This document shows, piece after piece, positions 1 to 64,000 of a stretch of 64,000 bases of DNA. Location: contig JACRDG010000115.1 in NCBI GenBank assembly GCA_016218715.1, positions 1-64,000 on the forward strand, read 5' to 3'. The position numbers and the translations under genes are program-made. The notes beneath the pieces were generated by a model. It was given only the letters and a program-made list of their open reading frames with translations. It was not told the DNA's origin and ran no database searches. Position 1 is the first letter of the stretch. Every line of letters starts with the position of its first letter. The stretch comes from Desulfomonile tiedjei. Its GTDB lineage: Bacteria > Desulfobacterota > Desulfomonilia > Desulfomonilales > Desulfomonilaceae.

Positions 1-1090
1 AGAGAATGGCCTGAGAGATGGTCATGTCGAGGAAGTCTTCCCAAGCCTCGGCCTCCAGTTCCTTCATCTTTTTCTTGAAAGCCTTGGGGTCGTCCTTGAA
101 CTTGGCTGCGATGTTGGCAATGGCCTCTTCGGTTCTCATATAGATCGGGCCGAGGCCTTCGAACTCATCCAACATGCCAAGATAGTTACGCAGGTTGGCG
201 GGGATCGGCTTCACTGCGCCGTAGGAGCCCCACTTCGCCAGTTCGCTCTTGCGCTCCACCATGTACTCGCCGCCGAATGCGTTGGTCGCACGGGACTTGA
301 ACAGGAGGAACCACGCGCCGACAGGACCGTAGCCATCCTTGAACCGAACGGGGATGAAACGAACTTCCTGGCAGGTCTGCTCGGCACCGGCGATCAGGGT
401 GAAGTACAGGCTGGAGCCGGAGTTCCAGGGCGGATACCATGCACGCCCGAGGCCTTCACCAGCGCTTCTCGGCTTGAACACGTGAACTGCGCCGCCCATG
501 GCAGCCAGAACCGCTTTGGCCTTGAACACGTAGAACTTGTCTTCACGGGTGCTGAATCCCACCGCGCCGGCGATGCGATCACCGTCGAGGATAGGCGTGG
601 TGATGAAAACCCGCTCGAAATACTCGCCGCCACGCTGGGTGAGTGCGTTCTTGGCGGCCTCGGCCACGATAACCTTGTAGGACTCGCCGTTGATCATGAG
701 CTGCCAACGACCTTCGTGCACGAAGTTACCAGCATCGTCCTTCCAAATGGGGAGGCCCCATTTTTCGAACAGGTGCACGCTGGAGTCGACGTGACGAGCA
801 ATGTCATAGACCAGGTCTTCACGGGTGATACCCATGAGGTCCTGTCGCACGTAACGGACGTAGTCTTCGCATGTGTTGTTGCCGCTGTTGATGTCAACGT
901 ACTGGTTGATTGCGGACAAGCCCATGGCAACCGCTCCGGAGCGGTCCATGGCTGCTTTGTCAACCAGGGTGACCTTCAGGCCGTTTTTTTGGGCCCAGTA
1001 GGACGCTTCGACGGCTGCACCGCAAGCCGCCATACCTCCGCCACAGAGCAATATGTCAGTGGTGACTTCGACTGTCTCGAAATTCGCCAT
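1..1090 (-). CDS. aprA: Adenylylsulfate (APS) reductase alpha subunit, 3' end truncated by window edge
   Basis: Reverse strand from ATG at 1090 reads MANFETVEVTTDILLCGGGMAACGAAVEASYWAQKNGLKVTLVDKAAMDRSGAVAMGLSAINQY, typical AprA N-terminus with FAD-binding motif; directly downstream of aprB. Confidence 0.95.
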   Translation of the reverse strand, partial: MANFETVEVTTDILLCGGGMAACGAAVEASYWAQKNGLKVTLVDKAAMDRSGAVAMGLSAINQYVDINSGNNTCEDYVRYVRQDLMGITREDLVYDIARHVDSSVHLFEKWGLPIWKDDAGNFVHEGRWQLMINGESYKVIVAEAAKNALTQRGGEYFERVFITTPILDGDRIAGAVGFSTREDKFYVFKAKAVLAAMGGAVHVFKPRSAGEGLGRAWYPPWNSGSSLYFTLIAGAEQTCQEVRFIPVRFKDGYGPVGAWFLLFKSRATNAFGGEYMVERKSELAKWGSYGAVKPIPANLRNYLGMLDEFEGLGPIYMRTEEAIANIAAKFKDDPKAFKKKMKELEAEAWEDFLDMTISQAIL

Positions 1091-1118
1091 ATTCTTATAC
1101 CTCCTCGAAGATACAGGA

Positions 1119-1562
1119 CTATTTCGTTACGGTGGGAAGTGCCGCGAGCCTGAGCGCTTCGGGCTCATTGTACAGACACTGGCTGGCCAGATCCGTGGTC
1201 ACCTCACCATAGCCGCCGTCCGGTTTCGCGGAGCCTTCAGGGGTGGTCCGGATGGGGAACTTGAACCTTTTCACCATGCCGCTGCGGAACTTAACGGTCC
1301 ACATGATGTCTTCGGAGCCGCGGAGCGGAACCACGGAGGCGCCCATCGGCACGAAGTCCGCGTAGCCACGCACGTCAATAGCCTGCTGCGGGCAGATCTT
1401 TACGCAGTTGTAGCACTCCCAGCACATTTCGGGAGCGCGGTTCCAAGCCTTCATCTTGTCTTTGTCCAGCACCATCAGATCGTTCGGGCAGATGTACATG
1501 CAGGCGGTCTTGTCCTGACCCTTGCATCCATCGCATTTCTCCAGAATAACGTAGCTTGGCAT
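1119..1562 (-). CDS. aprB: Adenylylsulfate reductase beta subunit (2x[4Fe-4S])
   Basis: MPSYVILEKCDGCKGQDKTACMYICPNDLMVLD...CWECYNCVKICPQQAIDVRGYADFVPMGASVVPLRG. Confidence 0.96.
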   Translation of the reverse strand: MPSYVILEKCDGCKGQDKTACMYICPNDLMVLDKDKMKAWNRAPEMCWECYNCVKICPQQAIDVRGYADFVPMGASVVPLRGSEDIMWTVKFRSGMVKRFKFPIRTTPEGSAKPDGGYGEVTTDLASQCLYNEPEALRLAALPTVTK

Positions 1563-2092
1563 GAACCAACCTCCTAGTTAAATTGAGCTTCTTCTCCTGA
1601 TGTCTTGGATAGTGTGTTGATACGCTGCGTTCACGAAGATCTCTTGGTTGAACGCTCCTCCTTTCTATATATGGTCGACGCGACCCTCATCGGATCAGAG
1701 CGGTTGCGGAAATATTGGAGACGTGGTCACGACGTACGAGTTTGACCCCGGCCGTCACCCGCCCCGATCACTGGTCTGACCCCGAGCTTTCTTCGGTATC
1801 GAACAAGGGCCGCAATCGGAAACGCCTTCCACCAACTCCTGACCATCCCGACCAGTGACGACTTTTCAAACTTTTTGTGAAAAAATCATGTGGGTATCCG
1901 GGTTCGCCAACAGAACTCCCGAATATCATAGGAATGTTGAATTCAATCAAATTCGGAAGGGGTTGTCAAGAAAATTTTCTTCAACAACCCGGTAAATTTT
2001 CTTCAAAAATTCGTCGCCTACCCCGTTGTGACCTGAGCGGGTCTGTGGTAAATTTAGAATTTACGGCTAGCACAGCCTGAGGAGCCTGATAC

Positions 2093-3088
2093 ATGAATCT
2101 CCCCGGACGAAACGACCCGTGCCCCTGCGGAAGCGGGTTAAAATTCAAGAAGTGTTGTCTCAAAGAAAAGCCCCTCCCCTCCGATGCTGTCGATGATGCC
2201 GCCGGCCTGCGTGTCCTCGGATTCAAAGCAATGTCCCTCGAAAATTGGGACGAAGCCATCGGGCACTTCAAGGCCTGCCTCGAAACCTCGACGGATCGAC
2301 ACACCATTCTCGAGGCTATAGCCTCCTGTTACGACGGCCTCGAGGACTACCTGCTCGCCGCGGAATATTACGAAAAAGCCATTGCCGAGGCCCCTCCGCA
2401 GCGACGGTTCGACCTCACCTACCGACTGGGTATCGCCCGAGGGTGCGGTGAACGAATCGACAAGGCCGCGGAAGCTTTCCAACAGTGTCTCGACCTGGAA
2501 ACCGACGAGAAGCGCAAAGGGCACGTCGCGGAAATCATCAAGGATCTCGAGGAAATCCAGGAAGGCAAACGGAGCCGGAAATTCTTTTCGGTGCAGGTGC
2601 AACTCCAGCGGGCCTTTTCCGACATGGAAGCTGAGAAATTCGACGCCGCGGCCCAACGACTCGAAACTATTTCTAGAATCGACCCGGATAATCCCGCGAT
2701 CTTATACAACCTCGGGGTTGTCTACACCTTCTTGAAGAGGGAAGATGCCGCAGTCATGCTTTTTCAGAGATGCCTGGACCTGAATCCGTACTACGTGCAG
2801 GCATGGTACAATATGGGCCAGATATTCTTGATACACAAACGAGACTTCTCCTATGCGCTCCAGTGTTTTGACCGAGCCGCGGCCATACGGCCCGATTACG
2901 TAGGCGCTCACCATCAGCGGGGAATCGCATGGGAATTGCTCGGCGATCCCGTCAAGGCGGTGGAATGCTGGAACAAAACTCTTGAACTCGACCCCGGCAA
3001 CACGCTCGCCAGGGAGAACATCCAGCGAGTGTCCGGAGGCGAGTCCGCCAAGGCTTCCGTCACGAGCAAGAAAGGGCTAAAGGAATGA
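2093..3088 (+). CDS. TPR-repeat protein with N-terminal SEC-C zinc motif
   Basis: N-terminus NDPCPCGSGLKFKKCC (SEC-C) followed by several TPR units. Confidence 0.88.
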   Translation: MNLPGRNDPCPCGSGLKFKKCCLKEKPLPSDAVDDAAGLRVLGFKAMSLENWDEAIGHFKACLETSTDRHTILEAIASCYDGLEDYLLAAEYYEKAIAEAPPQRRFDLTYRLGIARGCGERIDKAAEAFQQCLDLETDEKRKGHVAEIIKDLEEIQEGKRSRKFFSVQVQLQRAFSDMEAEKFDAAAQRLETISRIDPDNPAILYNLGVVYTFLKREDAAVMLFQRCLDLNPYYVQAWYNMGQIFLIHKRDFSYALQCFDRAAAIRPDYVGAHHQRGIAWELLGDPVKAVECWNKTLELDPGNTLARENIQRVSGGESAKASVTSKKGLKE

Positions 3089-3879
3089 AACTGAGAGATC
3101 AGCTTGCTGACCGGCTTGACCGGGTCATGACGTGGGATGACAAATTCAATTTCAAGTGCCACTCGGGTATTGACTGCTTCAACTCCTGTTGCCGGGACGT
3201 GACCATATTCCTCCATTCTCTGGACGTGATCAAGCTGAGAAGAGCCCTGAAGATCACCTCCACGGAGTTCATCGAAAAGTATACCCATCGGGTCATCTCC
3301 TCAAGGAGCGGCTTGCCCGCAATCATCTTGAAGATGAACGAGGACGAGGCCAAGAGGTGTCCGTTCGTCCGCGAGACCGGATGTTCGGTGTACGAGAGTC
3401 GCCCGTACTCGTGCAGACTCTTCCCGCTCGACACGGAGCAGGGGGTGGAGTACACCTTCATCGGCAACCCGACGAAGTGTCACGGGCTCCTCGAGACGCA
3501 CGAATGGACCGTGGAGGAATGGCGCAGAGGTCAGGGACTTCGCGAGTACGACGACCTTGACCACAACCTGAAAGACGTCATGAACGCACACGAGCAGTGG
3601 GAGCAGGCCATCGCGGACCCGCGGATGCAGGGCATGTTCCTGACGGCCCTGTACGATCCGGACCGATTCAGAAAATTTGTCTTCGAGAGCAGTTTCCTTC
3701 AAAAATTCCAGGTGGATGACGACATCCTGGAAAAGATCCGAGACGACGACGTAGCCCTTCTCTATTTTGCCGCTCAGTGGCTACGCTTCTCACTTTTCGG
3801 CAAAAAGGGATTTCTGAAGATCAACCGAGATTATCTGGAGCGAAAGAAGAGTGAAGTGCTTGGAAATAAAGGGCAATAG
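3085..3879 (+). CDS. YkgJ-type cysteine-cluster (putative Fe-S/zinc) protein
   Basis: CHSGIDCFNSCCRDV...CPFVRETGCSVYESRPYSCRLFPL; overlaps upstream stop by 4 bp. Confidence 0.85.
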   Translation: MKLRDQLADRLDRVMTWDDKFNFKCHSGIDCFNSCCRDVTIFLHSLDVIKLRRALKITSTEFIEKYTHRVISSRSGLPAIILKMNEDEAKRCPFVRETGCSVYESRPYSCRLFPLDTEQGVEYTFIGNPTKCHGLLETHEWTVEEWRRGQGLREYDDLDHNLKDVMNAHEQWEQAIADPRMQGMFLTALYDPDRFRKFVFESSFLQKFQVDDDILEKIRDDDVALLYFAAQWLRFSLFGKKGFLKINRDYLERKKSEVLGNKGQ

Positions 3880-3881
3880 CC

Positions 3882-5204
3882 ATGAGACGCGTTCTGGAAC
3901 TATCTTCAGCACTGGTTGTGGTCCTGTTGATCGCGATTCCCCTAGCATGGGCTTCTGCGATTGACAAGCATATAGAAGAACTGAAGAGCAGTGATCCTGA
4001 GGTCCGAGCCAAGGCTGCCTACGAGCTGGGATGCACCTGAAACAAACCGGCGAGGGCAGTTCCGCCTCTCATCGAAGCATTGAAGGATCCTGAACCCAAG
4101 GTTCGGGAAAAGGCAGCAGAGTCACTCGGCTCGTTTCGTCGCGAGTCCGAGGCCTCGCTGCATCCGCTCCTGGGACTTCTTTCGGACAACGACGTCGCGG
4201 TGCGCCGAGCCGCGGTCCTTTCTCTGGGTTCTGTCGGCAAGGGGAATCAGGAGGTTGAGGACGGTTTACGCAAACTTACCGCGGATCCCGATCCCGTGCT
4301 CAAACTCAATACGGTGATCTCGCTCGCAAACATGGGAAAAGCGGATGACTCGGCGATTCCCGTGCTGGTCGATGCCCTCTCTTCCAAGGAGGAACCTACG
4401 GCAAAGGCAGCTGTGAGCGCCCTGGGAGAGATCGGGCACGAAAATCCGGACCGAGTCCTTCCCGGAATGATGGACACGCTGAACAAGAAAGAGCCGGTAG
4501 CTGCCGCGAATGCCGTGAAGGTGCTGATGCGGATGAAGACCAAAGCCGGGCCGGCCTTGGCCCTCATATCCGAGGCCTATAACGTTGTCGCACCCGCCGA
4601 CCGTCTCAAGGTGATAGACGCCCTCGTGATGGTCGATCAAGAGGGCACGTATGCTGTTCCCGTTTTGAACAAGGCGCTCGACGAACACGAAACTCGTGAC
4701 CGTAAAGAGGCGCTCATCGGGCTCATGAGGTACCGATCCAAGCCGGAGCTGATCATCGACTCGCTGGTCAAGGGAATGAACGACTCCGCACGGGAGATCC
4801 AGATTCTCGCGGTGAACATGCTCAAGGGACTCGGCAAGAAAGCCGAAAGAGCGCTCCCCAAGGTGCTTGCCATGACCCAAGGACCGAACGTGGAACCGCG
4901 TCTTCTGGCAATGAACGCCGCGGTCTCGATCGGTCCGGAATCTCCCGAAACCCTCAAGATGCTCGAAGGCGGCCTCGCTGATGGAGATGTCCGGGTAAAG
5001 CAAACGGCGGTCGCGCTTCTCCGGCGGGTAGGGATGGTCAAGCCCCAGGAAGTGGCGCCGGTATTGCAGAAAGCGCTGGAATCAGAGCAAAACGACCAGA
5101 TAAAGCAATCGGAGAGAGCCGTGCTCGAACTGCTCAACAACCGAGCCCAGCCGCCCGCGCCTTCGGCCTCGGCCGTTCCTCAGAAACGCCAACTGGCCCA
5201 CTAA
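3882..5204 (+). CDS. Exported HEAT-repeat protein interrupted by an in-frame TGA at 4038-4040 (selenoprotein, nonsense mutation or sequencing error)
   Basis: From ATG 3882: MRRVLELSSALVVVLLIAIPLAWASAIDKHIEELKSSDPEVRAKAAYELGCT[TGA]NKPARAVPPLIEALKDPEPKVREKAAESLG..., same frame as the 374-aa ORF starting at 4080. Confidence 0.7.
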
Positions 5205-5230
5205 TACCATCGCTTCCAAAATAGTGATCT

Positions 5231-5260
5231 GGGGGAACCTTTTTAAGAAGGGTTTCCCCC
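5231..5260. repeat. Hairpin/palindromic element between convergent genes, possible terminator
   Basis: GGGGGAACCTTTTTAAGAAGGGTTTCCCCC followed by AACCCCCC. Confidence 0.6.
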
Positions 5261-5288
5261 AACCCCCCTCTTGAAAAGCCCATCAGCA

Positions 5289-7193
5289 TCAGATGTCGAG
5301 ATCGCGGACCTCTCGGGCGTGCTCCTTGATGAAGGAGAAGCGCTTCCTGACGTCCTTTCCCATGAGGGTGTCGAAAATCTCGTCGGTCTTGCCTTCGTCG
5401 TCTATGGACACTCGCAGCATGGTCCTCGTCTCGGGGTTCATCGTGGTGGTTTTGAGCGTCGCTGCGTCCATTTCCCCCAGACCTTTGAAGCGCTGGATCT
5501 CGACCTCCTTGCCGTTCTTTCCCTTGAGCAGCCTTTCCTTGTCCGTGTCCGAAAAAACGTACCTGACGGCGGCCTTCTTCCCTGAACCAATGGTTATGCG
5601 ATAGAGCGGCGGCATGGCGAGGTAGACATGCCCCTTGCGCACGAGGTCCGGGAGATAGCGGTAAAAAAACGTCAGAAGGAGCGTGGCGATGTGGTGACCG
5701 TCGACGTCCGCATCGCAATTGATCACGATCTTACCGTACCGCAGGCGAGCGTAATCGAAGGCTTTTCCCATCCCGGTTCCGATGCTCTGCACCAGACTCT
5801 GTATTTCTTTATTGGCTTTCATCTTCTCCGCGGAGGCTTGCTCGACATTGAGGATTTTCCCCCGGATGGGGAGAATCGCCTGGAATTTTCTGTCCCTGGC
5901 CTGTTTTGACGACCCGCCGGCGCTGTCACCCTCGACTATGAAGAGTTCCGTCTCGTCGCGTGATTGGGAAGAGCAGTCCGCGAGCTTGCCGGGAAGGGTA
6001 AGCCTACGGGTGGCCGATTTACGGCTGACCTCATCTCTTGCAGCTCTGGACGCCGTTCTCGCCTGAGCGGAGAGGACGACCCTCCCGGCCAGCGCCGCGG
6101 CCTGCGTTGGGTTTTGATGGAGCCAGGTTTCCAGGGCGTTGCGCAGGGGCGGTTCGACAAGATGGCCGACGTTGCTGTTGAAGCGCTCTTTTGTCTGTCC
6201 CTGAAACTCAACGTTCCCGTGCAGATAGACTGAGACTACCGCCAGGAGGCCTTCTCGGACATCTTCGCCGGAAATCCCTTTGATTCCTTTCGGTAGGCCG
6301 TTTCGTTTCTCGATGTACGTTCTGATGGCCCTGGTCACCGCGTTCCTGAAAGCGGTTTCGTGGGTGCCGCCTGAGGGAGTCGGTATGGAATTCACGAACG
6401 TCAGGATCTTGCTGCTCGTCTCTTCGGTCCAGACCATCGCGACTTCCAAACGCAAGTCGTTGTCGTGCCTGAAGTGAAAGGGCTGAGCATCGATCATGGT
6501 CTTCCCTTCGGCCAGTTTCTTCAGAAAATCGGTTAATCCTTCCGGGTAGACGAACGTTTCCGCACTTCCTTCGCTCTCGATCGTCAATCGGATCGTGAGC
6601 CCCGCGATGAGGAACGCCTTGATTTCAAGTCGCTCTCGTATGAGATCTTGCGAGAACCTGTGCTCCTCGAAAATCGTTGGGTCGGGCCAGAACGTCACTT
6701 TAGTCCCTGTGCCGGCTGCCGGGATTATTTTCTCCAGCGGTCCTGAGGGCTTGCCGCGACGGTACTCCTGGCGGTGGAGAAAACCGTTTCGGCTCACCTC
6801 GACCACCATCCGCTCGCTGAGAGCGTTTACCACTGCGCCTCCGACGCCGTGAAGCCCGCCTGCCACCTTGTAGGCGTTTTCGTCGAACTTCCCGCCCGCG
6901 TGCAGGTTACAGAAAATAGTCTCCACAGTATTCTTTCCGGTCGCGGGATGAATCTCCACAGGAATGCCGCGGCCGTGATCTGCCACGGAGATGCCGCCGT
7001 CCGCGAGAAGTGCTACGTCGATCAGGTCGCAGTACCCGTTAAGCGCCTCATCGACGCTGTTGTCGAGGATCTCCCAGACGAGTTGATGCAACCCTTCCGG
7101 CCCGGTACCCCCGATGTACATACCCGGCCGTTTACGGACCGCGCGGAGCCCCTTCAGAACCTGTATTTTTTCAACGGTATAGCTTTCACTCAT
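5289..7193 (-). CDS. parE: Type IIA topoisomerase subunit B (topoisomerase IV ParE-type)
   Basis: VRKRPGMYIGGTGPEGLHQLVWEILDNSVDEAL, GGLHGVGGAVVNALS, FIVEGDSAGGSSKQARDRKFQAILPIRGKILNVE. Confidence 0.87.
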   Translation of the reverse strand: MSESYTVEKIQVLKGLRAVRKRPGMYIGGTGPEGLHQLVWEILDNSVDEALNGYCDLIDVALLADGGISVADHGRGIPVEIHPATGKNTVETIFCNLHAGGKFDENAYKVAGGLHGVGGAVVNALSERMVVEVSRNGFLHRQEYRRGKPSGPLEKIIPAAGTGTKVTFWPDPTIFEEHRFSQDLIRERLEIKAFLIAGLTIRLTIESEGSAETFVYPEGLTDFLKKLAEGKTMIDAQPFHFRHDNDLRLEVAMVWTEETSSKILTFVNSIPTPSGGTHETAFRNAVTRAIRTYIEKRNGLPKGIKGISGEDVREGLLAVVSVYLHGNVEFQGQTKERFNSNVGHLVEPPLRNALETWLHQNPTQAAALAGRVVLSAQARTASRAARDEVSRKSATRRLTLPGKLADCSSQSRDETELFIVEGDSAGGSSKQARDRKFQAILPIRGKILNVEQASAEKMKANKEIQSLVQSIGTGMGKAFDYARLRYGKIVINCDADVDGHHIATLLLTFFYRYLPDLVRKGHVYLAMPPLYRITIGSGKKAAVRYVFSDTDKERLLKGKNGKEVEIQRFKGLGEMDAATLKTTTMNPETRTMLRVSIDDEGKTDEIFDTLMGKDVRKRFSFIKEHAREVRDLDI

Positions 7194-9679
7194 GAAATGG
7201 GTCCTTCATCGACTGCGATCGATTCCATCTCCACGATTCCGGGACAGACCACTTTGCCACGTGTGCCGCGATTACCCGCGGGGAGGTCGTCGACCTCCAT
7301 GATGCGTTCCGCCTCTCCCTGCGGTGGTTGGACGCGAAGCTTTTCTCCCTCATTCACTGATTCGAAGGCCGCCACCAGCGAGCCTGTCGCGAGCCCTACC
7401 ATACGCACTCCTTGCCCGGGACCTGAAAGGACCGGGACCTGCTCCGCGGGAAAAACCAGCATCTTGCCGGAATCGACGGCCACCGCAACGTGCGTCCCTC
7501 TTTCGGGCTTCACTGCCACGACCGTGTCCTCCCCAGCCAGATTCACAAGCCTCCTTCCGGCCCGTTTCGTGGGTTCCCGGAGGATGCCGTAGTCGAACCG
7601 AAACCCTTTCCCTTCCCGCGTGACCAGAATACCCCGGGTCGGAGCCGGAACCGAGACATCGTCAACCTGGCGGGGATGTTCCGCCTCCGGTTCGTCGAAC
7701 AGGGAAGCTTGAATTACGTCGGTACCGTCACCCTCGTCGGATGCGATTCCGAGATCTTCGGTCACCCGTTCCTCGGCAGGTGCGGCAATCGCCGGGTCAG
7801 GGGCCGCCATCCCGACCATGTGTTCGCCGTCAGCGAGTCCCAGCATGCTTCCCAACGGCTCGCCAAAACCGGAACTGGACGGGACATCCAGGGCCTTCAG
7901 CACATAGACCTTGCCCAGATTCGAGAACATAGCCACCGTTTTTCCGGTGTTGACTCTCACCCAGCCGAGCGGACCGTCTCCTTCCCGGAACTTCAGCGAT
8001 GCCCCTACATCGACTTCACTCTTGATGCGGCGTATCCATCCTTGCCGCGAGAGGATCACCGTGACGTCGCCATGATCGACGAACTCGTCAGGATCGTAGG
8101 CCATCGCGGGAGCGTGAGTCTCTTCCACGATCCGCGTACGTCGCTCGTCACCAAACTTCTTCGAGATCTCGGCCAACTCGTTGTCCACGATCTTCCAGAG
8201 GCGCTGAGCGCTGGCCAGATCTTCCGCAATCCCTTTGGCTTCCCTGGTCTTGGCCGCGAGCTCGTCCAGAACCTTACCGATCTCCATGGCGACCAGTCGG
8301 TACAAACGTGTTTCCAGAACTGCTTCGACCTGCTCCCGATCCAGGCCGAACTCGGCGGTGAGCCCTGCTTCCGCTTCAGCTCTGCTTCGTGCCGACCGGA
8401 TGATCGCCAGGACCCGGTCGAGGTCTCTGAAGATGATCCTGAAGCCTTCCAGAAGGTGAATCCGCTTTGTGAGCACGTCGAGCTGATGTTGGAGTCTCAG
8501 AACGGTCTTGTCATATCGGAAGTCGAGGAAGTAGCGGATGATGCGATCGAGCGGCAGTCGGTCCGGGACCCCCTGAGGCGTGATGGCAATGAAGTTGAGC
8601 GGAAAGTTGATCTGCAGATCCGTGTGCCTGTAGAGGAAAGCCATCACGGAATCCGGCTTGATATCCCCTCCCCTCAACTCGAGCACGATCCGTACGTCCT
8701 TGGTGCTCTCATCCCGCACGTCGTAGACATACTTGAGCCTCTTGTCTCTGATCAGGCTGGCAATTCTCTCTATCAGTCGGGATTTGTTCACGGAATAGGG
8801 GATTGAGGTCACAATGAGATTTGTCCGTCCTCTGCCGAGCTTCTCGATCTCGAACTGCCCGCGAACTTTTATGAAGCCGTGTCCGGCGGTGTAGATCTCC
8901 TCCAGTGATCCTGAATCACACAGGATTTCCGCACCGGTGGGAAAGTCGGGGCCCTTGATATGCTTCAGGAGCCCTCGGGTATCGATCCCCTCGTTCTGGA
9001 TGGACGCCCGGCACGCGGCCAGAACCTCACGCATGTTGTGAGGCGGAAACGAGCAGCTCATGCCCACAGCGATTCCCGAGGAGCCGTTGATGAGGAGGTT
9101 CGGTATTGCGGCAGGAAGCACGTCGGGTTCGTCGCCCATGGCGTCGTACGTCGGATGAAAGAACGTGGTTCCCCGATCGATATCTTTGAGGAGCAGTCCC
9201 GCGATCGCGCTCAGTCGCGTCTCGGTATAGCGCATGGCCGCGGGGGAGTCACCGTCGAGAGAGCCGAAATTCCCCAACCCCTCGATGAGCGGATATCTCA
9301 GGCTGAAATCCTGGGCCATTCTTACCAGGGCATCGTACGCGGCCTGATCCCCGTGGGGGTGATATTTTCCAATCGTTTCCCCGACCACCGCAGCAGACTT
9401 CCGCATCCTTGCGGAATCGCTCAGGTGCATGCCATGCATGGCAAACAGAATCCGTCGATGAACGGGTTTGAGCCCGTCCCGCACATCGGGCAAGGCTCGG
9501 GAGACGATTGTGGAGAGGGCGTAGGCGAGGTACCGCTTCTCCACCTCTTCACGGAGGGGGCTCGCGTCGGTGCGCGGCGGTTTTTCGAACGTTACCGGTG
9601 CTGAAGGCATTATCATACCTGCGTGCTGGGACTCGATCCTTCGGACATGTACGCTCAACCCTGTCGGAGGATAGTACAT
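7190..9679 (-). CDS. parC: Type IIA topoisomerase subunit A (topoisomerase IV ParC-type)
   Basis: EVEKRYLAYALSTIVSRALPDVRDGLKPVHRRILFAMHGM...KSAAVVGETIGKYHPHGD; adjacent to ParE-type gene. Confidence 0.87.
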   Translation of the reverse strand: MYYPPTGLSVHVRRIESQHAGMIMPSAPVTFEKPPRTDASPLREEVEKRYLAYALSTIVSRALPDVRDGLKPVHRRILFAMHGMHLSDSARMRKSAAVVGETIGKYHPHGDQAAYDALVRMAQDFSLRYPLIEGLGNFGSLDGDSPAAMRYTETRLSAIAGLLLKDIDRGTTFFHPTYDAMGDEPDVLPAAIPNLLINGSSGIAVGMSCSFPPHNMREVLAACRASIQNEGIDTRGLLKHIKGPDFPTGAEILCDSGSLEEIYTAGHGFIKVRGQFEIEKLGRGRTNLIVTSIPYSVNKSRLIERIASLIRDKRLKYVYDVRDESTKDVRIVLELRGGDIKPDSVMAFLYRHTDLQINFPLNFIAITPQGVPDRLPLDRIIRYFLDFRYDKTVLRLQHQLDVLTKRIHLLEGFRIIFRDLDRVLAIIRSARSRAEAEAGLTAEFGLDREQVEAVLETRLYRLVAMEIGKVLDELAAKTREAKGIAEDLASAQRLWKIVDNELAEISKKFGDERRTRIVEETHAPAMAYDPDEFVDHGDVTVILSRQGWIRRIKSEVDVGASLKFREGDGPLGWVRVNTGKTVAMFSNLGKVYVLKALDVPSSSGFGEPLGSMLGLADGEHMVGMAAPDPAIAAPAEERVTEDLGIASDEGDGTDVIQASLFDEPEAEHPRQVDDVSVPAPTRGILVTREGKGFRFDYGILREPTKRAGRRLVNLAGEDTVVAVKPERGTHVAVAVDSGKMLVFPAEQVPVLSGPGQGVRMVGLATGSLVAAFESVNEGEKLRVQPPQGEAERIMEVDDLPAGNRGTRGKVVCPGIVEMESIAVDEGPIS

Positions 9680-9865
9680 GTTCAGGCATGGATCTATAGT
9701 TCAAGACGAGAAAAGAGGCAACCGCCAAAATGGTCGGTAAAGTCCTCCGGTTTGTTCGCGGCTGTGGTACGGGGAAAAGTTGACAAGGTTCAAAGGACCC
9801 GGATATGATAGAGTCGGCTTGGTATGTCCCTGAACTGAACGGCCGCCGTTGAAAGAGGCTAGGGT

Positions 9866-11923
9866 ATGAAAGAAAAAGACCTGCCGAAACTCGACCCGTC
9901 CCCAAACGACTCGCAAGAAGTCCCGCGGGTGGTTTCTGACCCTCATCCCACGGAGACCATAGATCTCGACAATCTCTTTGGTCCGCACCTGACCTCTTCA
10001 GCCGGTTTCGACTTCACCTGGATCGAGCAGGCTGCCTTCGGTAAGCTGTTGGAGGCGATCCCCGTGCCGGCCCTTCTCGTGGACGCCTCGACCCGGATAC
10101 TCTTTTCCAATGGGGCCCTTGCCAAGATAACCGGGGATTCGTCCCAATTGAGAGGCAGATCCTTTGACTCGATCTTCCCCGACCCGGATGAGGCATCCCG
10201 CGCAGGTTCGGCCCTCACGGCCATCTTCGTCGATCGGAAGCCCAAGTACCTCGAGGGTACGCTGACTTTGATGGGCACCACGATCTGGGGCCGAGTTCAT
10301 CTCAGATCGATCCGGGTGCGTGAACAGCGCCTGATCCTCATTCTCGTCGAAGACCTCACCCCGGAGAGAAAGGAACTGCTTCTCAATGAAAAATACAAGA
10401 ACCTCGTGCACCTACTGCCGACGGGCATAAGCGAATTCGCCCCGGAACTCCCGGTATCTCCGGACTTGTCCGAACAGCAGGCGCTCAATGCGATACTGAA
10501 CGCGCAGCTGGTTGAGGGGAATAACGAATTTGCCCGGGTCAACGGGGCTCCAGCCATAGAGAATCTGATCGGCGCCCGGCTCCAAAATCTCTTTCCTGAC
10601 GAGCAAGAGACGAGGCGTTTGCTCAAGAAATGGATCAACAGCGGTTTCGCTCCTCAGTCCGCGGAACTGGTAACGGAACTCCCTGACAACCGCCCCAGAT
10701 ACACGGAAAACACGTTGATCGGGGTAGTCAAGCACGGTACGCTCAGCGGTTTCTGGCTCCTCAAGCGCGACATCACCCAGAGTCATCGACTGAGAGAAGA
10801 CGCGTTTCGAGCCCAGAAACTCGAATCGCTGGGAGTCCTGGCCAGCGGCATCGCCCACGACTTCAATAACAGCCTCACGGCCATTCTCGGCAACCTCAAC
10901 CTGGCCAAGTTGCGAGCCGCTCCCGAGGATCCCACCCTTCCGCGCCTCGTAGAAGCGGAGCGGGCTTGCGGGAGAGCCAAATCCTTGACCGAGCAGTTGC
11001 TCACGTTCGCCAAGGGCGGACCGCCGGTCATGAAGGCGGGGTACATTGCTCCATTGCTTGAAGAGTGTGTGGGGTTTGCCCTGAGCGGAAGCAATGTCGC
11101 GTGCGAATGTTCGATCCCTCAGGATCTCTGGCCGGTGGAGTTCGACGAGGGCCAGATGAGTCGGGTCATTCACAACCTCGTCCTCAATGCACAGCAGGCC
11201 ATGCCCGAGGGAGGGAACCTTCACGTGACAGCCGAAAATGTGATCCTTGCGGAAGGGGATGTGCGCGGGTTGGACGAAGGGAAGTACGTGAGAATAACCA
11301 CCGCTGACTCGGGGGTCGGAATTCCGCGGGAGAATCTCCCCAAGATCTTCGATCCGTATTTTACCACGAAGAAGAAGGGGAGCGGTTTGGGCCTCGCCAC
11401 TTCCTACGCCATCATCAAGAGTCACAAAGGCCTGATCGCGGTGGAATCGGAATTGAACGTTGGGACCAGGTTCCTCATATACCTGCCTGCCGTCGATCGC
11501 GAGATCTCGCCCCGAAAGGCGCTCGATCGGGCCGATTGCGGTGCAAAAGGGCGAGTTCTTGTGATGGAAGACGAAAAAATGGTGAGGGACGTCCTGGAGG
11601 AAATGCTCAACCTCATGGGTTACGCGGTGCAATGCGCGGCTGAAGGCCTCGAAGCGATCAGGTGTTACAAGAAGGCGATGGAAGACGGGGTGCGCTTCGA
11701 TGCGGTGATCATGAATCTCACGGTGCAAGGCGGAATGGGGGGCATGGAAGCCATAGGGGAACTACTCACCATAGATCCCCACGCGAAGGCCATTGCATCG
11801 AGCGGCCTGTCCAGCGGCCCCATTATGGGGGACTTCGCCGAGCGCGGATTCAAGGCCGTTGTGTCCAAGCCGTACAATCTGGATGAGCTGACAGCGGTCC
11901 TCGGCAGGGTCGTCCAGGGATGA
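9866..11923 (+). CDS. PAS-domain hybrid histidine kinase with C-terminal receiver-like domain
   Basis: H-box LGVLASGIAHDFNNSLTAILGNLNLAK, HATPase motifs (KIFDPYFTTKKKGSGLGLA), C-terminal REC-like VLVMEDEKMVRDVLEEML...VSKPYN. Confidence 0.92.
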   Translation: MKEKDLPKLDPSPNDSQEVPRVVSDPHPTETIDLDNLFGPHLTSSAGFDFTWIEQAAFGKLLEAIPVPALLVDASTRILFSNGALAKITGDSSQLRGRSFDSIFPDPDEASRAGSALTAIFVDRKPKYLEGTLTLMGTTIWGRVHLRSIRVREQRLILILVEDLTPERKELLLNEKYKNLVHLLPTGISEFAPELPVSPDLSEQQALNAILNAQLVEGNNEFARVNGAPAIENLIGARLQNLFPDEQETRRLLKKWINSGFAPQSAELVTELPDNRPRYTENTLIGVVKHGTLSGFWLLKRDITQSHRLREDAFRAQKLESLGVLASGIAHDFNNSLTAILGNLNLAKLRAAPEDPTLPRLVEAERACGRAKSLTEQLLTFAKGGPPVMKAGYIAPLLEECVGFALSGSNVACECSIPQDLWPVEFDEGQMSRVIHNLVLNAQQAMPEGGNLHVTAENVILAEGDVRGLDEGKYVRITTADSGVGIPRENLPKIFDPYFTTKKKGSGLGLATSYAIIKSHKGLIAVESELNVGTRFLIYLPAVDREISPRKALDRADCGAKGRVLVMEDEKMVRDVLEEMLNLMGYAVQCAAEGLEAIRCYKKAMEDGVRFDAVIMNLTVQGGMGGMEAIGELLTIDPHAKAIASSGLSSGPIMGDFAERGFKAVVSKPYNLDELTAVLGRVVQG

Positions 11924-12245
11924 TCCGTACTGCCCATCCTTCCACAACACTCCAGGACTTCGCGGGTCCGGTCACCGGCGGCCTCCGGCCGTGTCCCGGA
12001 AGGGAGAGAATCCGCCATTTTCGTTGACATAACCAATTGAATCTGTTAGTCTTATTCTGCAAGAATCGCGTAACCGCTCTCGCGTTCACACACATGGTCG
12101 AGTGCGGTCACTATTCGCTTTGCCCAAGCCCGCGATCGGATGCGAGAAAGCGGCTCGGAAGCCTCGGTCCGGGCAAGTGTTTCCTATAGGCCATCCGAAA
12201 CGTCGAGATGGTCAGCCGGCCGAGAGAGGCCTCTATGAGGTGAAG

Positions 12246-13715
12246 ATGGCTACCAAGGTAAAGATCGACGCGCGGAAAATAGTAATCGACATACGAGCAG
12301 GCATGAGCGACACCGCGCTGATGAACAAGTATAGCCTCTCCGCGCAAGGTCTGCAAAGCGCGTTCGGAAAGCTGCTGGACGCGGGAATCCTCAAGCCATC
12401 CGATCTGGAGGACCGGATGCCCGAGGCCCCACGAACGGTGGACTTCGCCATATATCGCTGTCCTGCGTGTGGAATGCCCCAGTTCACGAAATTCGACGAG
12501 TGCCCGCAATGCGGCATCATCGTGTCCAAGTACAAGAAAGCCAAAGAGGACCGATTGACACTCGCGTCCAAGACGACTGAATCCGCGCCGGTGAAGGAGA
12601 GCGCGTCTGCTCCCCTCGTTCCCTCGGTCCGAGACGACGTCCGGACTGTCGTCGAAGGCAAGACTGCTGCGACAACGGTGACCATTTCGCGCGAGGACGC
12701 GATGTTCCGCGGCAACCCGCAACGCACCGGCTTCTACGATGCGGCAGCCGTGAAACAGCTCACCGAACTCAAGTGGAAGTTCAAGACCGGAGGTTGGGTA
12801 TCGACCTCACCCGCCGTGACGAAGGCCGGTGCCTTTTTCGGGAGCCTCGACGGAAACCTCTATCTGGTCGACGCTCGTACGGGGCAGGAGAAGTGGATCT
12901 ACTCGACGGGAACCTCCATCTACTCCTCCTGCGCGGTCACCGGCTCGACGGTGGTCTTTGGAGGCCTGGATGGGAACCTCCACGTGCTTTCCGAAAAAAC
13001 CGGCGAGCCGATACTGAAATTCCCGACCGGCGGCCCCATCTACTCGTCTCCGCTGGTGCTGTTCAGGCTGGCATACTTCGGCAGTCTGGACAGCCAGGTC
13101 TATGCGGTCGACATCACGTCCGGCGCAACCCGATGGTCGTTCAAGACCGGAGGCCCCGTCTATTCGTCGCCGGCTGCAGATGCCGGCAGGATTATCATCG
13201 GGAGTATGGACGGGAACGTGTACGGGCTCGACATCACCGGCGGACGAGAGCTCTGGAGATTTAAGACCGAAGGTCCCGTCACGACCGCGATCGCCATGGC
13301 CGGCAATTTTGCCTACTTCGGCAGCGGAGATGGAAACTTCTATGCCTTGGAAGCGGCCACTGGACAAGAAAAGTGGCGTTTTCAGGCTGAAGACAAGATC
13401 ACCTCGTGTCCCGCGGTCAGAGCCGACGTCGTCTATTTCGGCAGTGCGGATTGCCTTGTCTACGCGGTGGAAGCGCGAACCGGTTTGGAGCGATGGCGTT
13501 TCGAGACCGGCAGTGCCGTGTACTCTTCTCCGGCGGTGGCTGAGAACATGATTTACTTCGGAAGCGGCGATCGCTTCCTCTACGCACTGGACGCAGGCAA
13601 AGGCCAAGAGGTCTGGAAATTCAAGGCCGGGCGGCCGATCTATTCCGCTCCCTGTGTCGCTCAAGACACGGTCTTTGTGGGGAGCGATGACGGATACGTG
13701 TACGCGATCGCGTGA
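12246..13715 (+). CDS. N-terminal helical/zinc-ribbon module fused to PQQ-type beta-propeller
   Basis: Start chosen at MATKVKIDARKIVIDIRAG; CPACG...CPQCG zinc ribbon; 40-residue repeats VYFGSxDGxxYAVDxxTGxExWxFxTGGPVYSSPA. Confidence 0.88.
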   Translation: MATKVKIDARKIVIDIRAGMSDTALMNKYSLSAQGLQSAFGKLLDAGILKPSDLEDRMPEAPRTVDFAIYRCPACGMPQFTKFDECPQCGIIVSKYKKAKEDRLTLASKTTESAPVKESASAPLVPSVRDDVRTVVEGKTAATTVTISREDAMFRGNPQRTGFYDAAAVKQLTELKWKFKTGGWVSTSPAVTKAGAFFGSLDGNLYLVDARTGQEKWIYSTGTSIYSSCAVTGSTVVFGGLDGNLHVLSEKTGEPILKFPTGGPIYSSPLVLFRLAYFGSLDSQVYAVDITSGATRWSFKTGGPVYSSPAADAGRIIIGSMDGNVYGLDITGGRELWRFKTEGPVTTAIAMAGNFAYFGSGDGNFYALEAATGQEKWRFQAEDKITSCPAVRADVVYFGSADCLVYAVEARTGLERWRFETGSAVYSSPAVAENMIYFGSGDRFLYALDAGKGQEVWKFKAGRPIYSAPCVAQDTVFVGSDDGYVYAIA

Positions 13716-13859
13716 CGAGCCCGGTGAACGATTACGAGCTTAGTCTGTCAGACTCATAGGAGCCTGCTGTGGATCGCCAGGACGTTCATGATGGCTGCCG
13801 CCGAGTAGCAGGATCTATCTAACCCTTAAAGTTTCAGGACAGGCTCCCAGGGGGCTTTC

Positions 13860-14570
13860 ATGGACAAGCGCAAGATCAAGGGAAAGGATATCCTTCGGGA
13901 CATAAAAGCCGGCGTGGACGACGCCACGTTGATGCACAGGTACGCTCTCTCGGCCCCTGCGCTTCACAGCGTCTTCTCCAAGCTCCTCGCGGCAAAGGCG
14001 CTCACTCAGGCAGAACTCGACGACCGTGTCCCCGTATCTGAAAGAACGGTGGACATCGGTCTCTTCATCTGTCCGGCCTGTGGCAATATTCAGGCGCAGG
14101 AGTTTACCAAGTGTCCCCGCTGCGGATTTAGTCATCCCGATCCTTCCAAGAAGGTCAGGGAAGCCGAGGCGAAGCTTCCGGAAACCCCGAGCAAGGTGAC
14201 CATAGCGAAAAGGAGCGGAAGCACCAAGGTGATGGAAGTGAAGAGCCTGAGCCTCACGCCCACCGCTGTCGAACCGACGGCCCCTGATTGGTCGGACGAG
14301 CCGGCGTTTCCCGACCTGAATCGGCTCGTCAGTCAGTGTCGTCTCCTGGCAATCGTCTCCGTGATATGCGCTGTGCTGGTCGTAGTGGCCATGTTCGTGT
14401 TCATGCGCCTTCAGGCACCACAAGGTGGGATGACTGCGTTTCAGTTGCTCCTGGCTGTCATTGCTCTGGGGATACCCGTGGCGGTTATTGCGTTCATAGC
14501 TTCACTGACGCTCAGAGCGCTGGGCCAATCGATTAGACTGTTCGTGCGGCTCTCCCGCGGGGCGCGCTAG
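13860..14570 (+). CDS. Zinc-ribbon membrane protein sharing its N-terminal module with the upstream propeller protein
   Basis: MDKRKIKGKDILRDIKAGVDDATLMHRYALSAPALHSVFSKLLAAKALTQAELDDRVPVSERTVDIGLFICPACGN...CPRCG; two hydrophobic segments at the C-terminus. Confidence 0.85.
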   Translation: MDKRKIKGKDILRDIKAGVDDATLMHRYALSAPALHSVFSKLLAAKALTQAELDDRVPVSERTVDIGLFICPACGNIQAQEFTKCPRCGFSHPDPSKKVREAEAKLPETPSKVTIAKRSGSTKVMEVKSLSLTPTAVEPTAPDWSDEPAFPDLNRLVSQCRLLAIVSVICAVLVVVAMFVFMRLQAPQGGMTAFQLLLAVIALGIPVAVIAFIASLTLRALGQSIRLFVRLSRGAR

Positions 14571-14737
14571 TGGGAACTGCCTCAAAACCACCTACCGCGG
14601 TGAAATCGTAGCACCAGACATCGCCAACCCATGGCAACTCAAGGTGCGCGCCTCCGGGGTGCAATGCGATCGGCATCTCAGCAGGCCCATCCACCTTGCT
14701 AGCAACGGCCACCGCTCCGGCAGAGTTGCGACCCCTT

Positions 14738-15799
14738 CTATTTTGTCTCCGCGCGGGGGCGACGCTGGTAGATGTTTATCCAATGATTGTGTTCTTTGAG
14801 CGTGGGCGAGAACTGGTGAGTCCCATCGTTGCGCGCCACGAAATAGAGGAAGTCCACGTTCTCGGGCTTTACCGCGGCGACCAGTGACTCCTTGCCGGGA
14901 TTGGCGATGGGCCCGGGCGGAAGACCGGAAACTTGATAGGTGTTGTACGGCTGTTTGCGGTCGAGGTCTTCCCGGGTGATCTTGGTTCCCATCGGTTTGA
15001 TGCCGTAAATGGCAGTCGGGTCTGACTGCAGGCGCATGTTGAGGCGCAAGCGGTTGTGAAATACCGCTGAAACGAGGCCGTGTTCCGATGCCGTGGCCTC
15101 CTTCTCGATGAGAGACGCCAGCGTCACCACCTGGTTGGTGGTCCACCCGTATTTGTCGGCTATCGGTCGTACGTGCTCGTCGTACACCTGAAAGAACCGC
15201 TGTGCCATCTTTCGGACGATCAGCCTGTGGTCCCGCGCCTCGGAGTACCGGAAGAGATAAGTATCCGGAAAGAGAAATCCTTCCAGACTCGGCCCCTCTA
15301 TCCCCAATTCCTGGAGAAAGGCCTTGTCCCGCGCGGTGTTGACAAATTCATCCGAGGAGGCGACACCTTGCTTTTCCAGCAGCCCCGCGACTTGGAAGAT
15401 GTTGTACCCTTCGGGAACGGTGATCGTGACCATCAAGGTCTTGCCAGATATCAACTGATCCAGGACGAGTCCGGCGTCGCTTCCGGCTTTCAGCGCGTAG
15501 TCCCCCGCCTTTATCTTGCGCTGCTCGCCGCGGATCAGGGCAACCAGCTTGAAGACGAAACGGCTCGAGATCACCCCTTGTTCTTGCAGGATGGAGCCTA
15601 CCTGCGAAAGGGAGGCCCCTTTCGGTATGGCCACAATAACTTCCTGGCCCGGAGTGACAGTCGGGTGCTTGCCTGGAGAAGCCAACTCTTGGAGAAGACC
15701 CGGAAGCCTGGAGTGCGCCGCGTACAGGCCGGTTCCTATGCCGATGAGCATAACTACCGCGATCAATCCCTTCAACACCGATGCGAAAGAGACCCTCAT
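14738..15799 (-). CDS. mltG: Endolytic murein transglycosylase MltG (YceG family)
   Basis: LEGFLFPDTYLFRYSEA, LASLIEKEATASEHGLVSAVFHNRL, MRLQSDPTAIYGI, SGLPPGPIANPGKESLVAAVKPENVDFLYFVA. Confidence 0.94.
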   Translation of the reverse strand: MRVSFASVLKGLIAVVMLIGIGTGLYAAHSRLPGLLQELASPGKHPTVTPGQEVIVAIPKGASLSQVGSILQEQGVISSRFVFKLVALIRGEQRKIKAGDYALKAGSDAGLVLDQLISGKTLMVTITVPEGYNIFQVAGLLEKQGVASSDEFVNTARDKAFLQELGIEGPSLEGFLFPDTYLFRYSEARDHRLIVRKMAQRFFQVYDEHVRPIADKYGWTTNQVVTLASLIEKEATASEHGLVSAVFHNRLRLNMRLQSDPTAIYGIKPMGTKITREDLDRKQPYNTYQVSGLPPGPIANPGKESLVAAVKPENVDFLYFVARNDGTHQFSPTLKEHNHWINIYQRRPRAETK

Positions 15800-16227
15800 A
15801 CGTCCAGTGTATCCTTGAAACTTTGTCTGTCCAGGTACCCCTGAAGGATCAGCACCGCCGCGATCTTATCGACCAATTTCTTGCGCTTGGCCCGACTCAG
15901 ATCGGCCTCGAGCAACGCGCGGTCCGCGGCCACGGTAGAGAGCCGCTCATCCCATTCTCTCACGGGTAGAGCGATCTTGTCGCTGATGAGCTGCATCAGG
16001 CCTCTTATCTTCACGGCCTGCGGCCCTTCGCTCCCGTTCATGTTGTACGGCATCCCGACGACGATCTCACTGACGCCGTACTGGTCCACGAGCGTGGCTA
16101 TTCGGCTCAGCAACGCGTCGGCGTTCTTCCACATGAGCGTGTCCAGCCCTTGGGCCGTGAAGCCGAGTTCGTCGCTGATCGCTATGCCGACTCTCTTGGA
16201 ACCGATGTCCAAACCTAGAACGCGCAC
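15796..16227 (-). CDS. ruvX: YqgF/RuvX-type pre-16S rRNA nuclease / Holliday junction resolvase-like
   Basis: MRVLGLDIGSKRVGIAISDELG...WDERLSTVAADRALLEADLSRAKRKKLVDKIAAVLILQGYLD. Confidence 0.92.
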   Translation of the reverse strand: MRVLGLDIGSKRVGIAISDELGFTAQGLDTLMWKNADALLSRIATLVDQYGVSEIVVGMPYNMNGSEGPQAVKIRGLMQLISDKIALPVREWDERLSTVAADRALLEADLSRAKRKKLVDKIAAVLILQGYLDRQSFKDTLDV

Positions 16228-16398
16228 GACATGTTACCTCGAACGGCTGCAAGAATAACGATTCGTCAATCGGACGGCACGCTTGATTTAATTCATTCTT
16301 GCAAAGCCGTCAAGAGCTGGAGTGGCAATCGCCACCTGCAGCGACATCGCGCGCATCGGTCCACCGAGGACCGGATCTCAGGCGGACGCGTCGGTGGG

Positions 16399-17055
16399 TT
16401 ATGAAGTATCCCGCTCCGTAGATGGCGGGGAACTCAGGTGGGCCGCCACATCGAGAATGTAACGCACGTCATCCTCATGAGCGTACGGGATGCAATGGCG
16501 CGTCTGGAGTGGCAGATGCATGTCGTTCAGGTGTTGTGGCAGCTTGGTGATCCTGCTCCCTCGAGTCAGAGAGCTGGGAAGCTTCGCAATCGCCTCGTCT
16601 GATATCAGAACGACGTTGTCCTGGTCCGATACCAGCGCCAGCCCGCTCGTTGCGGGTGACTTCTTTCCAAGACGCTGCTTGAGGCCTTTCTTCAGTTCCG
16701 CGGTGAGGGACCCCAGTCGGGACCTGATCTCGCCCACACTGGTGATCCCGTCGAGAGCCTGACGTCGCTGGACTTCGGTCCCCATGATCAGGGCCTCCTC
16801 GAAACACTCGAGGGCTTCCAGAACGTGCTTTCGAGACAGGTGGGAACGAGCTTCAATAAGCATACTGCGGGCTTCGCTCTCGTCGACCGTATCAGGGTCG
16901 AATACCCGCCCGTAGCATTCTACGGCTGAAGCAATATCACCTCGCTCCAGGAACTCCCGACCTTTCGCAACCAAAGACAAATCGGCTGAACTCGCATTTG
17001 ATTCAATCATGGCTCGCTCACCACGGTCCGCCTGGATAGTAGTCGTCAGATTCAC
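16399..17055 (-). CDS. Hypothetical protein with TPR-like segment
   Basis: 218-aa ORF; AKGREFLERGDIASAVECYGRV and HVLEALECFEEALIMG; start uncertain (MIESN... alternative). Confidence 0.65.
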   Translation of the reverse strand: MNLTTTIQADRGERAMIESNASSADLSLVAKGREFLERGDIASAVECYGRVFDPDTVDESEARSMLIEARSHLSRKHVLEALECFEEALIMGTEVQRRQALDGITSVGEIRSRLGSLTAELKKGLKQRLGKKSPATSGLALVSDQDNVVLISDEAIAKLPSSLTRGSRITKLPQHLNDMHLPLQTRHCIPYAHEDDVRYILDVAAHLSSPPSTERDTS

Positions 17056-17588
17056 TTGTGACTCCTCGCCGGGACGAACTCATTACCCCCGTCTGGGTGG
17101 AAACGCACGTGGGCAGGCGTATTTGCTTGCCTAAATACAGGTAGGGGTTTCAGTATGTTCTCCCCATTTCTTAATATCCTGCTTAACATATTTGGCCGCG
17201 GTTTTCAACCAGTTTTCCAAACAACCAGTCTTTGCCTGAAAACACCTCCTCCCCCGGCGCAGTCTTAATCGGTCCCGGCGCTGCTCCAAAAAGCTGATGG
17301 CTTACTGTAGAACGTTTGTTCAGCTTTGGCGCGGAGTCAAGAGTATCTAAGGAAATAGGAGAATGCTATACTAGCGGTTGAAGCGGACCCCGGAAGATGA
17401 TAGGAGTGCAGGGAACCGAAGAGGAGTGGTTCGGAAGAGGACTGCTGTGAACTTTTCCGGGCACGCTGCGTGCGAGAGGTTTGTTGGTACTCCGGTATCG
17501 AGCGCGCAGGGGGACGCGTCGGGCCGATGGGGATGCCCCCCTGTCGAGGATTCCGTGACCGAGCGAGAGAACGGTCGGATCGGTTGAG

Positions 17589-19400
17589 ATGAGAATTAAG
17601 GCGCTAATGAGGTACCTCCCGGTACTGTCCATTGTCTTGGTGGCCGGGACTCTTTTGGTAATTGTCGTACTCTTTACCTTGCGAAACATCAACGCGCAAA
17701 ACGAGCGCATGGAAGAGTTCGCCGCGCGGCAGGGGGTGTCCGTAATTCGGAGCCTCGAGGCAGGGACCCGCACGGGCTTTATGCAGTCGGACTGGGGACT
17801 CGAGCAGCTCCAGTTGCTCATCGAGCAGGCAGCCAAGGACCCGGACGTGGAATGGGCAGGACTGATCAACGCGAACCGGATCATCGTCGCGCACAGCGAG
17901 CCGGCCAAGATCGGCCTCCGACTCCTCATGGGCGAGGAGATGAATCTGGTCAAGGCGGTTATCCGCACGGGAGAGCCGCTCTCTTTCAAGAGGCAGCTTC
18001 CCGACGGCCGGGCGATCTTCGAAATCTGGATGCCGTTCACCCCGATTCCCGATCAGATCGCAGAGGCCGAGCTTATGGCCCGCCATACCCGCATTGGCCA
18101 AGAACTGCTCGGCGTGTTCGATTCTGACCACAAGCCGGTCGTGTTCCTGGGCCTAAAGATGGACCGATTCAAGGAGATGCGCCAACAGGACATCGTGTTG
18201 GGCGTGTTCATGGGCGCGATCCTGTTCGTCATCGGTTCTGCGAGCGTGTATTTCATTTTCGTGGTGCAGAATTCGTATCTCGTGCGCAAGACCCTCGACG
18301 AAATGCGGACCTACACGCGAAACGTGGTAGAGAGCATGGCAAACGGTCTCATCACCACGGATCGTTTTTTGAGGGTCGCGACGTTCAACTCCACCGCCTT
18401 GGAAATTCTGAAGAAACCCCGGGAACAAGTGGAAGGCTGCGTTATTTCGGAACTGTTGCCGGTGGAAGACGAGATCAGACAAGTCCTCGCCGACCCGGAG
18501 GAGATTATCGAAAAAGAGATAAAGATCTCCAGCGACGGCAAGGATCGCGCGTTTCTCGGCGTCTCGGTATCATCACTCAAGGAACCGGATTCAGCACTCA
18601 GCCGCGGGGCGGTGATCATCGTGCGCGACCTGACCGTAATCCGCGACCTGGAACAAAAAGTGATCGTCAGCGAGAAGTTTGCCGCGCTGGGCCGTCTTTC
18701 CGCAGGCGTGGCGCATGAAATACGCAATCCGCTCAATTCGATCCGGGGTTTCATCCAGTATTTCCAGAAGAAACTGCCGTTGGAGGAAGAAGACTACCGG
18801 TACACCGACTTGATGCTCACCGAAGTGGATCGCTTGAACAGGGTCATATCGAGACTGTTGGCCTATTCAAGGCCCAGAGAGCCGAAGCTGAGCATCCGCT
18901 CCCCGGAGGATATCCTTGACCACTGCATTCGTGTCGTCTCCCGGGAGGCCGGCGAAGCCGGGGTGGAAATTGTCAAGAAACCAGGTGGCGAAGAAGCCCC
19001 GCTCGTGCTCATGGACACAGACCAGATGACGCAGGTGTTCATCAACATCCTGGTGAACGCCATGGAGTCCGCACCGCGAGGCGGCAAGGTGTTCGTCGAG
19101 TACGGCAGCGACGGTCAAGGCAAGTGCCAAATTGTCGTCGAAGACACCGGTGAAGGGATTCCCCGAGAAAACCTGGACAAGATCTTCGATCCCTTCTTTT
19201 CAACCAAGAAAAAAGGGACCGGATTGGGTTTGGCCATTGTCAAAAGTATCATTGAGGGTCATGGTGGAGAGATTGAGGTGGAATCCGAGCCCGGTAAAGG
19301 GACCCGGTTCATCATAACCCTGAACGCGTACGTGCTCGCCGGTGATAACGAGATGCCACCCTCGGTAGAGGATGAGCCCAGGGCTGTCGGTTCCTCATAA
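17589..19400 (+). CDS. Membrane sensor histidine kinase (PAS-HisKA-HATPase, ZraS/NtrB-like)
   Basis: LGRLSAGVAHEIRNPLNSIRGFIQYF; EDTGEGIPRENLDKIFDPFFSTKKKGTGLGLAIVKSI; two N-terminal TM segments. Confidence 0.93.
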   Translation: MRIKALMRYLPVLSIVLVAGTLLVIVVLFTLRNINAQNERMEEFAARQGVSVIRSLEAGTRTGFMQSDWGLEQLQLLIEQAAKDPDVEWAGLINANRIIVAHSEPAKIGLRLLMGEEMNLVKAVIRTGEPLSFKRQLPDGRAIFEIWMPFTPIPDQIAEAELMARHTRIGQELLGVFDSDHKPVVFLGLKMDRFKEMRQQDIVLGVFMGAILFVIGSASVYFIFVVQNSYLVRKTLDEMRTYTRNVVESMANGLITTDRFLRVATFNSTALEILKKPREQVEGCVISELLPVEDEIRQVLADPEEIIEKEIKISSDGKDRAFLGVSVSSLKEPDSALSRGAVIIVRDLTVIRDLEQKVIVSEKFAALGRLSAGVAHEIRNPLNSIRGFIQYFQKKLPLEEEDYRYTDLMLTEVDRLNRVISRLLAYSRPREPKLSIRSPEDILDHCIRVVSREAGEAGVEIVKKPGGEEAPLVLMDTDQMTQVFINILVNAMESAPRGGKVFVEYGSDGQGKCQIVVEDTGEGIPRENLDKIFDPFFSTKKKGTGLGLAIVKSIIEGHGGEIEVESEPGKGTRFIITLNAYVLAGDNEMPPSVEDEPRAVGSS

Positions 19401-19592
19401 TGGGAGGCCCCGATGGTGTTTGTGGTCAATAGAACCGCCCGAGGACCCATTGAAACAGCGGTGCATCTCTCGCCTCCGTCCCAGGAAACCTTTCCGATGT
19501 GACGGTCTCGCCGTCCTCGTGGCGGGGCACACCTGCGACTTCACCTGAACGCCCAGGATGAGATACCCCATACGTGCGGGATAGGATGATCT

Positions 19593-20993
19593 ATGACAGT
19601 TCCCAAGTCAAAGATCCTCGTGGTGGACGACGAGTCATCACAACGCAAAATGCTCAAAGCCAACCTTTCGTTGGACGGCTATGAGGTGGTCGAGGCAGAA
19701 GACGGTTCTCATGCTATTGCCCGGGTCGCGGAGGAGTTCTTCGATCTTGTCCTGATGGACAATCGCATGACCCATGTGGACGGCATCGAGGCGCTGAAAC
19801 AGATCAAGCAGATCTCACCGGGGATCCCGGTCATCATCATCACGGCTTATGCATCTGTGGAAACCGCCGTACAAGCGCTCCAGTCAGGCGCGCACGACTA
19901 CCTCACCAAGCCGCTCGATATCGACGAGCTACGGATCAAGGTACAGCAGACGCTCGAGTTCTGGCGGCTTAAAGAAGAAAACATTCTTCAGAAGCGCCGG
20001 ATTGAAAATCTCTTTGACGCATCCAGCATCATAGGCCGTTCCCAGACGATGAAGGAGGTCATGGAGCGAGTAGCGCAAGTGGCTCCCTCCGAAGCGACCG
20101 TGCTCATCTTAGGGGAATCCGGAACGGGAAAAGAACTGATCGCGAACGCGCTGCATCAGGGATCTTCCCGGACAGACCGGCGGTTCATCAAAGTCAATTG
20201 TGCGGCCCTTCCTGAGACGCTCCTCGAGAGCGAGCTGTTCGGGCACGAGAAAGGAGCGTTTACCGGAGCCATCGCTCGCAGACCCGGTCGGTTCGAACTG
20301 GCCGATGGTGGAACGATCTTCCTTGACGAAATCGGCGAGATGACCCTTGCTACGCAGTCCAAGCTCCTCCGGGTCGTTCAGGAGCGGGAGTTCGAGCCGG
20401 TCGGATCGACGAAGACCGTCAAAGTGGATATCAGGATCATCACCGCGACGAACCGAAATCTGGAAGAAGAGGTCAAGGCCGGAAGATTCAGAGAAGATCT
20501 CTTCTACCGCCTCAACGTTGTTCCCATCCCGTTGCCTCCCCTGAGAGAGCGGAAGGAAGACATACCGCTGCTCGTGGAACACTTCCTCAAGGTCTACAAT
20601 GAGAAAAACGGCCGCAATCTGCAAGGATTCCACCCGCGTGCCCTGGACGCTCTGATGCGCTATGCTTGGCCGGGAAACATCAGAGAGCTGGAAAACGTGG
20701 TGGAACGTTCCGTCATCCTCTCCCGGGACGATTATGTCCCCTTTTCCGAGCTTCCCCTCCCCGTACGCGAGGCAACCGGTGACTCTGATGTAAAGGAAAT
20801 TCGAGAAGGCCTGCGTCCGGGCATGACCATCAGAGAAATGGAGAAAGAGTTGATCGTCAAAACTCTCGAAGAGAACGACGGCAACCGTACCCGTACCGCG
20901 CGGGTCTTGGGAATAACGCGGCGTACTCTCCAACACAAGCTCAAGGAATTCGGAATCGACCAGCCTGCCGCGGATGCAGCAGCGGAGGGTTGA
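19593..20993 (+). CDS. Sigma54-dependent response regulator (NtrC/ZraR family)
   Basis: REC domain with DLVLMDNRM; GESGTGKELIANALH; ELFGHEKGAFTGAIARRPGRFELADGGTIFLDEIGEM; Fis-type HTH. Confidence 0.95.
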   Translation: MTVPKSKILVVDDESSQRKMLKANLSLDGYEVVEAEDGSHAIARVAEEFFDLVLMDNRMTHVDGIEALKQIKQISPGIPVIIITAYASVETAVQALQSGAHDYLTKPLDIDELRIKVQQTLEFWRLKEENILQKRRIENLFDASSIIGRSQTMKEVMERVAQVAPSEATVLILGESGTGKELIANALHQGSSRTDRRFIKVNCAALPETLLESELFGHEKGAFTGAIARRPGRFELADGGTIFLDEIGEMTLATQSKLLRVVQEREFEPVGSTKTVKVDIRIITATNRNLEEEVKAGRFREDLFYRLNVVPIPLPPLRERKEDIPLLVEHFLKVYNEKNGRNLQGFHPRALDALMRYAWPGNIRELENVVERSVILSRDDYVPFSELPLPVREATGDSDVKEIREGLRPGMTIREMEKELIVKTLEENDGNRTRTARVLGITRRTLQHKLKEFGIDQPAADAAAEG

Positions 20994-21146
20994 GCAGGCC
21001 TCGCAGCCGCGTTCGCTCGGTGCGAGGCAACCTTAGACCGCAGGGCACGGCCAGCGCACTGGAGACCGTACCGCCCGGCCTGGGATCGGACCTGAGCCTG
21101 TGAGTGGACCATAGTCCTGCTGAGGAGCATTTCGGCCAGGTGTATC

Positions 21147-21377
21147 ATGGACCATCTCAGCTCGGTCAGATCCCCGCAGCACGCAGAGGCCTTGAAAGAG
21201 CGCGATCGATTCCTCTTCGCCCACCCCGAACTCGCGAACCTGCAGAAGCAGATCGATCGCAGACTCAAGGGAGCGACCACCGAGCACAACCGACTGGTCC
21301 TGATTCACCGTTTGATGATGGATTCCTTCATAGAGCTGGACGAGAAGCTTCAATACCTCATGGGGCGAGGTCGTTAG
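21147..21377 (+). CDS. Small hypothetical protein
   Basis: 76 aa, MDHLSSVRSPQHAEALKERDRFLFAHPELANLQKQIDRRLKGATTEHNRLVLIHRLMMDSFIELDEKLQYLMGRGR; protein-like composition. Confidence 0.6.
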   Translation: MDHLSSVRSPQHAEALKERDRFLFAHPELANLQKQIDRRLKGATTEHNRLVLIHRLMMDSFIELDEKLQYLMGRGR

Positions 21378-21657
21378 GCTTGGCATTGGGTCCAGCGGGT
21401 TCTGCCCCATCATTTCACTCCGGGCATTATTGTTGACAACGGCCACGAAGGCCGCGATATCGGTGTCTTCCCCGCCTCGAAGTGTTGCAATATATTGATT
21501 TTGCTGTTACAAAGTTGCGTGCAGGGAGGAGCAGGACTCCACGCTCGGTGCTCACACTGGGGAGGCCGGACGAGAGGTTGGCGGTTCCGCCATCAATCAC
21601 GGAAGGGAGACCGGTCCGCGTTCCAGCACCCACAGGTGCGGGAGGCGGCATGGTGCG

Positions 21658-23937
21658 ATGGCCGCATTCTTCTCACGAGATAAAACCAGGGCACTCTTCG
21701 ACGCCATCCAGCAGGGCCAGGATATGGTGGTGCGGCAGCTACTCCAGAAGGGGACTGACGTAAACTGCAGGGGGGACGGAGGGTTTACCCCGCTTATCAA
21801 GGCGATCACCGTCGGCCAGGGCCGCGTGGTCAAGGCCGTTCTGGACGAGAAACCTGACCTCAACGTAAAGGACGACCGGGGGTACACGGCGCTCATGACC
21901 GCGGTCCTCGCGAACAATGCGAGAATCTGCCGATCGCTCCTCGCCAAGGGAGCGGACACGGAAATCGGGGACAGAGAGGGAAACACGCCTCTCATGATGG
22001 CGTCGTTCCACGGCCACACGGAGGTTCTGCAATTGCTTTTGGAGCGGGGGGCTTCTGTCAATGCCCGGGCCCTGGATGGGGCTACCGCACTGATTCTGGC
22101 TCTGCGGTCAGGCCTGCCTATTGCAATGGCCAAACTGCTGGACAAGGGAGCGGAGGTCGACGCCAAGGATCAGACCGGCTGGACCTGTCTCATGCGCGCG
22201 GCAGCGGAAGGCAATATCGGGATCATTAACCTCCTCCTCAAGAAAGGCGCCAGGGTCAACGCGACCGACATCGCGGGGAGAACCGCGCTGATGAAAGCTG
22301 CGTACCAGGGTAATATCGAGGCCCTGGAGGTGCTCCTGGATGCCGGAGCGGATCCCGACGCCCGAGATCAGGCCGGCTGGACCTCGCTCATGATCGTGGC
22401 CGATCGAGGCCACGTCCAGGTGGCCAAATGCCTTCTCGACCGGGGAGCAGCGGTCGACTCGCGAGACAAGTCCGGACGAACCGCGTTGATGTGGGCTGCC
22501 CGCGCGGGGCGAGTCCCTATCGTAAGCGTCCTCCTGGACTGCGGCGCATTTATCGACGCGGCAGACCGAATGGGCATGACTCCCGTCCTCTGGGCTTCTC
22601 AGGAGGCTCACGAAGAGGTGGTGGAGCTTCTCCTTCAGCGGGGCGCCACGGTCGACGAAGAAACCGAGAAGACCATCGAAACCATGATCGAGGCCACCGA
22701 CGAAAGTCGGACGGAAACGCTCGAACTCACCCTCGACCGCGGGCTCCTGGTCGATGCGCGCGTCAAACAGGCCAGGGACGAGCTGATCTCAGCAGCCGGC
22801 GCAGCCAATGTCGAGCTCGTGCAACGGCTCCTGGCCCAAGGGGTGGACGTAAATGCCCGCAACAAATACGAAGTGACCCCTCTGATGCGAGCGTGCCATC
22901 GCGGGTATGCCGATATTGTCCGACTCCTATTGGACGCAGGGGCAGACGTGGAAGCGAGGGACAAAGACGGCAAGACCGCACTGATGAAGGCCTGCTCGGC
23001 CGGACGCCCGGACATTGTCCGGATGCTCCTTGACGCGGACGCGGACCCCAATTCAGGGACCAGGTATGGACTGACTCCCCTTATGCGCGCTTCCTACCAG
23101 GGGCGACTGGAGGTGGTGCAGCTCCTCCTCGACTGGGGTGCCGACTTCACGGCGAGAGATAAGGCGGGCTTTACCGCATTGGATTGGGCGGCTACCAAAG
23201 GGCATTCCCTGGTCGTCGACTTGCTCCAGAGCATGGGAGCACCGATGCGGAACACGGAGCCGTCCGGCGAACCGGCTACCAGGGAAACGCCCCAGCGTCG
23301 GCCGACACAAAAAGAACCAGCGGTCCTCATAGAGGATGGTTTTCACGAAGGGCGGGGCCGGGACGCCGAGGTCCTCATCGAAGCTTGCATCGGGCAAACC
23401 ACGGTTCACGTGGACCTGCTCCTCGGGTCGGGGATGGACGTCAACGCCCAGGACAGGGCCGGCAGGACATGTCTAATGTGGGCGTGTTACAAGAATCGGG
23501 GGAACATCGTGAGACGCCTCCTCCGGCAGGGAGCGGACGTCAACGTGCAGGACGCCGGCGGGCGAACCGCGCTCATGTGGGCCGTGCTCTTCGCAAGCCG
23601 AGAAGTGGTGGAGGGGATTCTCGACGGAGCGGAGATCGACCTGCAGGACCAACACGGCCGGACCGCGCTCATGTGGGCTAGTCTCGGCGGCAATGCCGAG
23701 CTCGTCCAGCGGGTTCTGGCCTCGGGGCCCGACATAGACGCCACGGACAACGAAGGCAAGACCGCGCTCATCTGGGCGTGCGAGAAGGGGCATGCCCCGG
23801 TGGTCAAAATGCTCCTCACATGGGGTGCAGACACGGCGATCACGGCCAACAACGGCAAGACTGCTCGGGATTTCGCGGTGGAACGTGCAAACGACGATGT
23901 CGTGCTCGTGCTGGACGAAACAGAACCGTCGCGCTAG
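21658..23937 (+). CDS. Large ankyrin-repeat protein (about 20 repeats)
   Basis: Recurrent GRTALMWAAxxGxxxIVxxLLDxGADVxAxDKxGxTALM units across 759 aa. Confidence 0.93.
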   Translation: MAAFFSRDKTRALFDAIQQGQDMVVRQLLQKGTDVNCRGDGGFTPLIKAITVGQGRVVKAVLDEKPDLNVKDDRGYTALMTAVLANNARICRSLLAKGADTEIGDREGNTPLMMASFHGHTEVLQLLLERGASVNARALDGATALILALRSGLPIAMAKLLDKGAEVDAKDQTGWTCLMRAAAEGNIGIINLLLKKGARVNATDIAGRTALMKAAYQGNIEALEVLLDAGADPDARDQAGWTSLMIVADRGHVQVAKCLLDRGAAVDSRDKSGRTALMWAARAGRVPIVSVLLDCGAFIDAADRMGMTPVLWASQEAHEEVVELLLQRGATVDEETEKTIETMIEATDESRTETLELTLDRGLLVDARVKQARDELISAAGAANVELVQRLLAQGVDVNARNKYEVTPLMRACHRGYADIVRLLLDAGADVEARDKDGKTALMKACSAGRPDIVRMLLDADADPNSGTRYGLTPLMRASYQGRLEVVQLLLDWGADFTARDKAGFTALDWAATKGHSLVVDLLQSMGAPMRNTEPSGEPATRETPQRRPTQKEPAVLIEDGFHEGRGRDAEVLIEACIGQTTVHVDLLLGSGMDVNAQDRAGRTCLMWACYKNRGNIVRRLLRQGADVNVQDAGGRTALMWAVLFASREVVEGILDGAEIDLQDQHGRTALMWASLGGNAELVQRVLASGPDIDATDNEGKTALIWACEKGHAPVVKMLLTWGADTAITANNGKTARDFAVERANDDVVLVLDETEPSR

Positions 23938-24023
23938 AGTGCCTCGGCCCCTCGGGCCGACCCGAATTCTGTGCCCGAGTGTCGTATAATATGAGCGATC
24001 GGTCTTCGAAGAGGGGACTACCT

Positions 24024-24470
24024 ATGAAACCCAGAACATACTCTTCCGGATGGATGTGCGCTTCCCGTGCTACAGTGTTGCGGGTTTCGCGTTTCCTCGT
24101 CTCATTGGCGGTCCTGCTCTCGATCGGGTTCCCCGCAGCAGCTCAAGACAAGGATGGGCTTCCACCATCCGCGACGGTGACCACGCAACAGACCGCCGAG
24201 GGGACCCAGCAGCCCGCAAAGCCTCCGGCCCCGAACAAAGCGTCGAAGGCCAAGGTGATTCAGAACAACGGCCAGCCAGCGACTGCGGTTCGGGTCCCCA
24301 AAGGGGATCCTCCCACGAGTACTGAGTTGAACTCGCGAATGAGGAACGCAATACGCACGGACCAGAATATCTCCCGGACCATGCGCCAGCTTGACGCGAC
24401 CACGCGGGACATGAGAAGAGACCTGGGCCGCATACAGAGGCTGGATAGGCTGAATAGACTCCTCCGATGA
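24024..24470 (+). CDS. Secreted hypothetical protein
   Basis: MKPRTYSSGWMCASRATVLRVSRFLVSLAVLLSIGFPAAAQDKDG (signal peptide), P/T/K-rich mature part. Confidence 0.65.
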   Translation: MKPRTYSSGWMCASRATVLRVSRFLVSLAVLLSIGFPAAAQDKDGLPPSATVTTQQTAEGTQQPAKPPAPNKASKAKVIQNNGQPATAVRVPKGDPPTSTELNSRMRNAIRTDQNISRTMRQLDATTRDMRRDLGRIQRLDRLNRLLR

Positions 24471-24555
24471 AGGACCGCGGTCGATGCGAGTGCCTTGCCT
24501 CCCGCTTCTCGACCATGGATTCACAAGACATTTCCACGGATTGTCGAGAGACGAT

Positions 24556-26127
24556 TCAGCCTTCGGCTTCCACAAGTTCCGGCGGGATCTCGATCACGAA
24601 CTCCGTGCCGCCGTTTTCGTAGCAATCTTCAACGGTAGCGCAGCACGAGCAGTTTGCTATATCTCCGGGGCACCGGTCGCGCACGGTGGGGATACAAGAA
24701 CAGCGCCGACTTCTGAAACGGATGTTGAATCCGAAGCGCTTTGAGAAAATCTTGATCTTCAGCAGATCCGTCCCACTGCCGCCCGCGCCGAAGTCGTACT
24801 GCCTCCCCGAGGTGTACATGTCGGTCTCGCTGACGGGATAGAACCCTTCAAAGATGTTCTGTTGCTCACTCTCAGGGATCCCTACACCGTAATCTCGAAC
24901 CGTAATTGTGTACCCCGCAGGGGACATCTCTCCTGTGACCACGATACTGCCGCGGTCCGGAGTGTTTTCGATCGCGTTGCGGATCAGGCCGTCGAGCGAG
25001 GATATCAGGATGTGGCCCTGGATCTTGATGATCGCCGGGGGTGGGGGCACAAACTCGATGTCCAGGACACGATCGCCCTTCATGCGGGCGACGCGGGCTT
25101 CCGCCTCCTGAAACGCGGTTACGACTGAAACGCCTGCCCTCTGTACTGTCTCGCTGGGGAAGAAGTCGTCGATTCGCCGTCGGAGAGATTCGAGGGCCTC
25201 GGCCAAGCCGGGTTCCTCTTCCTGGCGTATCTCCACGAAATCCTTCAGATGGTCGAGGAATTGCAGAACGACCTCCCGTTCGGGGTATGCTTTGTCCTCT
25301 ACGATGTGTCCCACCTGTTTTTCGATCACCTGGAGGCGTCCCAGGTTCCTGTACAAGCGCTCAAAGGGAAAGTCCTCGGGTACGAGGCCCTTGCGCTCGA
25401 TGCGTTGCTCCATCATCTTCAGCGAGGCCTCGAGGATAGCCAGCGGCGTCTTCAGCTCATGTGAGAGGTGGTGCAGGATCTTGTTCTTGACGCGGTTGAG
25501 CCTCTCCAGTTCTTTGTAGGACTTGCTGAGACTCTCGTAGTACGAGGCGTTCTCGAGCGCGAGGGCTACATTGCCGGCCAGGGCCGCCATGATTTCAGTA
25601 TCTGCCTCGGTGAAAGAGCCGTCGATTCTGTTCAGAGCGTACAGCACTCCGAGCCGCTTTTCTCTCGACTGCAACGGGACGCAGATCATGGTGCGAGTTT
25701 TGAAGCCGGACTTCAGCTCCACCGGCCTATACAGCCGAGGGTCATTGGCCGCGTCGTGAACCAAGGCCGGTTGGCCTGTCTTGAAAACCCATCCGCAGAC
25801 ACCCTGATCTCCCGGGACCCGAATTTCGTCCCGCGCGGATGCGAGAAGGTTCTCTTTGTCCAGAACTTTTCGCCAAACGAATTCGTCCCTTTCGCTGTCG
25901 TAGAGCAGAACTCCGGCTCCCTCGCAATCAAGCACTCGCTGAACTTCGCTCACGATGACGTTGAGCAGCTGATCGAGGTCCATCGTGGACGCAAGGGCAT
26001 GAGCCGCCTTGAACAACAGGATCATTTTGGCCTGGTCTTGAAAGACCTTCGACTCCAGTTCTGCTGATAATACCGGCTCGCGATGGGGAAAATCAGACAT
26101 GTCGCCGCCTTCCCTGGCCTTGTTCAT
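24556..26127 (-). CDS. GAF-domain sensor histidine kinase with Cys-rich insertion in the HATPase domain
   Basis: KILHHLSHELKTPLAILEASLKMME H-box; GAF domain; near C-terminus RCSCIPTVRDRCPGDIANCSCCATVEDCYENGGTEFVIEIP. Confidence 0.9.
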   Translation of the reverse strand: MNKAREGGDMSDFPHREPVLSAELESKVFQDQAKMILLFKAAHALASTMDLDQLLNVIVSEVQRVLDCEGAGVLLYDSERDEFVWRKVLDKENLLASARDEIRVPGDQGVCGWVFKTGQPALVHDAANDPRLYRPVELKSGFKTRTMICVPLQSREKRLGVLYALNRIDGSFTEADTEIMAALAGNVALALENASYYESLSKSYKELERLNRVKNKILHHLSHELKTPLAILEASLKMMEQRIERKGLVPEDFPFERLYRNLGRLQVIEKQVGHIVEDKAYPEREVVLQFLDHLKDFVEIRQEEEPGLAEALESLRRRIDDFFPSETVQRAGVSVVTAFQEAEARVARMKGDRVLDIEFVPPPPAIIKIQGHILISSLDGLIRNAIENTPDRGSIVVTGEMSPAGYTITVRDYGVGIPESEQQNIFEGFYPVSETDMYTSGRQYDFGAGGSGTDLLKIKIFSKRFGFNIRFRSRRCSCIPTVRDRCPGDIANCSCCATVEDCYENGGTEFVIEIPPELVEAEG

Positions 26128-26213
26128 GAGGAGATCTCCGGAGAAACGAGGGGACTCGGCGAATCTGTTGGAATAACTGAAAAAGTCTTGGGGAAAGGAC
26201 CTCTGCCACCATT

Positions 26214-28193
26214 TCAGGATGAGGGAACCACTGCGCCGGTATCGGCACGTGCTCCTCGGACAAAGGCCAGTCGCCGCGGCTTGGTCGCGGCATCGCCATC
26301 AAGCATGGCCAGGACCCGGTCAATGATTCCGTCCGCTGTCAAACCCAGATCTGACAAGAGTTCCGCTCTAGTTCCGTGCTCGACGAAGGAATCAGGCACT
26401 CCCATGCGGCTCACTTTGACCCCTTCCAGGCCTTCTTCGGAGAAGAGTTCCAGGATGCAGCTCCCAAAACCACCCGCAAGGATCCCTTCTTCCACGGTAA
26501 TCACTTTGCAAGTGGCCAGAGCCTTCTTAACGATGAGTTCTCTGTCCAGCGGCTTGACGAAGCGGGCGTCGAGAACGCCAACGGAGATCCCTTGCTCGGC
26601 AAGCCTGCGGGCTGCCTCGACGGCCGGTGCCACCATAGAGCCAAGGGCGATGACCAGCAGATCCCTCCCCTCAACGAGCATTCGTGCTTGTCCCACGGGT
26701 ATGGGCACCGGTTCCTTCTTGAGAGGCACGCCCAATCCTCGCGCACGAGGATACCTGATGGCCACGGGCCCATCCAACGTCAGCGCCGTAGCCAACATGT
26801 CGGCCAGTTCGTCCTCGTCGGAAGGGGCCATGAACGTGAGATTCGGGATGTTCCTGGCAAACGCTATGTCGAAGACGCCATGATGCGTGGGACCGTCCTC
26901 CCCGACCACCCCTGCCCGGTCCATGGCCAGGACCACGGGAAACTGCTGCATGCACACGTCGTGGATGAGATGATCGTAGCCACGTTGCATGAAAGTGGAG
27001 TAGATCGCGACCACCGGCCGGTACCCCTCTGCCGCGAGGCCCGCAGCAAAGATGACGCCGTGCTGCTCAGCGATGCCGACGTCGAAGAACCTGGTCGGAT
27101 AGAGTCGCGCAAACTCAGCCAGGCCCGTGCCATACTCCATGGCTGCGGTGATGGCAACGACCTGAGGATCGTTCTGCGCCAATTTCACCATGGTCTTTCC
27201 AAAGACCGTCGTATACGAAGGAGGGGATTCATCCTTTTCAATGCGACCGGTTGACACGTCAAACGGCCCGACGCCATGGAATCGGCTCGGCTGTTGCTCT
27301 GCGAAGCAGTACCCTTTCCCCTTGCAGGTGACGGTGTGAATCAGGACCGGCCGACGGAAGCGCTTCACGTTGTTAAAGGTGTCTATGAGATGCTTTAACC
27401 GATGTCCGTCGATGGGGCCCACATAGGTGAAGCCGAGTTCCTCGAAGAGACGACCGGGCGTGATGAACCCTTTCAGAGCATCCTCGAACTGCTTGGCGAG
27501 CACATACATGGACCTGCCCATCACTCCGGGAATATTCTTGAGAATGGTCTTTATCTCATCTCGGAACCGCCTCACGATCTGGCCGGTCATGATCCGATTG
27601 AGATATGCTGCCATTGCTCCGACATTGGGAGAAATGGACATCTCGTTGTCGTTGAGTACGATGATGAGGTCCTTTTTCGCCACGCCCGCCTGATTGAGCC
27701 CCTCGTAGCATACCCCACAGGTAAGCGATCCGTCCCCTACCACCGCGATCACTTTGTGATCGTCTCCGTCGAAACAACGCGCCTGGGCCAGACCGGCTGC
27801 AACGCTGATTGCATTCCCCGCGTGCCCGACGTCAAACGAGTCGTACGGGCTCTCCCGTCGCTTCGGGAAACCCGATATACCGCCCTTGGTGCGCAGCGTG
27901 TGGAACGCGTCTTTCCGGTCGGTCAGGATTTTGTAGGTGTAGGCCTGATGCCCAACATCGAACACGATGCGATCTTGCGGCGGGGAAAAAACCTTGAGCA
28001 GAGCGAGCGTCACCTCCACCATGCCCAGACTCGACGCGAGGTGGCCCCCACGTTTGGAGACGGTGTCGATGATGACGCCGCGAACCTCGCCGGCCAGCGC
28101 CTGCAGTTCATCCAAAGACAACTCTTTGATGTCTTCCGGCGATTGGATACGCTTGAGAACGGATTCGTTTTGCTGGGTGGTCGTTTCTTCCAT
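26214..28193 (-). CDS. dxs: 1-deoxy-D-xylulose-5-phosphate synthase
   Basis: GGHLASSLGMVEVTLALLKVF, GDGSLTCGVCYEGLNQAGV, EQHGVIFAAGLAAEGYRPVVAIYSTFMQRGYDHLIHDV. Confidence 0.96.
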   Translation of the reverse strand: MEETTTQQNESVLKRIQSPEDIKELSLDELQALAGEVRGVIIDTVSKRGGHLASSLGMVEVTLALLKVFSPPQDRIVFDVGHQAYTYKILTDRKDAFHTLRTKGGISGFPKRRESPYDSFDVGHAGNAISVAAGLAQARCFDGDDHKVIAVVGDGSLTCGVCYEGLNQAGVAKKDLIIVLNDNEMSISPNVGAMAAYLNRIMTGQIVRRFRDEIKTILKNIPGVMGRSMYVLAKQFEDALKGFITPGRLFEELGFTYVGPIDGHRLKHLIDTFNNVKRFRRPVLIHTVTCKGKGYCFAEQQPSRFHGVGPFDVSTGRIEKDESPPSYTTVFGKTMVKLAQNDPQVVAITAAMEYGTGLAEFARLYPTRFFDVGIAEQHGVIFAAGLAAEGYRPVVAIYSTFMQRGYDHLIHDVCMQQFPVVLAMDRAGVVGEDGPTHHGVFDIAFARNIPNLTFMAPSDEDELADMLATALTLDGPVAIRYPRARGLGVPLKKEPVPIPVGQARMLVEGRDLLVIALGSMVAPAVEAARRLAEQGISVGVLDARFVKPLDRELIVKKALATCKVITVEEGILAGGFGSCILELFSEEGLEGVKVSRMGVPDSFVEHGTRAELLSDLGLTADGIIDRVLAMLDGDAATKPRRLAFVRGARADTGAVVPSS

Positions 28194-28203
28194 CGTACCG
28201 AGA

Positions 28204-29094
28204 TCAACTCATGCGGCTGCCAACATACTCACCGATCCGAGCCAGCGGCTCCGCGGTTTGTCCGAGTGGTTTGAGCGTTTCCAGAGCTGCTTCGAGCCTC
28301 CGACGCATCAATTCCTTTGCCTTTTCCTTGCCCAAGAGCCTGGGGAACGTGGCTTTGCCGCGGTCCTGGTCTTTTCTCACCGCTTTGCCCAGCTTGGCGG
28401 CATCTCCTTCCAGATCCAGCAAGTCATCCCGGATCTGGAAAACCGTTCCAAGTAGCTCACCGAAAGTCCCCAGAATCTCAATCTGTTCGCGGGTGCCTCC
28501 GGCGAGCGTAGCGCCGCAAGTCAAAGATGCCCTGATCAAAGCAGCGGTCTTGTTCTGTACGATAAACTCAACCGTCGCTTCGTCCACCGCCTTCCCTTCA
28601 CAGGAGATGTCCGCGACCTGGCCTGCGATCAACTTCGCGGGGCCGGATGCCGCGGCCAGCTCTCCGACCACTTTCAAGAGCCTATCGGGGCGATACACTC
28701 GTTCGGCTCCTGGGGAACTGAGGACGGAGAACGCAAAACTCAAAAGTGCGTCCCCTGCTAGAATCGCCAGGGCTTCGCCGAAGACCTTGTGGGAGGTCGG
28801 CTTTCCTCGCCTTACGTCGTCGTTGTCCATGGCCGGCAGGTCATCATGGATCAGAGAGTACGTATGGACGCATTCGAGCGCCACTGCCAGAGGCAAAACA
28901 CTCTCGGGCTTCGCCCCGACCACTTCCGCCGCGGACATGGCCAGAATAGGGCGGATTCTCTTGCCGCCCGCAAAGACGCTGTACCTCATGGCCTCGTTCA
29001 GGACCGTGGCGTCATTATCGTCCCTAGGCAGCATATCGTCAAGGGCCTTGTCCACCAGTTCGCGGCGGTAGGTAAGGTATTCGTCGAGGTTCAC
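28204..29094 (-). CDS. ispA: Polyprenyl (farnesyl/geranyl) diphosphate synthase
   Basis: ALECVHTYSLIHDDLPAMDNDDVRRGKPTSHK, FQIRDDLLDLEGD; GTG start at 29094 (NLDEYLTYRRELVDKAL). Confidence 0.93.
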   Translation of the reverse strand: MNLDEYLTYRRELVDKALDDMLPRDDNDATVLNEAMRYSVFAGGKRIRPILAMSAAEVVGAKPESVLPLAVALECVHTYSLIHDDLPAMDNDDVRRGKPTSHKVFGEALAILAGDALLSFAFSVLSSPGAERVYRPDRLLKVVGELAAASGPAKLIAGQVADISCEGKAVDEATVEFIVQNKTAALIRASLTCGATLAGGTREQIEILGTFGELLGTVFQIRDDLLDLEGDAAKLGKAVRKDQDRGKATFPRLLGKEKAKELMRRRLEAALETLKPLGQTAEPLARIGEYVGSRMS

Positions 29095-29104
29095 AATCCC
29101 GCCC

Positions 29105-29347
29105 CTACTCGTCCGCCCGGGTGAAAGGGACCTTTTCCATCGTGGCAAGCAGCTCTTCCACGCGGCCTTCCGAGCGGTTCAACATGTCGAAGAGCCGGCG
29201 TGAAAGCTGGATTCCTTCCTCAAACAATTTCAGGCTCTCATCCAGGCCGAGCCCCCCTTGTTCCATCTTTTCGACTATTGCACGCAGCCGTTCCAGGTGC
29301 TGGTCGAAATGTTCGACACTCTCTTCGTATTCTTTGGGCTTTTTCAT
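29105..29347 (-). CDS. xseB: Exodeoxyribonuclease VII small subunit
   Basis: MKKPKEYEESVEHFDQHLERLRAIVEKMEQGGLGLDESLKLFEEGIQLSRRL. Confidence 0.92.
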   Translation of the reverse strand: MKKPKEYEESVEHFDQHLERLRAIVEKMEQGGLGLDESLKLFEEGIQLSRRLFDMLNRSEGRVEELLATMEKVPFTRADE

Positions 29348-29426
29348 GGTGCAGGCGAAGCCTCTGGCCTCTCTCCTCATGAATGGGAATCGCTGCGTGC
29401 AATATCACGCGGTCATGTCGGCGGAA

Positions 29427-29999
29427 CTATTTGGCGGCACCCTCGTGCGGGATCAGCTCGCTCAGCTCTCTTTTTGCCGCGGCGTTGCTGGGATCGGCCT
29501 TCACAGCCTTGCGAAAGCAGACGATGGCCTCCCGGTTTCTCAGAAAAAACTTCTTCAGGACGTACCCTTCGAGATAATACCCCTCTCCGAGTTTCTGCGG
29601 CAAGACATCCCGAAGCATTTCTCTCAGCTTGTTTGCAGCACGAATATCCTTGAGCGCGGTCTTGACGTACTGGGCGGGAAAGCCCTGGTGCAAACGTCCT
29701 TTGATCTTGGTTTCCGCGATCGCGAACAGCGTATCGCCGTAAAGACCCGTCTCAGCGGCCTGCGCGGCTTCGAGAGTCAGCCGGGCCTCTTCCATGAGGT
29801 CGAGAGCTTCCAGATAGTTGGTCTTGTCGGAGAGTTCCTGACCTACCCTCAACAGCTTTTCGGCCTGGACGACCCCCATGTCCGCGGCGTGGGCCACTGG
29901 CAGGCAGGTCCCTAGAGCCAGGACCCAGCCCAGCCAAAGCCCGGTGAGGCACCATCGCCAGCGCGAAAGGAACGCCAGTGCGGTCAACAATTTCCACAT
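29427..29999 (-). CDS. Exported TPR-like hypothetical protein
   Basis: MWKLLTALAFLSRWRWCLTGLWLGWVLALGTCLPVAHAADM signal sequence, helical repeats. Confidence 0.7.
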   Translation of the reverse strand: MWKLLTALAFLSRWRWCLTGLWLGWVLALGTCLPVAHAADMGVVQAEKLLRVGQELSDKTNYLEALDLMEEARLTLEAAQAAETGLYGDTLFAIAETKIKGRLHQGFPAQYVKTALKDIRAANKLREMLRDVLPQKLGEGYYLEGYVLKKFFLRNREAIVCFRKAVKADPSNAAAKRELSELIPHEGAAK

Positions 30000-30144
30000 C
30001 ACGTCCACGGTTCCCCGTGAAGGCCGTGACCAAAACACCCGCATGGGACGCTCTACCACGTCCTGGGGCCGGCTCCCCCGCAGGATCGTACCTCGCTGAG
30101 CTCTGTGCCCTGCTCCCTGGTGCGTTTGCCCACGGGCCGGCATG

Positions 30145-31188
30145 TCAGTGAGAAATCTCGAATTCCACCGCCCTACCCGGCTTGCCTGCAACAGCGCCGT
30201 GCGCGGCCACCGACAGGCGCGACGCCGGGATTCGGAAGGCTGTCATGAGCTGCTGGGCTACTGCCTCGGCTCTTCTCTTTGACATTTTCAGGTTTTGCTT
30301 GAGGGTCCCCTTGTCATCCGAGTACCCGTGCAGAACCACTCGAGCCGCGGGAATTGATGTCAGCAACTCACCCGCAGCCTGCAAATTCGCCGTGTTCGCC
30401 GCATCGGCCTGTGGGTCGCCTGACCTCACGGAAACACTGTTTCGATCGAAAACAATGGGACCAAGGCTCGTGGCCCGAGGCTGATCGCGCCCGGGAATGG
30501 GGACCGATGCCGGACAGGGACGGACCAGGTGCTGCTTCATCCAGGCGTGCCACACGGCCGGGCTGTTCATCTGATCGAGCGACGTATACGTTCCTCGACC
30601 TTTCGCTGCTATCCCCTTGAGGAAAAAGGTGCCGTCTTGGCTGGTGCCGACCTGAAAGGTGTGGATCTCCAGGTCGGGATTGTTGGCGCACAACTGTTCC
30701 GCGATCTTGATCGGGTCTGCATTGCAGGTTTCGTTTCCGCTCCCCACCACGAGGATGGCAGTCTTGCCCGTCTCTCCGGCGGCGTCATCTCCTGCAGCTC
30801 TCAGCCCTGCCGCAAGCGAACTCACCCCGTAGGAGACCGACTTGGGAAAACAGTTCTGAAACTTCTCCGGGTCCCAAGGTTGCAGGGACATGATGCTCTC
30901 CGTATTCTGGCATCCCAGTCCCACTTTCAACCCGTAGTGCCGCACGCCTACGTTGAAGAAACCGTCCGCGGTCACCGGCAAGGCCTGCTGAAAGTAGTCC
31001 ATTTGCGTCAGCAGATTTTCGTACCGGTTTTTCTCCTTCATGAAGCCAGAAGCGTCGAAGAGGATGAGAACGTTGGGTACCCTCTTGCAGTCATCGGCCC
31101 GGGCAGTTCCGGCCGACCACAAAAGAGCGATCATCGCCAGACCGGCCACCAACTGCCATCTCGTTCGACCTCGACCGATGGGTCCCAT
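30145..31188 (-). CDS. Exported vWA-like plus OmpA-like C-terminal domain protein
   Basis: VLILFDASGFMKEKNRYENL (degenerate MIDAS region) and VVLHGYSDDKGTLKQNLKMSKRRAEAVAQQLM (OmpA-like). Confidence 0.82.
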   Translation of the reverse strand: MGPIGRGRTRWQLVAGLAMIALLWSAGTARADDCKRVPNVLILFDASGFMKEKNRYENLLTQMDYFQQALPVTADGFFNVGVRHYGLKVGLGCQNTESIMSLQPWDPEKFQNCFPKSVSYGVSSLAAGLRAAGDDAAGETGKTAILVVGSGNETCNADPIKIAEQLCANNPDLEIHTFQVGTSQDGTFFLKGIAAKGRGTYTSLDQMNSPAVWHAWMKQHLVRPCPASVPIPGRDQPRATSLGPIVFDRNSVSVRSGDPQADAANTANLQAAGELLTSIPAARVVLHGYSDDKGTLKQNLKMSKRRAEAVAQQLMTAFRIPASRLSVAAHGAVAGKPGRAVEFEISH

Positions 31189-31435
31189 TCATTTCCTCCA
31201 TTCGCGGTATGTCCCCAATGAAGGGCGCGCTACCCCTTCAATCTCGGAGGAATTAGCAGAGCATAGGAATAATGTCAAGAATTGTACCTGCCTATGGCTC
31301 TCTTGCCATGGCTCCGGAACCCTCCGCACCCGTGTTACCACCTTGGTGTTTCATCGGCCGCGACGCGGTTACGAAGTGGGTCTGCCTGGGCTAAGTCGCA
31401 CTTGACAATCCGCCTCGGGGCACTATCCTGACCCC

Positions 31436-31891
31436 ATGGCCTCACACGACCCCGGACAATCCCGGACGGAGCACCTGCTGATACTCGCTCTGGCGGTTGT
31501 GGCAATCACGGGTTCGTTTGTCATGCAATCGTCCGAACGCGGTGGGCTGGAATTCCCGCTGCCGTGTGCAGGCAAGTGTGTTGCTCTCCCTGAAACGTGC
31601 TTGAGCCGTACGGTTTTCGGAGTTTCGTGTCCCGGCTGCGGCCTCACCAGGAGCTTCGTAGCGCTGTCAGCGGGCAACGGCGCGGAGGCGATGCGACTCA
31701 ACCTCATGGGGCCGATATTGTACGTTCTGTGCTGGCTTCAAATACCCTACCGCGTCGCGGAGTACTTTACCTTGGGTAGGTCCATTCCGCTGTGGAACCG
31801 TGTCAGAGGGGTCCTCTCTTACACGATGTGGGTCGTGCTGGTCGGTCTCGTCGCCACATGGCTAGCCCGGCTCTGTCTTGCGTGGGTCTAA
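31436..31891 (+). CDS. DUF2752-type membrane protein
   Basis: FGVSCPGCGLTRSFVALSAGNGAEAMRLNLMGPILYVLCWLQIPYR. Confidence 0.75.
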   Translation: MASHDPGQSRTEHLLILALAVVAITGSFVMQSSERGGLEFPLPCAGKCVALPETCLSRTVFGVSCPGCGLTRSFVALSAGNGAEAMRLNLMGPILYVLCWLQIPYRVAEYFTLGRSIPLWNRVRGVLSYTMWVVLVGLVATWLARLCLAWV

Positions 31892-31920
31892 GTACAGGGT
31901 TTCGCAAATACGGTGTAGCT

Positions 31921-31967
31921 CATGGGCCAGCTCTTGGCTCTTCAGCGGGGCCGGCATCTTGCCGGTC
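31921..31967. repeat. Copy 1 of about 45-bp dispersed intergenic repeat (copy 2 at 33312-33361)
   Basis: CATGGGCCAGCTCTTGGCTCTTCAGCGGGGCCGGCATCTTGCCGGTC. Confidence 0.65.
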
Positions 31968-32090
31968 CATTAAGAAATGACAGGCGAGACGCCTGTCCCA
32001 CCGAACAGCCAGCGAGGTCACGGCGATAGACGGAAACCGGGACCTACAGGAACGGACGCCTCATTCAAGAAACCGAGTGCCAGGGGAGTC

Positions 32091-33194
32091 ATGATGCTCG
32101 ATACCGCGCTCAATATCCTGTTCACGCTCGTCATTGTTGCTGCCGCGCTGGCCGGCTGCGCCAACTTCTGGCAATGGTTCTACGCCGCACCGACCGGGCA
32201 GGACGAAACTGTGTTCTTCCGAACCGAGGATGGATGGCGACTTGCTTTCCACCACTACAGACCGGCCGGGGAAATCAAGGGGCTTCCCGTCATCCTGTGC
32301 CACGGTTTGAGCGCCAACCGGTACGTCTTCGATCTTCCCGATGCCCCCTCCCTGGCCCGCTTTCTCAGGGGCCGGGGACGGGACGTCTGGGCGGTGGAAC
32401 TGCGTGGTTCGGGAATGAGCGATTGCCCGGGTTTGAGAGCTTCAGACGTCCCCTATTCCTGGCACTTCGAAGATCACCTGCTCCGGGACGTCCCTGCCGC
32501 AATCCGATGTGTCCTGGAACGGACCGGTGCCAGCGCGGTACACTGGGTCGGTCACAGCATGGGCGGCATGCTGATCCTGGCTCATCTGGCTTCGCACCCT
32601 CAGTCGCCGATCGCCTCCGCAGTAGCGGTCGGCTCTCCGATCGACTTCGCGCAGATGGGTTCACCGTTGGTGGTGGGTCTCTTGAAGATCAAGAAGCTCG
32701 TGGCATTCCTGACCATATTTCCCGTGCCGTTCCTCGGGAAAACCTTTGCGCCGCTGGCTTATCAGTTGCCGGGAGTTCTCCTCGGCCTGTTTCACAAGTC
32801 GAACCTGCAACCCGCTGTCGCGCGACGCATCCTGGCCCTCGCTTCGCAGATTGTCAGTCCCAGCACATTGTGGTTGGATTTCGGAAGATTCGTTGAAAAC
32901 AGGCAGTTTGGGCTTTCTTGCGAGCGATCTTACCTGGAAGGACTGGACGCTTCCACGGTGCCCATTCTCGTTACTGCGGGATCGAAAGACCTCATTGCGC
33001 CACCGGCCGCGGTGCTCCCGTCAGACGAGTTCACCGAGAACGGCGAGCGGCGGGCCTGCGTCACCTTTGGCAGAGGATTCGCGTGTGGAGAAGACTACGG
33101 CCATTTGGATCTGCTCGTAGGGACCCGGGTCGAAGCGGAAGTCTATCCCCGAATCCTCGCCTGGATTACTGAACATGAGTCGGCAGCGTCCTGA
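32091..33194 (+). CDS. Alpha/beta hydrolase
   Basis: PVILCHGLSANRYVFD, VHWVGHSMGGMLILAHL; start MMLDTALNILFTLVIV. Confidence 0.85.
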   Translation: MMLDTALNILFTLVIVAAALAGCANFWQWFYAAPTGQDETVFFRTEDGWRLAFHHYRPAGEIKGLPVILCHGLSANRYVFDLPDAPSLARFLRGRGRDVWAVELRGSGMSDCPGLRASDVPYSWHFEDHLLRDVPAAIRCVLERTGASAVHWVGHSMGGMLILAHLASHPQSPIASAVAVGSPIDFAQMGSPLVVGLLKIKKLVAFLTIFPVPFLGKTFAPLAYQLPGVLLGLFHKSNLQPAVARRILALASQIVSPSTLWLDFGRFVENRQFGLSCERSYLEGLDASTVPILVTAGSKDLIAPPAAVLPSDEFTENGERRACVTFGRGFACGEDYGHLDLLVGTRVEAEVYPRILAWITEHESAAS

Positions 33195-33311
33195 CGGGGG
33201 CTCGCGCCGCGGAGCATGAAAGCGAGCTGCATCTCACGGGTCTGTACGTGAGCCGAACCGCACGGGCGAAACCGAGCGTTAACCGCTCCATTGCATAACA
33301 ACGGTGTCACC

Positions 33312-33361
33312 CATGGGATCGCTGTTCCTGGCTGTTCAGTGGGGCCCGCATCTTGCCGGTC
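33312..33361. repeat. Copy 2 of dispersed intergenic repeat
   Basis: CATGGGATCGCTGTTCCTGGCTGTTCAGTGGGGCCCGCATCTTGCCGGTC. Confidence 0.65.
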
Positions 33362-33471
33362 ATTCTTCCGGAGCCAGTCCCCTCCATCGGCAGCGGCCGG
33401 CTGGATGCCGGCCCCGCTACATAGTCCAGGACAGAGATTCCGGATAGGACACCACCTTCTCCAAACGAACG

Positions 33472-33753
33472 CTACGGCACAGGCACCGGAAATCCGAAAG
33501 GCCCGGCCACCGGCTGCCACACCGGCGGCAAATCAGGGAACTGATCCGCAAAGGCCCCGTATATGGGACACGGGAGATAGAAGCATCGCGAAATCTGAGG
33601 AAAAACTTGATCGAAGTTGTACGGTGGAACAGGCTCGGCCGCTGGAGCATTCCACGGCAGATAGGGATTGAGCGTGTGACAAGGAGCAGCCGTCGGCATC
33701 ACGATCGCCGTAAGGACCACCACGGACAGTGCCAACAAGGACCACGTTTTCAT
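33472..33753 (-). CDS. Small secreted proline-rich hypothetical protein
   Basis: MKTWSLLALSVVVLTAIVMPTAAPCHTLNPYLPWNAPAAEPVPPYNF; signal peptide. Confidence 0.55.
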   Translation of the reverse strand: MKTWSLLALSVVVLTAIVMPTAAPCHTLNPYLPWNAPAAEPVPPYNFDQVFPQISRCFYLPCPIYGAFADQFPDLPPVWQPVAGPFGFPVPVP

Positions 33754-34112
33754 GGGGCGATTTCTCCAGAGGGATTTGGATAACGATATCAAATATCATT
33801 TATAATGTCAATATGTTTTGATTTTTCAATTATACTTCCCTTGATAAATTTAGAGAAACAACTTTAGATAATGCGGCGATCCCGGAACTCGGCCGTGCTG
33901 GTCCTCGTCGGCCCATTCGATCGCGCGTGCCCATGGCGTGCATCAAGAAGTCTACCTATAATGGTACAAGGAGCTGTTGCCGCGGATGGGTGGTCGCAGC
34001 CGAGGGAAGCCTGCTCCGTGGAGGCCGCGCGATCAAGTTTTTGCTTGACTTGCGTGTCCAGCAGGCTATATTCTTTGAGTTTACACTTGAACGAGAATTA
34101 CATGATCGTACC

Positions 34113-34658
34113 ATGAAAATTCGATTCGAAGACATACCCGCAGACGGTTTGCAATTGAACTTTTTCGGAGACGAGGACATACTGCCGGTGTCTCTGTGCG
34201 GCCCCGTCGTCCCGGGTGGTCCTCAGATAGGTCGGCGAATTACGGGACGGCTCGATATTGTGCCCGACGGAAAGAAGGTTCTCGTGACCGGCGCACTGAG
34301 CGGCCGTTTGCGCCTGCAATGTGCCCGATGCCTCGCGGATTTTTCCGCTGACACGAATATCGAGGTAGACTTGGTTGTTTCCTCCGGCGACCTTGCAGAC
34401 GAATTCAAGGTCACCGCCGAGGAACTCGACGACAACGCCGTGATCGTCGAGGGGGCTGCGCTGGATACGGATGAAATCATCGCGCAGGAGTTCTTGCTCG
34501 CAGCTCCGATGAAGCCGTTATGCGACGAGAATTGCCCTGGCCTTTGCCCGCGGTGCGGCCAGTTGAAAGGCTCCCCCGCATGCACGTGTGGGGCCGAGGA
34601 AGCAACAGACCCCAGGTGGGCGGTTCTGGCTCGCCTGAAGGATGAAGTGGCGCCATGA
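34113..34658 (+). CDS. DUF177/YceD family protein upstream of rpmF
   Basis: MKIRFEDIPADGLQLNFFGDED...LQCARCLADFSADTNIEVDL...CDENCPGLCPRCGQ. Confidence 0.9.
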   Translation: MKIRFEDIPADGLQLNFFGDEDILPVSLCGPVVPGGPQIGRRITGRLDIVPDGKKVLVTGALSGRLRLQCARCLADFSADTNIEVDLVVSSGDLADEFKVTAEELDDNAVIVEGAALDTDEIIAQEFLLAAPMKPLCDENCPGLCPRCGQLKGSPACTCGAEEATDPRWAVLARLKDEVAP

Positions 34659-34885
34659 CCCTTACGGTCGGGGCGATGCCGGTTGTTTTCTCGTGGGAAC
34701 CGGGCCGCAGGTTCACGTCCCACGGCGCTTGCGATTGTGCCGGAGCAGGAGTGACTTGCGTTCTCGTTGGTCGGCCTCGCGCAGCGCATGCGTCGCGCAG
34801 GCTCGGCTCCGCACGCGTAGGAGAGAGAATTTTCCGTTCGTTCAGAACGTGAGACTCATAGAGATCTATGGAAAAAGGATGAGAA

Positions 34886-35065
34886 ATGCCGGTACCAAAG
34901 AAGCGCGTTTCCCGAACCAGAAGAGACAAACGACGAACTCACAAGAAGCTCACCCCGATTGCGGTGGTAGAGTGTCCCCAGTGCCAAGAGCCCATAATGC
35001 CTCACCGGATCTGCTCCAGTTGTGGATTCTACAAAGGCAGACAAGTTGTCGAAGGGGCAGAGTGA
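34886..35065 (+). CDS. rpmF: 50S ribosomal protein L32 (59 aa, absent from supplied ORF track)
   Basis: MPVPKKRVSRTRRDKRRTHKKLTPIAVVECPQCQEPIMPHRICSSCGFYKGRQVVEGAE. Confidence 0.96.
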   Translation: MPVPKKRVSRTRRDKRRTHKKLTPIAVVECPQCQEPIMPHRICSSCGFYKGRQVVEGAE

Positions 35066-35076
35066 ACCCGTAGAGC

Positions 35077-36042
35077 ATGTCAGTCACTGCACTTGCGGCC
35101 AAATACGACACGGTGGCTCTCATGTTTCCCGGCCAGGGGTCGCAGTTCTCGGGCATGGGAATGGATATCGCACGGGAGTCTGCTTCCGCGCGCACGCTCA
35201 TCGAGCGAGCGGACCGGGTACTCGGATATCCCCTGAGCCGCGTAATGGCTGGCGAGCACGGAGACGAGCTCAATCGGACGGTTCACACGCAGCCGGCCGT
35301 TTTTGTGCACTCCATGGCCCTGCTCGAGCTACTCCGGGAACGCTGCCGGTTCTCCACGGTTGTGGCGGCAGGCCACTCACTGGGGGAGTACTCAGCGCTC
35401 TGTGCTGGAGGGGCTCTCGATTTCGAGGAGGCCCTTGACGTCGTACGGACGAGGGCTCAGGCCATGGACGAGGCCCAACCGGCTGGAACGTGTGGCATGG
35501 CAGCCCTGATCGGAATCTCCAAGGAAGACACCTGCAGAATCGTGGACGACTGCCGAGAAGACCAAATATTGGAGGCCGCGAACTTCAACGCGCCCGATCA
35601 AGTGGTTGTTTCCGGACACCTCGAGGCCGTGCAACGCGTGATGGAGGCTGTGAAGGGTCAGAAGAGGACTCGTGCGGTGATGCTGCCGGTTTCGTCCGCG
35701 TTTCACACGAGTCTCATGGCGTCCGCGCGAGATACCCTTTCCGATCGATTGGAGAGCGCAACACTGCGGACCACGGCGTTCCCGGTGTTGTCCAACGTGA
35801 CGGCTCAGGCGTACCCCTCGTCGGTTCCCGAAGCGAAGCGCCTGTTGATGGATCAGGTGGTCCGGCCGGTTCTGTGGGAAGACTGTGTCAAGACCATGAT
35901 TCAGAGCGGCGCGGAGGTGTTCCTCGAGATCGGGCCTGGAAAAGTGCTTACCGGCCTGCTCAGGCGCATCGACCGCACGGTGCACACCATAAGCATTTCC
36001 GACCTGGAGTCCATGAGCTCCCTGGACGGGACAAACTCATGA
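35077..36042 (+). CDS. fabD: Malonyl-CoA:ACP transacylase
   Basis: ALMFPGQGSQFSGMG, AAGHSLGEYSALCAGG. Confidence 0.95.
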   Translation: MSVTALAAKYDTVALMFPGQGSQFSGMGMDIARESASARTLIERADRVLGYPLSRVMAGEHGDELNRTVHTQPAVFVHSMALLELLRERCRFSTVVAAGHSLGEYSALCAGGALDFEEALDVVRTRAQAMDEAQPAGTCGMAALIGISKEDTCRIVDDCREDQILEAANFNAPDQVVVSGHLEAVQRVMEAVKGQKRTRAVMLPVSSAFHTSLMASARDTLSDRLESATLRTTAFPVLSNVTAQAYPSSVPEAKRLLMDQVVRPVLWEDCVKTMIQSGAEVFLEIGPGKVLTGLLRRIDRTVHTISISDLESMSSLDGTNS

Positions 36043-36806
36043 AAGAGGACCTCTCGTCGCTGATCTCTCTCGAGGGGGAGACGGCTCTGGTCACCGGCGG
36101 CGCGGGGGGAATTGGCCGAGCGATCTGCCTGACTCTAGCCCAAGCGGGCGCTTTCGTGATAGTGAATTACCGAAGGGACGAAGAGGGAGCCCAGGCCACG
36201 GTCGCAGCGATCCGTGACGCGGGAGCCACAGGACGGCTCGTGCGCTTCGACGTCTCCGACGCGACCGCGGTGGAAGGCGGGGTGGCCGAGATTGCCGCGG
36301 AACGGAAAAGAATAGACATCCTCGTGAACAACGCAGGAATCGCCCGGGACGGACTGGTCGGCAGGATGAAGGACGCGGACTGGAACGAGGTGCTCACGAC
36401 CAATTTGACCGGCGCATTCCATCTGAGCCGGACCTTGAGCAAGCACATGGTCCGAAATCGAAAGGGCCGCATCGTCAATGTGGCATCGACCGCGGGAGAA
36501 TCCGGCAATGCCGGCCAAGCCAATTACTCTGCGGCCAAGGCCGGGCTCATCGGGTTGACCAAAGCGCTCGCGCGCGAGTTGGCCCCGCGCAATATTCTCG
36601 TGAATGCGGTCTCTCCCGGGCTCATTGCCCGTGGGATGAGCGAAAAACTCGCGGAGGATCAGTTAGAGGCCATACGCGGGCACATTCCGCTTCGCAGGAT
36701 CGGAACCCCCGAGGAAGTGGCTGCCGCGGTACTCTTCTTGTGTTCCCGGATGTCGGAATACGTTACAGGCCAGGTAATCCGGGTCAACGGCGGCCTGTAC
36801 ATGTGA
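36039..36806 (+). CDS. fabG: 3-oxoacyl-ACP reductase
   Basis: ALVTGGAGGIGRAICL, NNAGIARDGLVGRM, YSAAKAGLIGLTKALARELA; ATG at 36039 overlaps fabD stop. Confidence 0.94.
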   Translation: MKEDLSSLISLEGETALVTGGAGGIGRAICLTLAQAGAFVIVNYRRDEEGAQATVAAIRDAGATGRLVRFDVSDATAVEGGVAEIAAERKRIDILVNNAGIARDGLVGRMKDADWNEVLTTNLTGAFHLSRTLSKHMVRNRKGRIVNVASTAGESGNAGQANYSAAKAGLIGLTKALARELAPRNILVNAVSPGLIARGMSEKLAEDQLEAIRGHIPLRRIGTPEEVAAAVLFLCSRMSEYVTGQVIRVNGGLYM

Positions 36807-36914
36807 CAGGCACGTCGCGTGTCCGGCCGTCACGACAGCCGGCAACCTCGCGGTCGCGTGAGTGAGAAGCATTGAAGAGGGCTTTTGTTGTACTAACCAG
36901 GGAGGATAGCCAAG

Positions 36915-37160
36915 ATGGACGATCTGGAAAAGAGAGTCGTGGATCTCGTCGCAGAAGTGCTCGTGGACGTCAAGAAAGAGAATATCCAGTTGAATTCGAA
37001 GATCATGGAAGACCTGGGAGCGGAATCCCTGGACATCTATGACATGATCGCGCTCCTGGAAGACGAGTTTAGCCTGGAAATCACTGATGAACAGGTCGAA
37101 AAGATCCAGACGGTTCAGGATGTGGCCGACTTCATCAGGGAGCACCGGAAGGCTTCGTAG
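36915..37160 (+). CDS. acpP: Acyl carrier protein
   Basis: KIMEDLGAESLDIYDMIALLEDEFSLEITDEQVEKIQTVQDVADFI. Confidence 0.92.
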   Translation: MDDLEKRVVDLVAEVLVDVKKENIQLNSKIMEDLGAESLDIYDMIALLEDEFSLEITDEQVEKIQTVQDVADFIREHRKAS

Positions 37161-37196
37161 ATTTCTCGGCCGGAAACCAGCCCAGCGGAGGAGACC

Positions 37197-38438
37197 GTGC
37201 AACACAAGGTCGTTATTACCGGCATGGGGATGGTCACTTGCCTGGCCACCGGCGTGGCCGCCAACTGGGAGGCCGTTACTGCCGGGCGCTCAGGAATTGG
37301 TCCCATAACCCTCTTTGACGCATCGAGATTCGCGACGCGCATAGCCGGAGAGGTCAAAGCGGACTTCGATCCTGTGGGCCACGTTTCGCAGAAAGAACTG
37401 CGCCGCATGGATCGATTCCAGCAGTTCGCGCTGGTGGCTGCAGGCGAAGCCATGCAGGAATCGGGTTTGACCTGGCCGCCGGAACATCCTTATCGCTGGG
37501 GCGTAGTACTCGGGTCCGGAATGGGCGGGCTGGAAACCATCGAAAATGCGGTAGCAAGCTGCATCTCCAAGGGGCCCAGGTCAATCCATCCGCTGGTGAT
37601 TCCCAAGGCTGTGATCAATTTGGGCGCGGCCATGCTCTCGATCAAGTACGGGTTCAAGGGACCCAACATGGGCATAGTCAACGCGTGCACGTCGGGAACC
37701 TCGGCGATTGGAGAAGCATTCAGGTTTGTCCGCGAAGGGCGTGCGGACGTCGTGTTGACCGGCGGTTCTGAAGCAGTGGTCACCAAGCTGTCCGTGTCCG
37801 CTTTCAACGCGCTCAGGGCGCTCTCCACCCGAAACGACGAGCCCGAGAAGGCATCCCGCCCCTTTGACCGTGACCGGGACGGCTTTGTTATTTCTGAAGG
37901 CGCGGGTATACTTGTGCTGGAATCCGAGGAGCACGCGATCCAAAGGGGAGCGGAGATCCATGGCGTAATCGCAGGATACGGCGCGACAGACGACGCGTAT
38001 CACTTCGTGATGCCCGATCCGGACGGTGAGGGCGCGTATTGGGCCATGCGGTACGCTCTCGAGGATGCAGCCGTAGATCCTTCACTGATCGAGTACATCA
38101 ATGCCCACGGCACGTCCACCGATCTGAACGACAAGATGGAGACCTTAGCCATCAAGAAACTCTTCAATAGGGCCGCACAAAAGGTCTCGATCAGCTCCAC
38201 TAAGTCGATGACCGGACACATGATCGGAGCCGCCGGAGCGGTGGAGGCGATTTTCTCGGTCATGGCCCTGAAGACCGGTGTCATTCCGCCCACGATCAAC
38301 CTGGACAATCCGGACCCGGAATGCGATCTGGATTACACCCCTAACAAAGCCGCATCGAGAGAGGTACGATGGGCACTCTCGAACAGCTTTGCTTTCGGGG
38401 GACAGAATGCGAGTCTCGTGCTCCAGCGGCACGGATAA
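37197..38438 (+). CDS. fabF: 3-oxoacyl-ACP synthase II
   Basis: KVVITGMGMVTCLA, NACTSGTSAIGEAF, INAHGTSTDLND, KSMTGHMIGAAGAVEAIF, SNSFAFGGQNASLVL. Confidence 0.95.
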   Translation: MQHKVVITGMGMVTCLATGVAANWEAVTAGRSGIGPITLFDASRFATRIAGEVKADFDPVGHVSQKELRRMDRFQQFALVAAGEAMQESGLTWPPEHPYRWGVVLGSGMGGLETIENAVASCISKGPRSIHPLVIPKAVINLGAAMLSIKYGFKGPNMGIVNACTSGTSAIGEAFRFVREGRADVVLTGGSEAVVTKLSVSAFNALRALSTRNDEPEKASRPFDRDRDGFVISEGAGILVLESEEHAIQRGAEIHGVIAGYGATDDAYHFVMPDPDGEGAYWAMRYALEDAAVDPSLIEYINAHGTSTDLNDKMETLAIKKLFNRAAQKVSISSTKSMTGHMIGAAGAVEAIFSVMALKTGVIPPTINLDNPDPECDLDYTPNKAASREVRWALSNSFAFGGQNASLVLQRHG

Positions 38439-38671
38439 TTGCCGACTGCTGGGGACTTCGCATCGCCCGAGACAAACCGTGGCCGGCCGCGATCCTGGAA
38501 TTCGAGAGCCGAAAATGAGGATTCGGCCGAATGGTTCTCCTGCTCGACACGTGCTCTCGGTTCAACAAACCCCAGAGGCGAGGCGAACCCCAACCGATCA
38601 CAGGTGACCCGTTCATCTTTGCGTTGAAGATGTAACCTAATCTGACTTGCTCACTGGAACGAAAGAAGACG

Positions 38672-39931
38672 ATGACCCCCCTTGAACGTAACGATCCAGA
38701 AATCTTCCAAATTATCATGCGAGAGAAAGAGCGACAGCAGCATCGCCTCGAATTGATCGCCTCGGAGAATTTTACCTCCCGTGCCGTAGTGGAGGCCCAG
38801 GGTAGTATCCTGACCAACAAGTATGCGGAAGGCTATCCGGGAAAGCGCTATTACGGGGGCTGCGTCAACGTCGACGTGGTGGAGGAGCTCGCCCGCAAAC
38901 GGGCCCGCGAGCTGTTCCATGCGGAACACGTGAATGTCCAACCGCACTCGGGAACTCAGGCCAACATGGCGGTCTATTTCTCCGTCATGATTCCCGGGCA
39001 AACTTATCTGGGTATGGATCTTGCCCACGGCGGCCACTTGTCCATGGGGCATCCGAAAAACTTTTCCGGAAAGATCTACCGAGTCGTCCCGTATTCCGTG
39101 CGACCCGATAACCACCGGATCGATTACGACATGGTTCGAGACCTCGCGCGGCAGCATCGCCCGCGAATGATCATTGCCGGGGCAAGCGCGTATCCGAGGA
39201 TAATTGACTTCAAGGCCTTCGCGGAGATTGCCCGCGAAGTGGAAGCAGTTCTCATGACGGACATCGCGCACATTGCAGGGCTGGTAGTTGCGGGGCTTCA
39301 CCCCTCACCCGTGCCGGACGCGGATTTTGTCACGACCACGACCCACAAGACCCTTCGCGGCCCGCGGGGCGGCATGGTGATGTGCAAGAAGGAATGGGCA
39401 GCCACCCTGGACTCATGTATCTTCCCCGGAATACAGGGCGGCCCTCTCATGCACGTCATCGCTGCGAAGGCAGTCGCTCTGGCCGAAGCGGCCACCGAGG
39501 AGTTCCGGGATTACCAGCGCAGGACCGTGGCCAACGCCCAAGCGCTCGCTGACGCGCTCATGGAACACTCCTTTACGTTGATATCCGGCGGCACAGACAA
39601 TCACCTGGTGCTCGTTGACCTCTCAGACAAGGGCATAAACGGAGCGGAAGCCCAGAACCTGCTCGAAGAGGCCGGGATAACGGTGAACAAGAACTCGATC
39701 CCCTTCGATCCGCTTCCGCCGGCCAAGGCGTCAGGAATACGCATCGGAACCCCCGCGGTGACCACGCGGTTCATGGGACCGGATCAGATGCGGCTTATTG
39801 CAGCCTTCATCGCAAGAGTCTTGACAAACCGCGGAAATGACCAGATTATCGCCGAAGTCAAGGGTCAGGTCCGGGAGTTGTGCGACCAGTTTCCCTTGTA
39901 TCTCGATTCCGGCGACGGTGATAACCGATGA
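38672..39931 (+). CDS. glyA: Serine hydroxymethyltransferase
   Basis: [53 protein letters not shown]. Confidence 0.97.
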
Positions 39932-40398
39932 TAGACTTCACGCGGTTGACCGCCTTGTGGTGTCCCGAAAGGCGGTTTGACTTAGATTTTCCCCTTCCCA
40001 TGTGGTTCGCCGGTCTGTGGTTCTATCTGAAGGGCTTCCTCTACCTGTGCTACGTGTGGATGGCCGGCATGGACCCGGCGCCTTACCCCACCGCGGTCAT
40101 TGTCGAGACGGTCTACTTCGGAGTGACGATCGTTCCGTCGTTGTTGCTCGGCCTGGCCATGTGGAACGACAAGAAGCGGTTTGTCGTTCCCGCGCTCGTC
40201 TTTCTCGGCATCGACACGCCGGTCCTGTTCTTCCACGTGCTTCGGCTGGCCGAAGCAGGCTTTCTCGCGTCAGACCTGACCCGGGTAATGGAAATCGGCG
40301 CGCTGATCCTCAATGCCATCGCGTTCGGCTGGCTGATCGGGTACCTCACGGCCTACAAAGCCAAAGCTGTCCGAAACATGAAAACCAACCCCAAATAG
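39928..40398 (+). CDS. Hypothetical membrane protein
   Basis: 156 aa with several hydrophobic helices; overlaps glyA stop (ATGA). Confidence 0.7.
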
Positions 40399-40667
40399 TC
40401 CCCCGGAACGGCAAGACATAGCAGTTCTCGAAAGTAATCACGGACTGCCTTCCGGGTGCCGCTGGCTTGTCCAGCAGTGCGATCCCAATCCCAGAGAACT
40501 ATTGAGAATAACTATAGAACTGCCCTAAAGCCATTTTTCCCTAGGAAGGCGTTGCCCGGTTTAGGCATTTCCGGCCGAAGGCCTGCCCTCTCCCAGAGGG
40601 AGAAAGTCAATACTGGGGCCTGCATTCGTCCCGCTGGAGGCAACAGCGGATTTTTTCAGAATGCCTA

Positions 40668-40696
40668 TTGACAAACGCAATGTATTTTGGTATATT
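40668..40696 (+). promoter_or_regulatory. Predicted sigma70 promoter
   Basis: TTGACA (40668-40673), 17-nt spacer, TATATT (40691-40696), in an AT-rich stretch. Confidence 0.72.
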
Positions 40697-40702
40697 ATAC
40701 TC

Positions 40703-40790
40703 AATTGTTGAAGTAACACTTGACAACGAGAACTTCAACACTCCTTTACCTCCTACAGCGCCGGGTCTGAAATGAACCCGGCTTTTTTTT
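40703..40790 (+). ncRNA. Candidate small structured RNA of about 88 nt
   Basis: Follows the promoter above; 5' hairpin TGTTGAAGT...ACTTCAACA (40706-40714/40732-40740), unpaired C-rich CTCCTTTACCTCCTAC, then terminator hairpin; no ORF. Confidence 0.6.
40760..40790 (+). terminator. Rho-independent terminator
   Basis: GCCGGGT-CTGAAATGA-ACCCGGC perfect 7-bp stem followed by 8 T. Confidence 0.88.
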
Positions 40791-40887
40791 GCTTGAAACA
40801 CCCGTCTGTCGGCTAATTCACTCTTTTCGATTGCGCGTTCGCTGAAAACACTTATGATGTGGTGGGGTTGCCTGAAAGGAGGTGGCA

Positions 40888-40953
40888 ATGAGCCGCTTCG
40901 GGCCCTCAAGTCCTCTTCTATCTCATGAACCAACGAGAGAAGGTCAGCCGTGA
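40888..40953 (+). CDS. 21-aa leader ORF overlapping the ATPase start
   Basis: AAAGGAGGTGGCAATG strong SD; MSRFGPSSPLLSHEPTREGQP*; its TGA overlaps the ATPase GTG (GTGA). Confidence 0.45.
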   Translation: MSRFGPSSPLLSHEPTREGQP

Positions 40954-42179
40954 ACGATAAGCTCATTATCCAAAAACTCGGCCCCATCAAACACCTGGAG
41001 ATCGAGCCCCGACCGCTCACCATTCTTATCGGGGAACAGGCGTCGGGCAAGTCTCTCGCAGCACAGGTGCTCTACTTCTTTAGGGGGTTGAAGACCCATC
41101 TGGCCAAGGTTTACACTGACGAGCTGGCTGCGCATAGGCGTGGTGAGGATTTAGCGGTGTCAATGGCCCTGAGCCGCCTGCGTGGGGTATCTATTGAATA
41201 TTTCGCCAATGGAACCGCTACACTCCAGTACCGTTGCAGAGGGAGCCAGAAAGAACGGCTTGCTAATTGGCAACTTAGGATTGATCCGGTTTCGCTCATG
41301 CCACGGGTTCTCAAGGAGTTGCGAAATCAGATCCGACAATGGTTTTCTCTGTGGGGCGAAGACAAAGATTCTTTAAAAGAGGTGGCCGATGTACGACAGA
41401 TCTTCATCCCGACGGAACGCTCGCTAGTCACACGTTTCGCCGGGAGTCCGCACTTGCTTTACGCCGAATCACACCCCGAGCCCTTGCGGCAGCTTGCCAC
41501 GCTCCTAGAACCGACCCAAATCGCCCGCATTTTCAGGTCCTTTATCGAAGGAGCAGCGGAGGAAGTTCCGGAATCTAAGACAGATCCTTGGACAGCGTTC
41601 GGCTGGTTGACCGACTGCGAGCGGAAAGCCCTTGGAGGAGAGGCAGTGCCGGAATTTTCGGGCCGTGTGCCGCACTGGGAATGGCGACTCGATCAGGCCG
41701 GCGACGGCGAGGCTTTGCCCATGAGCGCCACATCCTCCGGCCAAATGGAGACTTGGCCCTTCTTCGCCATTGCCCGCTGTTACGGAGCTCTATCCAGGAG
41801 AAGCCTCGATTTCTATTTCGAGGAGCCCGAAACCCATCTGCATCCAAGTGCCCAAGTCGAGGTAATGAAGGCGGTTGCTTATCTGATCAACAGGAAAGCC
41901 CACTCCTTTTTCATCACCACCCACTCACCCTATCTACTGTACGTGGTGAACAACATGATTCAGCGCCACGTCTCGTTCAAGGGAAAAATTCCCGAAGGTG
42001 AGGAACGGTGGCTCGATCCGAGCAAGGTGGCGGCCTACCGCTTGCGGCAGACCGCCGAACCCGCGGTGCAGGACATAGTCGATCGAAATGACACCCAGCT
42101 CATCGACGCGGAGGAATTGGAATCCGTGGCGAATGAGTTGGGCGGCGAATTCAACAAATTGCTCTACGGCATGGAGTAG
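40950..42179 (+). CDS. AAA/ABC-type ATPase (AAA15/OLD-like ATPase domain), candidate defence component
   Basis: Walker A GEQASGKS, signature-like SATSSGQMETWPF, Walker B LDFYFEEPETHLHPSAQ, FFITTHSPYLL. Confidence 0.88.
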   Translation: MNDKLIIQKLGPIKHLEIEPRPLTILIGEQASGKSLAAQVLYFFRGLKTHLAKVYTDELAAHRRGEDLAVSMALSRLRGVSIEYFANGTATLQYRCRGSQKERLANWQLRIDPVSLMPRVLKELRNQIRQWFSLWGEDKDSLKEVADVRQIFIPTERSLVTRFAGSPHLLYAESHPEPLRQLATLLEPTQIARIFRSFIEGAAEEVPESKTDPWTAFGWLTDCERKALGGEAVPEFSGRVPHWEWRLDQAGDGEALPMSATSSGQMETWPFFAIARCYGALSRRSLDFYFEEPETHLHPSAQVEVMKAVAYLINRKAHSFFITTHSPYLLYVVNNMIQRHVSFKGKIPEGEERWLDPSKVAAYRLRQTAEPAVQDIVDRNDTQLIDAEELESVANELGGEFNKLLYGME

Positions 42180-42724
42180 TGGCAATGCAACGACTGCGCG
42201 AAGCATTAGTGAAGACTATCCCGGCGGAATGCTTTGTCAACGGCTCCAGCATTTCGGAGAGCGGCCGGTCTTTCAGCATCAAGCTTGCTCGCGATGAACA
42301 AGTATTGGCGGCCAAGCTGGATCATCCTGCCATGAACTGGCCCGAAAGCCAGAAGGTATGCGATGCTGTTTTTCTCTGCTGTCTTCCGGATCGAGATGAG
42401 TTGCTGGTGGCACTGGTGGAACTCAAAGGCACAGACGTCAGAGACGCCAGGAAGCAGATTGAAGCAACGAGTCGGGCTCTTTGCAACCGACAGAAAGCCC
42501 TGAAGCAGGCCCACACACAGCCTGTCAAGGCTGCTGTGCAGTTGTTAGGAAAGATGGGCCATGGAAAAGGGGTGTTGGGCGTTATCGTAAGTGCCGTAGG
42601 CTTGCCCCTCGATTACAAAGAGAGGGCCAAAATCTGGAAGAACTACAAGATAATCTTCTGGACAAAGAGTGGGCAGGCACGCGAGATGAGCTGCCGGGAA
42701 CTGGCCGGTAAGTTTCGCGGCTGA
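42179..42724 (+). CDS. Hypothetical protein with PD-(D/E)xK-like pattern, translationally coupled to the ATPase
   Basis: GTG start overlaps ATPase TAG; CDAVFLCCLPDRDELLVALVELKGTDVRDARKQIEAT. Confidence 0.78.
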   Translation: MAMQRLREALVKTIPAECFVNGSSISESGRSFSIKLARDEQVLAAKLDHPAMNWPESQKVCDAVFLCCLPDRDELLVALVELKGTDVRDARKQIEATSRALCNRQKALKQAHTQPVKAAVQLLGKMGHGKGVLGVIVSAVGLPLDYKERAKIWKNYKIIFWTKSGQAREMSCRELAGKFRG

Positions 42725-42784
42725 GACATCTCGCCACCGATTCAACACGCTTTGGCACTTCCTCGTGGCAATTGAAAGAGGTCC

Positions 42785-42869
42785 CGTAGGATGTGGCGAG
42801 CGCAGCGAACCGCATCTGCCCAGACGGAACCTCGAACGATGCGGTTCCCGTTGGTCGCCGCATCCTACG
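42785..42869. repeat. Imperfect 32-bp inverted repeat (REP/MITE-like)
   Basis: CGTAGGATGTGGCGAGCGCAGCGAACCGCATC (42785-42816) ... GATGCGGTTCCCGTTGGTCGCCGCATCCTACG (42838-42869). Confidence 0.75.
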
Positions 42870-43071
42870 CGTGCTTCCTGAAAAGCTGCTGCGTCCATGG
42901 AGAGACGAGATCTCGAAATGAGGAGCACTGCTGGGCAAGCCAGCAGTGGCATCCAGCGAAGGTGTGGCGGCACACGCTCTTCAGACATAGCCAGAACGCA
43001 GAACGGCCGGCCCGTGCTTCGAGCCGACCCGCTGCAATGGATGAGCGTACGGGGGAAAGTGCGGTCAGCCG

Positions 43072-43290
43072 TCAGGCCTCCTTGGTTACGAGGCGTAGAC
43101 TGACGCTGCGGCTAGGAGACGGTTGCGACGCTGGCGCAAGCAGAGGAACCCGAGGCCCCGTGTCCCGCGGCCGCCAGGCATTGCCGTACAACCAGTCGCG
43201 AACGCCGGAGTCGACCAGGTCGTCGGTCTCGACGCTTCCGATCTCCGCCCCGCACTCCATGTCAAACCTGCTGTCCCATTCGTCGAACAT
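43072..43290 (-). CDS. Possible small acidic hypothetical protein
   Basis: From ATG 43290: MFDEWDSRFDMECGAEIGSVETDDLVDSGVRDWLYGNAWRPRDTGP...; purine-rich stretch upstream. Confidence 0.3.
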   Translation of the reverse strand: MFDEWDSRFDMECGAEIGSVETDDLVDSGVRDWLYGNAWRPRDTGPRVPLLAPASQPSPSRSVSLRLVTKEA

Positions 43291-43795
43291 GGCGCACCCC
43301 CTTCTGACACCGAGATGACGAATGACAGGGACTGCGGCCTTAGGCCGATTCGCATGGAATGAAAGAATCCGGGAAAACCTTCGTTGAAGAGAGGTTTTCG
43401 CCCAAATCGACTCTCTAAATTGGGACTTGGTCTCACCTCCCCTGAGGGACCTGCGACAGAATGTCCACCGGTTGGCGAACGGCGGCCACTCTGTGTTCGG
43501 CCCCCTTCGTTGCATGGTGAGGCAATCGGTGCTCACCGTTTCGAGTTGCGCCCTTGCCGTCGCTCTTCGAGCTGGGCCGCGACGACACACCTGTTGTCTT
43601 GCAATGAGCGCGCCAATCAGCTCGGCCGCGGTGGCGAGATAACTATCCGATCTTATGTATTATTTGGTGATGACTGCCCGGGTGGCTTCTTGAGAGGAGA
43701 GGACCGCCTGTTCAAATTCCTGACAGACTGTAAAATCCGCGATCACATGGGGTGGAGGTGCTCAATAAAGAATTGCTTGCCGCGAGGCAAATGCA

Positions 43796-43825
43796 GGGAG
43801 GAGCTTCTTGCAAGAAGATCCTCCC
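43796..43825. repeat. 30-nt near-perfect palindrome
   Basis: GGGAGGAGCTTCTTGCAAGAAGATCCTCCC followed by CCAACC; resembles the 5231-5260 element. Confidence 0.65.
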
Positions 43826-43856
43826 CCAACCTCGTCGGTTTGCGCTCGAGATGGAC

Positions 43857-46445
43857 TTAGGCCAGTCTATTGGCCACGAGTTCCATGATGTCCATTACCT
43901 TGATCTTGGCCTTGCGTTCCTTTCGAGCCCGGGCCGCGGCCTGATTGAACGACCCCTTGCAGGACGGGCACGCGGACACGATCACGTCCGCGCCAAGGTC
44001 AACGGCAGAGAGGAGCCGCTTGTACCCTATGTCTCCGGCTAACTGATTGTCGAACCCCTTCATGCCGCCGCCACCGCCGCAGCACTTGGCTTTGTCGCGG
44101 TTCAGGTGAAACTCGACGAGTTCGATGCCGGGAAGAGCCTTGAGCACGTTTCGCGGAGGTTCGTACACACCCATGTGGCGACCCATGTCGCACGGATCGT
44201 GGTACGCGACTTTCAGTTGCGGCGCATCTGTCTTGAACTGCAACCTGCCCTCGTTGATGAGTTTCTCCACCACTTCCACCGCGTGGAGCACGGTGAGGCC
44301 GTTGCCTCCGCCGTACTTGGGATAGAGATCGCGGAACGTCTTGAGGCATCCCGCGCAGGTGGTGATCAGCTCTTTGGGCTTGTACTTGTCGGTGCGTTCG
44401 CCATACTTCTCCATGGCGCTCCTGAATGTCGGCATATCCCCTACAAGGTAGGCCAGGTAGCCGCAACAGGATTCCTCTTCTCCCAGGGCGCCGTAGTTGA
44501 CACCGGCCTTGTCGAGGACCTGCACGATCGCGGGGATGATCTTCACATCCTGGAAGCTGGTGACACAGCCCATGTGAAGAATCGCGTCGGTCTCGCCCGG
44601 AACCGCTTTCCGATAGTTGGCAGGATAACTGTCAGCCCGCTTTTCCACGGGAGCCAGCAGAGGGTTGGCCGCGTCGATCATGGACGCGAGGGCGGGTTTG
44701 AACACCTCGGGGAGGAACCCCTTCTCCACCAGTCGTTCCCGCGCCGCGCGGACCACGTCGGAGACTTTTACCGCAGCAGGACAGACAGCGCGGCAATTCA
44801 GGCACATCATGCACTGGTACAGCCGCTTTGCCAGATCCTCCGACGGCTCGATGTTCCCCACGAGCATGTTGTACGCCAGCGTTACCCGCCCTTTGGCATT
44901 GAGCGATTCGAGCGTAGTTTCACCGAAGGTGGGGCAGCCCGCGCGACAGAAGCCGCACTGGATGCACGCGAGGATCTCGTTGTCCACCCCTTCGGGGAAG
45001 TGCTGGATCGCCTCCGGGTGGATGAGGTACTTCTCGAAGACGTTTTCGTCCAGGATGTCCCGGATGGAGTCGTCGAACCCCATCTTTCCCGGATTGAGAA
45101 TGTTATTGGGATCGAGCGCGGCTTTGATATCCTTCATCACGTTGAGCCCTTCGCCGAGTTGGCGACCGATGTAAGGCGACTTGGCCATGCCGACCCCGTG
45201 CTCAGCGGAGACCGTCCCTTCCTGGCGGAGGGTCATGTCGATGAAGTCCAACGCGATGTGCTTTACCCTCTCCCATTGCTCGGGGACGGTGGGGTTCATG
45301 ATGAAGGTGGCGTGCAAGTTGCCGTCGCCGATATGACCGAAGGTCGCCACCGGGAAACCGTGCTTCTCGCCGATCCTCTGTATTTCCGCGATGGTCTCGG
45401 GAATGCAACTGATCGGCACCCCAAAGTCCTCCACCAGCGGGACCAGTCGGTACCCGGGCTTCAGGCGGCTCATCGCGGGAACGAGCCCCCCCCGGGCCGC
45501 GAACAGTTTCGCCTTCTCGATCGGGTCATCTGACCAGACATTGCCCAATCCGCCCACAGCGGTGCAGATTTCGTCGATCTTCTCTATCTGCTCCTGGACC
45601 GCGAGCTTGGGGCCGTCGATGCCCATGAAGAGCTGGCAATTGATCTCTTTCGGGATGTCCATGCGCAATGCGTCTCGAGCCACATCCAGGCAGATATTGT
45701 CGAGGATTTCGCAGGTGGCGAGTTCCAGGCCCGCGGTGAATATCCGCTCGACCGCTCTCCCGGCGGTGTCCACATCGGGGAAGGAAGCCTTGGCAAAGGC
45801 TTCATATTCGGGGATGGGGAGAATCTTCAAGACCGCCTCGGTGATGATGCCCAGGGTCCCTTCCGAGCTGGAGAAAAGGTGGGTCAGGTCGTACCCTGCC
45901 GAACTCTTCGGCGCGAGATTCCCGGTTTGGATCACTCGGCCGTCCGCGAGAACAACGGTGAGCCCTTTGACGTAGTCCTTCGTGGTGCCGTATTTTGCCG
46001 CCCGGACTCCGCTGGCGTTGGTGGCGATCATACCGCCGATGGTGGCTATGGGCGCACTCCCGGGATCCGGAGGGAAAAAGTGGGTCGGAGCGAGCCTCGC
46101 GTTCAGGGCGTTGCAGATCACACCCGGTTCCACCACCACGTACCCGTCGGCCTTGTCGATCTCCCTGATGGCGTTCATCCTCGTAAAATCGAGAATTATT
46201 CCCCCCTTTGCCGCGAGGACCGCGCCGGTCACGGAAGACCCCGTGCCCCGCGCCACGACGGGAACCTTTTCGGCATTCGCCAAGGCGAGGATTTGGCTCA
46301 CCTGCTCGGTGTCTCGGGCGAGTACTACAGCCTGGGGCACCCCGGCATGAATCGACATGTCCCGGGAATAGGCCAGGCAATCGACGGGAGAAGCGGTGAT
46401 CATCTCCGGTCCGACGATGTCGGTGAGGCTCTTGAGAAAGTCCAT
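43857..46445 (-). CDS. FAD-binding oxidase/dehydrogenase fused to Fe-S/CCG-domain subunit (GlcD-GlcF-type; D-lactate/glycolate dehydrogenase)
   Basis: VPVVARGTGSSVTGAVLAAKGGIILDFTRMN; CIQCGFCRAGCPTFGET and CMMCLNCRAVCP; CCG motifs ESCCGYLAYLVGD, AKCCGGGGGMKG; start at MDFLKSLTDIVG. Confidence 0.92.
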   Translation of the reverse strand: MDFLKSLTDIVGPEMITASPVDCLAYSRDMSIHAGVPQAVVLARDTEQVSQILALANAEKVPVVARGTGSSVTGAVLAAKGGIILDFTRMNAIREIDKADGYVVVEPGVICNALNARLAPTHFFPPDPGSAPIATIGGMIATNASGVRAAKYGTTKDYVKGLTVVLADGRVIQTGNLAPKSSAGYDLTHLFSSSEGTLGIITEAVLKILPIPEYEAFAKASFPDVDTAGRAVERIFTAGLELATCEILDNICLDVARDALRMDIPKEINCQLFMGIDGPKLAVQEQIEKIDEICTAVGGLGNVWSDDPIEKAKLFAARGGLVPAMSRLKPGYRLVPLVEDFGVPISCIPETIAEIQRIGEKHGFPVATFGHIGDGNLHATFIMNPTVPEQWERVKHIALDFIDMTLRQEGTVSAEHGVGMAKSPYIGRQLGEGLNVMKDIKAALDPNNILNPGKMGFDDSIRDILDENVFEKYLIHPEAIQHFPEGVDNEILACIQCGFCRAGCPTFGETTLESLNAKGRVTLAYNMLVGNIEPSEDLAKRLYQCMMCLNCRAVCPAAVKVSDVVRAARERLVEKGFLPEVFKPALASMIDAANPLLAPVEKRADSYPANYRKAVPGETDAILHMGCVTSFQDVKIIPAIVQVLDKAGVNYGALGEEESCCGYLAYLVGDMPTFRSAMEKYGERTDKYKPKELITTCAGCLKTFRDLYPKYGGGNGLTVLHAVEVVEKLINEGRLQFKTDAPQLKVAYHDPCDMGRHMGVYEPPRNVLKALPGIELVEFHLNRDKAKCCGGGGGMKGFDNQLAGDIGYKRLLSAVDLGADVIVSACPSCKGSFNQAAARARKERKAKIKVMDIMELVANRLA

Positions 46446-46983
46446 TTTTTTCTCCTCCTGGATACATCGACAGTCGCGAGTGGACGGACCCAGGGCTGAC
46501 CGGTTGGGATCGGTCACGGGGGGCCAGCCAAAGGGGTCGGTGACTTGTGGACTATCAGTGCTCATAATAGCGTAAACTGAAAGATAAGGCAAACGTGATC
46601 TGCGGCTCGAACCGATGGCAAAGTGAGAGTACCAGCGGGTTGTGCCTTCGGCAGGGTCGTTCGGCGAGGTGATCTATCGTTCATCGGAGCGAACAATTTA
46701 ATAACTTCAGAGGCGAAGGATTGGTGGAGAGATTACTCCTGGGCGCGGACGGCCGACCGGCAAGGCTCAGGACGATCTGTTGCCGTGGTCTGACCGTCCC
46801 GCAGTCTTCAAGAGAGCCCATAATCAAATCGGCACAGCGTCTCTTTCTCTTGACGGGAACGACGGATTATGGGAAAAAACTCTCTTTGCGAAACGATCAT
46901 CTTTACTTCGGCCATATCGCGTGCTAATAATAAGCAATTAGGCTGGTAGAGTCACAAACGTCCGTCGAGGAGGAAGGCGAGAG

Positions 46984-47253
46984 TTGGCGTTCCAAAGTGA
47001 AAAGAAGCAATCGATCATCGAGAAATTTCGGCTTCACGAGTCCGACACGGGCTCACCCGAAGTCCAGGTCGCTCTATTGAGCGAAAGGATCGGATATCTC
47101 ACCGAACATTTCAAGACCCACAAGAAAGACCATCACTCACGCCGAGGGCTCCTGAAGCTGGTCGGCCAACGCAGGCGCCTTCTGGACTATCTCAGGTCCA
47201 AGAGCGTCGATCGGTACAAGGTTCTCATCTCAGAGTTGGGAATCAGAAAATAA
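46984..47253 (+). CDS. rpsO: 30S ribosomal protein S15
   Basis: [57 protein letters not shown]. Confidence 0.97.
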
Positions 47254-47323
47254 AAGGCACTTCGCTCTCCCGACGGAACTCGGACCGAGATGATGAGCAA
47301 AGTGAAAGAGGATTAGAGGAACT

Positions 47324-49414
47324 ATGGTACATACTGCAAAAGGCACTGTTTCGCTCAAAGAAATTACATTTGAGACAGGTCGTATAGCAAAGCAGGCCTC
47401 CGGCGCGGTCTTGGTTACTGTCGGCGAAACAGTGGTCCTGGTTACGGCCGTCTCAGAAAAACACGGCCGAGAAGGCATCGACTTTTTTCCCCTTACGGTG
47501 GACTACCTCGAAATGACGTACGCTGCCGGGAAAATCCCCGGCGGTTTCTTTAAGAGGGAGGGGCGACCGACGGAAAAAGAGATCCTTACGGCCAGGTTCA
47601 TCGATCGTCCCATTCGACCGCTGTTCCCCAAGGGATTCAAGGCAGAGACCCAGATAATCGCCACGGTGCTGTCCAGCGACGGCGAAAACGACTCCGACAT
47701 TCTTGCCATAAACGGCGCGTCCGCCGCGCTGCACATCTCAGACATCCCGTTCGGGGGGCCTGTGGGAGCAGTCAGCGTAGGACGGGTCGACGGCAACCTG
47801 ATTATCAATCCGTCTTCGCTGGAGAGTACATACTCGGATCTCCACCTGGTCGTCGTCGGTTCACGCAACGGGATCGTGATGGTGGAAGGCGGATCGGATC
47901 GACTCCCCGAGGAATTGATCCTCACAGCCATCTTTCAGGCCCAGGAGGAAATCCTTAAGATCGTGGCGGCCCAGGAAGAGCTCCGCGAAAAAGCCGGCAG
48001 ACCCAAACGTGAAGTGGTCCCCCCGGTCGACGACACCGAACTTGTCGAGAAGATCAAGGCAGAATGGGGCGAACCCATCCGGCAAGCCATGAACATTTCC
48101 GCCAAGCTGGACCGCTATGCGGCACTGCACGGAATCTACGACCGCGTGGTCGAATCGCTCGGCGAAGAAGGCGCAACCCGTCGCTCTGAGGTGCTCGGTT
48201 ACCTGGAGCGCATCGAGGGACAGTGCCTGCGCGGCATGATCCTCGACGAGGGGGTCCGCATCGGGGGACGATCCTTTACCGAGATTCGGGACATTTCCTG
48301 TGAAGTCGGCGTCCTGCCCCGGACCCACGGGAGCGCGCTCTTTACCCGGGGCGAGACACAGGCCCTCGTGATCGCTACCCTCGGCACCTCGTCCGACGAG
48401 CAGAAGATCGAAGCCCTGGAAGGCTCGTCGTACAAGTCGTTCATGCTCCACTACAAATTCCCCCCCTTCTCGGTCGGCGAGGTCAAGTTCCTGCGAGGAC
48501 CCTCGCGCAGAGAGGTCGGGCACGGCGCGCTCGCGGAGCGGGCCGTCTCGTTTCTCCTGCCGGATGACGAGAAGTTTCCGTACACGATCCGCGTGGTTTC
48601 CGAGGTGCTGGAGTCCAACGGTTCATCGAGCATGGCCACGGTGTGCGGGACCTCTCTGGCCCTCATGGACGCGGGCGTGCCCCTGGACGAGCCTGTTGCG
48701 GGCATCGCAATGGGGTTGCTCAAGGCTGACGACCGGATCGTGATACTCTCGGACATCATCGGCGACGAGGATCACCACGGAGACATGGACTTCAAGGTGA
48801 CGGGAACAGCCAAGGGTGTCACCGCCCTTCAGATGGACATCAAGATTCAGGGAATCACCCGCGAGGTCCTGACTTCGGCCCTGTATCAGGCCAAAGAGGG
48901 CCGCGAGCACATCCTCTCCAAGATGAACAGCCTCCTCCCCGAGGCGCGTAAAGAGATGTCCCGGTACGCGCCCCGGATCTTCGTGATATACGTGAATCCC
49001 GACAAGATCCGGGAACTCATCGGTCCGGGCGGGAAGGTGATCCGGGCCATCCAGGAAGAGAGCGGCACGAAGATCGATGTAGACGACACCGGAAAGGTCG
49101 TCGTTGCCTCGATGGATGCGCGAGGACTCGAGATTGCAAGGAACGCAATCGAACAGATCACCCAACAGGCTGAGATTGGAAAGATCTACCAGGGTGTGGT
49201 GAGGAAAGTTACCGACTTCGGCGCGTTCGTGGAGATCTTTCCCGGAACCGACGGGTTGGTGCACATCTCGCAGCTCGCTCCGCAGCGGGTCCGTAAGGTA
49301 ACGGACGTGGTCAAAGAAGGAGACCCGTGCCCCGTCAAGGTGATCGGTATCGACGCGCAAGGGAAGATAAAACTCTCTCGCCGAGAAGCGATGCCCGATG
49401 AGCCCGAGGATTAA
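47324..49414 (+). CDS. pnp: Polyribonucleotide nucleotidyltransferase
   Basis: FFKREGRPTEKEILTARFIDRPIRPLFPKGF; KH IRELIGPGGKVIRAIQEESGTKIDV; S1 YQGVVRKVTDFGAFVEIFPGTDGLVHISQL. Confidence 0.97.
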   Translation: MVHTAKGTVSLKEITFETGRIAKQASGAVLVTVGETVVLVTAVSEKHGREGIDFFPLTVDYLEMTYAAGKIPGGFFKREGRPTEKEILTARFIDRPIRPLFPKGFKAETQIIATVLSSDGENDSDILAINGASAALHISDIPFGGPVGAVSVGRVDGNLIINPSSLESTYSDLHLVVVGSRNGIVMVEGGSDRLPEELILTAIFQAQEEILKIVAAQEELREKAGRPKREVVPPVDDTELVEKIKAEWGEPIRQAMNISAKLDRYAALHGIYDRVVESLGEEGATRRSEVLGYLERIEGQCLRGMILDEGVRIGGRSFTEIRDISCEVGVLPRTHGSALFTRGETQALVIATLGTSSDEQKIEALEGSSYKSFMLHYKFPPFSVGEVKFLRGPSRREVGHGALAERAVSFLLPDDEKFPYTIRVVSEVLESNGSSSMATVCGTSLALMDAGVPLDEPVAGIAMGLLKADDRIVILSDIIGDEDHHGDMDFKVTGTAKGVTALQMDIKIQGITREVLTSALYQAKEGREHILSKMNSLLPEARKEMSRYAPRIFVIYVNPDKIRELIGPGGKVIRAIQEESGTKIDVDDTGKVVVASMDARGLEIARNAIEQITQQAEIGKIYQGVVRKVTDFGAFVEIFPGTDGLVHISQLAPQRVRKVTDVVKEGDPCPVKVIGIDAQGKIKLSRREAMPDEPED

Positions 49415-49542
49415 TAGTCCGTTTCACAGATAGCTGGCCACTCAGAGGCCGTGCGCTGCCGGACAAGCCGCCGGCGGCACGCGCTCTGGAACGCGAAGTT
49501 ACGTTTGAATCAGTGTCCTTGGTCAAGGAAGTGTGATCCCTC

Positions 49543-50826
49543 TTGATCCGGTCGAAGTACGCAGACCCCTCCGCCTATCATAAGACCACACTGGAGAACG
49601 GCGTCACCATTGTCACGGAAGCGCTGCCGCATATGCAGTCCGTGTCACTGGGCGTCTGGGTGCGGTCGGGTTCGAGGTTCGAAGTTCCTTCTCTGAACGG
49701 CATTTGCCATTTCATCGAGCATATGGTCTTCAAAGGGACCGACCGGAGATCTGCGGTCACCATCGCCAAGGAGATAGACTCCGTGGGCGGTGCGCTCAAC
49801 GCGTTTACCAGCAAGGAGTTGACCGCGTTTTACTGCCGGGTGCTCAACGAGAACCTCGAGCTGGCTGCCGACCTGCTTGCCGACATCTTCCTCAATCCAT
49901 CCTTCCCGGAAGACGAGATCGAACGCGAGAAACAGGTCATCTGCCAGGAGATCGCTCAATTGGAGGACAGCCCTGAGGACCTCGTGCACGAGATCCTGGG
50001 AACCCGCTTCTGGCGAGACGATCCCCTCGGGCAGCCTATTCTCGGCACGATTCCCAACATCGTCGGCATGGACCGCGACACCATGGTGGCATTCAAGCAG
50101 GAGCATTACACTGCCCGGGACACCCTGGTATGCGCTGCGGGAAATCTGGAGCACAACCGGTTCGTGGATTTGATGCAGGCAGGTCTGGGACGGCTCCTCA
50201 ACGGCACGCCGCACAAACGATGGGAACCTGCCAAGACCGAATCATCGGCCCACGTGGTCGAGAGCGATCTGGAGCAGGTGCATGTCTGTATTGCCGTGGA
50301 AGGTCCCAGCGGCATCGACGAAAGGCGCCACGCGGCGTACCTGCTCAACGCCATGCTGGGTGGTGGCTGGAGTTCCAGGCTTTTCCAGGAAGTTCGAGAA
50401 AAACGGGGACTCGCTTACACGGTCTACTCGTTCCTCTCCTCGTTTTCGGATACCGGCATGTTCGGGATCTATGCCGGGTGTGAGCCTGCCCGACTGGAAG
50501 AGCTGCTCACCACCATGGGCAGGGAGACGTTTCAACTCGCGTCCAACATGACCGAGGAAGACATCCACACCGCGAAGAGTCACGTAAAGGGCAATCTGAT
50601 CCTGGCCATGGAATCCACGGACGCACGCATGAATCGACTGGCCAAAGGAGAGCACTACTTCGGTCGGTACGTTTCGCTGGATGAGATCATCGACGCGCTC
50701 GAGGCAGTCACCCCGAGCGGCTTGGCGGAACTCGCGGATCAGATGCTCAACCAGGGAAAGTACTCGATAGTCGCGCTCGGCCCCATTGCCGAGGACACGG
50801 ATCTTTTCGGGTACTTCACGAGGTAG
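49543..50826 (+). CDS. M16 family zinc peptidase
   Basis: GICHFIEHMVFKGT (HxxEH), SVGGALNAFTSKELTAFYCRV. Confidence 0.93.
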   Translation: MIRSKYADPSAYHKTTLENGVTIVTEALPHMQSVSLGVWVRSGSRFEVPSLNGICHFIEHMVFKGTDRRSAVTIAKEIDSVGGALNAFTSKELTAFYCRVLNENLELAADLLADIFLNPSFPEDEIEREKQVICQEIAQLEDSPEDLVHEILGTRFWRDDPLGQPILGTIPNIVGMDRDTMVAFKQEHYTARDTLVCAAGNLEHNRFVDLMQAGLGRLLNGTPHKRWEPAKTESSAHVVESDLEQVHVCIAVEGPSGIDERRHAAYLLNAMLGGGWSSRLFQEVREKRGLAYTVYSFLSSFSDTGMFGIYAGCEPARLEELLTTMGRETFQLASNMTEEDIHTAKSHVKGNLILAMESTDARMNRLAKGEHYFGRYVSLDEIIDALEAVTPSGLAELADQMLNQGKYSIVALGPIAEDTDLFGYFTR

Positions 50827-50846
50827 CCGGCAGCACGGACGGCCTC

Positions 50847-51956
50847 CTACCGCAACTTCGTGCCCTTCCCCATGATCGAATCGACTCGCCTGATTTCAGC
50901 TTTTCTTTCCTTGTTGTTTATGGAAACCACCAGGTTTTGCATGCTCCTGACGCCCAGCAAGCTCATCATCCTGCTCCCCTTTTTGCCCAGCACCATGACT
51001 TCGATCTCTCCGAGCGGGATGTGATAGAGAAACGCGTTCTTCACCCGATATGCCGTGGCCAGATGGGTCGTACCGTCCGCGATGGTCACCATGCCCGCCG
51101 TAATTTTTGTGACTTCCGTCTCCTGGCTGATTTCGTCGAGCAGCTCCTGCGGGATGAGGGTAGTCGTGGCTCCCGTGTCCAACATGAACCGGTGAGGCGT
51201 CCCCTTCTTACTAAACCGGACCTGAACGTACATATGGCCGCGCGAGTCCAGCGGCACTGAAACGCCCAGCGGTCCTGAAGCAGCGGCGGACAGCTCGTCG
51301 ATGACCTTGCGCGCCATAGCAGCCGTGTCCGCTTCCGGGTTCAGCTTCAGCGCGTGCTCGCTGTCACGCCGGGCGGACTCAATCTTGTCGAGCCTCAAAT
51401 ATGCCAGACCTCTCACCGCGTAGGCGTACGGCAAGTCCGGATACAATTGGAGTGCTTTGTTCAGGTCGCTGACGGCCTTGTCCGGCTCATCCAGGTTGAT
51501 GAACACGATCGCCCGGTCCGCAAAGCACGATGCTCGCAGCCGATCGTTCTCGTGCACAGTCTTGATTGCCTCGGTAAGGGAGCGCTGGGCATCCTTGATG
51601 CGATCCTGTTGCAGGAAGATCACAGCCTTGAGGCGGAGAGCCGACGCGGTCATTTCTCCTTCAGCGTCTGGTGAATTGAGGACATGCTGGACGTCCTTCA
51701 ATGCACTGCCGAGGTCGTTCTTACCGCGGTATGCATCGGCCCGGGCGAGCCTGACCGCGTGGGCATTGCGCTCGTCAGGCTTCAGGAGATCGAGGGCCTC
51801 GGAGAACCGTTGGATCGCCTCGTCATGTTTCCCGGCGTGTTCCAGCCTGGTCCCTTCTTTGTAGATACTGGTCGCGTCTTTCTTGCCGAAACTGGGGGAA
51901 ACTCCCCACCAGAGCAGCATCACAATGCAACAAGCCGTCACAGCCGGTTTGTTCAT
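50847..51956 (-). CDS. Exported TPR protein with retropepsin-like aspartyl protease domain
   Basis: MNKPAVTACCIVMLLWWGVSPSFG signal; TPRs; HRFMLDTGATTTLIPQELLDEI. Confidence 0.85.
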   Translation of the reverse strand: MNKPAVTACCIVMLLWWGVSPSFGKKDATSIYKEGTRLEHAGKHDEAIQRFSEALDLLKPDERNAHAVRLARADAYRGKNDLGSALKDVQHVLNSPDAEGEMTASALRLKAVIFLQQDRIKDAQRSLTEAIKTVHENDRLRASCFADRAIVFINLDEPDKAVSDLNKALQLYPDLPYAYAVRGLAYLRLDKIESARRDSEHALKLNPEADTAAMARKVIDELSAAASGPLGVSVPLDSRGHMYVQVRFSKKGTPHRFMLDTGATTTLIPQELLDEISQETEVTKITAGMVTIADGTTHLATAYRVKNAFLYHIPLGEIEVMVLGKKGSRMMSLLGVRSMQNLVVSINNKERKAEIRRVDSIMGKGTKLR

Positions 51957-52017
51957 GAGCCCGACCCCCTCGAATCGACTCGGGCCTGCAATGCGGTCTC
52001 CTCGCGGTGGGGAACCG

Positions 52018-52521
52018 TTATTTCTTCGGTCGTGTAAGCCATTCGACGACGTCCTCGAGTTCTTCCAGCTCGCGGCCGGAAAATTTCCGTATGGTCGGGA
52101 GAATTTGCCGAGCCATCCAGAATCGCTGCTCCTTGCCGGCAGTATCCGCGGCATCCAGAAACCTGCTGAGAAGGCCGCTGACGATTCGGAGCTGATCCAG
52201 GATCGAATCCGCAACAACGGAATCCAGCCTACGCTGTTTCACCTCCTGGATGCTGACCACCTTGGAGAAGTCTATGGCGAGGTCTTCTCCGGGGACCGTT
52301 CCGTCAGCGAGGATGGAGGCAGCGTACTCGATCGGAAGCAAATAGCCCCTCCTGAGTTCGGCACTCTGCAGAGCGGGATGGATCTCCTTGAGCTGGACGC
52401 CGGTTCTCACGTCGAAGAATTCTGCCTCCACATCGTCCTCTTCCACGGCGCCACGGAGAACTCGGACCAGAATATTTGAATCCCGAATGAGAATGTAATC
52501 GTAATCCTCATGCGCTCCCAT
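52018..52521 (-). CDS. Hypothetical protein
   Basis: MGAHEDYDYILIRDSNILVRVLRGAVEEDDVEAEFFDVRTG...; start chosen at 52521. Confidence 0.6.
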   Translation of the reverse strand: MGAHEDYDYILIRDSNILVRVLRGAVEEDDVEAEFFDVRTGVQLKEIHPALQSAELRRGYLLPIEYAASILADGTVPGEDLAIDFSKVVSIQEVKQRRLDSVVADSILDQLRIVSGLLSRFLDAADTAGKEQRFWMARQILPTIRKFSGRELEELEDVVEWLTRPKK

Positions 52522-52693
52522 GAAGGTATCATAACACGGCCCAGCACACGCAGGTAGGGTGGATCGCAGGGCCCCTTCAATCTGGATCCAAGGTTCAACT
52601 CTGCAGTCAATGCGTTTCCCGGATAAATCGCCGAAACCCTTCACCGCCCCCTTCCTGCCAAGCGTCCCCACACCACCGGGTGGTCACTATCCG

Positions 52694-53008
52694 TCAGGCC
52701 GTCGCCTCATGCGGTTTCAACGGACGCGGCTTCACAGCCTTTCGGATCTCAGCCTCTGCCGCATCCTTGGCCATCTCCAGTTCATAGCGCGCCTGTAGGT
52801 TCATCCAGAAGCCCGGGGTCATCCGGAAATACCTCGCTAGCCGCAACGCCATGGTCGCGGTGATCGACCGCTTCCCATTCACAACCTGATTGACTGCCCG
52901 GGGATCAACCCCCAGATGACGTGCAAGCGCATTCTGGCTCAAACCCAGCGGCTTCATGAATTCCTCGAAAAGAATTTCGCCCGGATGAATCGGCGGTAAC
53001 TTCTTCAT
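52694..53008 (-). CDS. higA: HigA-type XRE antitoxin
   Basis: IHPGEILFEEFMKPLGLSQNALARHLGVDPRAVNQVVNGKRSITATMALRLARYFRMTPGFWMNLQ. Confidence 0.94.
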   Translation of the reverse strand: MKKLPPIHPGEILFEEFMKPLGLSQNALARHLGVDPRAVNQVVNGKRSITATMALRLARYFRMTPGFWMNLQARYELEMAKDAAEAEIRKAVKPRPLKPHEATA

Positions 53009-53029
53009 GTCTCGCTTCCTCTCTCCGTT

Positions 53030-53317
53030 TCAATGGTAGTCGCACACTTCCACATCGTAGGCGTTATTGTCGGCGCCCCAGACAAAGCAGATGCGCCATC
53101 TGTCATTGATCCGTATGCTATGCTGTCCCTTCCGGTCACCCCTCAACGCCTCCAGGTGGTTGCCTGGTGGAAACCGAAGGTTGTCCAGGATCTCAGCAGC
53201 GTCCACCATTTCAAGCTTCCGGCGGGCAGCTCGCTCAACTTTCCGGAATCGCCGCACGGGTTCGCGGTTGAAAAGGCGCGCTGTATCCTTGTCTCGGAAG
53301 GCCTTGATCATGACCAT
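53030..53317 (-). CDS. higB: HigB/RelE-type toxin
   Basis: [15 protein letters not shown]...[35 protein letters not shown]-type sequence; directly upstream of higA. Confidence 0.93.
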
Positions 53318-53321
53318 AGTC

Positions 53322-53333
53322 TATAGCGCTATA
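53322..53333. promoter_or_regulatory. Candidate HigA operator palindrome
   Basis: Perfect palindrome TATAGCGCTATA just upstream of higB, with a partial TATAG unit 3'. Confidence 0.5.
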
Positions 53334-53602
53334 CACTATAGGACAAGGGGAAAGTGAAAAGGTCTCCAAAAAACTGGCCTTGTCTTGGCTCCTTGCAGTT
53401 CGGCGGCTACCCGTCGAGGAAAGAATAAGATCCGAGTTGCCGCCCGATTGGCCTTCAAAGGACTTCCCTCATTAATGCCCGATGTTGAGCACTCAACCAG
53501 CCCACGCAACTGAATGATCGCGTACAAAAGGGATTTTTGCTTTACTTTCGGGCTCTCCGTCGGTAGTATCCGCCCGACTCCACAGGACGACGATCGTACG
53601 AC

Positions 53603-56600
53603 ATGAACATAAAAAGGCTGGAAATCCTAGGGTTCAAGAGCTTTCCCGACAAGACCGTCTTCGAATTCCGACCGGGAATCACAGCGGTCGTGGGGCCGAA
53701 CGGCTGCGGGAAGAGTAATGTCTTTGAAGCGATACGCTGGGTCATGGGCGAGCAACGGGTGCGGAGCCTGCGCAGCAAGAAGATGGAGGACGTCATCTTC
53801 AACGGTTCCGAAACCCGCAAGCCTGTGGGCATGGCAGAAGTAAGGCTCGTGCTTTCAAACAGCGAGGGTCTCGCGCCGCCCTCCATGGCCGATTACGACG
53901 AGATCATGATCACGCGCCGCCTCTTCCGGGACGGTGAATCCCATTACGAAATCAACAACATATCCTGCCGTCTCGCGGACGTGACCGACCTGTTCCTCGA
54001 CACCGGTGTCGGGCGTAACTCTTACGCGATCATCGAACAGGGGCAGGTGGACTTCGTGGTCGCGGCGAAACCCGAAGAGCGCAGGGTGCTCATCGAAGAA
54101 GCAGCGGGCATCGTCCGGTACAAATCCCGCAAAGAAGCCGCACTGAAGAAACTGGAACTCACGCGGCAGAACCTGATCCGCATCAGCGACGTCGTAAGTG
54201 AGGTCAAACGCCAGAGCGTTTCCCTGAAAAGGCAGGCTGCACGGGCCGAACGGTACGTGAAACTCAGTGAGCGCATCAGAGAGCTGGACGTCAGTCTTCA
54301 CGCATATCGGTGCAACGAGTTCATGGAGCAGCTCTCGCTGCTCCACGCGGACCTCTCGGCCAAGCGCCGCACTCTGGTTGATGCGGAGGCCAGGGTTTCC
54401 GTAATCCAGGCAAGGCTGGAAGCAGACCGTCTCAAGGCTCTGGAAACGGAACGGGAACTGAAGGAGATTCTTGAAACCCGCCATGCCACCGAACTCGAAT
54501 TGGCTCGAGTGCGTAACCGCATGGAAACGGATCGAACCACGTTGACACGGATCGACGAGCGCCAGAAGCACCTCCGGGCCGAGCAGCAGACGCTGGAGGG
54601 CCGGATCGAGCACGCCCGGTCCGTGTCCGAGGAACTTGAGAAGAACCAGGCCGCGGTCCAGGCGGACCTCGAAGCCGCGACCCGTACGTTGCAACAGGAA
54701 CTCAACGCCGCTGACGAGACCGAACGTGAGCTCTCCGTCGGACGCACGCGAGTCGATCAACTCAAGGACGACATTTTTCGGACGCTTCAAGAAACCGCGC
54801 AGCAGAGGAACCAGCGAGAAAGCATTGAGAAAAGAAAGGCGGAGATTAAGAGTTCCGGAGACAGAATCGCGGCCGATTCCCAGGCGATTCAAGGCCGCCT
54901 TACCTCCGACCGGCGCGAGCTGGACCTGTTGACCGAAAATATCGCGGAGACAACCTCTTCGTTGCAGGAGAGTCGGAACCTAAGACAGCAACTCTCTCAG
55001 CAACGGAACGACACTGCCCTGAGGATAGCTGCTCTTCGGAAAGATCTCTCACAGGCCGAAAAGGAGCTGGCCGGCAATCTCGCGCGCCTGCAGTCGCTCG
55101 AAGAGATGCAGCGAGACTACAGCGCGTATGACCGGAGCGTCCAGTTCCTCATGAAGGAGCAGGAACCGCTCGACAGCGGCGATCTCTGGGGACCGCTCGC
55201 GGAGGTGATCGAAGTTGCACCCGAATACCAGCGAGCCTTGACCGGCAAGTTGGGGGACCGGCTGAGCCATCTGGTCGTCTCTTCGCCTCGCGATGGGATA
55301 ACGGCAGCGAACAAGTTGAAGGAGGCAGGCGTCGGTCGCGCAACGTTCATTCCAGTCGAGCCGCGATGCTCTCCTGAGGCCGAATCGAGCGGAGAACCCG
55401 CGGGCCTGCTCCGGCTCCGGGACGTAGTTCGTTTCCGAGACGGATTCGAGCAGCTCGGCGGATTTCTCCTCGATGGTTGTTTCGTCGCGGAGAGCATGGA
55501 ACAGGCTGTCCAACTCTGGGAGCAGAATGGCATTCGGGTCGATCTGGTCACCCGCGGCGGCGAGGTGATCAATCGATACGGCGAGATTACCGGCGGGACC
55601 ACGGAAAAGGGAGCCGAGGAAGTTTTCGAGAAGCGCCGAGAGATCGCAGAACTGAAAGCCAAGGGTATCGGCCTCGAAACGGCCATCGAGCAGACACGAT
55701 CGTCCCTGGAAGCAGAAGAAGGCGCTCTGGAGGGGTTGGTCAAGGACATCGAGGCGAACGATCGACGCTTGAACGAGCTGAATCTGAAGGAAGTTCGCCT
55801 TCGAAAAGACAGGGAGCGTCTGGATTCGCAGATATCCGGGTCGCAACGGCGAATCGAGGTGTTCGCTCAGGAGAACCAAAGACTCGCGGCCGAAGTTGAA
55901 ACGCTCTCCGCCCAATTCGAAACCTGCCGCGCTGCGATCACCTCTTTGGAGCAAGCACGGCTCGCTCTGGAAGAGCAAAAGACCGAGACTCAGGCCGACG
56001 TGGAGCGACTCGGCCTAAAGGCTCGCGAAAGGTCGCAGCAGACCGAAGAGATGAAGGTGAGACTGGCGCAGCTTGAGGAGAGGAGCCGCTCCATCGAACG
56101 CGAGTGCAGATCCGCACGGGAAAATAGAGCCCAGCTGGAGAACCAGCGCGCGGCACTCACCCGACAGATGACGGACAACGAGGCGGAAAAAACCAGACTT
56201 CTCGAGCAAACAGCCCACACAGAAGCCAGGGAAAAAGAACTCATGGCAACGCACCAGGGCCAGGCGGCGCGGGTCGAGACGCTCAAGACAGGCGCAGCCG
56301 ATTTGTCGTCCCGGGTAAGGACCCTGGAGGAGCAGTCAGGGGCCGGAGCCCGGCTCGTCAGAGAATTGCGCGAAGCCGTCCACGGACTGGAGATGGAATC
56401 GGTCCGGGTGGAACAGATCCTTGAAGATCTGGTGGAAAAGATCCTCGAGCGCCACCACGTGGACCCGAGAACTGCAGCGGTACCCGAGGTCCTCCCCGAC
56501 GAGGGCGAGATGGCTGAGATCCGAGACAAGTTGGCGGCAATGGGAGAAGTCAACCTCGCGGCCCGGGCCGAGAGCCGTCTCATCGAAGAGCGCCTCACTT

Positions 56601-57136
56601 TCCTCCTCGAACAGGAAGACGATCTGCAGAAGGCGGTCGATTCCCTGTACGCGACCATTAATGCCATCAACAAGACCACCAAAGAACGGTTTCGCCAGGC
56701 TTTCGACGCGGTGAACGAGCAGTTTCAGGAGATCTTTCCGTTCCTTTTCAAAGGAGGAGAGGCGCGCCTCGAGCTGACCAACGCACAGGACCTGCTGGAA
56801 ACCGGAGTGGAAATCCTCGCTCGGCCACCCGGCAAACGGATCCAAAACATGGATCTCCTCTCCGGCGGAGAGAAGGCGCTGACCGCTGTCGCCCTGATCT
56901 TCTCCATCTTCCTCACCAAGCCCTCCCCCTTCTGCCTTCTGGACGAGGTAGACGCTCCTCTGGACGATGCTAACTTGTCCCGATTCAATGAAATGCTGCG
57001 GAAACTCTCCGATCGTACCCAGTTCTTCGTCGTCACCCACAACAAACGGAGCATGCAGGAAGCCGACTCCCTGTACGGCGTCACCATGGAAGATGCAGGG
57101 ACTTCGCGAGTCGTCTCCGTGGAGTTCATGGAGTAA
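53603..57136 (+). CDS. smc: Chromosome segregation protein SMC
   Basis: MNIKRLEILGFKSFPDKTVFEFRPGITAVVGPNGCGKSNVFEAIRWVMGEQ; hinge; LSGGEKALTAVALIFSIFLTKPSPFCLLDEVDAPLDDANL. Confidence 0.97.
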   Translation: MNIKRLEILGFKSFPDKTVFEFRPGITAVVGPNGCGKSNVFEAIRWVMGEQRVRSLRSKKMEDVIFNGSETRKPVGMAEVRLVLSNSEGLAPPSMADYDEIMITRRLFRDGESHYEINNISCRLADVTDLFLDTGVGRNSYAIIEQGQVDFVVAAKPEERRVLIEEAAGIVRYKSRKEAALKKLELTRQNLIRISDVVSEVKRQSVSLKRQAARAERYVKLSERIRELDVSLHAYRCNEFMEQLSLLHADLSAKRRTLVDAEARVSVIQARLEADRLKALETERELKEILETRHATELELARVRNRMETDRTTLTRIDERQKHLRAEQQTLEGRIEHARSVSEELEKNQAAVQADLEAATRTLQQELNAADETERELSVGRTRVDQLKDDIFRTLQETAQQRNQRESIEKRKAEIKSSGDRIAADSQAIQGRLTSDRRELDLLTENIAETTSSLQESRNLRQQLSQQRNDTALRIAALRKDLSQAEKELAGNLARLQSLEEMQRDYSAYDRSVQFLMKEQEPLDSGDLWGPLAEVIEVAPEYQRALTGKLGDRLSHLVVSSPRDGITAANKLKEAGVGRATFIPVEPRCSPEAESSGEPAGLLRLRDVVRFRDGFEQLGGFLLDGCFVAESMEQAVQLWEQNGIRVDLVTRGGEVINRYGEITGGTTEKGAEEVFEKRREIAELKAKGIGLETAIEQTRSSLEAEEGALEGLVKDIEANDRRLNELNLKEVRLRKDRERLDSQISGSQRRIEVFAQENQRLAAEVETLSAQFETCRAAITSLEQARLALEEQKTETQADVERLGLKARERSQQTEEMKVRLAQLEERSRSIERECRSARENRAQLENQRAALTRQMTDNEAEKTRLLEQTAHTEAREKELMATHQGQAARVETLKTGAADLSSRVRTLEEQSGAGARLVRELREAVHGLEMESVRVEQILEDLVEKILERHHVDPRTAAVPEVLPDEGEMAEIRDKLAAMGEVNLAARAESRLIEERLTFLLEQEDDLQKAVDSLYATINAINKTTKERFRQAFDAVNEQFQEIFPFLFKGGEARLELTNAQDLLETGVEILARPPGKRIQNMDLLSGGEKALTAVALIFSIFLTKPSPFCLLDEVDAPLDDANLSRFNEMLRKLSDRTQFFVVTHNKRSMQEADSLYGVTMEDAGTSRVVSVEFME

Positions 57137-57299
57137 CCGGACCCTCCTTTGACATCCCCTCTCTCCGGAATCACCCCTTCATGGCATGCTCCCGAACGCC
57201 CCGCCGTGGGATTCTCTTGACAAATTCCCATTAAAGATGTATGAGTTGTCTCGCTTTATTAAAGTAATTTATTGTTTCCTGCGTCGAGCGGGCAAGATA

Positions 57300-58049
57300 A
57301 TGAAGAAACTACTTATAATTTGCTGGTTGACCGCCCTCTGCTTCCTCCTCCTCGGAAACGTGCACGCGTGGGAGATCCCCTCCTATATCCGTCTGGACGC
57401 CGGCACGCGGATGTGGTTCACCGTTCTCGGAGGCGACCTCATTCAGGCCGACCGGACCAAAATCGATCTCGGCAACAACCTCGGAGTGAAGAAAGATCAG
57501 CTCGCCTGGGAGTTCTGCCTGAGCGGGCGATTCGACAACATCCATGTCCTCCGTTTTCGCGCGGAGCCGTCGACGGTGTACGAGCAATCCAAGAACGACT
57601 CGCTCCATGCAGTGAGCGATTACCGCATCGGATACGACCTCGATTTCTACATGACTCCGCAGATCCTCTTCGGAACGAACATCGACTTCGATTTCCCCAC
57701 GGTGCGCACGCGCGTGAGGAATGTCAGCCTCGGGTTGCTCACGTACAACTACGACGACAGCAAGACCCGCTTCGTCCCCACGGTTGGCCTTCACGGCACC
57801 TTCTATCCGATCGTCGGAGGGATCTCTCTGCGGCCCAACATCTCGGCCCGGGTAAACTGGATCAACTACGAGGGGCTGGAAGCCTGGGACTGGGAAGCCG
57901 GAACTTCGGTGGACGTCCCCGTGAACCGGTTCTGGACGTGGAGCGTCACCGGCGGGTACCGTTACTCCCACATGAAATTCAAGCGCGACATAGACACCGT
58001 GGACATGAACCGGATGGGGTTTTTCGTCGAAACCGCCGTGCTGTTTTGA
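57300..58049 (+). CDS. Exported beta-barrel-like hypothetical protein
   Basis: MKKLLIICWLTALCFLLLGNVHAW signal; alternating aromatic/polar strands. Confidence 0.7.
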   Translation: MKKLLIICWLTALCFLLLGNVHAWEIPSYIRLDAGTRMWFTVLGGDLIQADRTKIDLGNNLGVKKDQLAWEFCLSGRFDNIHVLRFRAEPSTVYEQSKNDSLHAVSDYRIGYDLDFYMTPQILFGTNIDFDFPTVRTRVRNVSLGLLTYNYDDSKTRFVPTVGLHGTFYPIVGGISLRPNISARVNWINYEGLEAWDWEAGTSVDVPVNRFWTWSVTGGYRYSHMKFKRDIDTVDMNRMGFFVETAVLF

Positions 58050-58101
58050 CGCTTCATTCCGACAAGAGCTTCCCGGGCCGAGGTTAGACCTCGCATCGCG
58101 T

Positions 58102-58893
58102 TCAGCATGCGGTGCAGGTTTTCTTCTTTTCGAGGCAATCCGACAAGCGCGACAGGACTTCCCCGGCGCTCCCCAACACCAGGTGATCCGTGATCCGTTC
58201 ATGCATCGCTGATGGCTCTCGATTCACCTCCACCACGGTCGCGGGCGGGAACTTCAGCTTAACCGTGATCGGGATTTGAGCGGCCGGGAAGACCTGCAGG
58301 GACGTCCCCACCACGAGCAATACGTCACATTTCTCACACTGAACCTGCGAAATCATGAGGGCCCTCGACGGGATCGCCTCGCCGAAAAAAACCGCGTCCG
58401 GCTTGAGCAGTCCCCCGCATGCCTGGCATCGAGGGGGTTCCTCCTGTCCATTGGACAGTCGCGCTTCAGCCTGTGCGATGGGTTCGAGTGCCCGGCACTT
58501 GAGGCAGACCGCGCGGAGCAGATTTCCGTGAAACTCCACGACGTCGACCGAACCGGCCTTCTGATGGAGGTTGTCCACGTTCTGGGTGATCACACATTTG
58601 AGGATGCCCATCTGCTCCATTCGCGCCAGAGCGAAGTGCGCGGGATTGGGCTTTGCCGACGCGAGATCGAAATCCCCGGACTCTTTCAATCGCAGGTGAA
58701 GCCGCCAGAATCGTGCGGGGTTCTGGAGAAATCGGTCAATGGAGAATTCACCGGGATCGACACGGGTCCAGAGCCCTCCTGGGCTGCGGAAGTCGGGTAT
58801 GCCCGATTCCGTGCTGATCCCCGCACCGGTCAACGCCACGGCGTTCTTGGAATTTATCAGGCAGTCTGCAATCTGGGAAATCAGTTCGTCCAT
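58102..58893 (-). CDS. cobB: Sir2-family NAD-dependent deacylase
   Basis: NAVALTGAGISTESGIPDFRSPGGLW, ITQNVDNLHQKAGS, CLKCRALEP...CQACGGLLKPDAVFFGE. Confidence 0.93.
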   Translation of the reverse strand: MDELISQIADCLINSKNAVALTGAGISTESGIPDFRSPGGLWTRVDPGEFSIDRFLQNPARFWRLHLRLKESGDFDLASAKPNPAHFALARMEQMGILKCVITQNVDNLHQKAGSVDVVEFHGNLLRAVCLKCRALEPIAQAEARLSNGQEEPPRCQACGGLLKPDAVFFGEAIPSRALMISQVQCEKCDVLLVVGTSLQVFPAAQIPITVKLKFPPATVVEVNREPSAMHERITDHLVLGSAGEVLSRLSDCLEKKKTCTAC

Positions 58894-59129
58894 GATGGCT
58901 CCTCGGTACGTTGCTTCATGATATAGGCGGGGAGTAAATCCCGCAACCGATTTCTGGCGACCTCTTCCCGGTCCGCGCTCGACCCCGATCTCGTGGAAAT
59001 CCTTTACAGAAACCCATTCCGAGGCTAAGCCCTTGACAGACAGAACAGGGCGAGACTATGGTTAAGAGAGCGGCATTGCATCTCCTGACGTGTTCTTCAT
59101 TGCGTGTATCGGCCGACCGCGTGGAAATC

Positions 59130-59744
59130 ATGGACGAAGATCGGGAAATAGTAGCAAGAGTAGTTGACGGCGACTACGATGCGTTCGAGATGCTCGTGGA
59201 GAAATACCAGGGCAGAATCTATCGCCATCTGCGCAAGATGGTTCACGACAACAGTCAGGTCGAGGATTTGCTCCAGGAGACCTTCCTGAGCGCTTACAGA
59301 GGATTGCACGGGTTTGCCGGCAGCTCTTCTTTTGCCACGTGGCTGTTTCGGATTGCCACCAATACGGCGCTGATGTTTCTTCGCAAGAACCATCCCGAAG
59401 TGGTGGAATTCAGCGACGAGATCGGCAATCGTTCGGATATTCATTTTGTCCCGGCATCTCCTGAATTCATCAGTACCCCTCTGGATATGTTGCTCTCTCA
59501 GGAAGGGAAACGAAAACTGGAAAGGGCCATTGACAGTTTGCCATTCATGTATAGAACGGTCCTGGTGCTGAGAGACGTGGAAGGTTTTTCTCTCGAAGAG
59601 GTGTCCAGGATCATGGAATCGTCGATCCCGGCGGTCAAATCCCGGCTCCACCGGGCCCGCCACTCCGTCCGGGAGGCCTTGAACGCGTACTACGCGGAGA
59701 GAAACACATCTTCCAAGAGGAGCGCGTCGGGACATCATGACTAG
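59130..59744 (+). CDS. ECF-type RNA polymerase sigma factor
   Basis: DYDAFEMLVEKYQGRIYRHLRKMVHDNSQVEDLLQETFLSAYRGLHGF; SLEEVSRIMESSIPAVKSRLHRARHSVREAL. Confidence 0.94.
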   Translation: MDEDREIVARVVDGDYDAFEMLVEKYQGRIYRHLRKMVHDNSQVEDLLQETFLSAYRGLHGFAGSSSFATWLFRIATNTALMFLRKNHPEVVEFSDEIGNRSDIHFVPASPEFISTPLDMLLSQEGKRKLERAIDSLPFMYRTVLVLRDVEGFSLEEVSRIMESSIPAVKSRLHRARHSVREALNAYYAERNTSSKRSASGHHD

Positions 59745-59985
59745 ATGCAAGGAATTTTGCGATCGGTTGTCCGATTATCTGGATGGAGAAATCGGAAAGA
59801 ACGAGTGTATACTCATTGAGGAGCATCTGGATGTGTGTCCGCCCTGCGCAGGTGTTTTCGAAGCCCTGAAAACGACGTTGCAGTTGTGCAGAGAGGGGGT
59901 CTCCGAGGAAGTGCCCCAGGAGGTTCAGGCAAGATTGAAGACGTTCCTTAGACAGCACTGTCACAATCAAGAATGCGGAGAATAG
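59737..59985 (+). CDS. Zinc-finger anti-sigma factor (zf-HC2/ZAS-type)
   Basis: [44 protein letters not shown] (HxxxCxxC); overlaps sigma gene. Confidence 0.88.
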
Positions 59986-60001
59986 AGAGGAGAACCACGC
60001 C

Positions 60002-60334
60002 ATGGGAGATAACGAGAACCTGCATCACGTCACCGACGAAGATTTCGATCAAGAGATCTTGAAGTCCGAGCTTCCGGCACTGGTCGATTTCTGGGCCGCG
60101 TGGTGCGGGCCCTGCAGGACAGTAGGACCGGTTGTGGAAGAACTTGCTGCCGAGTATGCGGGCAAGATCAAGATAGTCAAACTCAACGTGGACGACAACA
60201 AGGAGACGCCGACAAAGTACCAAGTCAAAGGCATCCCTACCCTGATGCTCTTCAAGGACGGTCAGGTCGTGGACCAGATCGTTGGCGCGGCGCCCAAGAG
60301 TCGAATCAAAGAGTTGCTCGACAAGGTTTCCTGA
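60002..60334 (+). CDS. trxA: Thioredoxin
   Basis: [23 protein letters not shown]...[22 protein letters not shown]. Confidence 0.95.
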
Positions 60335-60335
60335 C

Positions 60336-61265
60336 ATGTTCAGGGATATCGTCATTCTCGGGGGAGGCCCGGCGGGTCTTACCGCGGGCATGTACGCCGC
60401 GCGGGCGCGGATCCCCGTTCTCGTTCTGGAAAAGGGGATGCCTGGCGGGCAGATGACCGCGACCGAATGGGTGGACAACTACCCGGGGTTCAGTGAACCG
60501 ATATACGGCGTCGACCTCGCCCAGAAGATGGAAGCGCACGCGCGCAAGTTCGGAGTCGATATCGCCTACGCGGACATCGTTCAAGTGTCTCGGACCCCTG
60601 AAGGGTTCTCGCTGACACCGGAATCCGGGGACAGCTTCACCTGCCGTGCTTTGATCGTGGCCACCGGTGCTTCACCCGTGAAGCTCGGCATACCCGGTGA
60701 GATGGCTCTGGCCGGAAGAGGCGTCAGCTATTGCGCGGTCTGCGATGGGCCGTTCTTTCGGGATCTGGAAGTGGCTGTCATCGGCGGGGGTGATTCCGCG
60801 GTGGAAGAGGCCGTCTATTTGAGCCGGTTTTCCAGCGCGGTGCACGTGATCCACCGGAGGGACCAGTTGCGCGCGGTCAAGGAGATTCAGGAGAAGGCCT
60901 TTGCCGAGCCTAAGCTCACGTTCCATTGGAACAGCGTGCCCATCGCGATCAAAGGGGAAAAGGAAGTCACCGCGGTTACGATCCGGTCCGTAAAAGATGG
61001 GAGCGAGCAAGATCTTCCGGTGGCAGGGGTCTTCTTCTATGTGGGCCTCAACCCAAACCTCGGGTCGTTGCGGGATCTCGTGCAGACCGACGAGCGAGGA
61101 TTCGTCATCACCGACGATAGAATGGCGTGCTCGACACCCGGGGTCTTTGCAGCGGGAGATATCCGCTCGAAGATATTGAGGCAGATTGCCACTGCGGTGG
61201 GTGACGGCGCCATCGCCGCGTACAGCGCACAACTCTACCTGGAGAACCTGCCCAGCCCGAGATGA
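60336..61265 (+). CDS. trxB: Thioredoxin reductase
   Basis: MFRDIVILGGGPAGLTAGMYAARA; GRGVSYCAVCDGPFFRD; GVFAAGDIRSKILRQIATAVGDGAIAA. Confidence 0.95.
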   Translation: MFRDIVILGGGPAGLTAGMYAARARIPVLVLEKGMPGGQMTATEWVDNYPGFSEPIYGVDLAQKMEAHARKFGVDIAYADIVQVSRTPEGFSLTPESGDSFTCRALIVATGASPVKLGIPGEMALAGRGVSYCAVCDGPFFRDLEVAVIGGGDSAVEEAVYLSRFSSAVHVIHRRDQLRAVKEIQEKAFAEPKLTFHWNSVPIAIKGEKEVTAVTIRSVKDGSEQDLPVAGVFFYVGLNPNLGSLRDLVQTDERGFVITDDRMACSTPGVFAAGDIRSKILRQIATAVGDGAIAAYSAQLYLENLPSPR

Positions 61266-61375
61266 TCCTCGGGCATGCGATCAAATGACACCATCCCCGA
61301 GCCGGAAGCCCGGGGATGGAACTCTCTTGTCGGTGTGCGTCCGTTCGGCAGTACGACATGCCATGGCCGCTGGTG

Positions 61376-61828
61376 CTACGGCCTCACGTACCAGAAATTG
61401 TTGGCGTTATAGTAATCGAACGGAGGGAACGATCGGTCGTGAGTCCCGTACTCCGGATCGATCGTCGGGCCGTATTCGGGTTTCCAGAAAGTCAGTATCT
61501 CCAGTGCTCCCGTGGTCAGCCGTCTGGCACCGTTCCAGACCCCCGGGCCGATTCCTGCAATGAATCCGTTCAGGGAGCCCATGAGGTAACCCTGAAGCCC
61601 GTCGTAATATGCACCCTTAGTCGCACCGTCGACGGCGTTGTTGGTCATGTTGACCACCACCTCGTACGGGGCCGAGAGGATGTTGGTCACTCCCCTCCCG
61701 AGCTTCCAACCAGGGAGATCGCGGTTGAACTCATAGAGATCGTCGAAGTCGGTCTCGTACGCCAACGCAAAACATGCCATTCCCAGTACCAGAGTTACAG
61801 CCGTGGCAGTTGTCACCAGTTTCCTCAT
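61376..61828 (-). CDS. Exosortase-system-associated protein, TIGR04073-like
   Basis: MRKLVTTATAVTLVLGMACFALA signal; WKLGRGVTNILSAPYEVVVNMTNNAVDGATKGAYYDGLQGYLMGSLNGFIAGIGPGVWNGARRLTTGALEILTFWKP. Confidence 0.75.
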   Translation of the reverse strand: MRKLVTTATAVTLVLGMACFALAYETDFDDLYEFNRDLPGWKLGRGVTNILSAPYEVVVNMTNNAVDGATKGAYYDGLQGYLMGSLNGFIAGIGPGVWNGARRLTTGALEILTFWKPEYGPTIDPEYGTHDRSFPPFDYYNANNFWYVRP

Positions 61829-62135
61829 CGCATCCTCCAGGACCGGAGTGCCTGCCGGTGTCACCCGACAGGAGGTCCGCTGCTTTCGGCTCCACCGACC
61901 GCGACAGGTCCAAGGGAGGGATGCAGTCGGTTCGAGAGCTGATTGGTGAAGTGATGTTATCACACTCGCGTGGGAATATCAATTATTTTAGCCGTTATTT
62001 TCATATGATGAGATAATTATCTAGAAATCGCTTTTAGTACTTGAACGCCCTTGCTTCCTGAATCGTCCCGATGTATGATGAATCTCTGAAGGTTGCCCAC
62101 CTGCATCACCACGGTATCTCCGCTCGGGGCGTCAT

Positions 62136-62276
62136 ATGAAAAAATTGCTGCTGGCAGCGTTGGTCATGTTTCTCCTCTCCGGTTGCTCCATTAACAAGAT
62201 CTGGAAATGGGTTGACGAAATGGAGTGGGAGCGCGATGACCAGACGATCCGCATTGTGGATTTCCTGATACGATAG
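62136..62276 (+). CDS. Small lipoprotein (46 aa, absent from supplied ORF track)
   Basis: MKKLLLAALVMFLLSGCSINKIWKWVDEMEWERDDQTIRIVDFLIR; lipobox LSGC. Confidence 0.65.
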   Translation: MKKLLLAALVMFLLSGCSINKIWKWVDEMEWERDDQTIRIVDFLIR

Positions 62277-62524
62277 AACCGTGAGGTGACCGTTCACCGA
62301 GACAAACGCACTCCCCCGAAATGACAATGGGGGAAGTTTGGAGGGGGAGATGGTTTCCCCTCCATCCTCGCCGGGCGTAGAGCCGCCTCAAGCCCGGTGA
62401 ACGATTACACCGTGAGGTGGCTCGCCTCGCAGGTGACGCAACGGGGACGGAAACCCCGTCGGCACCGGGTCGTTGTCGGCAGCGCGCCGCGGTCGCGGTT
62501 CTGTAGGGGGAATGGGGAGGTGTC

Positions 62525-62920
62525 ATGGCACAGTATGAAGTGGACAGGAGACTGCTGGAAACCTTTTCCACTGACGAAATACTCAGGATTCTCAAACAAG
62601 AGCGTGACGATTACACGGAAGAAGCGATCGTCATCTTTCACGAGATCTTGCAGGCCCGCGGCGTGGACGTAAGAACCCCCCCGAGAAGGGCCAGGGGAGC
62701 GTCTTCCGGTTCGAGTGCAGCACTGTCTGCGTCACCAGAAACCGCGGACTTTCTCGTGCGCGCACCCTCGGACGCGGTGCAGGTGCTAAACCATCTGCTC
62801 GACGGCGTCATCAAAGGGACCATTGAACCCCAGGCGGCGCAAGTGGCTTCCAGCATTGTCATGGGAATTCTTCATGCCATGGAACAGGAGTTCATGTCTG
62901 AACCGGAGGAAGATCAGTGA
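62525..62920 (+). CDS. Hypothetical protein
   Basis: [50 protein letters not shown]; overlaps hisI start. Confidence 0.78.
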
Positions 62921-63291
62921 CCGTCTCGAACAGGCCGGCCGTGGAGTCGGTAGTCGATTTCAAGAAGGGTGGCGGGCTGGTTCCGGCCATAGCCCAGGAT
63001 ATCCGCACCGGAAAAGTGCTGATGATGGCGTACATGAATCCCGAAGCACTGGAAACCACGCTGCGAGAGGGCCGAGCCTGCTACTGGAGCCGTTCCAGGC
63101 AGGAATTGTGGCGCAAAGGAGACACGTCGGGAGACATTCAGCTAGTCCGGGAGGTGCTGGTGGACTGCGATGAGGACACCATCCTCCTCCTCGTCGAACA
63201 GCAGGGGAGAGGCGCATGCCACACGCGAAAGTGGAGCTGCTTTTTCCGCCGCATGACCTCAGAAGGAGCATTGCAGGAAATTGAAGATTAA
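62917..63291 (+). CDS. hisI: Phosphoribosyl-AMP cyclohydrolase
   Basis: [70 protein letters not shown]. Confidence 0.96.
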
Positions 63292-64000
63292 GGATCCGAT
63301 AAAGCTCGTCATACCGAAAGGAAGCCTCGAGCAGGCTACTATAGAGTTGTTTCGCCGCGCCGGTTGGAACATCAACGTTTCCCCGCGGAACTACTTCCCG
63401 ACTATTGACGACGACGAGATCGTCGTGGCCCGTCTACGGGCTCAGGAGATTTCGCAGTACGTCCAGTCCGGCATCTTCGACGTTGGGCTCACGGGAAAGG
63501 ACTGGATTCTGGAAAATGAATCCGACGTGCATGTGATCGACGATCTGGTCTACTCGAAGGTGTCGCAGAGCCCGGCCCGCTGGGTCCTGGCCGTGGACGG
63601 TGAGTCATCGTACCACGTTCCGGAAGACTTGAAGGGGAAGCGAATCGCGACGGAGTTGGTCCGGTTTACCCGCAAGTTCTTCGCGGAACGCGGGATACCC
63701 GTCGAAGTGGAGTTCTCGTGGGGGAGCACCGAAGCCAAGGTCCGGGAAGGGGTTGTGGACGCTATCGTCGACGTGACCGAAACCGGGAGCACGCTCCGCG
63801 CGAATGGGTTGCGAATCATCCACAATCTGCTCACCACCAACACGCAGCTCATCGCTAATCACGGGGCGTACAAGGACCCGTTCAAGAAGGACAAGGTCCA
63901 GCAGATTCACTTGTTGCTTCAGGCCGCGCTGGAAGCTCGCAAGATGGTCGGCCTCAAGATGAATGTCCCCAAGGACCGGGTGGATACCATAGTGGGGCTC
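63281..64000 (+). CDS. hisG: ATP phosphoribosyltransferase, truncated by window end
   Basis: [70 protein letters not shown]...; TTG start tentative. Confidence 0.9.

Follow-up and report, generated by a model that had tools for sequence, protein, structure and literature searches.

An OLD-ABC ATPase and PD-(D/E)xK nuclease gene pair, probably an anti-phage cassette, beside an independent small RNA in Desulfomonile tiedjei

Introduction

Does a promoter, a structured RNA, a short leader ORF and two overlapping protein genes, found together among housekeeping genes of Desulfomonile tiedjei, constitute one RNA-coupled defence module, or do they merely share a neighbourhood? The question was raised by a preliminary description of positions 40668–42724 of the window, that is, the whole stretch of 64,000 nucleotides analysed here (contig JACRDG010000115.1, assembly GCA_016218715.1). 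When the DNA was re-read, the promoter, the RNA, the leader, the ATPase and the small protein were all located where they had been placed. All of them are real, but they are not one module. In particular, a two-gene cassette (40950–42724, + strand) encodes an ABC ATPase of the OLD/AAA_15 type together with a small PD-(D/E)xK nuclease-like protein, and the RNA is an independent sRNA that adjoins this pair by chance. The neighbours of the pair are housekeeping genes, with no defence island.

The ATPase and its nuclease-like partner

To begin with, the first gene of the cassette (40950..42179, + strand, GTG start) encodes an ABC ATPase of 409 aa matching the Pfam families AAA_15 (1.8e-17) and AAA_21 (1.2e-12). 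The sequence contains all the motifs of an OLD-type ABC ATPase, namely a Walker A motif (GEQASGKS, G28-S35), the residues P154/R157, a signature (SSGQMETW, with S262-Q265), a Walker B motif (FEEPETHLHP, with E291/E292) and an H-loop (TTHSP, with T324-H325-S326). The glycine, lysine and serine of Walker A, P154/R157, EEPE and THS were invariant across the 15 ATPase rows aligned. The structural model of this protein (pLDDT 83) had PtuA of Septu as its best fold match (E = 1e-11), and the best PADLOC score was that of AriA of PARIS; both are ATPases related to the one described here. PADLOC also returned PD-T4-4_A (3.3e-15), PDC-M56A, likewise scoring above PDC-M29A, and PDC-M29A itself (1.6e-12), the last of which was matched by all 15 ATPase rows (best 1.1e-43).

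The second gene (42179..42724, + strand) starts with a GTG whose first base is also the final base of the ATPase stop codon, and encodes a PD-(D/E)xK nuclease-like protein of 181 aa with D62, E81-x-K83 and Q93. The ExK motif had previously been read as catalytic, and this reading was supported. In the 13 aligned rows, D62, E81 and K83 were invariant and Q93/T97 nearly invariant. Moreover, the model (pLDDT 87, pTM 0.86) presented the D62-strand, the ExK-strand and the Q-helix in the order of PD-(D/E)xK enzymes. Judged from these alignments, the conservation of both proteins is the signature expected of two active enzymes under selection. Searches of Pfam, PADLOC, NCBIfam and PHROGs gave no family match for the window nuclease, the fold search against the PDB gave nothing significant (the best weak matches including Mus81-Eme1, PaqCI and FokI at E 0.04–0.5, plus spurious ones to Ras), and its profile found only chance matches among PDB sequences. 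Eight of the 13 nuclease rows matched PDC-M29B (best 1.8e-20), the window protein being too divergent to do so, and one distant homologue matched PD-T4-4_B at 0.004. Thus, domains, motifs and the conserved gene pair agree with the ATPase plus small nuclease first proposed.

Comparison with known systems

The closest described counterpart is WonAB of the Vibrio cholerae WASA-1 prophage, an OLD-ABC ATPase with a PD-(D/E)xK nuclease, for which both genes are needed for protection and the ATPase residues K34/E300/H333 and K71 of WonB are essential (PMC12137116). Activation of WonAB halts translation and the chromosome is not destroyed, while WonB is not toxic without WonA and simple sequestration has been ruled out (PMC12137116). 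The window pair has the same two-gene architecture, shares the catalytic K34 with WonA and presents the same 33 residues between the Walker B glutamate and the H-loop histidine (E300/H333 in WonA, E292/H325 in the window), the catalytic lysine of the nuclease being K71 in WonB and, as predicted, K83 in the window. In contrast to the prophage-borne WonAB, it is chromosomal, lies among housekeeping genes and carries a leader ORF. On comparison with the published description of WonA and WonB, the pair is assigned to WonAB's kind, as a new member, rather than to WonAB itself.

WonAB has been grouped in a larger family with PD-T4-4, an AAA_15 ATPase plus PD-(D/E)xK nuclease of E. coli (PMC10952713), and with the 'OLD-ABC ATPase + Novel REase' class (PMC12137116) of the Krishnan et al. 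survey (PMC12137116, PMC12409358). This class, which has Anaerovibrio reference sequences and a two-part architecture like that of the window pair, is reported to occur in 0.96% of bacterial genomes and to include every WonAB homologue (PMC12137116). Strict membership of a named system was not obtained. For the PADLOC candidate PDC-M29, both components matched distant homologues of the window proteins, while of the window proteins themselves only the ATPase matched. Likewise, the ATPase matched PD-T4-4_A and the nuclease had no match to PD-T4-4_B. A search for PD-T4-4_B in the window's own genome gave no match either, but since the control genomes gave none, this negative is uninformative. Neither PDC-M29 nor PDC-M56 was found under these names in the literature searched. 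Consequently, assignment to a characterised system holds for the kind and not for strict membership; of the "possible undescribed defence" first proposed, probable phage defence is retained and "undescribed" is withdrawn, since its kind, with WonAB and PD-T4-4 among the members, is known (PMC12137116, PMC10952713).

Two further systems were considered and set aside on their effectors. The PtuB effector of Septu is an HNH protein, and the window partner is of the D-ExK type with no HNH match. The AriB effector of PARIS is a Toprim protein, and the window partner had no Toprim or AriB match.

Distribution and genomic context of the gene pair

Relatives of both proteins were found paired, with the gene order preserved, in Desulfomonile-type MAGs and other Desulfobacterota as well as in Chloroflexota, Bacteroidota and Bacillota. 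The two genes were adjacent or overlapping in nearly all of the homologous loci (L013, L014, L016, L017 and L019–L025), forming a conserved two-gene operon; the L015 locus was cut by a contig end, and the partner in L018 had no clear ExK. The pair in L013 was ~50% (ATPase) and ~42% (nuclease) identical to that of the window. Overall, the pair was sparse, with matches in 9 of 295 Flavobacterium-class genomes and in 5 of 395 genomes of the window's phylum. No viral copies were found in IMG/VR, nor was the pair found in the plasmids searched.

The contexts of these loci were varied, with housekeeping operons frequent among them. The L025 pair was inside a type I RM locus and the L024 pair beside a methyltransferase gene, contexts that speak for a defence role. 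In L014 (6001–7739), the pair was inserted within an operon and flanked by two ABC transporter permease genes of the peptide type; it began 5 bases past the first and ran into the start region of the second. In L016, the pair came directly after sdhAB. Furthermore, the sdhA-sdhB junction of Bacteroidota held the pair in L019 (5992–7611), L020 (6001–7714), L021 (5992–7666), L022 (6001–7522), L046, L047 and L049, and four of the nine ATPase matches among the Flavobacterium-class genomes sampled were at this junction. Among 30 sdhB loci, the junction was shorter than 100 bases in most, contained the pair in two and other inserts in three, these being four-helix-bundle proteins or an MNT-HEPN-like toxin-antitoxin pair (named by eye), which suggests that the junction is a general cargo site. 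The SdhA proteins of L021 and L022 were 90% identical and their ATPases only 39%, which suggests that a single site has seen replacement or rapid change.

Several additional observations were made in the course of these searches. Loci with other sdhA-sdhB inserts were L069 (about 1030–1500), L075 (about 950–1500) and L078 (about 2240–3000). The sdh genes of L019, labelled Limnohabitans, were 85–88% identical to those of Flavobacterium L020, and the bin or label of L019 is therefore doubtful. Pairs of an ATPase and an ExK protein also appeared in two unverified faecal records labelled 'Bacteriophage sp.' (L110, 2995–4751; L111, 2–1577), one of which had a transposase-like ORF near the pair. Finally, a truncated nuclease homologue was present in genome G276 (L003, 1471–1770). 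The 10 kb around it (L012) gave no ATPase match, and it is a probable remnant of a lost cassette.

The adjoining small RNA

Upstream of the pair, a sigma70-type promoter (40668..40696, + strand; TTGACA-17-TATATT, extended TG, 11/12 matches) was the sole promoter-like site found by a scan of 40380–43000. This promoter serves the sRNA and not the gene pair, and its TTGACA box also appeared in the aligned RNA loci of other genomes. The sRNA (about 40703–40790, + strand) comprises a 5′ stem-loop, a single-stranded, anti-Shine-Dalgarno-like segment UUACCUCCUA (40746–40755) and an intrinsic terminator (40760–40790), with the 3′ end GCCGGGT...ACCCGGC-TTTTTTTT. Its predicted fold had −25.5 kcal/mol (z = −4.2), and none of 200 shuffled sequences was as good. 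Within it, the stretch UUACCUCCU was near-invariant, single-stranded and complementary to Shine-Dalgarno sequences. The 5′ stem apparently had another register in one genus (GCGAAGC/GCUUCGU instead of GUUGAAGU/ACUUCAAC), and covariation is therefore not claimed. Other mRNAs are the probable targets of the sRNA, which would base-pair with their Shine-Dalgarno sequences. The alpha-r14, or cuckoo, sRNAs similarly present a conserved anti-Shine-Dalgarno motif in unpaired RNA, there as CCUCCUCCC (PMC10746234); they carry it in repeated loops and belong to a different phylum, whereas the window sRNA has one UUACCUCCU motif. Rfam gave no match at gathering score, the only hit being Burkholderia ncS16 (E = 0.77, 17.5 bits vs a cut-off of 48).

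The distribution of this RNA was found to differ from that of the gene pair. A DNA search detected it in 6 of 18 genomes of the family, including the window's own, and a covariance model raised its presence to most of the 18. In 13 other family genomes (14 of 18 with the window), it was downstream of a gene for a 156-aa membrane protein, without the ATPase and nuclease genes beside it; glyA was visible at 12 of these 13 loci, the contig of G404 ending first, and the fabD-fabG-fabF-glyA order extended upstream at three of them, in longer stretches. Conversely, the model found nothing above noise over 27 other sources with pair homologues (next best 18.6 bits; window 96.7). Weak matches elsewhere in the phylum (E 0.0001–0.01) had no glyA synteny and were probably generic terminators. 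Since the RNA is syntenic without the pair and the pair loci are without the RNA, the two are neighbours only here among the loci seen. The downstream flank of the window pair was not syntenic in the relatives, and the boundaries of its insertion were not readable.

These results bear directly on the reading of the locus as an RNA-coupled defence or toxin-antitoxin module, in which the RNA would serve the pair as antitoxin, decoy or sensor. That the RNA adjoins the pair and folds strongly speaks for it, as does a predicted duplex with the leader Shine-Dalgarno sequence of −20.8 kcal/mol, marginally the best among 42 window start regions. However, such pairing is generic for an anti-Shine-Dalgarno segment, the next window gene reaching −20.3 kcal/mol; the RNA keeps company with the 156-aa gene and glyA where no pair adjoins it; G404 has the RNA and the pair on different contigs; and the RNA is not conserved with the protein genes, as it would be in a module of the retron or RNA-antitoxin type. 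This reading is thus extremely unlikely, and the RNA can no longer be counted as a module component, the pair homologues having consistently lacked it.

The leader ORF

Between the RNA and the pair, a 21-codon leader ORF (40888..40953, + strand; ATG 40888, TGA 40951–40953) follows the canonical Shine-Dalgarno sequence AAAGGAGGT (AAAGGAGGU) at 40875–40883, and its stop codon overlaps the ATPase GTG at 40950 (GTGA). Because of this Shine-Dalgarno sequence and the overlap, the leader is probably translated and translationally coupled to the ATPase, and most likely merely couples translation to it. The co-occurrence of RNA, leader and two genes in unrelated genomes, proposed earlier as a check, was not observed: no leader equivalent was seen in the upstream regions of the pair homologues, the leader appearing in this genome only. 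A possible promoter of the pair's own in the terminator-to-leader gap was a weak by-eye match (TTGCGC-16-TATGAT, 40831–40858) that the promoter scan did not return. As the leader duplex was the best of 42, though barely, a weak, lineage-specific regulatory link may exist. In it, the sRNA would pair with the leader Shine-Dalgarno sequence and, through the leader-ATPase coupling, silence the pair until the sRNA falls; if true, which is highly doubtful, this would be an RNA-gated abortive-infection switch confined to this one lineage.

Proposed function and its alternatives

Taken on its own, the pair quite probably acts against phages and belongs to the OLD-ABC ATPase plus PD-(D/E)xK nuclease kind represented by WonAB, PD-T4-4 and PDC-M29. 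Systems of this kind are known to block phages through shutdown of the host cell. The likely role of the window pair would be abortive infection, with the nuclease licensed by the ATPase. The ATPase, a dimer in the published models of WonA, would sense an infection cue; ATP binding or hydrolysis would then license the small nuclease, which would cut nucleic acid of either the host or the phage. The target is probably an RNA that belongs to the translation apparatus, as has been suggested for WonB, and growth would stop ahead of phage assembly.

The overlapping genes, the small nuclease as effector and the stand-alone cassette would also suit a type II-like toxin-antitoxin pair, with the ATPase merely sequestering the nuclease, but this is unlikely in view of the invariant catalytic residues of the ATPase and of WonAB, where sequestration was excluded and WonB was harmless by itself (PMC12137116). 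A host function in DNA repair or regulation, tied to metabolism, would draw on the sdh/dpp operon placement, in particular the recurrent sdhA-sdhB site in Bacteroidota, the position after sdhB in L016 and that between permease genes in L014. Against it stand the sparseness of the pair in both groups of genomes sampled, the unrelated RM and methyltransferase contexts, the occupation of the same sdh junction by unrelated toxin-antitoxin-like inserts and the divergence of the L021 and L022 ATPases beside SdhA proteins that are 90% identical, so that this alternative is very unlikely.

With the anti-phage cassette as the preferred reading, a recently recognised sensor-nuclease kind of defence is now extended to Desulfobacterota. 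Such cassettes can sit in or beside housekeeping operons, away from any defence island, and would then escape screens that rely on such islands. Furthermore, a new, conserved, anti-Shine-Dalgarno-like sRNA is now separated from the module into which the first reading had merged it.
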